From Kutzneria sp. 744 (lineage in GTDB: Bacteria; Actinomycetota; Actinomycetes; Mycobacteriales; Pseudonocardiaceae): 47,299 bases of DNA. The stretch lies in NCBI RefSeq assembly GCF_000568255.1, contig NZ_KK037166.1, forward strand, positions 8,578,973-8,626,271, given 5' to 3'. The notes under the pieces are model-generated. The model was not told where the DNA came from, did no database searches, and saw only the letters and a program-made list of their open reading frames with translations. Made by a program: the position numbers and the translations under genes. Below are positions 1 through 47,299 of this stretch, one piece after another (position 1 is the first letter of the stretch; every line of letters begins with the position of its first letter).

Positions 1-736
1 GATGGTCGGCCGGCCCGACCGAGGTGGAGCCGCAGACCGCCACCACGTCCACGTCGTCGCAGGCCAGCGCCTCCGACAACGCCCCGGCCCGATCGGCCAC
101 GAACTGGGTGTCGACCAGCTCGCCGCCGGCCGTGGTGATCAGCCCCGGCAACAGGGGACTGATGGCGTCGCGGACCTGGCCGAGCGTCGGGAGGCCCGCC
201 GTGAGCAGCTCATCGCCGCTCACCACCACACGGACACGGGGACGGCGGTGCACGTGGAGGCTGTCGTAGCCCACGCTTGCCGCCAGCCCCAGCGCTGCTG
301 GCGTCGCGACCGTGCCCCGATGCAGAACCCGTCGCCCACGGGGGATGTCTTCGCCTCGACGGCGGATGTGGTCCTTGGCGGGCAGGACCCCGGTCACTGT
401 TCCTTCGTCCACCGTGGACAGTTCGACCGGAAGAACCGCCTCGGTGCCAACGGGAACCGGTGCCCCGGTGGCGATCTCAAACGCCTGACCGGTCTCCAGG
501 GCGGCATCCGGGGAACACGGTCCGGCCAGTCTGCGGCCCACCACGGTCCACGGTGCCGGCCCGCGCACCGCGTAGCCGTCCATCGCCGACGTGTCGCACA
601 GCGGCAGCGGCACCAGCGCCGGCAGATGTTCGCTCAGCACCAGCCCCAGCGCCTCGCCCAGCGTGACCGTGATCGTCTCCAGCGGCTCGGCCGCGTCCCG
701 CGCGACCTGCCTGGCTTCCGCCCAGCCCGTGGTCAT
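1..736 (-). CDS. moeA: Molybdopterin molybdenumtransferase MoeA, partial (C-terminus beyond window)
   Basis: Reading the minus strand from ATG at 736 gives an open frame of 245 codons that runs off the left edge. The MoeA signature CDTSAMDGYAV lies near residues 47-57. It is followed by the beta-barrel segment with GEDIPRGRRVL and by the start of the MogA-like domain (SGDEL, VRDAISPLL, CGSTSVGPADH). MoeA inserts molybdate into adenylylated molybdopterin to make Mo cofactor in the cytoplasm. The gene is divergent from the MFS-fdhD pair and shares its operator-bearing upstream region. This fits a supply role for the molybdenum formate dehydrogenase encoded at 18903-23393. SVGPADH is close to the usual GGVSVGDYD loop. 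The missing part is domain III and the C-terminal domain. Confidence 0.9.
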   Translation of the reverse strand, partial: MTTGWAEARQVARDAAEPLETITVTLGEALGLVLSEHLPALVPLPLCDTSAMDGYAVRGPAPWTVVGRRLAGPCSPDAALETGQAFEIATGAPVPVGTEAVLPVELSTVDEGTVTGVLPAKDHIRRRGEDIPRGRRVLHRGTVATPAALGLAASVGYDSLHVHRRPRVRVVVSGDELLTAGLPTLGQVRDAISPLLPGLITTAGGELVDTQFVADRAGALSEALACDDVDVVAVCGSTSVGPADH

Positions 737-752
737 GCTATACAACTTATCA

Positions 753-769
753 CATACTGTATGCAATCT
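753..769. promoter_or_regulatory. Operator site 1 (GntR-type palindrome)
   Basis: CATACTGTATG at 753-763 is a perfect palindrome around one central base. The overlapping motif ACTGTATGCAATCT (756-769) recurs at four other upstream regions in the oxalate island. The site lies in an AT-rich patch, 17 nt from the moeA start and about 200 nt from the MFS start. It could therefore control both directions. Binding by the GntR protein at 16909-17655 is inferred. Confidence 0.7.
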
Positions 770-967
770 GGATCGGGTGAACGGGTGGCCCGGGACCGCT
801 GAGGTCGGCGGGCTGGAAGTGGGCCGGCGCAGGTGATGGCCGGTGAGGAACAGGCCCCGGACAGTGCGGGGCGAACGAGGACCGGCCGGTGCGGGTGCGG
901 GCGGGCAGGAACCAGGCCGGCGCGAAGGCCGGCGGGCGGCGTCAACGACTGCGGGTGGGTGAGACCG

Positions 968-2182
968 ATGGTTAGTGAAGTGACCGACTTCTACGGCCGG
1001 CGGTACCGGGTCGGGGAGAGTGATCGCGAGCTGCTGGGGCATTCCAGGAACTGGGTGCTGGCGGCGGCGTGCGTGGCGATGCTGGTCGCCGGGGCGGGGC
1101 AGTACGGGTTCGGCCTGATCGTGGGCGGCGAGTACTGGCTGCTGGCGATCTGGGTGGCCACGCAAGCGGTTGCGGTGTTTCCGCTGGCCTGGCTGAGGGA
1201 GCGGCTGCACGTGCGGCCGACGCTGGCGATGATCGCGGGCGCGGTGCTGACGGCGCTGGGCGATCTGTTCGCGGGAGCGTGGACGGCGGTGCTGGGCGGG
1301 CTGGGGGCGGCGATCGTCTACGGGGCCTGCTTCGGCGTGGTGGCGAAGTGGTTCCCGGAGCGGCGCACGTGCCTGGGCCTGGTGAGCGGGGCGTTCGCGG
1401 CGGGGTCGGTGCTGTTCGCGACGCCGTTGCCGATCATCGCCGTCGTGGTGATCACGGCCTGCGGCTTCGTGCTGCGCGAGCCGCCGCCGGACTGGTGGCC
1501 GGCGAAGCCGGACCCGCGGAAGTGGGCGCTGGACAAGACGCTGAACCTCAGCCTGAAGCACAACCGCCCGGCGATCCGCAGGTACACGCCGGGCCAGCTG
1601 CTCCGCTGCCCGACCTCGGCGGTCATGTACGTCCTGGTGGCCTGCGCGGCGGCGGCGTGGCTGTTCGACGTCGCATACATGGCGGCCTTCGTGGCGTCCA
1701 GCGGTTGGGGGTACGCCTTCGCGGCGGTCGCGGTCTGCGTGCTCACGCTGGCCAGCGGCGCGGCCCGGTGGGCGACGGGCTGGGCCGGCGAACGGTTCGG
1801 TGTCGGCCGGGTGGTCCGAGGCGCGCTGGCCCTGGGCGCCCTTGGTCAGCTGCTGCTCATCGTCGCCGGGCAACACCAGGCGGCCGTCCTCCTGGTGTTC
1901 GCGGCGCTAGTGGTCGGCACCACAGCGGGCTGCTGCTACGCCCTGCTGCCCGCCCTGGTCGAGGCCCATTTCGGCGACCAGGCCGGCCTGCTGAACTTCG
2001 GCCTGGTCTACAGCGCCAAGGCGGTCGGCGGCATCGTCGGCATCGGCCTGACGACCGCCATGGTCGCGACGTACGGCTACGCGGCCGGCTTCCTGCTCGC
2101 GGCGGGCCTGGGCGTCCTGGGCGCCCTCGCCGGCGGCATGCTGCGTCAACCCGGCGTCCCGCGGCTGCTGGTGCCGGCCTGA
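968..2182 (+). CDS. OxlT-like MFS transporter, short paralogue
   Basis: This is a 404-residue membrane protein of the oxalate/formate antiporter branch of the major facilitator superfamily. ATG 968 was chosen because GGTGGGTGAG precedes it and because its N-terminus ([11 protein letters not shown]) matches the start of the 460-residue paralogue at 15512. The frame is open upstream to 833. Shared landmarks with the paralogue are the REPPPDWWP loop, [10 protein letters not shown] before TM7 and NFGLVYSAK in TM11 (Lys about 351, in the position I would align with the essential Lys355 of Oxalobacter OxlT). Against the paralogue it lacks about 11 residues near TM2 and about 16 residues between TM5 and the central loop, so one helix may be incomplete. 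It is translationally coupled to fdhD. Substrate (oxalate, formate or another) is not fixed by the sequence. Confidence 0.8.
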
Positions 2183-3006
2183 TGGGCCGCGTCACCACGC
2201 GGCGGCGGGTCGTTCGCGTCGTGGACGGCCGGGTGAGCGCCCGGCCGGACACGCTCGCCGCCGAGGAACCACTGGAGATCCGGGTCGGCGGCCAGCCGCT
2301 GTCCGTCACGATGCGCACACCGGGCCACGATTTCGACCTGGCGGCCGGCTTTCTCGTCTCCGAGGGCGTGATCGGCCAGACCGACGAGCTCAACGCCATC
2401 CGGTACTGCGCCGGCGCGACGGTCGACAACGGCAACACCTACAACGTGCTGGACGTGAGTTTGGCCCCCGGGGTGCCGCCGCCGGATCCGTCGGTGGAGC
2501 GCAACTTCTACACCACCTCCTCGTGCGGGCTGTGCGGCAAGGCCAGCCTCGACGCCGTGCGGGCGACCAGCCGGTGGTCGGTCGAGTTCGACGAGCTCAA
2601 GGTCGACATCGACACCGTCACGACCATGCCGGACACCCTGCGCACGGCCCAGCTGGTGTTCGATCGCACGGGCGGCCTGCACGCGGCGGGACTGTTCACC
2701 CGGGACGGTCGGCTGCTGTGCCTGCGCGAGGACGTCGGCCGGCACAACGCCGTCGACAAGGTGATCGGCTGGGCGCTGCGGGACAACCGGCTGCCGTTGA
2801 GCGGAACGGTGCTCATGGTCAGCGGCCGAGCATCCTTCGAGTTGGTGCAGAAGGCCGTGATGGCCGGCATTCCGGTGCTGGCCGCGGTGTCGGCGCCGTC
2901 CTCGCTGGCGGTGGAGCTGGCCGCCGAGATGGGGCTGACGCTGATCGGGTTCCTGCGCGGCACGTCCATGAACGTCTACACCGGAAGCCAGCGGCTGGGT
3001 CTCTGA
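2182..3006 (+). CDS. fdhD: Formate dehydrogenase accessory sulfurtransferase FdhD
   Basis: This is a 274-residue FdhD. The family transfers sulfur from an IscS-type cysteine desulfurase to the bis-MGD cofactor, giving the sulfido ligand formate dehydrogenase needs. The sulfur-carrying loop SCGLCGKAS (CxxC) and the conserved [17 protein letters not shown] and [13 protein letters not shown] segments are all present. ATG 2182 shares its A with the TGA of the preceding transporter gene, so the two are translationally coupled. The client is presumably the formate dehydrogenase at 18903-23393. Linking an oxalate-type carrier and FdhD in one operon supports a formate-producing pathway. Confidence 0.95.
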
Positions 3007-3019
3007 TTACGCTGGTCAG

Positions 3020-3880
3020 ATGTTCAAGCCGGCACAGCTGGAGAGCTTCCTGGCCGTCGCCCAGACGCTCAGCTTCACCCAGGCCGCCGACCAGCTCGGC
3101 GTCCGGCAGTCGACGATCAGCCAGCACGTGCGGCAGCTGGAGTCGATCGTCGGCAAACAGCTGTTCCTGCGGGACACGCACACGGTCGAGCTCACGCCCG
3201 AGGGCGAGGCGATGGTCGGCTTCGCCCGCACGATCGTCGACACCGGCCGGGAGGCGGTCAGCTTCTTCGCCGGGCCGCAGCTGCGCGGGCGGCTGCGGTT
3301 CGGCGCGTCGGAGGACTTCGTCTCCACGTACCTGACCGACGTGCTGCGGGACTTCCGGCGGCGGCATCCGGGCGTGGAGCTGGAGCTCACGGTGGGACTG
3401 AGTGGCGAACTGCATCGGAAGTTGGAAGCTCGCCAACTTGACCTCGTTTTCGGCAAACGGCAACTGGGCGCGGCCCACGGGCAGCTGGTGTGGCGGGACC
3501 GGCTGGTGTGGGTGGGCACGGAGACCACGCGGATCGATCCCGGAACGGCCGTTCCGCTGATTCTGTATCCGGAGCCGAGCGTCAGCCGCGCGCAGGCGTT
3601 GGAAACCCTTCAGTGGCACGGCCGACAGTTCCGCATCGCCTGCACGAGCACGAGCCTGAGCGGGTTGCGCGCCGCCGTGCTGGCCGGCCTCGGCGTGACC
3701 GCTCACACCCGCAGCCTCATTCCGCACGATCTCGTGGAACTCGGGGCGCACCAAGGTCTTCCGGCCCTGGGTGAGGTCGAGTTCGTGCTGTCGCCGCCGC
3801 CCCGCGTGCGCACCGAGACCGCCCGTGCCCTCGGCGCCGCGATCATCGCCGACGCCAACCGGCTGCGCCACGCACGCTAG
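3020..3880 (+). CDS. LysR-family transcriptional regulator
   Basis: This is a 286-residue LysR-type regulator. The N-terminal winged HTH (residues about 1-60, FTQAADQLGVRQSTISQHVRQLE) is followed by the linker helix and an effector-binding domain from about residue 90. It starts 14 nt after fdhD on the same strand and is probably cotranscribed with the MFS-fdhD pair, unlike the usual divergent LysR arrangement. The effector cannot be read from the sequence. Oxalate, formate or molybdate-linked signals are reasonable guesses from context. It may regulate only the left arm of the island, because the repeated operators look GntR-like. Confidence 0.9.
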   Translation: MFKPAQLESFLAVAQTLSFTQAADQLGVRQSTISQHVRQLESIVGKQLFLRDTHTVELTPEGEAMVGFARTIVDTGREAVSFFAGPQLRGRLRFGASEDFVSTYLTDVLRDFRRRHPGVELELTVGLSGELHRKLEARQLDLVFGKRQLGAAHGQLVWRDRLVWVGTETTRIDPGTAVPLILYPEPSVSRAQALETLQWHGRQFRIACTSTSLSGLRAAVLAGLGVTAHTRSLIPHDLVELGAHQGLPALGEVEFVLSPPPRVRTETARALGAAIIADANRLRHAR

Positions 3881-3921
3881 AATGGTCCACCACGCACGGA
3901 TTCGAGGGGAGTGCCCTCCAC

Positions 3922-4458
3922 ATGGGTAGGCGGCGCGCCACGGTCGACCACGTGCTGGGCGACCTCCGCCGCCGTGACTTCCTGCATCCGGACGTTCGCG
4001 TTGTGTGCCAACGGCTGTCGCGCGAGCGGGGCCGGCCGCTGCACCTGATCCCGCTGCCGCTGCGGACCTCGATCAGCGGCGCCTGGCTGGGCATGCCCGA
4101 CGCGGACTACATCGTGTACCAATCGGTGGGTTCCAGCCCGCTGCACCAGGTTCACGTCATCTGGCACGAGATCGGGCACATGCTGCTGCCCGGGCACGCC
4201 CGCACGTGTGACGTCGACCCGGCGACACGGGACGTGCTGATGAAGGTGCTGAACGCGCTGGTGCCGAATCTCAGCCCGGCCGTGCTGCGGCGCATTCTCG
4301 GCCGCGGCGGCTTCACCGACGGCCAGGAGATCGAGGCCGAGGTGTTCGCCGGCGCCGCGGTGCGGGCCCTCGGCGAGCTGGCGCCGTCGGGCCACCGGAA
4401 TCTGACCGAGGCCGAGGCGCAGATCGTCGACGCCCTGGCCCGAGAACTGCGCGTCTGA
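3922..4458 (+). CDS. ImmA/IrrE-like zinc metallopeptidase domain protein
   Basis: This is a 178-residue protein with the gluzincin motif HEIGH at residues 82-86 and a downstream EIEAE segment (about residue 137) that can supply the third zinc ligand. This is the layout of ImmA/IrrE (COG2856) peptidases, which cleave or antagonise XRE-type repressors. GAGGGGAG precedes the ATG. It abuts the next gene with 2 nt between stop and start. A convergent XRE regulator sits 1.9 kb downstream, so the usual ImmR-ImmA partnership may exist in split form. No secretion signal or membrane segment is visible. Proteolytic activity and target are inferred. Confidence 0.75.
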   Translation: MGRRRATVDHVLGDLRRRDFLHPDVRVVCQRLSRERGRPLHLIPLPLRTSISGAWLGMPDADYIVYQSVGSSPLHQVHVIWHEIGHMLLPGHARTCDVDPATRDVLMKVLNALVPNLSPAVLRRILGRGGFTDGQEIEAEVFAGAAVRALGELAPSGHRNLTEAEAQIVDALARELRV

Positions 4459-4460
4459 CC

Positions 4461-5552
4461 GTGCTGACCGCGGCGCTCGTTGTGACGGTCGTCGTGGCCG
4501 CTGCCGCCCTGATGACCCGGCTGCGGATGCTCGTGCGCGTCACCGTCGACCGGCGGCCCGGGCATGTGCTGGCGTTGGGCTTCGTCGCGTGGTTTCTGGC
4601 TGTGCCGTTGGAGATCGAGTCCATCGCCATGGCCGTGGACCGGTGGGCCGGATGGGCTCTCGCGTGGACGCTGCTGCACGTGATCGCTTGTGCGGGCGGC
4701 TTTTTCACGCAGACCTTCTACTGGCTGGCGACCTCCGACCGCACGGATTCCTTGCAGCGGGCCACGGTCGCTTCGTCCGTGCGGCGGTCGGCGGTGCTGG
4801 GCGTGTCAGCGTTGACGGTCGGGCTGATCCTGTTCGCGACTCGGCCCCGCGACGTGAACTTCCTGAGCGGGCCCGCCGGTCGGATGGTCACGCCCGGCCC
4901 GGTGCATCCCGTCGCAGCGCTGATCTACATCGTCATCGTCAGCTACTTCGCTTACACCATCGCGAGTTTCACCGTCACGTCGTGGCGGTGGGCGGCCAAG
5001 GCCGACCTGCCGTGGCTGCGGCGCGGACTGCGCATCCACACCGTCGGCTGCGTGTTCGGACTCGTGTTCTGCGCGCACGTGATCGGTTACCAGCTGGCCG
5101 AGGCGGTCGGGATCATCCCGCCGTGGCCTGAGTTGCAGGGCGACGGCGCCCTGGTCGCGCTGAGCCTGCTGCCCGCCTTCGTCGGCGTGACCGCGCCCGG
5201 CTGGGGGCCTCGGGTCGAGCAAATTGCCCGTTCCCTGCGGCACTACCGGCATCGTCGGCGGCTGTATCCGTTGTGGCGCATGCTGAGCGGCTCCGTCGTC
5301 ACGCTGGATCCGCCCCAGTCCGAGTGGCAGGACCGTCTGCGGCTGCGGCCCGGGCAGCAGCACGCTTTGGTGTACCGGCGGGTCATCGAGCTGTGGGACG
5401 GGCTGCTTGCCTTGCACCCCACCATGTCCGGCTCGGTCGGGCTGGACGGCCCGGATCTGGCCGGGGACATAGACTGGTGGCTGGAGATCGCGCGGGCCGT
5501 GCGTTCCCGTCCGCTCGACGAAGTGTTGGCCTCCTACCAGGGACAGTCGTGA
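4461..5552 (+). CDS. MAB_1171c-type integral membrane protein
   Basis: This is a 363-residue protein starting with GTG. Residues 1-230 hold about seven hydrophobic helices, the first at residues 2-22. The remaining 130 residues form a soluble, probably cytoplasmic, domain rich in Arg and Trp (YRHRRRLYPLWRML). The layout resembles the actinobacterial MAB_1171c family, annotated as putative transporters without experimental support. The genes on both sides overlap or abut (2 nt after the metallopeptidase stop, GTGA overlap with the next gene). The three are therefore almost certainly one operon. Function is unknown; a sensor or a lipid-handling role would fit the adjacent isoprenoid enzyme. Confidence 0.65.
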   Translation: MLTAALVVTVVVAAAALMTRLRMLVRVTVDRRPGHVLALGFVAWFLAVPLEIESIAMAVDRWAGWALAWTLLHVIACAGGFFTQTFYWLATSDRTDSLQRATVASSVRRSAVLGVSALTVGLILFATRPRDVNFLSGPAGRMVTPGPVHPVAALIYIVIVSYFAYTIASFTVTSWRWAAKADLPWLRRGLRIHTVGCVFGLVFCAHVIGYQLAEAVGIIPPWPELQGDGALVALSLLPAFVGVTAPGWGPRVEQIARSLRHYRHRRRLYPLWRMLSGSVVTLDPPQSEWQDRLRLRPGQQHALVYRRVIELWDGLLALHPTMSGSVGLDGPDLAGDIDWWLEIARAVRSRPLDEVLASYQGQS

Positions 5553-6430
5553 CCTCTGAGCTCGATGCCGCCGGTATCCGCGATCCCCGGCTGCGCGCGT
5601 GTTACCTGCGGTGCAAGCAGTTGCTCGTCTCGCACGACAAGTCCTACTACGTGGCGTCGTTGCTGCTGCCGCCGGCCAAGCGGCCTTACGCGCACGCCGT
5701 CTACGGCTTCGCCCGGCACGCCGACGAGATGGTCGACGGCGTCGACACGTCGTCCTTCGCTGCATGGCGGGACCGGATCCTGGCCGACCTCAAGGCCGGC
5801 GAGACCTCCGACGAGATCGCCCAGGCGTTGCTGCACACCATGCGGACCTGGGACATTCCCCTGCATCTCGTCGAGACGTTCCTCGACGCTATGGCCTCGG
5901 ACCTGGTCGTCACCTCGTACGAGACGTATGCCGATCTCGAGGTCTACATGCACGGCGCCGCCGGGACCATGGCCTTGCAGCTGGCCCCGGTTCTCGGCGC
6001 TTCGTCCGACGAGGCGCTGGCGGCCATGCGGGCCATGGGCCTCGCCTTCCAGCTCACCAACATCCTCCGCGACGTCGGCGACGACCTTCGTCGGGGCCGC
6101 GTCTACCTGCCGGCCGAGGACCTCCGCCGCTTCGGTGTCACCGAGATCGTGCCCGGGCCGGCGTTGACGGAGCTGCTCCGCTTCGAGATCGCCCGCACCC
6201 AGGAGTTGTACCGCCAGGCCCGGGCCGGGATTCCGCTGCTCCACCTCACCGGCCGTCAGACCGCGCTCGCCGGCATCGACCTGTACGGCGGCATTCTCGG
6301 CGCCATCGAGCGCGCCGACTACGACGTGCTCAGCCAGCGGGTCAGCGTCGGTGCCGGTCGCCAGTTGGCCATCGCCGTGCCGGCCTTGCTGCGGTCCCTA
6401 GCTACCCGCTTCACGGTCGGTTCGGCGTAA
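5549..6430 (+). CDS. Phytoene/squalene synthase family protein
   Basis: This is a 293-residue trans-isoprenyl diphosphate synthase (head-to-head class). The two Asp-rich metal-binding motifs are present: DEMVD at about residues 59-63, within YGFARHADEMVDG, and DVGDD at about 175-179, followed by the conserved RRGRVYLP. These bind the Mg2+-diphosphate of FPP or GGPP. GTG 5549 overlaps the stop of the membrane-protein gene (GTGA). No other carotenoid or hopanoid genes are nearby, so a pigment pathway is not indicated. The 3' end overlaps the convergent XRE gene by 33 bp. Product (phytoene, squalene or other) is unresolved. Confidence 0.85.
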   Translation: MTSELDAAGIRDPRLRACYLRCKQLLVSHDKSYYVASLLLPPAKRPYAHAVYGFARHADEMVDGVDTSSFAAWRDRILADLKAGETSDEIAQALLHTMRTWDIPLHLVETFLDAMASDLVVTSYETYADLEVYMHGAAGTMALQLAPVLGASSDEALAAMRAMGLAFQLTNILRDVGDDLRRGRVYLPAEDLRRFGVTEIVPGPALTELLRFEIARTQELYRQARAGIPLLHLTGRQTALAGIDLYGGILGAIERADYDVLSQRVSVGAGRQLAIAVPALLRSLATRFTVGSA

Positions 6431-6838
6431 CTCCATCACCTGTTCGAGCAGGACTTTCGCCGCCTCCGCGAGCTGGCCGCTGTCCTGCTCCAGCAGCATG
6501 GCCCGCAGGGCGAAGGCGAGGACGCCCTTGTCGCGCCACTCGGCCAGCCGCATCAGGTCCCGGTGGATGCCCGCCACCTTCTCCGCCGCCTGCGGCGTCG
6601 TCGGCGTCAGGAAGTACACCGGGTCCAGGTCGAAGAACGTCGCCAGGCCCTGCACCACGTTCACCGTCGGGTTGTCCCGCTCGCCGCCGCGCAGCATGCC
6701 GATGTAGGAGCCGGTCACCTTCACACCCAGCTCGCCCAGCGCCGCCGCCACCTCCGTGTTGCGGTACTCCGGCCCTTCCGGGCCGTTCGGCCGCACCGCG
6801 TCGAAGGCGGCATTGAGTTTGTCCCGGAAGCTCAGCAC
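6398..6838 (-). CDS. XRE-family helix-turn-helix regulator
   Basis: This is a 146-residue protein with an XRE-like HTH at about residues 25-75 (VAAALGELGVKVTGSYIGMLRGGERDNP, here slightly divergent) followed by DLDPVYFL, typical of actinobacterial repressors of this type. A helical C-terminal half may dimerise. The GTG at 6838 is chosen because SFRDKLNAAFD follows it at once and G-rich sequence (GGGGGA) precedes it; another GTG lies 12 nt upstream. It faces the metallopeptidase/membrane/prenyl-synthase operon and its 3' end overlaps the last of those genes, suggesting mutual control by convergent transcription or a split repressor-protease pair. Confidence 0.75.
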   Translation of the reverse strand: MLSFRDKLNAAFDAVRPNGPEGPEYRNTEVAAALGELGVKVTGSYIGMLRGGERDNPTVNVVQGLATFFDLDPVYFLTPTTPQAAEKVAGIHRDLMRLAEWRDKGVLAFALRAMLLEQDSGQLAEAAKVLLEQVMELRRTDREAGS

Positions 6839-7145
6839 AGCGTCCCCCACTCCGCTCAACTGATGTCGCCCCGCCGGGGTCGACCTACCCAAGAGTAGTT
6901 GACACCCCCGGCGGCAGCCATAGACTGGTCGAGCGGTGGTCAACTGGTCTTGTGGCCCGTTGCCGTCCGAGGGGTGGACTGGTTGAGTCGAATGGCCCAC
7001 GCGCCTGACGAGGGGCGGGCGTGCGGACCAGGGGAGAGATCCGACTCGGCCGCCCGTGCGGTTCCTGCTCGGCCTCGGGGGAGGGTGAGCAGGAACCCCA
7101 CGCGTCTTCCGTCCACCGACACCCCCCCCCGCATTCGCAGCCGGA
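6839..7145. other. Intergenic region between XRE and MerR genes with GTCAACT-type dyad
   Basis: No convincing gene is seen here. AGTAGTTGACAC (6894-6905) and GTGGTCAACTGG (about 6935-6946) form an imperfect inverted repeat. A further TCAACTGATG lies at 6855-6864, next to the XRE start. This clustering suggests XRE operators. TTGACA (6899-6904) with TAGACT 16 nt further is a possible plus-strand promoter without an obvious gene to serve. A run of nine C lies at 7122-7130. Confidence 0.4.
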
Positions 7146-7871
7146 TCACGGCATGTCTTCCTGCCAGTAGGCGAACATGAGCCGGAGGCAGCGGACCTGG
7201 GCGGGGGACATGCCGGCGCTGACGGCGGCCAGGAGGGCCTCGGGATCGGCGTCGACGGAGGCGAGGTCCGGCGGCAGCAGGGCGGAGAGCGCGGGGCCGA
7301 AGGGGCGGGCGCGGGCGGCGACGGCGTCGACTGAGGGGTGGGTGGGGGAGACGTCGACGAGCTGCTCGAAAGAGGTCTGGACGGCCAGGACCTGGGCCCG
7401 CAGCACGGCATCGGACTGCACGGACTGGTACAGGGACAGGTCGCCGGTGAGGGACTCCAGGAGCTCGGCGGCGAGGCTCTCACGCTCCTGGGCGGGGTGG
7501 TCGGCGAGGGAGTCGAGGACGGCGAGCAGGGCGGGGGATCGGAGGTCGCCATCGGCGGCCAGGAGGTCGGCGATGGCCGCGCGCTGACGGGCGATGCGGT
7601 CCTGTTGAGCGGCGAGGTCGGCGTCGAGCTCCTGGACGATCTCGACGAGGTCGCGGCCGTTGTCGCTGGAGAGGGCGTCGGCGGCCTCCTCCAGGGACAG
7701 CCCGAGCTCGACGAGGCGCCGGGTGCGCAGCAGGAGCACGAGATCCCGCAGTTCGTAGCGGCGGTAGCCGTTCTCCCGCCGAGAGGGTTCGGGCAGGAGA
7801 CCGATGCGGTGGTAGTGCCGCACGGTCCGTGTTGTCACCCCGGCCAAGCCGGCCAGTTCGCCGATCCGCAT
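7146..7871 (-). CDS. MerR-family transcriptional regulator
   Basis: This is a 241-residue MerR regulator. The N-terminal winged HTH (MRIGELAGLAGVTTRTVRHY, residues 1-20, then the wing ENGYRRYELRDL) is followed by a long coiled coil (about 75-110). The roughly 120-residue C-terminal domain has no recognised ligand motif: no Cys cluster for metals and no TipAS-like Trp pocket that I can identify. It lies downstream of sucD on the same strand but has its own MerR-type promoter, and a strong terminator separates them. It is therefore probably autoregulated and independent of sucCD. Ligand unknown, plausibly a hydrophobic drug-like compound. Confidence 0.9.
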   Translation of the reverse strand: MRIGELAGLAGVTTRTVRHYHRIGLLPEPSRRENGYRRYELRDLVLLLRTRRLVELGLSLEEAADALSSDNGRDLVEIVQELDADLAAQQDRIARQRAAIADLLAADGDLRSPALLAVLDSLADHPAQERESLAAELLESLTGDLSLYQSVQSDAVLRAQVLAVQTSFEQLVDVSPTHPSVDAVAARARPFGPALSALLPPDLASVDADPEALLAAVSAGMSPAQVRCLRLMFAYWQEDMP

Positions 7872-7877
7872 GGCCCC

Positions 7878-7908
7878 AGCAAACGCCTTGACGCTGCGAC
7901 AGGGTCAA
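7878..7908 (-). promoter_or_regulatory. MerR-type promoter/operator of the merR gene
   Basis: Read on the minus strand, TTGACC (7908-7903) and TTTGCT (7883-7878) are separated by exactly 19 bp, the over-long spacer of MerR-activated promoters. The 21-bp dyad at 7888-7908 has the form TTGAC-N-CTG-NNN-CAG-N-GTCAA and fills the -35 and spacer. The merR ATG follows 6 bp after the -10 hexamer, so the transcript may be leaderless or nearly so. Confidence 0.75.
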
Positions 7909-7915
7909 CTGAGAT

Positions 7916-7955
7916 CCGAGCGGCGATCCGGGATCGGCACCGGATCGCCGCTCGG
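7916..7955 (-). terminator. Strong hairpin terminator after sucCD
   Basis: A perfect 15-bp inverted repeat (7916-7930 with 7941-7955, arm CCGAGCGGCGATCCG) surrounds a 10-nt loop, 8 bp beyond the sucD stop. There is no U-tract, as is usual in actinomycetes. It insulates merR from sucCD transcription. Confidence 0.8.
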
Positions 7956-7962
7956 CGCGCGG

Positions 7963-8841
7963 TCACCCGGTGAGCAGTTCCCGGGCCAGCAGGGCGGTCT
8001 CGCCGGGGGTGCGGCCGACGGCGATGCCGGCGGCCTCCAGCGCGACCTTCTTGGCGGCGGCGGTGCCGGAGGAGCCGGAGACGATGGCGCCGGCGTGGCC
8101 CATGGTCTTGCCCTCGGGCGCGGTGAAGCCGGCGACGTAGCCGACGACGGGCTTGGTGACGTGCTGCTGCACGAAGGCGGCGGCCCGTTCCTCGGCGTCG
8201 CCGCCGATCTCGCCGATCATCACGATGAGCTCGGTCTCGGGATCGTCCTGGAACGCCCGCAGCGCGTCGATGTGGGTGGTGCCGACGATGGGGTCGCCGC
8301 CGATGCCGACGGCGGTGGAGCAGCCGAAGTCCCGCAGCTCGTGCATCAGCTGGTAGGTCAGCGTGCCGGACTTGGACACCACGCCGACCCGGCCGGGCTT
8401 GGTGATGTCGGCCGGAATGATGCCGGCGTTGCACTTGCCGGGGCTGATCACGCCGGGGCAGTTGGGCCCGATGATCCGGGTCCTGCTGCCGGCGGAGTGG
8501 GCCCAGAACGCGGCGGTGTCGTGCACCGGCACGCCCTCGGTGATCACGACGGCCAGCCCGATGCCGGCGTCGACGGCCTCGATCACGGCCGCCTTGACGA
8601 ACGGCGGCGGCACGAACAGCACCGACACGTCGGCGCCGGTGGCGGCCATGGCCTCGGCCACGCCGCCGAACACCGGCAGGGTCTTGCCCTCGACGGCCAA
8701 CGACTGCCCGGCCTTGCGGGCGTTGACGCCGCCGACGATGTTGGTGCCGGACCGCAGCATCCGTGCGGTGTGCTTGCTGCCCTCGGAGCCGGTCATGCCC
8801 TGCACGACAACCCGGCTGCCCTCGTCGATGAAGATCGCCAT
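7963..8841 (-). CDS. sucD: Succinyl-CoA synthetase-type ligase, alpha subunit
   Basis: This 292-residue protein has the CoA-binding Rossmann domain (GMTGSEG, residues 15-21) and the ligase domain with the phosphorylated active-site histidine in TMGHAGA (His249). Succinyl-CoA synthetase interconverts succinyl-CoA + (A/G)DP + Pi with succinate + (A/G)TP + CoA. The ATG lies 1 nt after the sucC stop. Its place in the oxalate island, divergent from the decarboxylase gene across operator site 2, suggests a dedicated role: oxalate-CoA ligation or regeneration of a CoA donor. The primary sequence does not prove a substrate change. It may also simply be the housekeeping enzyme. Confidence 0.9.
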
Positions 8842-8842
8842 G

Positions 8843-9973
8843 TCACGCTCCCTGCGCCGCGAGCCGGGCGGCGGTGCGCGCCGCGTCGTCCATCGTCTCC
8901 ACCATCGTCACGAGGGGATGCCCGGCCTCGACCAGGATCTCCCGCCCCCGCTTGACGTTGTTGCCGTCCAACCGCACCACCAGTGGCTTGGTGGCGCGAG
9001 AACCCAGCATTCCCAACGCCTGCAGGATGCCGTCGGCGACGGCGTCGCAGGCGGTGATGCCGCCGAACACGTTCACGAAGACGCTGCGAACGTCCGCGTC
9101 GCCGAGGATGATCTCCAGCCCGTCGGCCATCACCTGCGCCGACGCGCCGCCGCCGATGTCGAGGAAGTTCGCCGGGCCGGCCCCGCCGGCCTGGGCGACG
9201 ACGTCCAAAGTGGACATGACCAGCCCGGCGCCGTTGCCGATCACGCCGACGTCGCCGCTCAGCTTGACGTAGTTGAGTCCCTTGGCGTGCGCGGCCCGCT
9301 CCAGCGGGTCGGACACCTCGGTGCCGAACGGACGCTGAGCATGCCGGAACGAGGCGCTCTCGTCCAGGGTGACCTTGCCGTCCAGCGCGATGATCTCGCC
9401 GGATTCGGTGCGCACCAGCGGGTTCACCTCGACCAGGGTGCAGTCCTCGGCCACGAGCACGTCCCACAGCTTGACGATCACGTCGGCCGCCGCGGCCGGA
9501 AGTCCGGCCGCCAGGGCGATGTCGGCCGCCTGGCCCAGGTCCATGTCGACCACCGGCCGCCGCACCAGGGCGTCGGGCCGGGTGGCGGCGACCTCCTCGA
9601 TGTCCATGCCGCCCTCGGCCGAGGCCATCGCCAGCCACGTCCGGTTGGCGCGGTCCAGGAGAAAGGAGAAGTAGTACTCGTCGGCGATCGTGGACGCGGC
9701 GGTCACCAGCACCTTGTGCACGGTGTGCCCCTTGATGTCCATGCCGAGTATGGCCTCGGCGGCGGCCCGCGCCTCGGTGGGCGTCCGCGCCAGCTTGACG
9801 CCGCCGGCCTTGCCGCGGCCGCCGACCTTCACCTGGGCCTTGACCACGACCGGTCCGCCGATGTCCACGGCGGCGGCGTGGGCGCCCGCGGCGGTGCTGG
9901 TCACCTCGCCCGGTGGCACCGGCACACCGTGACGGGCGAACAGATCCCTGGCCTCGTGTTCGAACAGATCCAA
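8843..9973 (-). CDS. sucC: Succinyl-CoA synthetase-type ligase, beta subunit
   Basis: This 376-residue beta subunit has an ATP-grasp domain ([20 protein letters not shown], residues about 42-61), the Mg/nucleotide residues in LVEVNPL and the CoA-ligase half with [12 protein letters not shown] and FVNVFGGIT. The start is TTG 9973, giving [20 protein letters not shown], the canonical SucC N-terminus. CAGGAGGG lies 7 nt upstream; the frame is open further but upstream codons look random. It pairs with sucD (1-nt gap). The operon begins about 170 bp from operator site 2, shared with the divergent decarboxylase gene. Confidence 0.9.
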
Positions 9974-10142
9974 CGTGCGGCCCTCCTGGAGAACTCGCGC
10001 GGGGTGGCTGGGGGCCGGCCGGGGTCTTCCGCCCTGTGGATTTTTCCCTCGGGCTGGGCTTTCCCCTGGGCGCCAAGATCGCGAAATCTTCTCGACTTGC
10101 TCTGGACACCGGGCCGGAACAGGCGTAAGCATATGCCTACTC

Positions 10143-10159
10143 CATATCGTATGCAATCT
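10143..10159. promoter_or_regulatory. Operator site 2 between sucC and the decarboxylase gene
   Basis: CATATCGTATG (10143-10153) overlaps ATCGTATGCAATCT (10146-10159), a 12/14 match to the island motif. It is followed by CTACAGTGCAG (10158-10168), which recurs in inverted form at site 5. An extra palindrome GCATATGC lies at 10130-10137. The site is 35 nt upstream of the decarboxylase start codon. Confidence 0.65.
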
Positions 10160-10193
10160 ACAGTGCAGCGGAGCCGGCGAGGAGTTGACCAGC

Positions 10194-11918
10194 ATGGTGG
10201 GAACAGAACCCGTGGTAGACAGCCAGACGGCGAACGGATCCGCCCCCGCGCCCCAGATGATCACCGGTGGCCATCTCGTCGCGAAGGCGCTCAAGGCCGA
10301 GGGCATCGACACGATATTCACCCTGTGCGGCGGGCACATCATCGATATCTACGACGGATGCGTCGACGAGGGCATCAAGGTCATCGACGTCCGCCACGAG
10401 CAGGTCGCCGCGCACGCCGCCGACGGGTACGCCCGCGTGACGGGCACGCCGGGCTGCGCAGTGGTCACCGCGGGCCCGGGCACGACGAACGCGGTCACCG
10501 GCGTGGCCAACGCCTTCCGCGCGGAGAGCCCGATGCTGCTCATCGGCGGCCAGGGAGCCCTGACGCAGCACAAGATGGGCTCACTGCAGGACTTGCCGCA
10601 CGTCGACATGATGAACCCGATCACCAAGTTCTCCGCCACGGTGCCGGACACGGCCCGGGCGGCGGACATGGTGTCGATGGCGTTCCGGGAGGCCCTCAAC
10701 GGCGCGCCCGGCCCGTCGTACCTGGAGATCCCGCGCGACGTGCTGGACGGCAAGGTGCCGGTGGAGAAGGCCCGCGTGCCGCAGGCCGGCCGCTACCGCG
10801 CCTCGACCCGGCAGGCCGGCGACCCCGAGGCGGTGGAGAAGCTCGCGGACCTGTTGGTGCACGCCAAAAAGCCGGCGATCCTGCTCGGCAGCCAGGTCTG
10901 GACGACGCGGGGCACCAACGCGGCCATCGACCTGGTGCGCAACCTCAACATCCCGGCCTTCATGAACGGCGCCGCCCGCGGCTCGCTGCCGCCCGGCGAC
11001 CCGCACCACCTCCAGCTGTCGCGCCGCTACGCCTTCGACAACGCCGACGTGATCGTCATCGTCGGCACCCCGTTCGACTTCCGGATGGGTTACGGGCGAA
11101 GGCTTTCCACCAAGGCGACCGTGGTGCAGATCGACCTGGACTACCGCACCGTCGGCAAGAACCGGGACATCGACCTCGGCATCGTCGGCGACGCCGGCCT
11201 GATCCTGGCCTCGGTCACCGCCGCCGCCTCCGGCCGGGTCGACAACGGCGCGACCGGCCGCAAGCCGTGGCTGGAGGAGCTGCACAAGGTCGAGGACCAG
11301 GCGCGGCAGAAGCGGTTGCCGCAGCTGCACTCCGACGCCAACCCGATCCACCCGTACCGGCTGATGCACGAGATCAACCAGTTCATCACCGAGGACTCCA
11401 TCTACGTCGGCGACGGCGGCGACATCGTCACCTTCTCCGGCCAGGTGCTGCAGCCCCGCTCGCCCGGCCACTGGATGGACCCGGGCCCGCTGGGCACGCT
11501 CGGCGTCGGCATCTCCTTCGTGATGGCGGCCAAGCTGGCCCGGCCCGACAAGGAGGTCGTCGCGCTGTTCGGCGACGGCGCGTTCTCCATGACCGGCTGG
11601 GACTTCGAGACGCTGGTCCGCTTCAACCTGCCGTTCGTGGGCATCGTCGGCAACAACTCGTCGATGAACCAGATCCGCTACGGCCAGGCCCAGAAGTACG
11701 GCCTGGCCAGGGAACGCGTCGGCAACACGCTGGGCGACGTGCGCTACAGCGAGTTCGCCAAGATGCTCGGCGGCTACGGCGAGGAGGTGCGCGACCCGGC
11801 CGACATCGGCCCGGCGCTGCTGCGCGCCCGCGAGTCCGGCCTGCCGTCGCTGATCAACGTCTGGGTCGACCCGGACGCGTACGCCCCCGGAACCATGAAC
11901 CAGACCATGTACAAGTGA
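10194..11918 (+). CDS. oxc: ThDP-dependent decarboxylase/lyase, probable oxalyl-CoA decarboxylase
   Basis: This 574-residue enzyme belongs to the acetolactate synthase/2-hydroxyacyl-CoA lyase/oxalyl-CoA decarboxylase family. The cofactor-activating Glu is in RHEQ (Glu69). The ThDP/Mg motif runs from GDG (460-462) to NN (487-488). ATG 10194 follows AGGAG. The position directly before frc indicates oxalyl-CoA to formyl-CoA + CO2. From memory, the N-terminal half ([15 protein letters not shown]) is closer to mycobacterial IlvG and 2-hydroxyacyl-CoA lyases than to Oxalobacter Oxc. The Oxc SSER-type active-site loop is replaced by [12 protein letters not shown]. It may be a non-orthologous decarboxylase or a lyase joining formyl-CoA to a carbonyl. 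Family high confidence, exact reaction moderate. Confidence 0.75.
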
Positions 11919-11932
11919 GTTCGGGAGTCGCT

Positions 11933-13162
11933 ATGGGCAAGGCGCTGGAGGGCGTGCGCGTCCTCGACATGACCCACGTGCAGTCCGGTCCGTCGTCCAC
12001 CCAGCTGCTGGCCTGGCTGGGCGCGGACGTGATCAAGCTGGAGACGCCGGGCCGCGGGGACATCACCCGCGGCCAGCTCCGGGACATCCCGGGCGAGGAC
12101 AGCCTCTACTTCACCATGTTGAACTCCAACAAGCGCAGCATCACGCTCAACATGAAGAGCGAGGACGGCGCCAGGATCTTCGGCCAGCTGGTGTCCGATG
12201 TGGACATCCTGGTGGAGAACTTCGGGCCGGGCGTGATCGACCGCTTCGGCTTCTCCTGGGAGAAGCTGGCCGAGCTCAACCCGCGGCTGATCTACGCCTC
12301 CATCAAGGGTTTCGGCCCCGGGCGCTACGCCGACTTCAAGGCCTACGAGGTGATCGCGCAGGCCATGGGCGGCTCGATGAGCACCACCGGCTTCGAGGAG
12401 GGCCCGCCCACCGCGACCGGCGCCCAGATCGGCGACTCCGGCACCGGCATCCACCTGGTGGCCGCGATCCTGGCCGCGCTGTACCAGCGCACCAACTCCG
12501 GCCGTGGGCAGCGGGTGCAGGTGGCCATGCAGGACGCGGTGCTCAACCTGTGCCGGGTCAAGCTGCGCGACCAGCAGCGCCTGGTCCACGGACCGTTGGG
12601 GGAGTACCCGAACGAGAGCTTCGGCGACGAGGTTCCCCGTTCCGGCAACGCTTCCGGCGGCGGGCAGCCGGGCTGGGCGGTGCGCTGCGCGCCCGGCGGC
12701 CCCAACGACTACATCTACGTGATCATCCAGCCGCCCGGCTGGCGGCCGATCACCGAGCTGATCGGCAAGCCGGAGCTGGCCGACGACCCGCAGTGGGCGA
12801 CGCCGGAGGCGCGACTGTCCAAGTTGGACAAGGTGTTCGCGATGGTCGAGGACTGGACCAGCAACCTCACCAAGTGGGACGTCATGGAGCAGCTCAACGC
12901 GGTCAACGTGCCGTGCGGGCCGATTCTGTCGACCAAGGAGCTCATCGAGGACGAGACGCTGGCCGAGCTGGGCTCCGTGGTCGAGGTGGCGCACCCGGGC
13001 CGCGGCACGTACAAGACGGTCGGCTGCCCGCTCAAGCTGTCGGACTCGCCGGTGGACATCACCCGCTCGCCGCTGCTGGGCGAGCACAACGCCGAGGTGC
13101 TCGGCGACCTGGGCTACGGACCCGACCAGCTGGAGCGGCTGCGCGCCGCCGGCGTGATCTGA
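11933..13162 (+). CDS. frc: Formyl-CoA:oxalate CoA-transferase
   Basis: This 409-residue class III CoA-transferase moves CoA from formyl-CoA to oxalate, giving oxalyl-CoA and formate. It matches Oxalobacter Frc through its length: [16 protein letters not shown] at the N-terminus, [14 protein letters not shown], the catalytic Asp in GDSGTG (Asp168, equivalent of Asp169), [18 protein letters not shown] and the glycine loop [11 protein letters not shown] that covers the aspartyl-CoA intermediate. This separates it from generic CaiB/BaiF proteins. The gene starts 14 nt after the decarboxylase gene behind GGGAG, so the two form an operon. Confidence 0.93.
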
Positions 13163-13172
13163 GGATGGGCGC

Positions 13173-13253
13173 ATGAGCGAGCTTGCGAGCGAATCATTCA
13201 CCACGGAACATCCGCGAACGCGGACACCGAGCGCCAGCGAGGTGCCGCAGTGA
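13173..13253 (+). CDS. 26-codon coupled micro-ORF, copy 1 of an interspersed element
   Basis: The ATG at 13173 opens a 26-residue frame that begins MSELASES and ends PSASEVPQ. Its TGA overlaps the GTG of the next gene (GTGA). A second frame of exactly the same length, beginning VTELAREP and ending PSASEVGL, sits at 22471-22551 in the same kind of junction. The ends are conserved in DNA (GAGCTTGCGAG and CCGAGCGCNAGCGAGGTG) while the middle differs. It is either a short mobile/REP-like element that keeps frame or a coupling peptide; no function is known to me. Confidence 0.4.
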   Translation: MSELASESFTTEHPRTRTPSASEVPQ

Positions 13254-15388
13254 CGAACTACGACCGCGAGGCGGTCCAGAAGGTGCTGGCGCAGGTCGCG
13301 GCGGACGGCCGCGACTCGCTGACCGCGCCCGAGGGCAAGATCGTCTGCGACGCGTACGGCATCGCCACGCCCGACGAGGGCCTGGCCACCGACTCCGAGC
13401 AGGCGGTGGAGCTGGCCGAGCGGATGGGCTTCCCGGTGGTGCTCAAGATCGTGTCGCCGGACATCCTGCACAAGACCGAGGCCGGCGGCGTGTTGGTCGG
13501 CATGTCCGACGCCGCCCAGGTGGCGCACGGATTCCGCACCATCACGGCCAATGCCAAGATCTACGACCCGAACGCCAGGATCCTCGGCATCCAGGTGCAG
13601 CAGATGCTGCCGGCCGGGCAGGAGGTCATCGTCGGCGCGACCACCGACCAGACCTTCGGCAAGATCGTGGCCTTCGGCCTCGGCGGTGTGCTGGTCGAGG
13701 TGCTCAAGGACGTCACCTTCCGGCTGGCGCCGACGGATCGCTCGCAGGCGATGTCCATGATCGACGGCATCGCCGCGGCCGAGATCCTGCGCGGCGTGCG
13801 CGGCGCGGAGCCGGCCGACCGGGAGGCCATCGCCGACCTGATCACCCGGGTTTCCGACCTGGTCACGGATTTTCCGCAGCTGTCCGAAGTGGACCTCAAC
13901 CCGGTGCTGGCCACGCCGACCGGCGCGACCGCGGTGGACGTGCGGGTGCTGGTCGACGCCGATGCGGCCGCCGAGCCGTTCCGGTTCTCCCAGCAGGAGA
14001 TCCTGGCCGCGATGAACCGGATCATGAAGCCGGCCGCGGTGGCGGTGATCGGGGCGTCGGCCGAGGACGGCAAGATCGGCAACTCGGTGATGAAGAACCT
14101 GGTCAACGGCGGCTACCGCGGGGAGATCTACCCGATCAACCCGAAGGCCACGGAGATCCTGGAGCGCAAGGCCTTCGCCAGCATCGGCGACGTCCCCGGC
14201 GACGTGGACGTGGCGGTGTTCGCCATCCCGGCCAAGTTCGTGCCGCAGGCCCTCAAAGAGGTCGGCGAGAAGGGGGTCGCCGGCGCGATCCTCATCCCGT
14301 CCGGCTTCGGCGAGACCGGCAACCACGAGCTGCAGGACGAGATCGTGAGGATCGCTCGTGAGCACGATGTGCGCATCCTCGGGCCGAACATCTACGGCTA
14401 CTACTACACGCCGGAGCACCTGTCGGCGACGTTCTGCACGCCGTACGACGTGCAGGGCGGGGTGGCGCTGTCCTCGCAGAGCGGCGGCATCGGCATGGCC
14501 ATCCTCGGCTTCAGCCGGTCGGCCCAGATGGGCGTGTCGGCGATCGTCGGCGTCGGCAACAAGGCCGACATCGACGAGGACGACCTGCTGACGTTCTTCG
14601 AGCACGACGACAACACCAACCTGATCGCCATGCACCTGGAGGACCTCAAGGACGGCCGGTCCTTCGCCGAGACGGCCAAGCGGGTCTCCAGGACCAAGCC
14701 GATCGTGGTGCTCAAGGCCGGCCGCACGGCGCAGGGCGCCAAGGCGGCCAGCTCCCACACGGGGGCGTTGGCCGGCAACGACAAGGTCTACGACGACATC
14801 CTGCGGCAGAGCGGCGTCATCCGGGCGCCGGGCCTGGACGACATGCTGGAGTACGCCCGCGGCGTGCCGCTGCTGCCGACCCCCAAGGGCGAGAACATCG
14901 TGATCATCACCGGCGCCGGCGGCTCGGGTGTGCTGCTGTCGGACGCCTGCGTGGACAACGGCCTCACGCTGATGTCCATTCCGGAGGATCTGGACAGGTC
15001 CTTCCGGGAGTACATCCCGCCGTTCGGCGCGGCCGGCAATCCCGTCGACATCACCGGCGGCGAACCGCCGTCGACCTATCGCAACACCATCGCGCTCGGC
15101 CTGGCCGACGAGCGGGTGCACGCGCTGATCCTGGGCTACTGGCACACCATCGTCACGCCGCCCATGGTCTTCGCCAGGCTCGTCGTCGACGTGGTCGAGC
15201 AGTACCGGGAACACGGCATCCACAAGCCGGTCGTGGCGTCGCTGTCGGGCGACGTCGAGGTGGAGGAAGCCGCCGAGTTCCTGTACCGCCACGGGATCGT
15301 GGCCTACCCGTACACCACGGAGAAGCCCGTGGCCGTGCTCGGCGCGAAGTACCGCTGGGCCCGAGAAGCAGGTCTTCTGGAGGGCTGA
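13250..15388 (+). CDS. Fused ADP-forming acyl-CoA synthetase (beta-alpha order)
   Basis: This 712-residue NDP-forming acyl-CoA synthetase has the ATP-grasp (beta-like) region first (about 1-240; VVLKIVSPDILHKTEAGGV and EVDLNPV). The CoA-binding and ligase (alpha-like) regions follow from about 255 (AVIGASAEDGKIGNSVMKNL; catalytic phosphohistidine His503 in SSHTGALAG). The family makes or uses acyl-CoA with ATP/ADP + Pi. In this operon it could activate oxalate to oxalyl-CoA to prime the Frc cycle. It could also run in reverse on formyl-CoA to save ATP. GTG 13250 overlaps the micro-ORF stop, so translation depends on that short frame. Substrate is inferred from context only. Confidence 0.85.
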   Translation: MTNYDREAVQKVLAQVAADGRDSLTAPEGKIVCDAYGIATPDEGLATDSEQAVELAERMGFPVVLKIVSPDILHKTEAGGVLVGMSDAAQVAHGFRTITANAKIYDPNARILGIQVQQMLPAGQEVIVGATTDQTFGKIVAFGLGGVLVEVLKDVTFRLAPTDRSQAMSMIDGIAAAEILRGVRGAEPADREAIADLITRVSDLVTDFPQLSEVDLNPVLATPTGATAVDVRVLVDADAAAEPFRFSQQEILAAMNRIMKPAAVAVIGASAEDGKIGNSVMKNLVNGGYRGEIYPINPKATEILERKAFASIGDVPGDVDVAVFAIPAKFVPQALKEVGEKGVAGAILIPSGFGETGNHELQDEIVRIAREHDVRILGPNIYGYYYTPEHLSATFCTPYDVQGGVALSSQSGGIGMAILGFSRSAQMGVSAIVGVGNKADIDEDDLLTFFEHDDNTNLIAMHLEDLKDGRSFAETAKRVSRTKPIVVLKAGRTAQGAKAASSHTGALAGNDKVYDDILRQSGVIRAPGLDDMLEYARGVPLLPTPKGENIVIITGAGGSGVLLSDACVDNGLTLMSIPEDLDRSFREYIPPFGAAGNPVDITGGEPPSTYRNTIALGLADERVHALILGYWHTIVTPPMVFARLVVDVVEQYREHGIHKPVVASLSGDVEVEEAAEFLYRHGIVAYPYTTEKPVAVLGAKYRWAREAGLLEG

Positions 15389-15511
15389 CTTTCAGCCGGT
15401 TTGGAGGCATGATGCCGGTCCAGACTTAGCCGCTTTCACTCGTGATCTGAGACGCCTTCGGAGGGACACACAGGGGAACTGGGGACTCGCAAAGACGCGA
15501 AAGAGGCTCTG

Positions 15512-16894
15512 ATGACCACAAGTTCCACCAGTTACAGGGAGTTGACTGACGACAACGGCAGGGTCTACCGGATCGGCGAGAGTCCCCGGGACCTCATGGG
15601 GCGATCCCGATCCTGGATGGTCTGGCTGCCGTGGATCGCGATGATCGCGGTGAGCGTCTACGAGTACGGCTGGGGCGCCGTGGTCAAGACGTTGCAGCAG
15701 AAGAACGGTTGGACGCTGACCGAGGTGTTCTGGTTGGCGACGGTGTGGGCGGTCTTCCAGGCCGCCATCGCGTTCCCCGCGGGACGCTTACGTGAGCGCA
15801 ACGTGGTCTCGGCCCGGTCGGCAATGTTGTTGGGCGCGGCATTGTCGGGCGTCGGCTACTTCACCATCGCGTTCAGTGGCAACCTCGGGCTGGCGTTTCT
15901 CGGTTACTCGGTCTGCGGCGGCATCGGCGCGGGCCTCGTGTACGCCACGTGCATCAACATGGTCGGCAAGTGGTACCCGGAGAAGCGCGGTGCGCGGACC
16001 GGATTCGTCAACGGCGGCTTCGCCTACGGTGCGGTGCCGTTCATCTACATCTTCAGTGCGGTGCTCACGCCGGCCAGCACGACCCTGATCCTGTCCCTGA
16101 TCGGCGTGTACATGCTGATCGTGGTCGTGTTCTGCGGGCTGATGTTCCGGGATCCGCCGAAGAACTGGTGGCCCGAGCACATCGACCCGAAGGAATGGTC
16201 GCGCAACACCAAGACGAACAAGAGCCTGGCCAAGAACCCGCCCGCGGTGCGGCAGTTCACGCCGGGGGAGGCGATCCGCAGCGGCATGCTGCCGCTGATG
16301 TGGGTCTCGCTGGTGATCATCGGCGGGGTGTCGCTGTTCGGGATCAACTTCCAGGTCCAGTTCGCCACGGCCAGCCACTTCGGGCCGTTCGTGGCGGCGT
16401 CGTCGGCCGGCGTGCTGTCCATCGTGAACGGAACCGGCCGGGCCCTCGTCGGCTGGCTGTCCGACCACATCGGACGCCGGCAGACGCTCACCCTGGTGCT
16501 GGTGATCGCCGGCATCGCGCAGTTCGGCCTGGTCTACTCGGGCAACACGGAGAACATCGCCCTGTTCATGGTGTTCGCGTTCCTGGTCGGCTTCGGCGGC
16601 GGCGCTTTCTACCCGCTGTTCGCCGCCCTGGTGCCGGACTACTTCGGTGAGAACTACAACGCCACCAACTACGGCCTGGTGTACAGCGCCAAGCTCGTGG
16701 GCGGTGTCGGCGGCGGCGGTCTCGGCGCCATGGTGGTCTCGAGCTGGGGTTACACCGGCGCGTACGTGCTGGCCGGCTGCATCGCGCTCGTCGCGGCCGG
16801 TCTGACGTTGTTCCTGCACCAGCCGGGACATCCGAAGTCCAAGACCACGGTGTCGGCCGCGGCCTCGGGCTTCGGCGCCCCAACCACCGCCTAG
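15512..16894 (+). CDS. Oxalate/formate antiporter-type MFS transporter
   Basis: This 460-residue, 12-helix MFS protein is of the OxlT branch, expected to exchange oxalate for formate or to import oxalate at the plasma membrane. Landmarks: the cytoplasmic N-terminus with RVYRIGES, RDPPKNWWP in the central loop, GTGRALVGWLSDHIGRR (its Arg may correspond to OxlT Arg272) and NYGLVYSAK in TM11 (Lys394, probably equivalent to OxlT Lys355). The C-terminal tail is hydrophilic. A 123-bp gap separates it from the acyl-CoA synthetase gene, with no clear operator motif, so read-through from the decarboxylase promoter is likely. It is the better oxalate-carrier candidate of the two paralogues. Confidence 0.85.
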   Translation: MTTSSTSYRELTDDNGRVYRIGESPRDLMGRSRSWMVWLPWIAMIAVSVYEYGWGAVVKTLQQKNGWTLTEVFWLATVWAVFQAAIAFPAGRLRERNVVSARSAMLLGAALSGVGYFTIAFSGNLGLAFLGYSVCGGIGAGLVYATCINMVGKWYPEKRGARTGFVNGGFAYGAVPFIYIFSAVLTPASTTLILSLIGVYMLIVVVFCGLMFRDPPKNWWPEHIDPKEWSRNTKTNKSLAKNPPAVRQFTPGEAIRSGMLPLMWVSLVIIGGVSLFGINFQVQFATASHFGPFVAASSAGVLSIVNGTGRALVGWLSDHIGRRQTLTLVLVIAGIAQFGLVYSGNTENIALFMVFAFLVGFGGGAFYPLFAALVPDYFGENYNATNYGLVYSAKLVGGVGGGGLGAMVVSSWGYTGAYVLAGCIALVAAGLTLFLHQPGHPKSKTTVSAAASGFGAPTTA

Positions 16895-16903
16895 CGGCCC
16901 GTT

Positions 16904-16925
16904 CCCGATCAGCTGTTCGATCGGG
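16904..16925. terminator. Hairpin between convergent transporter and gntR genes
   Basis: CCCGATC (16904-16910) and GATCGGG (16919-16925) form a perfect 7-bp stem with an 8-nt loop. It contains the gntR stop codon and lies 9 nt after the transporter stop, so it can serve both directions. Confidence 0.55.
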
Positions 16926-17655
16926 TCTGGGCTTGACGCTCCTCGTGGTAGGCCAGCCGGGTTCGTTCCGTGTGGACGGTCATGATCCGGCTGGCCTGCT
17001 CCGCGTCGCCGGCGGCGATGGCTTGGATCAGCTGCTCGTGCTCGCCCCAGGCGTCTTCTCCCCGTGGGCGGGCGATGGGCGTGTAGTACCAGCGGACCCT
17101 GCGGTCGACCAGACCGATCAGCTCGGCCAGCACCGCGTTGCCCGACAGGTTCGTGATGAACGCGTGCAGCGAGGCGTTCGCGGTGACCAGGCGGTCCACG
17201 TCGTCCGCCGCCAGCGCGTCCACACCTTCGCGCTGGAGCTCCCAGAGCTGCTCGACGTCCTGTTCGCCGGCGTGCTCGGCGGCCAACCGCGCGGAGTGCG
17301 TCTCCAGCACGCTGCGCACGCTGAGCAGCTGGTCGGCCTCCTGTTCGGTCGGCGTGTGCACGAAGGCGCCCTGGGCAGGTCGCAGATCCACCCAGCCTTC
17401 GGTCTGAAGTCGTTGCAGCGCCTCGCGAACGGGCTGGCGGCTGACCCCCAGGTACTCCGCGAGCTCGATCTCGACGAGGTGCTGTCCGGGTTGGAGGGTG
17501 CGGTTGACGATCAGTTCGATGAGGGCCTCGTAGACGGCCTGGCGCAGCGGGGCGGGGCGCTCCACCTTGCGGCCGGCCGCTTCGCCGAGCGTGCCGCGGG
17601 TCGCCCGGCGTCGGTTGACCGCTCCGCCGGGGAACGGTGTCGCGGGCTCGCTCAC
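16909..17655 (-). CDS. GntR-family (FadR/FCD) regulator, probable master regulator of the oxalate island
   Basis: This 248-residue protein has a winged HTH at about residues 40-105 (LAEYLGVSRQPVREALQRLQ) and an all-helical FCD ligand domain with the expected metal-binding His residues (SLHAFI, WGEHEQLI, MTVHTERT). FCD regulators usually bind a carboxylate through the metal and release DNA on binding it, which fits oxalate, formate or glyoxylate. It is divergent from the PanE-like gene. Island-motif copies lie in its own promoter region (17704-17717, weak) and near the neighbour (17840-17856), so it is probably autoregulated. A typical FCD operator is a short TGTATNCA-like dyad, as found here. 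Confidence 0.9.
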   Translation of the reverse strand: MSEPATPFPGGAVNRRRATRGTLGEAAGRKVERPAPLRQAVYEALIELIVNRTLQPGQHLVEIELAEYLGVSRQPVREALQRLQTEGWVDLRPAQGAFVHTPTEQEADQLLSVRSVLETHSARLAAEHAGEQDVEQLWELQREGVDALAADDVDRLVTANASLHAFITNLSGNAVLAELIGLVDRRVRWYYTPIARPRGEDAWGEHEQLIQAIAAGDAEQASRIMTVHTERTRLAYHEERQAQTRSNS

Positions 17656-17703
17656 CTGGTGCCTCCTTGAGCAAACGGGATCGATGCTTAAAGGTTACAG
17701 AAT

Positions 17704-17717
17704 TTCGTATGCAAAAG
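17704..17717. promoter_or_regulatory. Operator site 3 (weak) upstream of gntR
   Basis: TTCGTATGCAAAAG shares the CGTATGCAA core with site 2 and lies about 50 nt from the gntR start in AT-rich sequence. It is the poorest match of the five and could be an autoregulatory half site. Confidence 0.4.
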
Positions 17718-17839
17718 ACACTCCTCGTGGGACGGGTCACCTTGAGTGCTCATAGTACCGCAAATCGTGCACACAGGGCAATCAACCTGCTACCGAACGT
17801 AACACTCGCGCAGGGGTACCGTCGAACGTCGTTAGATCG

Positions 17840-17856
17840 CATACTGTATTCAATCT
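17840..17856. promoter_or_regulatory. Operator site 4 upstream of the PanE-like gene
   Basis: CATACTGTATT (17840-17850) overlaps ACTGTATTCAATCT (17843-17856), a 13/14 match to site 1. It ends 22 nt before the ATG of the PanE-like gene, where it would overlap the promoter or transcription start. Confidence 0.7.
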
Positions 17857-17878
17857 CCGCCGACACCTGAGGTGAGCC

Positions 17879-18862
17879 ATGAAAGTCGCTGTTCTCGGCG
17901 CCGGCGCCATCGGCGCCTATGTGGGGGCGGCCCTGCACAGGGCCGGTGTCGACGTTCATCTGGTCGCGCGCGGCGCGCACCTCGCGGCGTTGCGTCGCGA
18001 CGGGGTGCGGGTGCTCAGCCCGCGCGGCGACTTCACCGCCAACCCGCCGTCCACCGACGATCCCGCCGAGGTCGGCGAGGCCGACTTCGTCTTCCTGGGC
18101 CTCAAAGCCAACTCGTACGCCTCGTGCGGCAAGCTGCTGGCGCCGCTGCTGGGCCCGGACACCGCCATTGTGGCCGCGCAGAACGGCATCCCGTGGTGGT
18201 ACTTCCACGGCCTGACCGGACATCCGCTGGAGGGGCGGCGGATCGAGGCCGTCGACCCCGGCGGTGCGGTCAGCGAGGTGCTCGACGTGCGCCGGGCCAT
18301 CGGCTGCGTCGTCTACTGCTCCACGGAGATCGAGGAGCCGGGCGTGATCCGGCACCTGGAGGGCACCCGCTTCTCCATCGGCGAGCCCGACGGCTCGATC
18401 TCGCAGCGCTGCCAGGACCTGTCGGCCGCGATGATCGCCGGCGGGCTCAAGAGCCCGGTCGAGCCGCGGCTGCGGGACGACATCTGGATCAAGCTCATGG
18501 GCAACGTCGCCTTCAATCCGCTCAGTGCCCTGACCGGCGCGACCATGGCGGAGATCTGCGCGCACGACGACACCAGGGCGGTCGTCGCGGCGATGATGGC
18601 CGAGACCGTGGCCATCGCCCGCGCGGCCGGTTCGGAGCCGTCGGTGTCCATCGAGAAGCGCATCGACGGGGCCCGGCGGGTCGGGCACCACAAGACCTCG
18701 ATGCTGCAGGACCTCGAGGCGGGCAAGGCGTTGGAGACCGACGCCATCATCGGCGCCGTCGTGGAGCTGGCCGACCTCACCGGGGTCCCCGCGCCCACCC
18801 TGCGCAACGTCTACGCGGCGGTGGACCTGCTTGCCCTGAATCGTGCTAGGCGCATATCGTAG
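17879..18862 (+). CDS. Ketopantoate reductase-family enzyme, candidate oxalyl-CoA reductase
   Basis: This 327-residue ApbA/PanE-type NAD(P)H oxidoreductase has the dinucleotide-binding GAGAIGAYVG at residues 7-16, the family Lys in GLKANSY and a C-terminal helical domain with KLMGNVAFNPLSALTGA. GAGGTGAG precedes the ATG. In Methylobacterium extorquens AM1 a PanE-like protein (PanE2) is the oxalyl-CoA reductase that makes glyoxylate for growth on oxalate. Its place here between gntR and formate dehydrogenase, behind an island operator, suggests the same role. A true 2-dehydropantoate 2-reductase for pantothenate synthesis is the alternative; no other pan genes are nearby. Confidence 0.75.
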   Translation: MKVAVLGAGAIGAYVGAALHRAGVDVHLVARGAHLAALRRDGVRVLSPRGDFTANPPSTDDPAEVGEADFVFLGLKANSYASCGKLLAPLLGPDTAIVAAQNGIPWWYFHGLTGHPLEGRRIEAVDPGGAVSEVLDVRRAIGCVVYCSTEIEEPGVIRHLEGTRFSIGEPDGSISQRCQDLSAAMIAGGLKSPVEPRLRDDIWIKLMGNVAFNPLSALTGATMAEICAHDDTRAVVAAMMAETVAIARAAGSEPSVSIEKRIDGARRVGHHKTSMLQDLEAGKALETDAIIGAVVELADLTGVPAPTLRNVYAAVDLLALNRARRIS

Positions 18863-18885
18863 ATCGCATACAGTCTGCACTGTAG
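18861..18885. promoter_or_regulatory. Operator site 5 upstream of formate dehydrogenase operon
   Basis: AGATCGCATACAGT (18861-18874) is the reverse complement of ACTGTATGCGATCT, a 13/14 match to site 1. It is followed by CTGCACTGTAG (18875-18885), the exact inverse of CTACAGTGCAG at site 2. It begins inside the stop codon of the PanE-like gene and ends 17 nt before the fdhA ATG. The formate dehydrogenase operon probably has its own regulated promoter here. Confidence 0.65.
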
Positions 18886-18902
18886 AAGACTTGGGAGGCG
18901 TG

Positions 18903-20819
18903 ATGGGCCGGAGGAAGCGGGAACCCTACGTCCGACTCACCCAGCCGCTGGTCCGCGAGGCGGGCATCTTGCGGCCGGCGAGCTGGGACGAGGCCCTGGA
19001 CCGGGCCGCGGAGGGCTTTCGGCGCAATATCGAGGCCGGCGGTCCCGACGCCTTCGGCATGTTCTCGTGCGCGCGGGCCACCAACGAGATGAACTACGTG
19101 GCGCAGAAGTTCACCCGCGCGGTCATCGGCACCAACAACGTCGACTCCTGCAACCGGACCTGCCACGCCCCCAGCGTCGCGGGCCTGGCCAAGGTGTTCG
19201 ACAGCGGCGGCGGCACCTCCTCGTACCAGGAGATCGAGGACGCCGACCTGATCGTGCTGTGGGGATCCAACGCGCGCGAGGCGCACCCGATCTTCTTCCA
19301 GCACGTGCTCAAGGCCGTGAACAAGGGCGCGAAGCTCTACGTCGTCGACCCGCGGCTGACCAGCACGGCCAAGTGGGCGCACAAGTGGCTGCGGCTCAAC
19401 GTGGGCACGGACATCCCGCTGGCCAACGCCATCGCCCGCGAGATCATCCACTCCGGACTGGCCAACCGCTCGTTCATCGAGCGCGGCACCGAGGGCTTCG
19501 AGGAGTTCGCGGCCTCGGTCGAGGAGTGGACGCTGCCGGTGGCGGAGCTGGAGACCGGGGTGCCGGCCGAGCTGATCCGGGAGCTGGCGCACGCCTACGC
19601 CCGGGCCGACCGGGCCCAGATGTCGTGGACGCTGGGCATCACCGAGCACCACAACGGCACCGACAACGTGCTGTCGCTGATCAACCTGTCGCTGCTGGCC
19701 GGGCAGGTCGGCCGCTACGGGGCCGGGCTCAACCCGTTGCGCGGGCAGAACAACGTGCAGGGCGGCGGGGACATGGGCGCGATCCCGGACCGGCTGCCCG
19801 GCTTCCAGGACGTGGAGGACCCGGCCGTGCGGCGGGCCTTCGACGCGGTGTGGGGCTCGTCGATCCAACCCCGCAAGGGCTGGAACCTCACGCAGATGCT
19901 GGAGGCGATGGAACGCGGCGACATGACCACCGTGTACATCATCGGCGAGAATCCCGTGCAGTCCGAGGCGGACTGCGAGCACACGATCAAACGTCTGTCC
20001 AATCTGGACCATGTGGTGGTGCAGGACATCTTCCTCACCAAGACCGCGCAGCTGGCCCATGTCGTGCTGCCGGCGTCGGCCGCGTGGTGCGAGACGGACG
20101 GCACCTTCACCAACAGCGAGCGCCGGGTGCAGCGGGTGCGCAAGGCGGTCAACGCACCCGACGGCGCGAGGGACGACATCGAACTGCTCTGCGAGCTGGC
20201 GCGGCGCCTGGGTCACGACTGGCACTACGACGGCGCGGAGCAGGTGTGGGACGAGATGCGGGCGCTTTCCCCCATGCACCGGGGAATGAGCTACGCGCGG
20301 CTGGCCGACCTCGGGGGCATTCAGTGGCCCTGCCCGGACGAGGACAGCCTCGAACCGTCGTTCCTGCACGCCCGGTTGTGGGAGACCGATCCCGTGAAGC
20401 GGGGTCGCCCGGCGCCGTTCTCGGTGCTGCGGCACAGCCCGCCGGTGGACGAGCTGAGCACGGAGTTCCCGCTCCGGCTGACCACCGGGCGGCGGCTGGA
20501 CTCCTACAACACGGGCGTGCAGTCGGGCGGCTTCGAGTCCCCGATGCGTCGCGGCGAGACCCTGGACCTGTGCCCGCAGGACGCTCTGGACCTCGGCGTC
20601 GTGGCGGACGAGATGGTGCAGGTCTCGTCGCGGCGCGGGGCCATCGTGGCCCCGGTGCGGATCGACGAGGGGCTGCGGCCCGGGCTGGCCTTCATGACCT
20701 TCCACTTCCCGGACGAGGTCGACGTCAACGTGATCACCATCGAGGCCACCGATCCGGTCGCGGGCACGGCCGAGTACAAGGCGGCGGCCATCCGCGTCGA
20801 CAAGTTGGTGAATCTCTGA
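18903..20819 (+). CDS. fdhA: Formate dehydrogenase catalytic subunit, C-terminal (bis-MGD) part
   Basis: This 638-residue molybdopterin oxidoreductase oxidises formate to CO2. The metal-ligating Cys and its partner His are in RTCHAPSVAGL (Cys87-His88), where Sec enzymes carry U. The conserved Arg region is RGQNNVQGGGDMG, and the C-terminal cofactor-capping domain has TTGRRLDSYNTG. It begins directly at RLTQPLVREAG, a segment that in whole enzymes follows the N-terminal [4Fe-4S] domain. That domain (CxxCxxxC...C) is missing here and is instead the C-terminus of the gene at 22548-23393. ATG 18903 has GGGAGG upstream. It overlaps the next gene by 1 nt. Mo rather than W is inferred from nearby moeA and fdhD. 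Confidence 0.9.
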   Translation: MGRRKREPYVRLTQPLVREAGILRPASWDEALDRAAEGFRRNIEAGGPDAFGMFSCARATNEMNYVAQKFTRAVIGTNNVDSCNRTCHAPSVAGLAKVFDSGGGTSSYQEIEDADLIVLWGSNAREAHPIFFQHVLKAVNKGAKLYVVDPRLTSTAKWAHKWLRLNVGTDIPLANAIAREIIHSGLANRSFIERGTEGFEEFAASVEEWTLPVAELETGVPAELIRELAHAYARADRAQMSWTLGITEHHNGTDNVLSLINLSLLAGQVGRYGAGLNPLRGQNNVQGGGDMGAIPDRLPGFQDVEDPAVRRAFDAVWGSSIQPRKGWNLTQMLEAMERGDMTTVYIIGENPVQSEADCEHTIKRLSNLDHVVVQDIFLTKTAQLAHVVLPASAAWCETDGTFTNSERRVQRVRKAVNAPDGARDDIELLCELARRLGHDWHYDGAEQVWDEMRALSPMHRGMSYARLADLGGIQWPCPDEDSLEPSFLHARLWETDPVKRGRPAPFSVLRHSPPVDELSTEFPLRLTTGRRLDSYNTGVQSGGFESPMRRGETLDLCPQDALDLGVVADEMVQVSSRRGAIVAPVRIDEGLRPGLAFMTFHFPDEVDVNVITIEATDPVAGTAEYKAAAIRVDKLVNL

Positions 20820-22474
20820 TGGACCTGCGCTTCCTGGAGGCCTCTCCGTCCAAAGTGGAGAAGAACGCCATCGACGTGGCGTTGGTGGGCACCGATTGCG
20901 GCCGTGATCAGCTGCTGCCGGCGCTGCACGCGGCCAACGACGCCGTGGGGTGGATCAGCGAAGGCGCGTTGAACCACATCTGCCGTCGGCTGTCCGTGCC
21001 GCCGGCGGAGGCGTACGGCGTGGCCACCTTCTACTCCTTGTTCTCCATGCAGGAGCGGCCCCGCAAGGTCGTGCACGTCTGCGTGGACCTGGCCTGCAAG
21101 GTCAACGGCGCCGAGGCGCTGGTGGCCGCGCAGACCGATTTCGTGGTTCGCAGCCCATGCCTGGGGGTCTGCGAACGCGCGCCGGCGGCGCTGGCCGTCG
21201 AGGCCGGCGGGGATGCGTCCTATCTGATGCCCGAGCTTCCGTTGCCGCAGCTGGGGGATTCCTCCCTGCGGCTGCTGCGGCGGGTCGGCACGGTGGATCC
21301 CCTGAGCCTGGACGACTATCGCGCCGCCGGCGGGTATGCGGCGCTGCGCAACGCTTTCCTGCTCGGGCCGCAGGGCGTGATCCGCGAGGTCACCGACGCC
21401 AAGCTGATGGGCCGTGGCGGGGCGGCGTTCCCCACTGGCCGCAAGTGGGCCGCGACGGCCGGGCAGCCCGGGCGCCCGCACTACCTGGTGTGCAACGCCG
21501 ACGAGAGCGAGCCGGGGACGTTCAAGGACCGGGTGCTCATGGAGGGCGACCCGTTCGCGGTGATCGAGGCGATGACCGTCGCCGCGTACGCCACCGGATG
21601 CACCCGTGGCTACCTGTACATCCGTGGCGAGTACCCGAGGGCGTTCGCGGCCCTGACCAACGCCATCTCCGTCGCCCACGAGCGCGGTTTCCTGGGCTCG
21701 AACATCATGGGGCAGCCCGGGTTCGAGTTCGACGTCGAGATCCGGCGCGGCGCCGGGGCGTACATCTGCGGCGAGGAGACCGCGATCTTCAACTCCATCG
21801 AGGGCTTCCGCGGCGAGCCTCGCAGCAAGCCGCCGTTCCCCGTGGAGAAGGGCCTGTTCGGCAAGCCGACCGTGGTCAACAACGTGGAGACGCTGGCCAA
21901 CGTGCTGCTCATCCTGACCGAGGGATGCCAGGCGTTCCACCAGGTCGGCACCCCGCAGTCCACCGGCTCCAAGCTGTTCTGCGTCTCCGGCACTGTGCCC
22001 AAGCCCGGCGTGTACGAGGTGCCGTTCGGCACGACGCTGCGGGAGTTGCTGGAGCTGGCCGGCGGCGTCGAGGACCTGCGGGCGGTGCTGCTCGGCGGCG
22101 CGGCCGGCGGGTTCTTGCGTGCGGACGAGATCGACCTCCCGCTGACCATGGAGGACGCCCGCGCCGCCGGCACCACCCTCGGTTCCGGCGTCGTGCTCGT
22201 TCTCGACGGCACCGTCGACGTCGGCGGATTCCTGTTGCGCATAGCCGAGTTCTTCCGGGACGAGTCGTGCGGGCAGTGCGTGCCGTGCCGGATCGGCACC
22301 GTGCGCCAGGAAGAGGCCCTGCACCGCATCGTCCAGCGCAAGGGCGATGCCCAGGACTTGTTGCTGCTGCGGGACGTCGGCCAGGTCATGCGGGACTCGT
22401 CCATCTGCGGCCTGGGTCAGACCGCCTGGAACGCCATCGAATCCGCCATCGACCGACTCGGGGTGCAACTGTGA
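20819..22474 (+). CDS. Fused NuoE-NuoF (FdsG-FdsB) diaphorase subunit of formate dehydrogenase
   Basis: This 551-residue fusion has residues 1-150 NuoE/FdsG-like with the [2Fe-2S] ligands CVDLAC and CLGVC. Residues about 160-551 are NuoF/FdsB-like: the NADH site GRGGAAFPTGRKW, the FMN region GAGAYICGEETA and [4Fe-4S] ligands in ESCGQCVPC plus a distal Cys in SSICGLG. It passes electrons from the molybdenum subunit to NAD+. Such fusions are known in some NAD-linked formate dehydrogenases and hydrogenases. ATG 20819 overlaps the fdhA stop. The 3' end overlaps the GTG of the micro-ORF. The presence of this subunit makes the enzyme soluble and NAD-reducing rather than quinone-linked. Confidence 0.92.
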   Translation: MDLRFLEASPSKVEKNAIDVALVGTDCGRDQLLPALHAANDAVGWISEGALNHICRRLSVPPAEAYGVATFYSLFSMQERPRKVVHVCVDLACKVNGAEALVAAQTDFVVRSPCLGVCERAPAALAVEAGGDASYLMPELPLPQLGDSSLRLLRRVGTVDPLSLDDYRAAGGYAALRNAFLLGPQGVIREVTDAKLMGRGGAAFPTGRKWAATAGQPGRPHYLVCNADESEPGTFKDRVLMEGDPFAVIEAMTVAAYATGCTRGYLYIRGEYPRAFAALTNAISVAHERGFLGSNIMGQPGFEFDVEIRRGAGAYICGEETAIFNSIEGFRGEPRSKPPFPVEKGLFGKPTVVNNVETLANVLLILTEGCQAFHQVGTPQSTGSKLFCVSGTVPKPGVYEVPFGTTLRELLELAGGVEDLRAVLLGGAAGGFLRADEIDLPLTMEDARAAGTTLGSGVVLVLDGTVDVGGFLLRIAEFFRDESCGQCVPCRIGTVRQEEALHRIVQRKGDAQDLLLLRDVGQVMRDSSICGLGQTAWNAIESAIDRLGVQL

Positions 22475-22551
22475 CCGAGCTTGCGAGGGAACCAATGTGC
22501 ACAGTGACCTTGGTCGCAGACCCGCCGAGCGCTAGCGAGGTGGGACTGTGA
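22471..22551 (+). CDS. 26-codon coupled micro-ORF, copy 2 of an interspersed element
   Basis: GTG 22471 overlaps the upstream stop and the TGA at 22549 overlaps the next GTG, so ribosomes could run gene to micro-ORF to gene by two GTGA steps. The product begins VTELAREP and ends PSASEVGL, the same length and termini as the frame at 13173-13253. The DNA arms CCGAGCTTGCGAGG and CCGAGCGCTAGCGAGGT also resemble each other. The element lies exactly at the boundary before the displaced Fe-S part of formate dehydrogenase. Confidence 0.4.
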   Translation: MTELAREPMCTVTLVADPPSASEVGL

Positions 22552-23393
22552 CGATCGTCGACATCGGACTGCCGCGCCGGCTGGTGGAGTTCACTTTGGA
22601 CGGTGAGCAGGTCACCGTGCCCGAGGGCGCCACGATCCTCAGTGCCTGCAAGGACATGCCGACCCTGTGCTACGGGGACACGCTGGAGCCGGCCAACGCG
22701 TGCCGGGTGTGCATGGTCGAGGTCGAGGGGTCTCGCACTCTGGTGCCGTCCTGTTCCCGCAAGGTGGAGCCGGGCATGGTCGTCAACACGGACACCGAGC
22801 GCACGCGGCACAGCCGTCGCCTGGTGCTCGAACTCCTGGGCTCGGCCACCGATCTGTCCACCACGCCTCAGGTCGCCGACTGGATGGCCGACGTCGGGGC
22901 GGATCCCGCGCGCTTCGGTCCCGACGCCGCCACCGTCGCCCAGCCGGCCAAGGTCGACAATGTCCTGTACGTCAGGGACTACTCGAAGTGCATCATGTGC
23001 TACAAGTGCGTCGACGCCTGCGGCGACCAGTGGCAGAACACCTTCGCCATCGCGGTGGCCGGCCGCGGCTTCGACGCCCACATCTCCACCGAGTTCTCCG
23101 CCCCGCTGCCCGACAGCGCCTGCGTCTACTGCGGCAACTGCATCGAGGTCTGCCCCACCGGCGCCCTCAGCTTCCGCCGCGAGTACGACAAACGCGCCGA
23201 GGGCACCTGGGACGAGTCGGCCCAGTCGGCCACCACCACGGTCTGCACCTTCTGCGGTGTCGGCTGCAACCTCACGCTTCACGTGCAGGACAACGAGATC
23301 GTCAAGGTCACCTCGCCGCACGAGAGCTCGGTGACCCACGGCAACCTCTGCATCAAGGGGCGCTTCGGCTGGCAGCACGTGCAGAACCCCTAG
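22548..23393 (+). CDS. Formate dehydrogenase Fe-S subunit: HoxU/NuoG-N region plus displaced catalytic-subunit [4Fe-4S] domain
   Basis: This 281-residue protein has, in order, a [2Fe-2S] domain (residues about 34-66; CKDMPTLC, CRVC), a NuoG-like linker with RTRHSRR, two ferredoxin [4Fe-4S] motifs (CIMCYKCVDAC and CVYCGNCIEVCP) and, from about 227 to the end, a molybdopterin-oxidoreductase [4Fe-4S] domain (CTFCGVGC ... GNLCIKGRFGW). The last domain normally starts the bis-MGD catalytic region and continues without a break into RLTxPL. Here the chain stops after FGWQHVQNP and the continuation is the gene at 18903. Together they make 919 residues, close to single-chain FdsA/FdhA. The subunit links Mo-centre electrons to the NuoEF fusion. 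Confidence 0.9.
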   Translation: MTIVDIGLPRRLVEFTLDGEQVTVPEGATILSACKDMPTLCYGDTLEPANACRVCMVEVEGSRTLVPSCSRKVEPGMVVNTDTERTRHSRRLVLELLGSATDLSTTPQVADWMADVGADPARFGPDAATVAQPAKVDNVLYVRDYSKCIMCYKCVDACGDQWQNTFAIAVAGRGFDAHISTEFSAPLPDSACVYCGNCIEVCPTGALSFRREYDKRAEGTWDESAQSATTTVCTFCGVGCNLTLHVQDNEIVKVTSPHESSVTHGNLCIKGRFGWQHVQNP

Positions 23394-23458
23394 GCGTGAC
23401 CGGGTTCTGCATGGTGGGCGACGAACGGGACTGTGCGGCCGGGCGGCGTTTTCTGCAC

Positions 23459-23497
23459 ACAGCGGCCCGCACTCGGGGAGCGAGCGCGGGCCGCTGT
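23459..23497. terminator. Bidirectional terminator after the formate dehydrogenase operon
   Basis: A perfect 12-bp stem (23459-23470 with 23486-23497, core AGCGGCCCGC) has a 15-nt loop. It lies between the plus-strand formate dehydrogenase operon and the convergent minus-strand gene ending at 23502. Confidence 0.75.
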
Positions 23498-23501
23498 CCG
23501 C

Positions 23502-24035
23502 TCAGGCCACTGCCAGTTGTCTCACCTTGCCCCGCCGCCAGACCACGATCAGAAAGCCGATCAGGGCGACGAACGGAATCGAGCAGACCGCCCAGCTCAG
23601 GGCCAGCGGCGGACCGGGCTGGGGCAGGACCTGGAGGTTGGTCAGGGCGCCGGCGCCGTGGCCCTGCGGGCCGTCGATGGTGAAGTCGAACTTCCATTTG
23701 CCCTCGACCTGGAGGGCGAAGACGTCCAGGCCCCAGACGTCCCGCTTGCGCGGGTGACGGGCCATCGGCAGCGGGCGGGTGTGCGAGCCGGACGGCCCGG
23801 TGCGCATGAAGGTGCCGGTCTTGTCCTCGATGCCGCCGTCGGGGATGAAGGTGAAGTCCAGCGACTGCATGGCCCGCAACGGCCAGGTGGAGAAGCCGAC
23901 GGTGAGGCCGTAGGGCCCGGCCTGGACGTGCTCGGTGTGCACGATGTTGACGGGCTCGTAGGCCAGTGCCGGCGTCGCGGTGACGACCGGGATCAGCACC
24001 AGGGCGGCCAGCAGGGCGAAAACGCGCCGGATCAC
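23502..24035 (-). CDS. Secreted or membrane-anchored protein, unrecognised
   Basis: This 177-residue product begins with a signal-like segment (residues 1-25, ending TPALAYEP). An extracytoplasmic beta-rich domain follows, then a C-terminal helix at about 147-166 with RRGK after it, so it is probably membrane-anchored with the domain outside. The domain (VGFSTWPLRAMQSLDFTFIP) resembles the small beta-sandwich proteins near copper or redox genes (YtkA/CopC-like), but I do not recognise a family. GTG 24035 overlaps the upstream stop (GTGA). It is the last of three coupled genes with 24032-26772. Confidence 0.6.
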   Translation of the reverse strand: MIRRVFALLAALVLIPVVTATPALAYEPVNIVHTEHVQAGPYGLTVGFSTWPLRAMQSLDFTFIPDGGIEDKTGTFMRTGPSGSHTRPLPMARHPRKRDVWGLDVFALQVEGKWKFDFTIDGPQGHGAGALTNLQVLPQPGPPLALSWAVCSIPFVALIGFLIVVWRRGKVRQLAVA

Positions 24036-25075
24036 GCGGTCACCTTCTCCCGAAGTCGCAGCGTGGCGCCGAAGCGTGCGCCGAGGAAGCCGCCGAGCAG
24101 GCCGAACAGCGCGCCGGCCAGCGTGGTGGCGATGAGGTCCACAGTGGTCACGGGCGACGGCGCGAAGCCGAGCACATCCCGTTGCACGACGAAGGTGAGC
24201 CCGAGGATTAGGCCGGCGACGCCGCCGGCCAGGGCGGGACCGCCGCGCCGGAACAGGAGCTCGATGGCGACGGCGGCGACGATGGCGGCCAGCGGGATGC
24301 CGGAGGGAATCAGCGGCGGCTCGCCGCCCATGCCGTCCCGCAGGGGAAGGCCGACCGCGTCGGCGTAGGTGACCGCGGCCCACGGCGTGAACACCCACAG
24401 GATCGCCTGCATGGCCAGGAGCGCGGCGGCGGTGCCGATGGCGATGCCGGGGCGGCCGACGGCCGCCCGGGTGAGCACCAGCAGCAGCACGATGATCAGC
24501 GTGGTGGAGGCGACGATCGTGTCGAACGGCAGGTTCACGCCCTGGAATGCGTTGGCGGTGATGGGAAAGAACGTCATCAGCAGGGGAACGCTGATCATCG
24601 TGGCGAACCGGCCCCACCGCTTCTCCCGGCCGGCGGCGGCGACGATGACCGCGCCGATCATGGTGATGGAGATGGTGGTGAACAGGGCGATGTGCGGCGG
24701 GGAGTTCAGCACCGCGTCGAAGCCGTACACGCCGTGCCACCACAGGTCGATGAGGCCGTACAACAGGAACGCGGCCGCGCCGACGCCGGTGACGAGGTAG
24801 CCGAGCGGCGCGGTGAAGCGGCCGCCGAACACCCGGATCGCCACGCCGCCGTCCCGCGGGTCGGGGGTCTCGCCGCGACGCTGCGCGGCGGTCACGGCGA
24901 GCACCACGACCAGGCTGGCGATGCCGGCGATGGCGCTGCCGGCGTAGATGAACAGGTGCGGCAGCGTGAAGAAGGTGTCCGGCCCCACGTCGATGTGCCA
25001 CTGCACATCCCACGATGTGCCGACCATCGATATCCCCGCGCCGAGCAACACGAATCCGGCCCCTATCGGCCTCAT
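24032..25075 (-). CDS. Polytopic membrane protein with paired Trp-His motifs, unrecognised
   Basis: This 347-residue protein has about nine hydrophobic helices. Two related segments stand out: WDVQWH...PHLFIYAG near the N-terminus and WHGVYGFD...SPPHIALF about 90 residues later. Together they place four or more His residues at membrane edges, suggesting a bound metal or haem. ATG 25075 is chosen because GAGGGGG lies 7 nt upstream; another ATG at 25090 overlaps the previous stop. It is coupled at both ends to genes for secreted proteins, so the three probably form one envelope complex. Function unknown. Confidence 0.6.
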   Translation of the reverse strand: MRPIGAGFVLLGAGISMVGTSWDVQWHIDVGPDTFFTLPHLFIYAGSAIAGIASLVVVLAVTAAQRRGETPDPRDGGVAIRVFGGRFTAPLGYLVTGVGAAAFLLYGLIDLWWHGVYGFDAVLNSPPHIALFTTISITMIGAVIVAAAGREKRWGRFATMISVPLLMTFFPITANAFQGVNLPFDTIVASTTLIIVLLLVLTRAAVGRPGIAIGTAAALLAMQAILWVFTPWAAVTYADAVGLPLRDGMGGEPPLIPSGIPLAAIVAAVAIELLFRRGGPALAGGVAGLILGLTFVVQRDVLGFAPSPVTTVDLIATTLAGALFGLLGGFLGARFGATLRLREKVTA

Positions 25076-25086
25076 ATCCGACCCCC

Positions 25087-26772
25087 TCATCCGGTCACCG
25101 TCACCGGTGACACGTGTTCGTCCATTCCGGACTGGTCTCGAACGGTGGTGACGATCTCCCACTGGCCGGGCGTCATCAGCGGCAGCCCGGTCACCTTGAA
25201 CCTGCCGACATCCGTGGCCACGGCCTGGATCGCACCGGACGAGTAGCCGGTGGTCGGCTCCACCGCCTGCACGGTCACGGTCGCACCGGCCGACGGCGTC
25301 ACGTCCAGCTCCACGGTCCCGGTGTCCACCAGGTGGGCCTGAACCGAGTGCTTTCCCTGCTTGGCAACCGATGCCGCGCCGACGTGGACGGTCAGCGGGA
25401 TCGTCTCGACGCGATAGTCGCGTTCGACCTGGATCCAGGCCTGGTAATCGCCGGCCAGCGGGAAGGTGTACGTGAAGGCCACGTCCGGCCCGTACGCGGC
25501 AACGGTTTCGTCCGGTGCGCTGTCCCCGTTCACGGGCATCAGCCCGCCCATCGACCCGGCGGCCATGGCCATGCCCGTCATGTCGCCGCCCATCGAGTGC
25601 GCGTGCACCCACACCGGCGCGTCCTGCGCCCCGCCCGCTCCGAGCGGGCCGACGGCGATCATGTGCCCGAGCATTCCCAGCCATGGCTGGAGATCCGCCT
25701 TGTCGCCGACGCGGGCGTCGACGGTTCCCGGCTGCCCGGCGGTGAACTCCGGCACGGTCACGTGCACGTCCGGCGAATCCTGTTTGACATCAACGGAAGC
25801 GCCGCTGGCGTCGATGCCGGAGGCCGACCGTACCAGCTGCACGCCGCCGCCGATCCGGGCCAGCTCGGCCGACACGGCGTAGTGACCGGCAACCGGGAAC
25901 GTCAGCGGAACCTGGAACACGCCCGGCGCCACGCGAATCGGGTGCAGGTGCCACAGCTGTCCGGACGGCCCGATGACGATCAGGTGCATCAGCGCGCTGT
26001 CGTGAACCATCAGGTCGTCCACCGGACGGCCGGTCGCGCCATCGGTGAGCGACAATGTGACGGTCGACTTCTCTTGCGTGGCAAGCGATGTGGGTGACAG
26101 CGACAGGTTGACCGGCTGGCGGGAGTAGTCGCCGGTCAACGGCTGTGCCAGTGCGTACGGATCGGTGGTGTTGACGCTGTCGGCGTCCACCTGCATCCCC
26201 GCCTGCGGCGGCAACGGCAACGTCGTCGACAACACGGCACCGGTGATCGCCACCGCCACCCCGGCCACCGCGCCGCCGACCGGGATCGTCGCCCACCACC
26301 CACGCCGGGCCCGGGTCGCCACGATCAGCGCCGCCAGCAAGCACAGCCCGGCGAAGAGAAAGCCGAAGTAGACGGCCTTCTCCGGTGGGCTGACGGCCTG
26401 CGCCGCCACCACGAACGGGATGCGGGCCACCCGCTGCCCGTCGTCGATGGCCAGCTCCCACCGTCCGGCCGCGTCCACATGCAGCTCGCCGCCGTAGGAG
26501 CCGGGCCGAGCGCCGAGGGCGACGGCGGTCCCCTCGGGACTGCCCGGCCCGGTGATCGACAGGCGCAGCGTCCCCGCCGGGGAACCGGCATGCGTGAGCA
26601 CATCGACGTGCAGTGGACCGGGCACCCCGGTGACCCGGCGCAGGGTCACGGTCAGCTCGCGGTCGCCGAGCGTCTGCGCGACATGCACGTCGCCGCCGGC
26701 GGACGCGGTGTCCGCGTACGCCGGGGCGACCAGCAGGAGCCCGAGCAACAGGGCGAGGACGGTGGCTTTCAT
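25087..26772 (-). CDS. Large secreted/membrane protein with His/Met-rich region, unrecognised
   Basis: This 561-residue product has a signal peptide (1-20, VAPAYA), an N-terminal beta domain, two hydrophobic helices (about 133-152 and 161-182) and then a long outside region. That region has HDSALMHLIVIG and LWHLHPIR at about 260-285, and a Met/His/Gly-rich stretch (HAHSMGGDMTGMAM) near 385-400. Such residues often bind copper. The arrangement resembles YtkA/CopC-like domains fused to a membrane anchor. ATG 26772 is used; an in-frame TTG lies 9 nt upstream and neither has a clear ribosome site. It is divergent from a histidine kinase, which may control it. Confidence 0.55.
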   Translation of the reverse strand: MKATVLALLLGLLLVAPAYADTASAGGDVHVAQTLGDRELTVTLRRVTGVPGPLHVDVLTHAGSPAGTLRLSITGPGSPEGTAVALGARPGSYGGELHVDAAGRWELAIDDGQRVARIPFVVAAQAVSPPEKAVYFGFLFAGLCLLAALIVATRARRGWWATIPVGGAVAGVAVAITGAVLSTTLPLPPQAGMQVDADSVNTTDPYALAQPLTGDYSRQPVNLSLSPTSLATQEKSTVTLSLTDGATGRPVDDLMVHDSALMHLIVIGPSGQLWHLHPIRVAPGVFQVPLTFPVAGHYAVSAELARIGGGVQLVRSASGIDASGASVDVKQDSPDVHVTVPEFTAGQPGTVDARVGDKADLQPWLGMLGHMIAVGPLGAGGAQDAPVWVHAHSMGGDMTGMAMAAGSMGGLMPVNGDSAPDETVAAYGPDVAFTYTFPLAGDYQAWIQVERDYRVETIPLTVHVGAASVAKQGKHSVQAHLVDTGTVELDVTPSAGATVTVQAVEPTTGYSSGAIQAVATDVGRFKVTGLPLMTPGQWEIVTTVRDQSGMDEHVSPVTVTG

Positions 26773-26787
26773 CGTCGGCAACGTTAG

Positions 26788-26837
26788 GGACGGAAACGTC
26801 CTCGGTAACCACGTGCGCGGGGGATCATTGTCCCCCG
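26788..26837. promoter_or_regulatory. Two inverted repeats between the envelope operon and the two-component genes
   Basis: GGACG...CGTCC at 26788-26801 (4-nt centre) and CGGGGGA...TCCCCCG at 26818-26837 (6-nt centre) lie in the 128-bp divergent region. Either could bind the response regulator at 28064-28720. They may also be transcript hairpins. Confidence 0.4.
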
Positions 26838-26900
26838 AGGGAGGGACTCGGCATCAGGGGTGACTGCCGCATGATCGGTGCCGGACCCAGGGGAGGACGA

Positions 26901-28067
26901 ATGCAGCTGTCCGTGCGCGGCACGCTCGCCCGCCAGTCGTTGCTGGTCAGTGGCTTGTGCGTGGCGGCCGACGTGGGGTTCGTGTTCGTCGCCGACTGCG
27001 CGCCGAGCACGGCGGCGCAGACTGTGACCCTGGCGGTGTTGATCGGCGCCGACCTGTGCCTGGCCGGCCCGGCCCGGCTGTCCGGCTTCGTCGCCGTCGC
27101 CCAGGGTCTGATCAGGATGCTCGGCGTGCTGACGTTCGGGCCGACCGCTTCGGGCAACACCGCCGGTTTGATGATCGCCGGCTATCGGGCCGGGGCCTGG
27201 CTGCGCGGCACGCCGGCCTGGCTCACCATGGCGCTCACCACCGTGGCCATCGGGCTGTCCCGGTATGTGGCCAACGGCTTCAACAACTGGCCGATCATCC
27301 CGCTGATGATGGCCGAGTCCGGGCTGCTGCCGTGGCTGGTCGGCCGCTACACCACGACCCGCCGCGCCTATCTGGCCGAGCTGGAGCAGCGGGCCGAGCA
27401 GGAACGCCGCGACGCCAAGGAAGCCGTGTCCAAGGCGGTCGTCGAGGAGCGGGCGTCCATCGCCCGCGACCTGCACGACGTCATCGCCCACCACGTCAGC
27501 GCGATCAACGTGCATGCCGGCGCCGCCCGGCTGATCATGGCCGGCGACCAGCAGAACGCCAAGATTGGGGGCTTCCGGGACGACGGGTGGGAGAGCGAAA
27601 AAAGTTTGGGCCATGGTCGAGCTCCCGGCACCCTGCTCGACCTGCTGAAAGGGCGACCCGCGCCGCCGGGGGTCGGGCCAGCCCGGGCCTCGACAAAAAA
27701 TAGACGAGCTGTTCGCCCGGTGTGCGCGCGGCGGGGCTGCGGGCCGCCCCTGGAGACAAACCGGCCGGCCCCGTGACCTGCCGGAATCCCTGGACATCGA
27801 AAAAAAAACGGATCGCGCAGGAGATGCTCACGAACGCCCTGCGGCACGGCGACGGCACCGCCGGTCGCCGTGCACCTCGACTACGGCGAGACCTCGCTCG
27901 CACTGGCCGCCAGCAACCCGATGCCACCCGGCGCCCGGCTGTCCGACGGCGCGCACCGGGGCCTGGCCGGCATCGCCAACCGTGCCACCCTGTTCGACGG
28001 CGTGGCCAGCAGCGGCCCGTCGGCCGACGGCCGGACCTGGCGCACCGCGGTGGTGTTTCCCCTGTGA
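26901..28067 (+). pseudogene. Sensor histidine kinase (HisKA_3 type), reading frame disrupted
   Basis: ATG 26901, behind GGGGAGGA, starts an intact sensor half with about five helices, then a coiled coil and the DHp box ERASIARDLHDVIAHHVS (His192). The frame then fails between about 27,560 and 27,870. Pieces of the expected sequence (CTCGACCTGCTGAA, GACGAGCTGTTCGCC, GCGCAGGAGATGCTC) remain but in different frames, joined by runs of 6, 6 and 9 A (27598-27603, 27695-27700, 27800-27808). The ATPase end (HRGLAGIANRA) resumes in frame by 27870 and stops at 28067, coupled to the response regulator. The A-runs in a GC-rich gene look like sequencing or assembly damage more than natural decay. Confidence 0.8.
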
Positions 28068-28720
28068 CTGTCGAGGTGTTGCTGGCCGATGACCACGCGA
28101 TGTTCCGCTCGGGGATGCGCGCGATCCTCGACACGCAGGAGGAGTTCCGCTGCGTGGCCGAGGTCGGCGACGGCAGCGCGGCCGTCGCCGAGACGCTGCG
28201 GCTGCGGCCCGACGTGGCCGTGCTCGACGTGCGGATGCCGAAGATGGACGGGCTGGCCGCCACCGAGGCGATCCTGGCCGCGCCCGGCAACCGCACCAAG
28301 ATCATCGTGTTGACCACGTACGACCACGACGAGTACGTCTACCGGGCCCTGCACGCCGGGGCCAGCGGCTTCCTGCTCAAGAGCCTGCCGCCGGAGGAGC
28401 TGATCACCGCCGTGCGGGTGGCCGCCCGCGGCGACGCCCTGATCGACCCGTCGGTCACGCAGCGGCTCATCACCCGCTTCGCCACGGCCGTCGCGCCGCC
28501 GTCCGAGCCGCCGGCGTTGGCCCAGCTCACGCCGCGTGAGCGTGAGGTGTTGCAGCTGCTGGCGGCAGCCGACAGCAACGCGGAGATCGCCGCCAAGCTG
28601 CACGTCGGCGAGGAGACCGTGAAGACCCACGTGTCGCGGATCCTGGCCAAGCTGGGGCTGCGGGACCGGGTGCACGCCGTCGTCTACGCGCACCTGAATG
28701 GACTTGTGCGGGGTCAATAG
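28064..28720 (+). CDS. NarL/FixJ-family response regulator
   Basis: This 218-residue regulator has an N-terminal receiver domain with the acidic pair at residues 9-10, phosphoacceptor Asp55 in VLDVRMP, and the switch Thr and Lys (TTYDHDEY, LLKSLPP). A C-terminal LuxR-type HTH at about 150-215 follows (LTPREREVLQLLA, EETVKTHVSRILAKL). GTG 28064 overlaps the kinase stop. The pair is of the DesK/DesR-like class that commonly controls adjacent membrane or envelope genes. The divergent operon at 23502-26772 is the obvious target. Confidence 0.93.
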   Translation: MTVEVLLADDHAMFRSGMRAILDTQEEFRCVAEVGDGSAAVAETLRLRPDVAVLDVRMPKMDGLAATEAILAAPGNRTKIIVLTTYDHDEYVYRALHAGASGFLLKSLPPEELITAVRVAARGDALIDPSVTQRLITRFATAVAPPSEPPALAQLTPREREVLQLLAAADSNAEIAAKLHVGEETVKTHVSRILAKLGLRDRVHAVVYAHLNGLVRGQ

Positions 28721-28729
28721 CCTGGTCGG

Positions 28730-29299
28730 ATGCGACCTGAAGAGGGACAGGTACTGCACTTCTCCGAGGACCCGACGATCACCGTTTTCGAGCCGCACGT
28801 CGCCGCGACGTCCAAGTACGCCGAGGCCTACGTCTGGGCCGTGGACCACGAGCGGGCGCCCGACTACTGGTTTCCGCGGAAGTGCCCGCGGGCGATGGCC
28901 TGGGCGCAGCCGTCCACGACCGAGGCCGACCGCCTGGGCATCATCGGCGACGAGCAGCGGGTTCACGCCGTCGAGTACGGCTGGCTGGAGGCCATGCGGA
29001 CCGTGGAGCTGTACGCCTACCGGCTCTCGGCGGCCGACTTCGAGCCCTTCGGCGACTACTGCCACGTCTCCACGCGCACCGTCCGGCCGCTCGGTCCGCC
29101 CGAGCGCGTCGCCGACCTGTTCGCGCTGCACGCGTCGGCCGGCATCCAGCTCCGGGTGCTGCCGAACCTGTGGCCGTTCTGGGACCGGGTGACCATCAGC
29201 TCCCTGGCCTTCAGCGGCATCAGGCTGGCCAACGGCTGCCCACGCGGGCAAGCAGACCCGGTTTTCCAGTCAGAAACCGGATGCATCCGGTCGACATGA
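28730..29299 (+). CDS. DUF6886-type small protein
   Basis: This is a 189-residue cytoplasmic protein. It begins MRPEEGQVLHFSEDPTI and has YVWAVDHERAPDYWFPRKCPR near residue 35, a pattern I associate with the DUF6886 family (HFSEDP, then WAID...YWFPRDCPR). There is no signal peptide or membrane segment. Function is unknown; the fold has been compared with RES/ADP-ribosyltransferase-like proteins only loosely and I do not assert it. It starts 9 nt after the response regulator gene. The last roughly 20 residues (from GCPRGQ) are encoded by sequence rich in inverted repeats and may be non-ancestral. Confidence 0.65.
   Translation: MRPEEGQVLHFSEDPTITVFEPHVAATSKYAEAYVWAVDHERAPDYWFPRKCPRAMAWAQPSTTEADRLGIIGDEQRVHAVEYGWLEAMRTVELYAYRLSAADFEPFGDYCHVSTRTVRPLGPPERVADLFALHASAGIQLRVLPNLWPFWDRVTISSLAFSGIRLANGCPRGQADPVFQSETGCIRST
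29258..29291. promoter_or_regulatory. Overlapping palindromes at the 3' end of the DUF6886 gene
   Basis: ACCGGATGCATCCGGT (29276-29291) is a perfect 16-bp palindrome. Its left part also pairs with CCGGTTT at 29258-29264 (AAACCGG at 29274-29280). The two structures are mutually exclusive. It lies 78 nt before the GlxA-like regulator gene and could be its operator or a terminator of the preceding operon. Confidence 0.45.
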
Positions 29300-29368
29300 C
29301 GGCTCGGAAACCACACCATCGCTAGCATCGCCGGACAGACCGGCCAGCGCTAGTTGAGGAGGCGTTCA

Positions 29369-30289
29369 ATGCGCCGCGTGGTGTTCCTGGTGCAGCCGCA
29401 GGTGTACCTGCTCGATCTTGCGGGCCCCGCCGAGGTGTTCCACACCGCGCGTGACTACGGCCTGCCCTACGAACTGTCCTATGTGGCCGACGAGCCCGAG
29501 ATCGTCACCGCCGAGCTGCTGCCGGTGCGGTGCTCGACGACGTGGCCCACCTTGTCCCCCAACGACATCGTGATCGTCCCAGGGCGACAGTGCGCGACGC
29601 TGGAGGACATCGCCCCCAGCGAGCGGGCGCTGTCGATGCTGCGCTCGCACCACCGCCAGGGCGGCATGGTGGTCAGCGTCTGCGCCGCCACGGAGGCGCT
29701 CGGGCGGGCCGGGCTGCTCGACGGGCGGCGCTGCGCGACCCATCACCAGCTCCAGGACGAGCTGGCCGCGCGCTACCCGGCGGCCGAGGTCGTGCGGGAC
29801 GTCCTGTACACAGTGGACGGAAATCTGGCCACGTCCGCCGGTATCGCCAGCGGCATCGACCTGTGCCTGCACCTGGTCGCCACCTGGCACGGCCCGACCA
29901 TGGCCGGGCGCATCGCCCGGGCACTGGTCGTGTACGCGCGGCGCAACGGCACCGACGAGCAGGTCAGCGCCCTGCTGCGACACCGCAGCCACCTGTCCGA
30001 CCTGGTCCACCGCCTGCAGGACGTGATCGACGAGCGGTACACCGAGCCGCTGCGGCTGGCCGAGCTCAGCCGCAAGTTCGGGTGCAGCGAGCGCACCATC
30101 ACGCGGCGGTTCCGCGACGCCACCGGCCTCACGCCGCTGCGCTACCAGCAGGCGCTGCGGCTGGAGCGGGCCGAGCACCTCATCTCCAGCGGGACGACGG
30201 TGGAGGGCGCGGCGCGGGCCGTCGGCTTCTCCGACTCCCGGACCCTGCGTGCGCTGCGGGCGGCGGCTCGGGTGGCAGCGGGCGTTTAG
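29369..30289 (+). CDS. GlxA-like regulator: DJ-1/PfpI domain plus AraC HTH
   Basis: This 306-residue protein has an N-terminal class I glutamine-amidotransferase-like domain (about 1-180), with a nucleophile-elbow Cys in VSVCAATEALGRAGLLDGRR, and a C-terminal AraC/XylS double HTH (about 215-306; LAELSRKFGCSERTITRRF and VGFSDSRTLR). GTTGAGGAGG precedes the ATG. The family acts as transcriptional activator; the amidotransferase-like part is usually non-catalytic and senses ligands. It ends 4 bp from the convergent SDR-like gene. The end after SDSRTLR is a little shorter than usual for AraC domains but seems complete. Confidence 0.88.
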   Translation: MRRVVFLVQPQVYLLDLAGPAEVFHTARDYGLPYELSYVADEPEIVTAELLPVRCSTTWPTLSPNDIVIVPGRQCATLEDIAPSERALSMLRSHHRQGGMVVSVCAATEALGRAGLLDGRRCATHHQLQDELAARYPAAEVVRDVLYTVDGNLATSAGIASGIDLCLHLVATWHGPTMAGRIARALVVYARRNGTDEQVSALLRHRSHLSDLVHRLQDVIDERYTEPLRLAELSRKFGCSERTITRRFRDATGLTPLRYQQALRLERAEHLISSGTTVEGAARAVGFSDSRTLRALRAAARVAAGV

Positions 30290-30293
30290 GTCC

Positions 30294-30698
30294 TCACGAG
30301 GCCAGGGCGAGGGCGGTCGCGAGCACGATCTCCTCGCCCTGGGCCTTGAAGGCCTCGTCGGAGGCCAGGTGCAGGACCGCCTCGGCGATCTCGTGCAGGG
30401 CGGTGGTGGCGTCGGCGACCACGTAGTTGACCCGGATCCTTTTCGGCTCCAGCTGCGCGGCCGGCGGGTGGGCGTCGGCTCGGCCGCAGAGGATGACCGT
30501 GCCGTTGTCGCGCAGGTGGGGCAGGGCGGCGGTCGCATCCGTGACGGCGAAGACGATGTCGAGGCCGCCGAACCTGGCCGCCGCCTCCGCCGGCGTCGCC
30601 TCGGTCTCCACGCGGGCGCCTTCGCGGCGCAACACCGTGGCCACGGTGTTCGTCGCGGTGTGGTGGGCCAGGTAGGCGGTCTTGCCGGCCAGCTTCAT
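30294..30698 (-). CDS. Shortened SDR-like protein, probably inactive
   Basis: This 134-residue frame keeps both ends of a short-chain dehydrogenase (usual length about 250). The start, MKLAGKTAYLAHHTATN, mimics the cofactor-binding strand but has lost the TGxxxGxG glycines. FGGLDIVFA and LPHLRDNGTVILCGR correspond to the central strands, and IRVNYVVADAT and AVLHLASDEA to the C-terminal end. The NNAG motif and the catalytic Tyr-x-x-x-Lys are absent, so an internal section is gone. The frame is intact from ATG to stop with normal codon use, so it may be a stable non-catalytic protein. It is divergent from the HxlR regulator, which probably represses it. Confidence 0.6.
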   Translation of the reverse strand: MKLAGKTAYLAHHTATNTVATVLRREGARVETEATPAEAAARFGGLDIVFAVTDATAALPHLRDNGTVILCGRADAHPPAAQLEPKRIRVNYVVADATTALHEIAEAVLHLASDEAFKAQGEEIVLATALALAS

Positions 30699-30714
30699 CG
30701 CTCCCGGTCCTCCG

Positions 30715-30727
30715 TCTGAGTCTCAGA
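30715..30727. promoter_or_regulatory. HxlR operator candidate
   Basis: TCTGAG-T-CTCAGA is a perfect 6+1+6 palindrome between the divergent SDR-like gene (start 30698) and the HxlR gene. The -10-like TACACT at 30741-30746 lies 7 bp before the HxlR GTG, which implies a leaderless transcript. Confidence 0.6.
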
Positions 30728-30753
30728 TTGGAACCCAGAGTACACTGGCCGCC

Positions 30754-31230
30754 GTGGACGACAGCACCAGGTTCAGCGCCGAGAACTGCTCCATCGCCCG
30801 CTCGCTGCAGATCGTGGGCGAGCGGTGGTCGCTGCTGATCCTGCGCGAGGCGTTCTACGGCCACCGGCGCTTCGAGCAGTTCCAGCGCCGCATCGGCATC
30901 GCCCGCAACCTGCTCGCCACCCGCCTGGCCACGCTCGTCGAGCACGGCGTTCTCGACCGGCAGAGCTACCAGGAGCCGGGGCAGCGCTCGCGGCACGAGT
31001 ACCGCCTCACCGCCAAGGGCAAGGAGCTGTACCCGATTCTCGTGGCCCTGCTGGACTGGGGCGACCGCCACGCCGCAGACCCCGAGGGCCCCGCCCTGCT
31101 GCTGCACCACCGCGACTGCGGCGCCCCCGTCCACGCCGAACTCCGCTGCGACGCCGGCCACGGCCACCTCGCCCCCCGCGACGTCACCGCCGCCCCCGGC
31201 CCCGCCGCCCGCCTCCTCCCCACCGCCTAA
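30754..31230 (+). CDS. HxlR-family transcriptional regulator
   Basis: This 158-residue winged-HTH regulator has the family N-terminus ENCSIARSLQIVGERWSLLILREAFYGHRRFEQFQ, with the sensor-type Cys at about residue 11. RRIGIARNLLATRL and the wing RHEYRLTAKGKEL follow. The C-terminal extension with HRDCGAPVHAELRCDAGH looks like a small zinc ribbon (Cys-x-Cys pairs), as seen in some actinobacterial members. GTG 30754 was chosen because the conserved domain starts soon after and because a -10 element lies just upstream. HxlR proteins often repress a divergent oxidoreductase in response to aldehydes or electrophiles, matching the neighbour here. Confidence 0.88.
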   Translation: MDDSTRFSAENCSIARSLQIVGERWSLLILREAFYGHRRFEQFQRRIGIARNLLATRLATLVEHGVLDRQSYQEPGQRSRHEYRLTAKGKELYPILVALLDWGDRHAADPEGPALLLHHRDCGAPVHAELRCDAGHGHLAPRDVTAAPGPAARLLPTA

Positions 31231-31278
31231 CCCCCGCGAGTCACGCTCTCCGGCACACCGAAATACGGTTTCAAGCAC
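31229..31278 (+). repeat. Stop-codon-associated repeat, copy A
   Basis: The element starts within the HxlR stop codon (TAA, then CCCCCGCGAGTCACGCTC) and continues to CACACCGAAATACGG. It is nearly identical to copy B (41307-41358) and similar to inverted copy C (36313-36363). CCGCGAG/CTCTCGG and ACCG/CGGT can form two small hairpins. Confidence 0.75.
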
Positions 31279-31284
31279 ATTCGA

Positions 31285-31339
31285 ATGCCACATGCGCTTC
31301 CTGTGTGGCATTAGGCGTCACATGGGAAGCGCATGTGGC
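31285..31339. repeat. Nested palindromic element
   Basis: GCCACATGCGCTTCC (31287-31301) and its exact inverse (31325-31339) form a 15-bp perfect stem. The left part AATGCCACA (31285-31293) alternatively pairs with TGTGGCATT (31303-31311). The two foldings compete. It stands alone after repeat A, in non-coding DNA, and looks like a REP-type element. The sequence from here to 31537 contains no gene I accept; a degenerate partial copy of the stop-codon repeat lies near 31489-31515. Confidence 0.6.
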
Positions 31340-31537
31340 GTGGGCGGCAGCCGGGAGATCTCGCGGGCGAGGTCGTCGAGGTCGGAGAAGCGGCGTCGTC
31401 GACGACCAGCACGGGTAGGTCGCCGCTGTCGTTGGCCATGGCCCGAGCAAGGCGTCACGCCGGCCGGAACTCGACACATGAGTGCCTGAGAGCGGGACTC
31501 GCGGATTTTGGCTCTCGCCGTGGGGGGCTGCGCCACC

Positions 31538-31563
31538 TATATTCATCGGACGTCTGTCCGATG
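31538..31563 (+). promoter_or_regulatory. -10 box and operator before the beta-helix enzyme gene
   Basis: TATATT (31538-31543) is followed at once by CATCGGAC-GTCT-GTCCGATG (31544-31563), an 8-bp perfect dyad, then GGAGG and the ATG at 31572. A repressor bound here would block initiation. The shape fits a sugar-responsive repressor; the gene for it is not in the window as far as I can tell. Confidence 0.65.
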
Positions 31564-31571
31564 GAGGTCTG

Positions 31572-34157
31572 ATGCGGTTCGCCATCGTTGTCGCCGCGCA
31601 CCTGGTAGCAGCCGCTACCGCCACGGGTGTGGCTGGGTACACCTCGGATGTTCTGCACGTTTCGCCCGATGGGTGGGGCAACTTATGCGCCGCTCAGCTG
31701 CCCTGTGACCTGACCACGGCCCGCGACCGGGCCCGAGGCGAGCACGGTGACGTGGTCGTCGAGTTGAACGGGGGCACCTACCGGCTCACCAGTCCGTTCA
31801 CCCTGGGCCCGCAGGATTCTGGCAGACCGGGGCACAGCGTCGTCTATCGGGCCGGCCCCGGCCAGCACCCGGTGCTCAGCGGCGGCAGCCGGGTCACCGG
31901 CTTCAGCAAGGTCGACGCGGCTAAGAACATCTACCGGGCCAAGGTGCCCAAGGGCACCGAGAGCCGCGACCTGTTCGTGGACGGCAAGCGGGCCCAGCGC
32001 ACGCGCAGCGCCGCCAACCCGGCCGGCTTCTCCACCACGGCAATGGGTTTCACCACCGGCGACGGCTCGTACGCCGCCTGGACCAATCAGAGCCAGGTCG
32101 AGGTGGTCAACGACAGCGGCTGGAAGCAGATGCGCTGCCCGCTGGCGTCGATCGCGAAGAACGCGGCCGGCGGCTCGGACCTCACGGTCGACCCGGGCTG
32201 CTGGAACAACAACCACAGCAGCGTGCCCAACCCCGGCTTCCCGTTCAACGGCGCGGGCCTGCCCTCGCTCAACGGCATCAGCTGGATCGAGAACTCCTAC
32301 CAGCTGCTCGGCACGCCCGGCCAGTTCTACCTCGACGGCGCGGCCGGCTACCTCTACTACGTGCCGCGCGCGGGCGAGAACCTGGCCAAGGCCGACGTCG
32401 AACTGCCCACCGCGCAACAACTTCTGGACGTCAGCGGCACGCCCGGGCACCTCGCGCCGCTCAACGACAGCGACTGGCGCGCCACCTACGCCGGCAGCTG
32501 GGGCTATTCGAACGGCCGGCCGACCGGCGACCTCGGCGGCGACGTGCACTACACCAGCACCGACGGCGACTCCTTCAGCTACACCTTCACCGGCACCGGC
32601 CTCCAGGTGCTGTCGGAGACCAACTCCGACGAAGGCGCCATCGACGTCTACGTGGACGGCGCCAAGACGCAGACCGTCAACGCCGCCACGCCGGAACGCC
32701 TTGCGCAGCAGGCGATCGTCAGCGTCACCGGGCTGGCCAAGGGACAGCACACGGTCAAGCTGGTCAAGGCCGGCGGGCAGTACATGCTCGTCGACGGCGT
32801 CACGGTGATCCCCGACGTCGTGAATCCCGTGCACGACGTCACCTTCTCCGGCATCACGTTCGCCTACACGACCTGGAACGCACCCACCGCCGAGGGGTAC
32901 GTCGACAACCAGGCGGGCGTGCTGTGGGATCCGACCACGCGGTCGCCGATCCGCATTCCCGCCGCCGTGCAGGTGCACCGCGGCCAGCGGATCACCTTCT
33001 CCGACGACACTTTCCGCAACCTGGGCACCAGCGGCGTCGATCTCGCCGACCAGACCCAGGACTCCACGGTCTACCGCTCCACCGTCACGGACACGTCCGG
33101 CATCGGTGTCACCGTCGGCGAGTTCGATGATTACTACCAGACCCAGACCGCGCTGATGACCAGCGGAAACACCGTGTCCGACAACACGGTCCAGTACGTC
33201 GGGCAGGAGTTCGCCGACTCCGTCGGCGTGCTGGTCGGGCACAGCCGCAACACCACGTTGTCCCACAACGACATCGGCTACACCCCGTACTCCGGTGTCT
33301 CCATCGGCTGGGGTTGGGGCTGGGCGTCGAGCTGTGATCTCCAGGCCAAGCAAGGCCTTTCGCAGCCCTGCGCGCACGGCAGCACCTACACCGGCGGCAA
33401 CCACGTCGTCGGCAACCACGTGCACAGCGTCATGGGCGAGCTCAACGACGGTGGCCCGATCTACACCCTCGGCGGGCAGGCGTCGCAGTCCGAGTTCACC
33501 GGCAACGTGCTCGGCGAGTGCGTCAACGGCTGCAACGCCATCTACCACGACGAGGGCAGTTCCCTCTGGTACACGCACGACAACGTGGTGAAGTCGATCG
33601 GCGGCTCGCTGTGGCTGAACCTGTGGACGCCGACCATCCACGACGACAAGATCGTGGACAACTACACCGACACCGGCAACTACTACAACAACGGCACCGA
33701 CATCACGTTGCAACCGTCCACGGTGGTCGCTGACCAGAACTGGCCGGCTCCGGCCAAGGCGATCCTCGCCGCCGCCGGGCCCGACACCCCGAAGTCCACG
33801 CTGGTCGACGACGACGATCTGCGCGTGGCCTACAACGGCAGCTGGTCGTTCCAGGGCGGTCGCAGCTACGGCGACCTGAACGGCAACGTGCACTACAGCC
33901 AGCAGGACGGGGCGTCGGCGACGATCGCCTTCACCGGCACCGGAATCTCGTTCCTGACCGAGACCAACTCCGACGAGGGCAAGATCGGGATCACCCTGGA
34001 CGGCGTGGCCGAGCCGACGGTCACCGCCAACGCCGCCACTCGCGGCGTGCAGCAGAAGGTGTACTCCGTCAGGGGATTGAAGCCTGGCCAGCACATCCTG
34101 ACCGTCAGCAAGATCGACGGAACGTACTTCCTGGTCGACGGCTTCGAGCTGAGCTGA
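31572..34157 (+). CDS. Secreted right-handed beta-helix carbohydrate-active enzyme with two accessory domains
   Basis: This 861-residue secreted protein has a signal peptide at residues 1-22. A parallel beta-helix (NosD/pectate-lyase-like, with HVSPDG and the row of N-x-V-x-x-N repeats) is interrupted at about 300-410 by a beta-sandwich module. A related module ends the chain (about 745-861). The two share FTGTG, ETNSDEG, a VDG/LDG turn and a closing FLVDGFEL/MLVDGVTV, indicating duplication. They resemble carbohydrate-binding X2-like modules. GELNDGGPIYTLGG and AIYHDEGS carry conserved acids typical of GH141-like helices. The substrate is probably a plant or microbial polysaccharide. The gene has its own operator and ends at a very strong terminator. 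Confidence 0.8.
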   Translation: MRFAIVVAAHLVAAATATGVAGYTSDVLHVSPDGWGNLCAAQLPCDLTTARDRARGEHGDVVVELNGGTYRLTSPFTLGPQDSGRPGHSVVYRAGPGQHPVLSGGSRVTGFSKVDAAKNIYRAKVPKGTESRDLFVDGKRAQRTRSAANPAGFSTTAMGFTTGDGSYAAWTNQSQVEVVNDSGWKQMRCPLASIAKNAAGGSDLTVDPGCWNNNHSSVPNPGFPFNGAGLPSLNGISWIENSYQLLGTPGQFYLDGAAGYLYYVPRAGENLAKADVELPTAQQLLDVSGTPGHLAPLNDSDWRATYAGSWGYSNGRPTGDLGGDVHYTSTDGDSFSYTFTGTGLQVLSETNSDEGAIDVYVDGAKTQTVNAATPERLAQQAIVSVTGLAKGQHTVKLVKAGGQYMLVDGVTVIPDVVNPVHDVTFSGITFAYTTWNAPTAEGYVDNQAGVLWDPTTRSPIRIPAAVQVHRGQRITFSDDTFRNLGTSGVDLADQTQDSTVYRSTVTDTSGIGVTVGEFDDYYQTQTALMTSGNTVSDNTVQYVGQEFADSVGVLVGHSRNTTLSHNDIGYTPYSGVSIGWGWGWASSCDLQAKQGLSQPCAHGSTYTGGNHVVGNHVHSVMGELNDGGPIYTLGGQASQSEFTGNVLGECVNGCNAIYHDEGSSLWYTHDNVVKSIGGSLWLNLWTPTIHDDKIVDNYTDTGNYYNNGTDITLQPSTVVADQNWPAPAKAILAAAGPDTPKSTLVDDDDLRVAYNGSWSFQGGRSYGDLNGNVHYSQQDGASATIAFTGTGISFLTETNSDEGKIGITLDGVAEPTVTANAATRGVQQKVYSVRGLKPGQHILTVSKIDGTYFLVDGFELS

Positions 34158-34169
34158 CGCTCCCCTTAT

Positions 34170-34222
34170 GCAGGGAAGGACGCCTTACCCTCGTTCAACG
34201 AGGGTAAGGCGTCCTTCCCTGC
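34170..34222. terminator. 26-bp perfect hairpin terminator
   Basis: Left arm 34170-34195 and right arm 34197-34222 are exact inverse complements around a single C. At 26 bp it is the longest perfect stem in the window. It ends transcription of the beta-helix gene (stop 34157) and, from the other side, of the SGNH hydrolase gene. Confidence 0.9.
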
Positions 34223-34224
34223 GT

Positions 34225-34272
34225 CATCAGGGCATCAGGGCATCAGGGCATCAGGGCATCAGGGCGTCAGGG
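34225..34272. repeat. Octamer tandem repeat (CATCAGGG, about six units)
   Basis: Five perfect CATCAGGG units (34225-34264) and one CGTCAGGG unit (34265-34272) adjoin the terminator. The last unit contains the stop codon of the minus-strand SGNH hydrolase gene, so copy-number change would alter the distance from stop to terminator. Confidence 0.85.
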
Positions 34273-35463
34273 GAGCAGCTTGAGGTCCACGGCGTCGGCC
34301 ATGGCCTGCATGCCGGTGGCGTTGGGGTGCAGGCCGTCACCCGAGTTGTACGGCGGGTTGAGGCTGTGCGGGTTGGCCGGGTCGGCCATGGCGTGGTCGA
34401 AGTCGACGACGCCGTCGAAGGCGCCGCTGGTGCGGATCCAGTCGTTGACGGCCTGGCGCGTGGCCTCGCGGTCGGCGGGCTCGTTGTCGGGCATGATCGT
34501 GCCGCCGATGATCCGCACGCCCGCGTGGTGGGCCTGGGCGATGAGCTGCTGGTAGCCGCCGATGAGGTCGGCGGCGGTGAGCGGGCCGCCGGCGGTGTTG
34601 ACGGCCGCGTGCAGGTCGTTGACGCCCTCCATCAGGATCACGGTGCGGACGCCGGCGATGCCGAGGGCGTCGTGCTGGAAGCGTTTGAGGGCGCTGATTC
34701 CCTGCCAGATGTTGGGCACGTCGGTGAGCACGCGGTTGCCGCCGAGGCCGGCGTCGACCACGGCGTGGGGAGCGCCGGCGGCGGCGAGGCGGCGCGCGAG
34801 GTCGTCGGGCCAGCGCTGGTAGGCGCCGGTCGGGGTGTTGTAGCCGTCGGTGATGGAGTCGCCGAAGGCCACCACGGTGCTGCGGGCCGTGGTCGGCACG
34901 AGGTCCACACCGGACAGATAGAACCAGGAAGTCCTTGCGGCGATGTAGTTCCCGTCGCCGTCGTCCCGGCTGTGGTCGCCGGCATCGGACAGGAAGGTGG
35001 TGTCGAAGGCGTCGGAGTGCCAGGTGGCGGAGCTGGTCGCCTTGGGCAGGAACACGCTGACCAGAAGGTTTTGGCCGGCGGCGACGGACATCGGGACGGG
35101 GTCGCTGACCGCCTCGGAGCCGGCCGCGATGGTCAGGGTTTTCGAGCGGGAGAAGGTGACGGTGTGGTGGCTGCCGGCGACGGCCGTGGCCATGCCGCCC
35201 TGCACCGCCACATCGATGGCGCCGACGGACAACGGGGTCGTGCCGCGGAGATTGGACAGGGTGATCCGCGGCGAGCTGCCGGCGATGCTGCTGTGCACCA
35301 CCATCCGGATCGTCTGGTTGCTGAAGTTGGGGCCGCCGATGGTCATGCTCGGGGCCCAGGTGGCCAGTCGGCCGGCGGCGTCCGTGGCGGCGGAGGCCGA
35401 GGTCGCGACGGTCGCCAGCGTCGTCGCGGCCACGATCGCCGCGAGCAGATGTCTTCTTGTCAC
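34267..35463 (-). CDS. Secreted SGNH/GDSL-type hydrolase
   Basis: This 398-residue protein has a signal peptide (about 1-26, ATSASAATD). The SGNH blocks are present: GDSITDGYN (nucleophile Ser), the GLGGNRVLTD Gly, EGVNDLH (block III Asn) and GDGLHPNATG (catalytic Asp-x-x-His). An N-terminal beta domain of about 140 residues precedes the hydrolase, as in actinobacterial secreted esterases. The likely role is deacetylation or ester cleavage on polysaccharides outside the cell. GTG 35463 has GGAG 8 nt upstream. It is divergent from the GH92 remnant, suggesting a former polysaccharide-use locus. Confidence 0.88.
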   Translation of the reverse strand: MTRRHLLAAIVAATTLATVATSASAATDAAGRLATWAPSMTIGGPNFSNQTIRMVVHSSIAGSSPRITLSNLRGTTPLSVGAIDVAVQGGMATAVAGSHHTVTFSRSKTLTIAAGSEAVSDPVPMSVAAGQNLLVSVFLPKATSSATWHSDAFDTTFLSDAGDHSRDDGDGNYIAARTSWFYLSGVDLVPTTARSTVVAFGDSITDGYNTPTGAYQRWPDDLARRLAAAGAPHAVVDAGLGGNRVLTDVPNIWQGISALKRFQHDALGIAGVRTVILMEGVNDLHAAVNTAGGPLTAADLIGGYQQLIAQAHHAGVRIIGGTIMPDNEPADREATRQAVNDWIRTSGAFDGVVDFDHAMADPANPHSLNPPYNSGDGLHPNATGMQAMADAVDLKLLP

Positions 35464-35636
35464 AGGCTTGCTCCACTCGGCACGTCGTTGTGGCGGGTGC
35501 GGTGGACAATACCGGACAGGATGGCAAATACATCCGACCTAATCTTGACACCGTCGAACCGATGGCCTGAGCTGGCGTGGTGCCGCCGCCGTCGCATGCG
35601 TGGGGAGCTCGTGCCCTGTCTGATTCGGGAAACTCG

Positions 35637-36312
35637 GTGACCAGGCTGGGGTTCTTGGCCGGAATCGGCGCGGCGACGCTGGCCGCCGGCCTGGTCGGCA
35701 CGTCCGCTGCCAACGCCGCCACCGTTACGGCCTCGGTCGACCTGGTGGACCCATTCATCGGAGCAATCCCCACAGGAGCGGCGACTTCGACAACTGGTCC
35801 AAGCTCGGCTACTGCGCCGACGGCAACAGCATCTCCACGACGTTGGAGAACTGCTACACCGACTACGCGCTGTCGCAGTTCGCCGCCAAACCGGGCCGTG
35901 CCGCGAACCCGGCGGCGCTGAGCCGGACCGCGGGCAACGACCGGAACATCTTCGACGCCGGCACCGGTTGGTTCCGCGGCCGCAACGCCGACGGCAGCTG
36001 GATGGCGCCCGACGCCGGCTGCATCGAGTGCAACCTCAACCAGCAGGGCTGGTACGTGCCGCACGACATCACCCTGGTCGGCGGCCGGGATGCGTTCGTG
36101 GGCAGGCTCAACGCCGTTTTCGAGGCCACGCTGCAGGGGCGACATGATGAAGTGGAACGCCGACTACAACCACTCCAACGAGCCGGTGCACCAGATGGCG
36201 TTCCTGCTCGCCCTGGCCGGCCGCCCCGACCTGACGCAGAAGTGGTCCCGGCGCGTCTGCGAGCACGCCTACGCCACCGGCGCCGCCGGGTTGGCCGGCA
36301 ACGACCGGGGGT
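35637..36312 (+). pseudogene. GH92 alpha-mannosidase remnant
   Basis: A GTG at 35637 starts a signal peptide (GFLAGIGAATLAAGLVGTSA) leading into VDLVDPFIG, the N-terminal hallmark of GH92. At about 35,765-35,777 the sequence jumps, with a frame change, to SGDFDNWSKLGYCADG and TTLENCYTDYALSQFA from the catalytic half, so several hundred residues are lost. The frame shifts again near 36,130 (before KWNADYNHSNEPVHQMA, the GH92 NEP motif). The gene ends at GLAGND, where repeat copy C begins, well before the expected C-terminus. Intact members cleave alpha-mannosides with Ca2+ outside the cell. This copy cannot be functional. Confidence 0.8.
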
Positions 36313-36363
36313 CTGCCCCAAACCGACATTCGGTGTGTCTGGGAGCGTGACTCGCGGGGGTTA
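36313..36363 (-). repeat. Stop-codon-associated repeat, copy C (inverted)
   Basis: Read on the minus strand it begins in the TAA stop of the solute-binding protein gene: TAACCCCCGCGAGTCACGC, then CACACCGAATGTCGG. ACCGA-ATG-TCGGT is a perfect small hairpin; copy B has the compensated ACCG-AAATA-CGGT. Its far end meets the broken end of the GH92 remnant. Confidence 0.7.
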
Positions 36364-37611
36364 TCCGGGGGTGTTCAGGAGCTGGGTGATCTTGGTGTCG
36401 GCGGCGGTGGTGGCTTCGGGGATGGTGGCGCGGCCGTTGTAGACGGATTCGAGCATGTCCTGGATCACGTTGGCGTTGTCGACGGCCGACCAGCGGGTGG
36501 ACAGCGGCGTGAACCAGCTCCTGCCGGCGGCGGTCAGCTCGACGGCGGTGACGCCGCTGACAAAAGTGGACAGGCCGGTGCTGTTCGGCACGAGGCCGCT
36601 CTGGCCGAGCAGGCCCTCGTACTGGGTGCCGGTCAGCAGCCGGATCCACTCGGCGGCCAGATCGGCCTGGCGGCCGGCGGCGGGCACGACGAGGTTGGAG
36701 CCGCCGAGGAACACCGGCATCGGGCCGGTGGCCCCGGGCATGGGGAACACGCCGAGCTGCTCACCGAGCGTGGGGTACTTCTTGGCCACGGCGCTGGCCG
36801 TCACGCCCTGGTCGATGATCATCGCGGCGCGGCCGCTGCCGAGGGCGTCCACATCGCTGGTCTCGTCCTTGTCGGCGGGCGCGCGGGAGACCTTCGCCAC
36901 GAAGTCGGCCCACGTGTGCAACCCGGCCTGAGACTTGGGCGACGACAGTGTGCCGGTCCATTTCCCGTTCTGCTGCGTGGCAATGGCGCCGCCGGCGTCG
37001 AGCACGAAGGGCAGGGCCGCGTACTGATAGCGACCGGGGAAGTACAGCGCGGAGAAATCCACGGCCTTGTTGGCGTTCATCAACTTCGCGGCGTCGGCCT
37101 CGAGCTGCGCCAGCGTGGTCGGCGGACCGCCGAGCCCGGCCTGCTGCCAGAGGTCCTTGCGGTAGATGACGACGCGGTCGCCGCCGTAGTAGGGCACGCC
37201 GTAGAGCCGGTCCTGGTAGCTGCCGGCGTCGCGCAGGCCGGTCAGCCACGTGTCGGAGTTCTCGAAATCCTGCTTGGTGAGATCGGTGAGCTTGCCGGTG
37301 CTGGCGTAGGCCAGCACGTCGCTGTTGCCCATCTCCATCACGTCCGGCGGCGTCGCGGAGGCCATCCCGGCCTGCCAGCGCGCGTCCCGCCCGGGCCATT
37401 CCAGCGTGGTCAGCTTCACGGCGACGTCGGGGTGCAGCGTGTGGAACTGCTGGTCGAGCTCGGAGATGACGTTGTCGGGCGCGCTCTCCTTCATCAGCCA
37501 GACGTTCAGGGTGATGCCGGGCCCCGGCTGCGCGTTCGGCGGCGCCGCCCCGCACGCGGCGAGCAGGATCAGCGCCGTGCCGGTCAGGCCGAACGCGCGC
37601 ACGTGTCTCAT
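36361..37611 (-). CDS. ABC-transporter sugar-binding lipoprotein, orphan
   Basis: This 416-residue extracellular solute-binding protein (family 1) has a lipobox LLAACG at about residues 15-20 marking cleavage and lipidation. It is followed by the usual fold with WPGRDARWQAGMASATPPDV and YGVPYYGGDRVVIYRKDL, where sugar ligands stack. ATG 37611 has GGGGGGA upstream; the frame is open another 98 codons without support. No permease or ATPase gene adjoins it, so it must share a transporter encoded elsewhere. It lies beside glycosidase genes, which supports an oligosaccharide ligand. TTGACA at 37679-37674 (minus) is a possible -35 box. Confidence 0.88.
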   Translation of the reverse strand: MRHVRAFGLTGTALILLAACGAAPPNAQPGPGITLNVWLMKESAPDNVISELDQQFHTLHPDVAVKLTTLEWPGRDARWQAGMASATPPDVMEMGNSDVLAYASTGKLTDLTKQDFENSDTWLTGLRDAGSYQDRLYGVPYYGGDRVVIYRKDLWQQAGLGGPPTTLAQLEADAAKLMNANKAVDFSALYFPGRYQYAALPFVLDAGGAIATQQNGKWTGTLSSPKSQAGLHTWADFVAKVSRAPADKDETSDVDALGSGRAAMIIDQGVTASAVAKKYPTLGEQLGVFPMPGATGPMPVFLGGSNLVVPAAGRQADLAAEWIRLLTGTQYEGLLGQSGLVPNSTGLSTFVSGVTAVELTAAGRSWFTPLSTRWSAVDNANVIQDMLESVYNGRATIPEATTAADTKITQLLNTPG

Positions 37612-37815
37612 ATGATCATCCCCCCGCCGGGACCGCGGTTGCGTGTGACGACAGTGAAGACGGTTTCGCACCGTGTCAATGCCTCCATTCGCGCAAGGCT
37701 GGGTATTGTCTACGGCGGTCTGCCGTTGTGGCCCCAGCAGCGTGGCGCGCGTGGCTGGTGACATGGTTCGGCAGGCGCAAGCGCATACGCGCGAACCCAT
37801 GAACGAGGAGATGGC

Positions 37816-39348
37816 GTGACCGTCGATGGCCGGGTAGTCGCGGGCCGTTACCGCTTGGGCCGACGGATCGGCAGCGGCGCCATGGGCGTCGTGTGGCAGG
37901 CGCACGACGAGCTGCTGTACCGCACCGTTGCGGTCAAACAGCTGTTGCTACAGCCGGGACAGAGCGAGGCGGACGCCGAGGAGGCGCGCCGTCGGGCCAT
38001 GCGGGAGGGCCGGATCGCCGCGCGCCTTCAGCATCCCAACGCGGTCGCCGTGTTCGACGTCGTGGACGAGGGCGACGGCATGCCGTGGCTGGTGATGGAA
38101 TACGTGCCGTCGCGCAGCCTGTCGCAGCTGCTGGAGGAGCAGGGCACGCTGGCTCCGCAGGAGGCGGCGCGCATCGGCATGCACGTGGCCTCCGCGCTGG
38201 CCGCCGCCCACGCCGCCGGCATCGTGCACCGGGATGTCAAGCCGGGCAACGTGTTGCTGGGCGACGACGGCACGGTCAAGATCACCGACTTCGGCATATC
38301 GCGGGCCCAGGGCGACTCCACGGTGACCGCCACCGGCATGCTCGCCGGCACCCCGGCCTATCTCGCGCCGGAGATCGCCAAGGGCCACGACCCGACGCCG
38401 GCTTCGGACGTTTTCTCGCTCGGGGCAACGCTTTACGCCTCGGTGGAGGGCATTCCGCCGTTCGGCCTCAGCGACAACCCGTTGGCGCTGCTGCACAAGG
38501 TGGCGTCCGGGCAGATCGATCCGCCGCGGCAGGCGGGACCGCTCACGCAGCCGCTGCTGTCGCTGCTGTCCTCGGAGCCGACCGAGCGCGTGACGATGGT
38601 CCGCTGCCGGGACGCGCTGGGTGCGGTGGCCGCGGGCCAGCCCGCGCCGCCCATGCCGATGCCGCAGCAGATGCACATGCCGACGGTGGCCACCGCGCAG
38701 CGTCCGGCGCCTCCGATGGCGACGCGGATGGACCAGCGTCCGGTCGGCGGTCCCTCGCGGTCCACCTCGACCACCGCCATGCCGCCCGTTCGGCCGAAGG
38801 GGTCGCAGCAGTCGGGCGGCATGGGTCGCGGGCCGCTGATCGGCATCGCCGCGGCGATTGTCATCGCGGTGATAGTCGGCGTGATCGTGGTGACCAATCA
38901 GATGAAGGACAACACCGGGGGCGGGTCCGGCGGTGGCGGCGGCTCCCAGGCCGGCGGCGGCACCTCGACGTCGTCCACCACCGCGCCGGCCGCGACGTCC
39001 ATCAACCGGCAGCCGCTGTCGGGCGAGCCGGGGGCCGAGGTGCAGCAGCAGACGATCAGCGACTTCTTCGCGCAGCTGCCCGGCAACGCGCAGAACGCGG
39101 CGGCCGCCTACTTCACCCCGGACTTCCTCGGCGGCGCGGACGCCTTCGTCGGCGAGATGAACAACGCCAAGTCGGTGACGCTGAGCGACATGCAGGGCGG
39201 CGACTTCTACTTCCAGGCCAAGGAGCACATCGTCGGCAAGGACGGCAGCAAGTCCGTGCAGGCAGTCGGCGTGGGCCTGAAGTGGGCCGGGACCCAGCTC
39301 TACATCAACAAGATCGAGAAGGTGGGCGCGGCGAAGCCGGAGAGCTGA
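37816..39348 (+). CDS. PknB-type membrane Ser/Thr protein kinase
   Basis: In this 510-residue protein residues 1-270 form a Hanks-type kinase: GSGAMGVVW (P-loop), AVKQ (Lys), HRDVKPGN (catalytic loop), DFG, and APE. The activation loop QGDSTVTATG has several Thr for autophosphorylation. A Pro/Met-rich linker leads to one transmembrane helix at about 343-364. An outside Gly/Ser/Thr linker and a 110-residue sensor-like domain (ISDFFAQLPGNAQNAAAAYF) without PASTA repeats follow. GTG 37816 has GAGGAG upstream. It is monocistronic by context. Substrates unknown. Confidence 0.93.
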   Translation: MTVDGRVVAGRYRLGRRIGSGAMGVVWQAHDELLYRTVAVKQLLLQPGQSEADAEEARRRAMREGRIAARLQHPNAVAVFDVVDEGDGMPWLVMEYVPSRSLSQLLEEQGTLAPQEAARIGMHVASALAAAHAAGIVHRDVKPGNVLLGDDGTVKITDFGISRAQGDSTVTATGMLAGTPAYLAPEIAKGHDPTPASDVFSLGATLYASVEGIPPFGLSDNPLALLHKVASGQIDPPRQAGPLTQPLLSLLSSEPTERVTMVRCRDALGAVAAGQPAPPMPMPQQMHMPTVATAQRPAPPMATRMDQRPVGGPSRSTSTTAMPPVRPKGSQQSGGMGRGPLIGIAAAIVIAVIVGVIVVTNQMKDNTGGGSGGGGGSQAGGGTSTSSTTAPAATSINRQPLSGEPGAEVQQQTISDFFAQLPGNAQNAAAAYFTPDFLGGADAFVGEMNNAKSVTLSDMQGGDFYFQAKEHIVGKDGSKSVQAVGVGLKWAGTQLYINKIEKVGAAKPES

Positions 39349-39374
39349 GGCCCCGCCGCGCCGGTCGGCCTCAG
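39345..39374. terminator. Hairpin spanning two convergent stop codons
   Basis: CTGAGGCC (39345-39352) pairs with GGCCTCAG (39367-39374). The kinase TGA (39346-39348) lies in one arm and the glutathione peroxidase stop (39371-39373, minus) in the other, so one 8-bp stem serves both genes. Confidence 0.65.
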
Positions 39375-39859
39375 GCCGGCAGCACCGCTTCGACGGCCGC
39401 GACCAGCTCGGTGTCCTCGGGCTCGGTCCGCGGCCGGAACCGGCCGACCACCTTGCCACCCGGCGCGACCAGGAACTTCTCGAAGTTCCACTGCACGTCG
39501 CCGGCCGCGCCCTCGGCGTCGGAGGTCTGGGTGAGCTCGGCGTAGAGCGGGTGCCGCTCGTCGCCGTTCACCTCGATCTTGGACATCATCGGGAACGTCA
39601 CGCCGTACGTGGTGGAGCAGAAGCTCTGGATCTCCTCGGCGCTGCCCGGCTCCTGGCCCATGAACTGGTTGCAGGGCAGACCCACGACGCTGAAGCCGCG
39701 GTCGGCGTAGCGCTCGTGCAGCCGCTCCAGGCCGGCGTACTGCGGGGTCAGGCCGCAGCGGGAGGCCACGTTCACGACGAGTAGCGCCTTGTCACCGAGC
39801 GCGCCCAGGGTGGTCGCCTCGCCGTCGAGTGTGGTCAGCTGAAGATCCAGGATGCTCAT
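39371..39859 (-). CDS. Glutathione peroxidase-family thiol peroxidase
   Basis: This 162-residue protein of the GPx/BsaA family has peroxidatic Cys in NVASRCGLTPQY, Gln in GLPCNQFMGQEPG (whose Cys is the usual resolving position) and Trp-Asn in VQWNFEKFL, completing the tetrad. Bacterial members normally reduce H2O2 and organic peroxides with thioredoxin rather than glutathione, as expected in actinomycetes that lack glutathione. It is cytoplasmic, with no signal peptide. The start is 27 nt from the divergent amidase GTG, so their promoters must overlap. Confidence 0.92.
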   Translation of the reverse strand: MSILDLQLTTLDGEATTLGALGDKALLVVNVASRCGLTPQYAGLERLHERYADRGFSVVGLPCNQFMGQEPGSAEEIQSFCSTTYGVTFPMMSKIEVNGDERHPLYAELTQTSDAEGAAGDVQWNFEKFLVAPGGKVVGRFRPRTEPEDTELVAAVEAVLPA

Positions 39860-39885
39860 GGTTCAAGCCTAGACGGGGGACGCGC

Positions 39886-41307
39886 GTGGCCGAGTTGCAC
39901 GAGCTGTCGGCGCTGGAGCAGGCGGCCGCGGTCCGCTCACGGACGGTGAGCCCGGTCGAGCTGGTCGACCACCACCTGGACCGGATCTCACGCCTGGACG
40001 GCCTCCTGCACGCGTTCGTGACGCTCACCCCCGAACTGGCCCGTGAGCAGGCCAAGGAGGCCGAGCAGGCGGTCATGGGCACGCCGGCCGAGGAGTTGCC
40101 GCCGCTGCACGGCGTGCCGACGGCGATCAAGGACCTGTCGATCACCCGGGACGCCCCGACCGCGTTCGGCTCGGGGGCGCTGGTGGGCTTCCGGTCGCCG
40201 CTGGACGCCGACGTCGTCACGGCGCTGCGGCGGGCCGGCCTGATCAGCCTGGGCAAGACCGCGACCCCGGAGTTCGGGCTGACCGCCCACTCGGCGACCG
40301 ATCTCGGCGCCGAGCCGCGGACGCCGTGGAACCTCGGGTACTCGGCCGGTGGCTCCAGCGGCGGGGCCGGCTCGGCCGTGGCCGGCGGGCTGGTGCCGAT
40401 CGCGCAGGGCAGCGACGCCGGCGGTTCGATCCGCATCCCGGCCAGCGTGTGCGGGCTGGTCGGGATGAAGCCGTCGTGGGGCCGGGAGTCGTCCGGGCCG
40501 ACGCCGCCGGACCCCGCGCAGCTGGCCGTACGGGGCGTGCTGACCCGGACCGTGCGGGACACCGCCGCCGGCCTGGATGCCCTCGTTGCGTACAAATCGG
40601 GCGGGCTGGCGCCGCTGCCCCGGCCCGCCGGGTCGTACCTGGCGGAGGCCGACCGCGACCCCGGGCGGCTGCGGATCGGCCGGTTCACCGCCGCGCCCAA
40701 CGGTGCCGCCGTGGATCCGGAGTGCGTGCGGGCCGTCGACGTGGCCACGGAGCTGCTGGTCGCCGCCGGGCATGTGGTCGAGGAGATCGAGACGCCCTCC
40801 GGGCCCGCGCTCACGGAGCTGTTCGTGAAGGTGTGGGCCCTCAAGGCCGCCGGGGCTCCCGTGCCGGCGGGCAAGGAGTCCCTGCTCCGGCCCGTGACGC
40901 GGATGTTGCGGGAGCGCGGGGCCGGGATTTCCGGCGTGGAGGCGTTCGCGCTGCTCGCGGCGATGCAGGGGCAGGCGCGGGCGGTCATCGACCGGACCGC
41001 CGGGTACGACCTGGTGCTGTGTCCGACGCTGGCCCTGCCGCCACGGCCGGAGGGGTGGTTCACGGAGTCGGGGGATCCGGCCGAGGAGTTCGAGCGGACC
41101 ATGCAGTTCGTGGCCTTCACGCCGTTGCAGAACGTGACCGGCCAGCCGGCGATGTCGTTGCCGGCGCACTGGACGCCGGAGGGCCTGCCGGTGGGGGTTC
41201 AGCTGGTGGGCCGGGTGGGGGATGAGGCGACGCTGATCTCGGTGGCGGCCCAGGTCGAGGCCGGCAGCGGCTGGGCCGCCCGGAGGGCCGACCTGCCAGA
41301 GCACTGA
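39886..41307 (+). CDS. Amidase-signature hydrolase
   Basis: This 473-residue amidase has the Ser-cisSer-Lys triad: Lys in GVPTAIKDLS, the cis-Ser in YSAGGSSGGAGSAVAGG and the nucleophile Ser in GSDAGGSIRIPAS. It is probably cytoplasmic. Members hydrolyse many amides, and the sequence alone does not identify the substrate; GatA is unlikely because no gatC/gatB genes are adjacent and the chain is divergent. GTG 39886 follows GGGGGA. The TGA lies at the start of repeat copy B. Confidence 0.88.
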   Translation: MAELHELSALEQAAAVRSRTVSPVELVDHHLDRISRLDGLLHAFVTLTPELAREQAKEAEQAVMGTPAEELPPLHGVPTAIKDLSITRDAPTAFGSGALVGFRSPLDADVVTALRRAGLISLGKTATPEFGLTAHSATDLGAEPRTPWNLGYSAGGSSGGAGSAVAGGLVPIAQGSDAGGSIRIPASVCGLVGMKPSWGRESSGPTPPDPAQLAVRGVLTRTVRDTAAGLDALVAYKSGGLAPLPRPAGSYLAEADRDPGRLRIGRFTAAPNGAAVDPECVRAVDVATELLVAAGHVVEEIETPSGPALTELFVKVWALKAAGAPVPAGKESLLRPVTRMLRERGAGISGVEAFALLAAMQGQARAVIDRTAGYDLVLCPTLALPPRPEGWFTESGDPAEEFERTMQFVAFTPLQNVTGQPAMSLPAHWTPEGLPVGVQLVGRVGDEATLISVAAQVEAGSGWAARRADLPEH

Positions 41308-41358
41308 ACCCCCGCGAGTCACGCTCTCGGGCACACCGAAATACGGTTTCAGGCACAC
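41307..41358 (+). repeat. Stop-codon-associated repeat, copy B
   Basis: It starts with the last base of the amidase TGA: ACCCCCGCGAGTCACGCTC, then GGGCACACCGAAATACGG. It is nearly identical to copy A, 10 kb away, over about 44 bp. It opens a 400-bp gene-free stretch containing partial copies. Confidence 0.8.
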
Positions 41359-41704
41359 CACCCCGAGTCCAGCTCTGGGACAGGGCATGTGTTGAGTTGA
41401 TGGCTGTCTTAGCGCGGGACTCGCCGGTGGGTGGTGAGCCCCCGCGAGTCACGTTCTCGGGCGCCGGGGCGAGTTCCGCCCTCGGGCATTTTCCAGCGTG
41501 GTTGCGTCGGGTGGGTGGGCCCGAGGACGGGACTCGCCCGCCCGAGTGCGTGACTCGCGTTGCTGGGGGCGCGCATTGCGTTGCCGGCGGCCCTAGCCCC
41601 CGCCTAACGGGTGGTGACGGTGCGGGCTTCGGGGCGGCGGGGCCAGGGGCGGCCGGCCGGGGGGCGCTGGGAGGTGGGGCGGTTGGGGGTGCGCATGAGG
41701 GGGC
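41359..41704. repeat. Gene-free region with partial repeat copies D and E
   Basis: TGAGCCCCCGCGAGTCACG at 41435-41453 (copy D, plus) and the inverse of CGCGAGTCACGCACTCGGG at 41541-41559 (copy E) are partial copies of the stop-codon repeat. A weaker match (AGCGCGGGACTCGCC) lies at 41411-41425. Copy D keeps a TGA at its left end although no gene stops there. I see no credible coding frame; the rest is G-rich low-complexity DNA. Confidence 0.6.
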
Positions 41705-42355
41705 TCAACTTCGGGCGTAGGAGGACGTGTCCCAGGCCTCGGTGAGGGCCTGGGTGAACAGCTCGGTGGGCTGGGCGCCGGAGACGCCGTAACGCATGTC
41801 GAGCACGAAGAACGGCACGCCGTTGGCGCCGAGGCGCGAGGCGGTGGCGGCGTCCTCCTCGACCTCGGCGGCGTAGCGGTCGGAGGACAGGACGGCCTCG
41901 ACCTCGGCGGGGTCCAAGCCGACCTCGACGGCCAGAGCGGCCAGCGACGAGGGGGAGAAGACGGAGCGGCGGTCGGTGAAGTGGGCCCGGAACAGGCGCT
42001 CGACCATGGCGTCCTGGAGACCCGCGGAAGCGGCCAGGTGCACGAGGCGATGGGCGTCGGCGGTGTTGCCGATGTGCAGACCGTCCATGTGGTACTCGAG
42101 ACCCTCGCCGGCGGCGGTGGCCTCCATCTTGGACTCCATGGCGGCGGCCTCGGCGACGTCCATGCCGTACTTGCGGGAGAGCATCTCGGTGGACAGCTCG
42201 GTCCGGCCGGCGGGGTAGGTCGGGTCGAGCTGGAAGGAGTGGTGCACGACCTCGACCTGGTCCCGGTGCTCGAAGCCGGCCAGGGCCTGCTCGAACCGAC
42301 GCCGCCCGATGTAGCACCACGGGCAGATGATGTCGGACCAGACGTCGACGCGCAC
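41705..42355 (-). CDS. DsbA-family (FrnE-like) thiol oxidoreductase
   Basis: This is a 216-residue thioredoxin-fold protein with an inserted helical domain. The active-site CPWC is in DVWSDIICPWCYIG near the N-terminus, and the cis-Pro loop is GANGVPFFVLDMRYGVSGAQ near residue 180. There is no signal peptide, so it is cytoplasmic, like FrnE/2-hydroxychromene-carboxylate-isomerase-like proteins. Two adjacent GTG codons could start it; 42355 has AGGAG at better spacing than 42358. It may act in redox repair or polyketide-linked chemistry; the role is not determined. Confidence 0.88.
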   Translation of the reverse strand: MRVDVWSDIICPWCYIGRRRFEQALAGFEHRDQVEVVHHSFQLDPTYPAGRTELSTEMLSRKYGMDVAEAAAMESKMEATAAGEGLEYHMDGLHIGNTADAHRLVHLAASAGLQDAMVERLFRAHFTDRRSVFSPSSLAALAVEVGLDPAEVEAVLSSDRYAAEVEEDAATASRLGANGVPFFVLDMRYGVSGAQPTELFTQALTEAWDTSSYARS

Positions 42356-42391
42356 CACAACTCCTCTAGCTCACGAAACAGCGGGAAACTC

Positions 42392-42998
42392 CTACCCAGT
42401 GCGACGCAATCCGAGGGCGTTTTGTTCCAGGGCGGCCAGCTCGCCGATCACCCGGCGGCGGCCCTTGCGCCAGTCACCGGCCGGATCGTCGCTGACACGG
42501 GCCAGTGAGCGCAGCGGCAGGCGGGTCAGGGCTCGCAGGGCGAGGAGGTCCTCGCCACCGGCGAGGCGTTCGAGACTGCGGGCCGCGCCGGCGGAGCGGG
42601 CGTACCGGATGCGCAGCGGTAGCCAGATCAGCAGGGCGAACAGCACGGGGGCCAGCACGAGCGCGACGGGAACCCAGAAGGCGAGGCTCTCGGCGGTGTT
42701 GATCTCCCCGTTGCCGGCGTCGACTAGTGTCGAGCCGGCATTGGTGCCGGCACCCAGCGCGTCGGCCAGCTGACCGCCGACCAGGGGAACCTTGCCGGCG
42801 CTGGCCGCGGCGTCGCGGAACGTGTCCCGCAGCCCGCTGCCGGCGTTGACGAGCCCGTCACCCGGGCCCCGTAATCGCCGGACCGGTGTCGTGAACCTGG
42901 AACCCGAGCCAGATCCAGCCGCCGATCCACGCGAGCGCGACGACATCGGCGAGCACCTGACGCAGGAACCGGCCCGGCCGATCCGCGTACCACTTCAC
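42392..42998 (-). pseudogene. Membrane protein gene with an apparent frameshift
   Basis: GTG 42998, behind GGGAGGAAAG, begins VKWYADRPGRFLRQVLADVV and a helix WIGGWIWLGFQVHDT typical of a small actinobacterial membrane-protein family. About 38 codons on, the frame hits a TGA soon after HDT, while the overlapping frame continues as RRLRGPGDGLVNAGSGL, a second helix (WVPVALVLAPVLFALLIWLPLRIR) and a basic soluble tail to 42392. One indel near 42,880-42,895 would restore a protein of about 200 residues. Sequencing error or recent mutation cannot be told apart. Function unknown. Confidence 0.65.
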
Positions 42999-43025
42999 CT
43001 TTCCTCCCGACAACATCGAGCAACA

Positions 43026-44285
43026 TCAACTTGTGGGTGCGACGGAAGTCTGTTCCTCGGCCGTGGTGCTCGTGTTCTCGGGTGTGGTCGTGGTGGTCAC
43101 GGGAGCGGGCGTGGTGGTCGTGGTCGTCGGCGCGGTGGAGGTGGTCTCGCTGGTCGTGGCAGGAGTCGTGGAGGTGGTGGTCGACCGCGTCGACCGAGTC
43201 GTGGCGCGCACGGGCGCGACCTGTTCCGGCGCATGGGAAGTCGTCGTCACCGACGGGGGAGCGGCCGGGGACTGGCTGTGCTGGGCCGGCGGCGGCCCGG
43301 TGTGCAGCAGGAAGAACATCACGCCGGCCACGGCCGCCAGGCCGAAAGCGCCGACGGCCATCGGGGCCCGCCGCCGGTGATGCGCGGCGGACGGCGCAGC
43401 GGACGGGATCGGCACGGAAGAAGGCTGCATCGGCACGGTCGTCTGCACGAGCGGTGATCCACTCAGCGCCATGAAGATCTCGTCGGAAGAGGGCCGCCCG
43501 GCGGGATCCTTGTCCAGCAGCCGGGTCAGCAGCGGCGCCAGCCACCCGGCCTGCGTCGGCGCCGGCACCGGATCGGTCAGCACGGACGTCATGGTGGGCA
43601 AGGGATCGCCCCGGTCGAACGGCACGATTCCTTCTACTGCAGCGTAGAGCGTCACGCCGAGCGACCAGAAGTCCGACTCCGGCCCGTATGCCAGCCCCCG
43701 CAGCCGCTCGGGCGCCATGTAGGCGGGCGCGCCGACCAGGGTGCCGATGCCGGTCAGGGTGCTGTCGCCCTCGGCGCTGGCGATGCCGAAGTCGGCCAGG
43801 TAGGCGTGCCCGGCGGCGTCGAGCAACACGTTGCCGGGCTTGACGTCCCGGTGCAGCACCCCGCTGTCGTGGGCGGCCCGCAACGCCGACAACAGCTCAA
43901 GGCCGATCTCGGCGGCGCGATCCGGCGAGAGCGGCCCGTCCAGCGTGATGACGTCGGCCAGGGTCCGCGAGTCCACGTGCTGCATGACGATCCACTGCCG
44001 GTCGTCGTGCTCGACGACGTCGTAGACCATCACCACGTGCGGGTGGACGATGCGGGCGGCGGCGCGGGCCTCCCGCAGCACCCGCTCGCCCTGACCGGTG
44101 ACCTCCTTGACCGCCACGTCCCGCCCGAGCAGCAGGTCCCGCGCCAGCCAGACGGTGCCCATTCCGCCCGCGCCCAGCGTCCTGACCAGGTCGTATCTAC
44201 CGGCCACTGGCGGCGAGGGCGTAGCTTCGCTAGGACTCACCCTGACCAGGTACCCGCGTTCACCGAGGGGCAATCGGGCCGTCAT
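43026..44285 (-). CDS. Membrane Ser/Thr protein kinase with Thr-rich tail
   Basis: This 419-residue kinase has domain residues about 28-285: GAGGMGTVW, AVKE, HRDVKPGN, DFG and MAPE. The activation loop EGDSTLTGIG parallels the kinase at 37816. One transmembrane helix lies at about 311-330, followed by an outside tail of almost pure Thr/Ser/Pro/Ala (STTTSTTPATT, TTTTTTPAPV) without a folded sensor, likely O-glycosylated or cell-wall spanning. ATG 44285 lacks a strong ribosome site. It is divergent from xylA with a 61-bp gap. Confidence 0.92.
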   Translation of the reverse strand: MTARLPLGERGYLVRVSPSEATPSPPVAGRYDLVRTLGAGGMGTVWLARDLLLGRDVAVKEVTGQGERVLREARAAARIVHPHVVMVYDVVEHDDRQWIVMQHVDSRTLADVITLDGPLSPDRAAEIGLELLSALRAAHDSGVLHRDVKPGNVLLDAAGHAYLADFGIASAEGDSTLTGIGTLVGAPAYMAPERLRGLAYGPESDFWSLGVTLYAAVEGIVPFDRGDPLPTMTSVLTDPVPAPTQAGWLAPLLTRLLDKDPAGRPSSDEIFMALSGSPLVQTTVPMQPSSVPIPSAAPSAAHHRRRAPMAVGAFGLAAVAGVMFFLLHTGPPPAQHSQSPAAPPSVTTTSHAPEQVAPVRATTRSTRSTTTSTTPATTSETTSTAPTTTTTTPAPVTTTTTPENTSTTAEEQTSVAPTS

Positions 44286-44310
44286 TGACTGCCTGTGCGG
44301 CCGATGCTTA

Positions 44311-44323
44311 AGTTCGGCGAACT
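44311..44323. promoter_or_regulatory. Candidate xylA operator
   Basis: AGTTCG-G-CGAACT is a perfect 6+1+6 palindrome in the AT-rich stretch between the kinase and xylA, flanked by CTTA and TAACTAAG. Its position 23 nt before the xylA GTG suits a ROK-type XylR repressor, whose gene is not in the window. Confidence 0.55.
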
Positions 44324-44346
44324 AACTAAGCCAGATGGAGGTCGAC

Positions 44347-45513
44347 GTGGCCGCGGACCCGACACCGGCGGACAGATTCAGCTTCGGTCTGTGGACGGTC
44401 GGCTGGCGCGCGAACGACCCGTTCGGCGAGCCGACGCGGCCGGCGCTGGATCCCGTCGAGTCGGTGCACCGGCTGGCCGAGTTGGGCGCGTGGGGTGTTT
44501 CCTTCCACGACGACGACCTGATTCCGTTCGGCGCCGACGACGCCGTGCGCGAGGAGCGGGTGAAGCGATTCCGCAAGGCGGTCGACGAGGCCGGCATGAC
44601 CGTGCCGATGGCGACCACGAACCTGTTCACCCATCCCGTGTTCAAGGACGGCGGCTTCACGAGCAACGACCGCTCGGTTCGGCGTTTCGCGCTGCGCAAG
44701 GTGTTGCGCAACGTGGATCTGGCGGCGGAGCTCGGCGCGAGCACCTATGTGTTGTGGGGCGGGCGTGAAGGCTCGGAGACCGACGCCGCCAAGGACGTCC
44801 GCGCGGCGCTGGACCGCTACCGCGAGGCGATGAACGTGCTCACGCAGTACGTCGTCGACCAGGGCTACAACCTCAGGTTCGCCATCGAGCCCAAGCCGAA
44901 CGAGCCGCGCGGCGACATTCTGTTGCCGACCATCGGCCACGCCCTGGGTTTCATCTCCACCCTCGATCGCGAGGAACTGGTCGGCGTGAACCCCGAGGTC
45001 GGCCACGAGCAGATGGCCGGGCTCAACTTCGTGCACGGCATCTCGCAGGCCCTGTGGCAGGACAAGCTGTTCCACATCGACCTCAATGGCCAGAAGGGCC
45101 CGCGGTTCGACCAGGACCTGATCTTCGGCCACGGCGACCTGCTGTCGGCGTTCTTCCTGGTGGACCTGTTGGAGCAGGCCGGATACGCCGGCCCACGGCA
45201 CTTCGACTACAAGCCGCTGCGCACCGAGGACATCGACGGCGTGTGGGCCAGCGCGGCCGCCAACATGCGGACCTATCTGCTGCTCAAGGAACGTGCGGCG
45301 GCCTTCCGGGCGGATCCCGAGGTGGGGGAGGCGCTGCGCGCGGCCAAGGTCGACGAGATCCTGCTGCCGACGCTGTCCCGCCGCGAGTCGGTGGCCGACT
45401 TCCGGGCCGCCGAGGCGAACTTCGATCCGGACGCGGTAGGGGCCAGGGGGTACGGGTTCGTGCGGCTCTCACAGCTCGCGCTGGAGCATCTGGTCGGCGC
45501 ACGGAGCACATGA
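44347..45513 (+). CDS. xylA: Xylose isomerase
   Basis: This 388-residue enzyme, the length of Streptomyces xylose isomerase, converts D-xylose to D-xylulose (and glucose to fructose) in the cytoplasm. Motifs: FGLWTVGW, the His-Asp of [20 protein letters not shown], the metal-binding [32 protein letters not shown] and [15 protein letters not shown] 44347 is preferred over ATG 44335 because GGAGG stands 5 nt before it and the length then matches the family. xylB and xylR are not adjacent. The TGA overlaps an ATG of a doubtful 109-codon frame. Confidence 0.96.
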
Positions 45514-45981
45514 CCGGGCATACCGCCGACAACTACCGACTTTTCCCATCGAATCCCCAGCTTCCGCTCCGTCAAGATCAATCCTGCGATTTTTTCACCG
45601 AGCAGGCATTCCGGAGCGGTGGGTATTGGCAAAAGGTGACACCCGTTTACTTCACGCAATTGGCCGGTGGAGCGCGACAACGCGGACGAGCGATGCTCAA
45701 GGGCCCGGGCACTGGGCCGTCCGCCGGTCCGGCCGATCACCCGACCACACCGAACCGTGCTCCGAAGGGGGACGGTTGCTCAACAAAACTTCACCGGCCG
45801 GCAATCATCGTGTTTACATCATCGACGGTGGTGTAGGAACCCCTGGGCCACTCACCCTAGGTGTCATCGGGGGATGCCGCGTGGTCACGCCTGATCAAGG
45901 TCAGATCGTCGGCATTTTCGGGACCGTTAGGGCAGGGCTTCGGTATCCTTCACCGCCGGATGGCAGCTGTCCTGATAAGCA
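45514..45981. other. Gene-poor, AT-richer upstream region of the LAL regulator
   Basis: No gene is accepted here. The GC content falls and T-runs appear (GATTTTTTC near 45590). CCGCTCCG (45564-45571) and CGGAGCGG (45612-45619) are exact inverses 40 nt apart and may form a terminator-like structure after xylA. The segment with CCCTAGGTGTCATCGGGGG near 45860 and TATCCT near 45945 may hold the promoter of the next gene. The long leader is typical of pathway-specific regulators. Confidence 0.4.
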
Positions 45982-47299
45982 GTGGGTCGTCGCAGCCAGA
46001 CGCGAGAGGGAAGGCGGTCTGCCCTGAACCCGGATCGGAGGCTCGTCTCCGCCGGCGCGGCACCGGATTCGTCCATACAGGACAAAAACGGCGCACCCGC
46101 GATCGGTCGGGTCCTGCTGGGCAGGGCCGACGAGCTGGCACAGCTGGAAGCCAAGGCCGAGCTCGCCGTCGCCGGGCGCGGCCAGGCCGTGATCATGCGC
46201 GGGCCGTCGGGCATCGGCAAGACGCAGCTGCTGCGCACGGCCGAGCAGCGCTTCGCGGCCCGCGGCATGCGGGTGTTGCGAGCGGAATGCGCCGAGGTGA
46301 GCAGCGGTTCCGGTTACGCGGGCGTGCGGGCGCTGTTCGCCGGCATCGATCAGGACATGGTGACGGGCGCGGCCCGCTGGGCCCGCTCGGCGCTGACCCC
46401 GGCCGGCGACGCAGATGTGCCCAGCGGCGGATATGCCGTGCTGCACGGTCTTTACTGGCTCGTGGTCGGCCTGTCGAGCGAGCAGCCGCTGGCGCTGATC
46501 GTCGACGACGGCCACTGGTGCGACAACTCCACCTTGCGCTGGCTGGACTTCCTGCTGCGCCGCGCCGACAACCTGCGGCTGCTGGTGGTCGTCGCGCAGC
46601 GCACCGGCGTCGACGACGGCGAGCTGCTCAACCAGCTGGCCACGCACGAGTGCTGCACCGCCGTCGAGGTTCGCCCGCTGGGCACCGACGACGTCGTCGA
46701 CCTCATCGCCGCCGGCCTGGACGAGGTGCCGGCGCCCGCGTTCGCCGCGCGCTGCAACGACGTCAGCGGTGGAAACCCTTTGCTGTTGTACCGGCTGCTG
46801 GGTGAGCTGCGGCGCAACGGCGTGCAGCCGGACGCGCAGAGCGCCGGGCTGGTGCAGGAGATGGGCCAGGACGTGCTGACCGCCTCCGTGGTGTCCGCGC
46901 TGGGCAACCAGCCCGACTACGTCACCGAGGTCGCCCGCGCCGCCGCGCTCGTCGGCACCGCGCAGCCGCATCTGATCGCGGCGCTGTGCCGGGTGCCGGT
47001 CCGCTCCGTGATCACCGCGCTGCACCTGCTGGTCCGCTGCGACGTGCTCGACGAGGAGCGCAAGGCCTTCGTCCACGATCAGGTGCGAACCACCATCCTG
47101 GGCGGCATCTCCGAGGAGGAGCTGCACGCCACCCGGGCCCGGGCCGCGCGCCTGCTGAGCGACGAGGGCGAGCCGGCCGAGGTCGTCGCCGGCCACCTGC
47201 TGCTCACGCCGGTGGACGAGCCGTGGATGCCGTCGGTCCTGCGCGACGCCGCCACGCGCGCCAACCGGCGCGGCTCCGCCGAAGCGGCCATCGGCTACT
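45982..47299 (+). CDS. LuxR-type large ATP-binding (LAL) regulator, partial (C-terminus beyond window)
   Basis: An open frame runs to the right edge (about 439 codons). After a variable N-terminus comes LLGRADELAQLEA, Walker A GPSGIGKTQLL, Walker B ALIVDDGHWCD and further AAA/STAND segments (FLLRRADNLRLLVVVAQR, SGGNPLLLYRLLGEL). This is the N-terminal half of LAL regulators (about 900 residues) whose LuxR HTH lies at the far end, outside the window. The start is uncertain: GTG 45982 is the first possible codon after in-frame stops at 45973 and 45976, but no ribosome site precedes it. LALs often activate secondary-metabolite clusters, so the sequence to the right should be examined. Confidence 0.85.
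   Translation, partial: MGRRSQTREGRRSALNPDRRLVSAGAAPDSSIQDKNGAPAIGRVLLGRADELAQLEAKAELAVAGRGQAVIMRGPSGIGKTQLLRTAEQRFAARGMRVLRAECAEVSSGSGYAGVRALFAGIDQDMVTGAARWARSALTPAGDADVPSGGYAVLHGLYWLVVGLSSEQPLALIVDDGHWCDNSTLRWLDFLLRRADNLRLLVVVAQRTGVDDGELLNQLATHECCTAVEVRPLGTDDVVDLIAAGLDEVPAPAFAARCNDVSGGNPLLLYRLLGELRRNGVQPDAQSAGLVQEMGQDVLTASVVSALGNQPDYVTEVARAAALVGTAQPHLIAALCRVPVRSVITALHLLVRCDVLDEERKAFVHDQVRTTILGGISEEELHATRARAARLLSDEGEPAEVVAGHLLLTPVDEPWMPSVLRDAATRANRRGSAEAAIGY

Follow-up and report, generated by a model that had tools for sequence, protein, structure and literature searches.

The window, a 47,299-nucleotide stretch of the genome of Kutzneria sp. 744, encodes three neighbouring chains (CAT, EF and FES; Table 1) that we read, with a probability of roughly 85%, as a cytoplasmic NAD+-linked three-chain formate dehydrogenase of probably chimeric origin. 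As judged from the sequences, its likely function is NAD-linked formate oxidation in which the first electron step takes place between two polypeptides. It also seems rather probable, at a lower level of confidence, that this enzyme belongs to a formate dehydrogenase clade that departs from the one-subunit rule seen in the Mo/W-bisPGD superfamily: the diaphorase-side chain would bear both the proximal cluster and its neighbouring lysine, the clade would have a single chimeric origin from an FdhF-type enzyme and a HoxEFU-like diaphorase, and Mo insertion would either precede docking or await a subunit in trans.

Domain content of the three chains

The sequence-only reading held that the catalytic gene lacks its N-terminal [4Fe-4S] domain, that this domain instead forms the C-terminus of the downstream Fe-S gene and that a NuoE-NuoF fusion lies between the two. 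All of this stands: the coordinates of CAT are confirmed and it has no Molybdop_Fe4S4 match, the domain is found at the end of FES, and EF shows NuoE- and NuoF-type domains. The two halves indeed total 919 amino acids (638 + 281). Their order is inverted, with the C-terminal part first, compared with the single-chain formate dehydrogenases seen, in which the catalytic part begins with the Fe4S4 domain. The domain content likewise agrees with the claim that the proximal-cluster ligands and the Mo centre are on different polypeptides, and the seam falls at the border of the Fe4S4 and MGD domains.

Table 1. Features of the window (start positions marked approximate may shift).
Feature	Position	Strand	Remarks
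fdhD, formate dehydrogenase sulfurtransferase	2170..3006	+	NF001943 over cut-off
TPP enzyme, kin of acetolactate synthase, 2-hydroxyacyl-CoA lyase and oxalyl-CoA decarboxylase	10254..11918	+	start approximate; best among matches listed is under its cut-off
Formyl-CoA transferase (frc)	11945..13162	+	TIGR03253 over cut-off; start approximate
NDP-forming acyl-CoA synthetase-like protein	13250..15388	+	matches under cut-offs; start approximate
MFS transporter, relative of oxalate/formate antiporters	15512..16894	+	TIGR00890 199 bits, under its cut-off
GntR/FCD regulator	16909..17655	-	
2-Dehydropantoate reductase-like protein	17879..18862	+	NF005089 over cut-off
CAT, bis-MGD catalytic chain, Cys type, without Fe4S4 domain	18903..20819	+	638 aa
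Cys87 codon of CAT, metal-ligand position	19161..19163	+	invariant column; TGC in window
EF, NuoE-NuoF fusion, FMN/NAD diaphorase	20819..22474	+	551 aa; PF01257, PF01512, SLBB, PF10589
Dispersed repeat copy (unit ~77 bp) holding micro-ORF	22475..22547	+	genome repeat search
FES, Fe-S chain: [2Fe-2S], two [4Fe-4S], C-terminal proximal-cluster Fe4S4 domain	22548..23393	+	281 aa; Fer2_4, Fer4_7, Molybdop_Fe4S4
Fe4S4 domain, FES residues 228-280	23229..23387	+	PF04879; TIGR01591 positions 1-49
FES Lys270 codon, C-x-K-G motif	23355..23357	+	invariant (26 FES rows); aligned with FdsA Lys

A domain profile search places PF00384 at residues 11-434 of CAT and PF01568 at 524-628. Together with these domains, Cys87, His88 and Arg280, which we take to be the active-site Cys/Sec position, its histidine and the conserved arginine, do not vary across 36 aligned CAT rows, 32 of them taken from split loci and with TGA read as Cys, as expected of a bis-MGD active site. 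The ligand in the window is a cysteine, with no in-frame TGA. CAT covers positions 53-672 of the Fdh-alpha model TIGR01591 and lacks the first 52, 49 of which are matched by FES; similarly, CAT matches residues 308-931 and FES residues 14-302 of Rhodobacter capsulatus FdsA (PDB entry 6tg9, chain A). These ranges are complementary, so that CAT and FES together match one family model and one FdsA chain. CAT by itself scores 653.5 bits against the curated cut-off of 666.25, just under the threshold for the single-chain equivalog, and the family may therefore escape annotation. The predicted structure of CAT (pLDDT 86.5) aligns to residues 343-981 of MeFDH1 and superposes on that portion of MeFDH1, FdsA and FDH-H which follows their Fe4S4 domain. 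By homology, the ends of the CAT and FES chains would be expected to meet.

No Fe4S4 domain is hidden ahead of CAT: the frame opens only at 18840, which allows about 20 extra residues at most, and no cluster motif is present there. An alternative cluster within CAT, which the sequence-only reading had named as part of what would count against it, is not seen either: Cys83 and Cys87 are the only invariant cysteines in the 36 rows, so that ligands for a substitute cluster are missing.

FES has 16 invariant cysteines (26 rows), and its Fer2_4 and Fer4_7 matches, corresponding to a [2Fe-2S] and ferredoxin-type clusters, are those of a HoxU/NuoG-type Fe-S subunit. The NuoE/NuoF diaphorase is encoded beside CAT, and the NuoG-like Fe-S, Fe4S4 and MGD parts are not joined in one alpha chain since the Fe4S4 domain is on FES. 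Lys270 aligns with the FdsA lysine of the C-x-K-G motif, located between the proximal cluster and the Mo centre; a role for this lysine is known from Lys44 of Escherichia coli FDH-H, according to the part of PMC12176258 available to us. The His-Cys3 [4Fe-4S] region was looked for, and PF10588 is absent from the domain matches of the window and no cysteine is found there in five split rows. The motif is also missing from several single-chain rows of the same alignment. The structure prediction for FES is poor (pLDDT 61.7), and with this weak model the top entries of a fold comparison are mostly complex I subunits with an r.m.s.d. over 4, to which we give no weight.

The micro-ORF at 22471-22551 was rightly described as repeat-like: it belongs to a dispersed repeat for which a genome search gives 52 matches at E<=1, this copy among them. 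This rules it out as an enzyme subunit such as FdsD. In the related loci L022 and L023, EF and FES overlap directly.

In the proposed enzyme, formate would be oxidised at the bis-MGD Mo or W centre of CAT with its cysteine ligand, and electrons would pass from one protein to the other, reaching first the proximal cluster of FES and then, along FES, EF, where NAD+ would be reduced. Docking of FES would be needed before the Mo pocket is complete. CAT-FES assembly, this electron path and NAD+ as acceptor are putative, as is formate as the substrate, which is suggested by the family and the neighbouring genes.

Conservation of the split

The question of whether other genomes share the split can be answered: it is conserved, at the Fe4S4/MGD domain border as judged by sequence, in the same order in Actinomycetota and beyond. 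CAT-EF-FES with a domain-bearing FES is found in 122 loci (98 of 118 classed, plus 4 of 4 and 20 of 20), which are not all independent and are no species count, since the same genomes may recur (the coordinates in G056 and G963 are identical). The main set holds 136 loci, 18 of which remain unclassed because the best CAT and FES matches are not on one strand; 99 of the 118 classed loci are CAT-EF-FES, and exclusion of L199, where the Fe4S4 domain is on CAT, leaves the 98, among them three with CAT cut by the contig end (L132, L169 and L185). Apart from Actinomycetota, split loci occur in metagenome-assembled genomes (MAGs) of eight other phylum-level labels, and MAGs labelled Bacillota (L154 and L165) have the split form. 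Genomes of the same genus show identical order and seam with a CAT identity of 92-97%, and the sampled split members form one clade. In two genomes CAT is 13-14 kb from EF-FES on the opposite strand, and it is unlinked yet kept in G089 and G056. The CAT of G089 is of the Sec type. Some loci look degraded or irregular: L175 and L195 resemble remnants, the CAT of L180 and the EF of L140 are each in two frames, and the CAT of L189 has two stops. A run of unknown bases in L103 makes its stop counts meaningless. In the titles and abstract openings searched, no description of this split was found.

The metal-ligand codon in split relatives is TGA at 82 and Cys at 36 of the 118 sites in the loci searched. 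SelB scores over its cut-off in all 17 Sec-type genomes and in four of 14 Cys-type genomes; none does so in the genome of the window. The mean folding energy is -20.0 kcal/mol at Sec sites versus -22.8 kcal/mol at Cys sites, so that Sec sites are not marked by it. A difference is seen only in the hairpin loop: GGUCU counts 46 at the 82 Sec sites and is outside the eight commonest loops at the 36 Cys sites.

Ancestry and competing explanations

In the CAT tree the split clade is sister to FdhF-type enzymes that carry their own Fe4S4 domain (support 100/100), whereas the FES-body tree (100/96) and the EF tree (100/99) both join it to the same Chloroflexota diaphorases, which have a short FES. 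A constraint that groups the CATs of split loci with those of the Chloroflexota three-gene loci is rejected (p-AU 6e-7), in a test whose groups were named after earlier trees had been seen. For the Fe4S4 domain, at 51 columns, neither side is rejected as its source: p-AU is 0.456 when it is grouped with the FdhF-type family (f32) and 0.109 when it is grouped with six rows from Chloroflexota three-gene loci. The differing sister groups favour a chimera over an FdsA that was cut and permuted. As read from these trees, an FdhF-type catalytic subunit was probably combined with a diaphorase in which the Fe-S subunit has a proximal-cluster domain, so that the catalytic chain would no longer have its own.

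The idea of the sequence-only reading that a single FdsA/FdhA gene was cut and permuted is thus not borne out, and we consider it unlikely. It supposes that a single-chain alpha gene of the FdsA/MeFDH1 type, ordered EF-FES-CAT, was severed where the Fe4S4 and MGD domains adjoin and that a rotation, for instance through tandem duplication and loss, then gave CAT-EF-FES; such an enzyme would work just as a chimeric one. Most unsplit relatives seen are indeed linear, EF-FES-Fe4S4-CAT in one or two genes, and the present order is a rotation of this with an exact seam. However, the sister of CAT, a stand-alone FdhF-type enzyme, is not that of EF/FES. In L199, moreover, the genes run CAT-EF-FES although CAT still has its Fe4S4 domain, and in L029 EF comes last, so that gene order moves without any cut. 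Far less probable still is that CAT and FES-EF are separate enzymes, CAT with a different acceptor and FES-EF with a different partner, whose proximity is incidental. Four loci with EF-FES but no adjoining CAT (L126, L152, L155 and L170), with CAT searched for and not found in the L170 MAG, do count against a single enzyme. Yet CAT is present elsewhere in the genomes of the other three, and among 396 genomes of the phylum FES occurs in 42, CAT in 40 and both in 38, against 4.2 expected (thresholds E<=1e-60 for FES and E<=1e-240 for CAT). Moreover, CAT has no cluster ligands of its own, and a proximal-cluster domain on FES would presumably be useless without a Mo chain. Single-chain enzymes are the textbook form, and one might suspect faulty sequencing or assembly, or a single gene that broke recently in this strain. 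Nothing else was found in favour of this, and its chance is negligible: the halves are separated by a different gene, and order and seam are shared by same-genus genomes and distant bacteria, a conservation that rules out a break or an assembly error.

Significance and comparison with known systems

A divided core that is conserved in this way is of interest for the assembly of metal enzymes of this kind. In nitrate reductase A, where both are in one chain, the proximal cluster is required before Mo cofactor insertion (PMC5123574 and PMC10609526); an order of FS0 before Mo is reported for NarG and DmsA. If the reading of a clade outside the one-subunit rule is true, the Mo cofactor is inserted either before the cluster domain docks, contrary to NarG and DmsA, or only once a subunit arrives in trans. 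As cluster and Mo centre would be on separate chains, the loading order is directly testable with chains made, loaded and mixed separately. The enzyme would also be a modular formate dehydrogenase, with a catalytic chain exchangeable without the first relay, of use in CO2-reduction work.

The closest described system is FDH3 of Actinomycetospora chiangmaiensis, with three cytoplasmic chains (FdhA3, FdhB3 and FdhC3 of 640, 614 and 316 amino acids), all detected in the proteome (PMC7176365). These lengths are exactly those of L273, a member of the family of the window with an in-frame TGA, and FDH3 almost certainly belongs to the split family, an identity established by length rather than sequence. 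FDH3 has Sec where the window has Cys. The portion of PMC7176365 available to us passes over the position of the Fe4S4 domain without comment and gives NAD+ dependence as assigned, not measured; A. chiangmaiensis has two further Sec-type formate dehydrogenases, so that its selenium effect is not specific to FDH3. In Sulfobacillus, a Sec catalytic chain adjoins NuoEFG homologues and may be a member of the split family; a split is unmentioned in the part of PMC4378227 consulted. MeFDH1 of Methylorubrum extorquens (PDB entries 8j83 and 7vw6) has a single alpha chain in which the Fe4S4 domain adjoins the MGD part, and appears to lack the His-Cys3 region, going by the cluster count in the section of a review available to us. 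R. capsulatus FdsA is one chain, matched by FES and then CAT; it has the His-Cys3 cluster region in the alignment and, according to the same review, separate FdsB, FdsG and FdsD subunits. The FdhF-type sister of split CAT (L302-L309 and L311) retains its own Fe4S4 domain, and EF or FES matches were looked for within the fetched stretches of these loci and none were found. Formylmethanofuran dehydrogenase is a bis-MGD enzyme on two chains, FwdB and FwdD, as are CAT and FES; there it is the pterin-binding part that is divided, and FwdB keeps the cluster.

One alpha subunit on two chains

The sequence-only reading had placed the bis-MGD catalytic chain (CAT), the NuoE–NuoF fusion (EF) and the Fe–S chain (FES) at the positions listed in the table, with the Fe4S4 domain absent from CAT and present at the C-terminus of FES. 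The positions are borne out in the window sequence, and the location of the domain agrees with the domain matches and with the ranges covered in TIGR01591 and FdsA. CAT covers model positions 53–672 of TIGR01591 and FES positions 1–49, and in FdsA of Rhodobacter capsulatus residues 308–931 match CAT and residues 14–302 match FES. As these matches are complementary, the two chains together are, judged from sequence, one ordinary alpha subunit with just a few residues unmatched at the seam, the Fe4S4/MGD domain border.

Features of the split formate dehydrogenase locus (window positions)
Feature	Position	Length (aa)	Placement	Domains and matches
TPP enzyme			upstream, same strand	kin to 2-hydroxyacyl-CoA lyase and oxalyl-CoA decarboxylase; below cut-offs
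Formyl-CoA transferase			upstream, same strand	above its cut-off
NDP-forming acyl-CoA synthetase-like protein			upstream, same strand	below cut-offs
MFS transporter, oxalate/formate type			upstream, same strand	below its cut-off
FdhD	2170–3006
GntR regulator and PanE-like reductase			between upstream genes and CAT
CAT	18903–20819	638		molybdopterin and dinucleotide-binding domains only
EF	20819–22474		between CAT and FES	NuoE–NuoF fusion
FES	22548–23393	281		Fer2_4, Fer4_7, Molybdop_Fe4S4 (228–280) at extreme end

Oxalate or a 2-hydroxyacyl-CoA may be converted to formyl-CoA and then to formate, which the split enzyme would oxidise to yield NADH. A dispersed repeat of about 77 bp at positions 22471–22551, often tandem and with 52 matches at E ≤ 1 in the same genome, itself included, encodes a 26-codon ORF of which the TGA stop overlaps the following GTG. 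GTGAC or its complement is found at both ends of nine of the ten copies examined, so that insertion at a GTGA stop/start overlap would preserve the frames of both neighbours.

Conservation of the split and its unlinked halves

The search for FES covered the genome of the window, 40 relatives and larger genome sets. It is found at E ≤ 1e-60 in 73/297 genomes of the window's family and 42/396 of the phylum, and at E ≤ 1e-44 in 68/251 genomes from the phylum to which an Anaerolineales MAG belongs, where split and unsplit types are mixed. The best 80 loci from a scan of named genomes include Streptosporangium, Nonomuraea, Streptomyces, Amycolatopsis, Pseudonocardia and others; the order CAT–EF–FES also occurs among them in MAGs labelled Thermoleophilia, Acidimicrobiia, Chloroflexota, Bacillota, Acidobacteria or Terriglobia, Gemmatimonadetes, Planctomycetota, Chthonomonas, Hyphomicrobiales and delta proteobacterium, labels that are not proof of the host. 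CAT and FES share a strand in 118 of 136 loci analysed together, and these 118 were classed (99 CAT–EF–FES, 16 single chain, three other). In one of the 99 (L199) CAT itself bears the Fe4S4 domain, so 98 are split. With 4/4 further Chloroflexota loci of high FES identity and 20/20 further loci of the window's family, the split order totals 122 loci, not all independent, which answers positively the earlier question of whether it is conserved across genomes. The split is real, old and widespread.

In 46 split loci FES stops after a KGRFG motif, its tail reaching about 35 residues at most (L187 has one of 74), and the CAT alignment begins at R-L/I-T in the 42 of these loci that hold CAT. The tails of L095, L107 and L112 show a TTPID-VL---AR pattern with slight likeness to the post-seam stretch of single-chain enzymes, which may be a remnant or chance. 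EF of a near relative (L021, genome G005) is spread over two frames that overlap, one for NuoE and one for NuoF, compared with one fused frame in the window; this may be a frameshift or two genes.

Among the 396 phylum genomes, FES occurs in 42, CAT (E ≤ 1e-240) in 40 and both in 38, against 4.2 expected if shared descent is ignored. Three of the four FES-only matches lie near contig ends and the fourth (G616) is of the single-chain type; the two CAT-only genomes are 67% and 89% complete. A Sec-type CAT, with TGA at the metal-ligand position, lies about 13–14 kb from EF–FES on the opposite strand in G089 (L126) and G056 (L155; G963, the genome of L155, has the coordinates of G056, and the two are probably one genome), and in the L152 MAG CAT is on a different contig. 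The halves are thus unlinked yet both retained, which argues that CAT and EF–FES function as separate proteins. No CAT was found in the genome of the L170 MAG. In Streptomyces minutiscleroticus (L175) and S. blattellae (L195) EF is reduced or missing beside FES, and the only CATs in their genomes are distant (36–37%); their EF/FES are probable remnants.

The codon at the metal-ligand position (Cys87 in the window) was found in 118 of 139 loci searched, as TGA in 82 and Cys in 36. SelB is above its cut-off in 17/17 Sec-type and 4/14 Cys-type genomes (G089 typed by its unlinked CAT), and not in the genome of the window. A GGUCU hairpin loop after the TGA was counted 46 times; folding energy alone did not separate the 82 TGA from the 36 Cys sites.

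Origin of the two halves

The split CATs form one clade (27 rows, 100/100), as do the split FES bodies (100/99). The sister of CAT in the tree is a set of FdhF-type enzymes of f32, a family of the same phylum, which have their own Fe4S4 domain, and its nearest unsplit kin in the genomes searched are nine stand-alone Sec loci of this type and domain content (L302–L309 and L311). No EF or FES match occurs at the f32 loci inside the stretches fetched. The split clade joins Chloroflexota loci in the trees of the FES body (100/96, with three single-chain rows inside) and of EF (100/99, the placing of split L243 being unresolved). In six such loci (L244–L249) EF, a short FES and CAT each have a gene of their own; the Fe4S4 domain lies on CAT there and is absent from FES. 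A tree constrained to group the split CATs with six CATs from Chloroflexota three-gene loci is worse by 207 log units (p-AU 6e-7), for groups named after earlier trees were seen. Since CAT has its sister in f32 and the FES body and EF have theirs in Chloroflexota, the split enzyme looks like a chimera. The sequence-only reading had a single gene cut and permuted; this is a possible history, but it is no longer the simplest, as CAT and EF/FES fall with different sister groups. The Fe4S4 domain tree (51 columns) does not decide between an f32 and a Chloroflexota origin.

Active site and comparison with known enzymes

The predicted model of CAT (pLDDT 86.5) aligns from residue 6–10 onward to MeFDH1 343–981, FdsA 301–937 and FDH-H 56–691, which in all three follow an Fe4S4 domain of their own. 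The predicted model of FES is poor; by homology, the ends of CAT and FES would meet. Only Cys83 and Cys87 are invariant cysteines across 36 CAT rows. FES has 16 in 26 rows: four for a [2Fe–2S], eight for two [4Fe–4S] and four for the proximal cluster. The His–Cys3 cluster of FdsA and NuoG is missing in the split form, and likewise in several single-chain forms. The remaining clusters of split FES equal the inventory reported for the MeFDH1 alpha subunit.

Lys270 of FES, invariant in the same 26 rows, is the counterpart of the lysine of the C-x-K-G motif in an alignment with FdsA. We take this lysine to be Lys44 of FDH-H, so that the active site would be constructed from two chains, CAT and FES. 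In E. coli FDH-H, Lys44 sits between the cluster and Mo, and among the replacements tested Arg alone kept activity, at 7.1% (PMC12176258). The chemistry is ordinary, whereas an active site divided over two chains is not; in the literature searched, the enzyme was not found described as a split.

FDH3 of Actinomycetospora chiangmaiensis is reported to have chains of 640, 614 and 316 amino acids, all detected (0.012–0.022%) and 2.2- to 3.1-fold more abundant with 2-hydroxyisobutyrate than with acetone. The strain needed selenium to remove formate, but it also has two other Sec-FDHs (PMC7176365). L273, a locus of the window's family with an in-frame TGA, encodes chains of 640, 614 and 316 amino acids when the start codons nearest the alignment are taken, and all three lengths are identical to those reported for FDH3. 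The split enzyme is very probably expressed in a relative.
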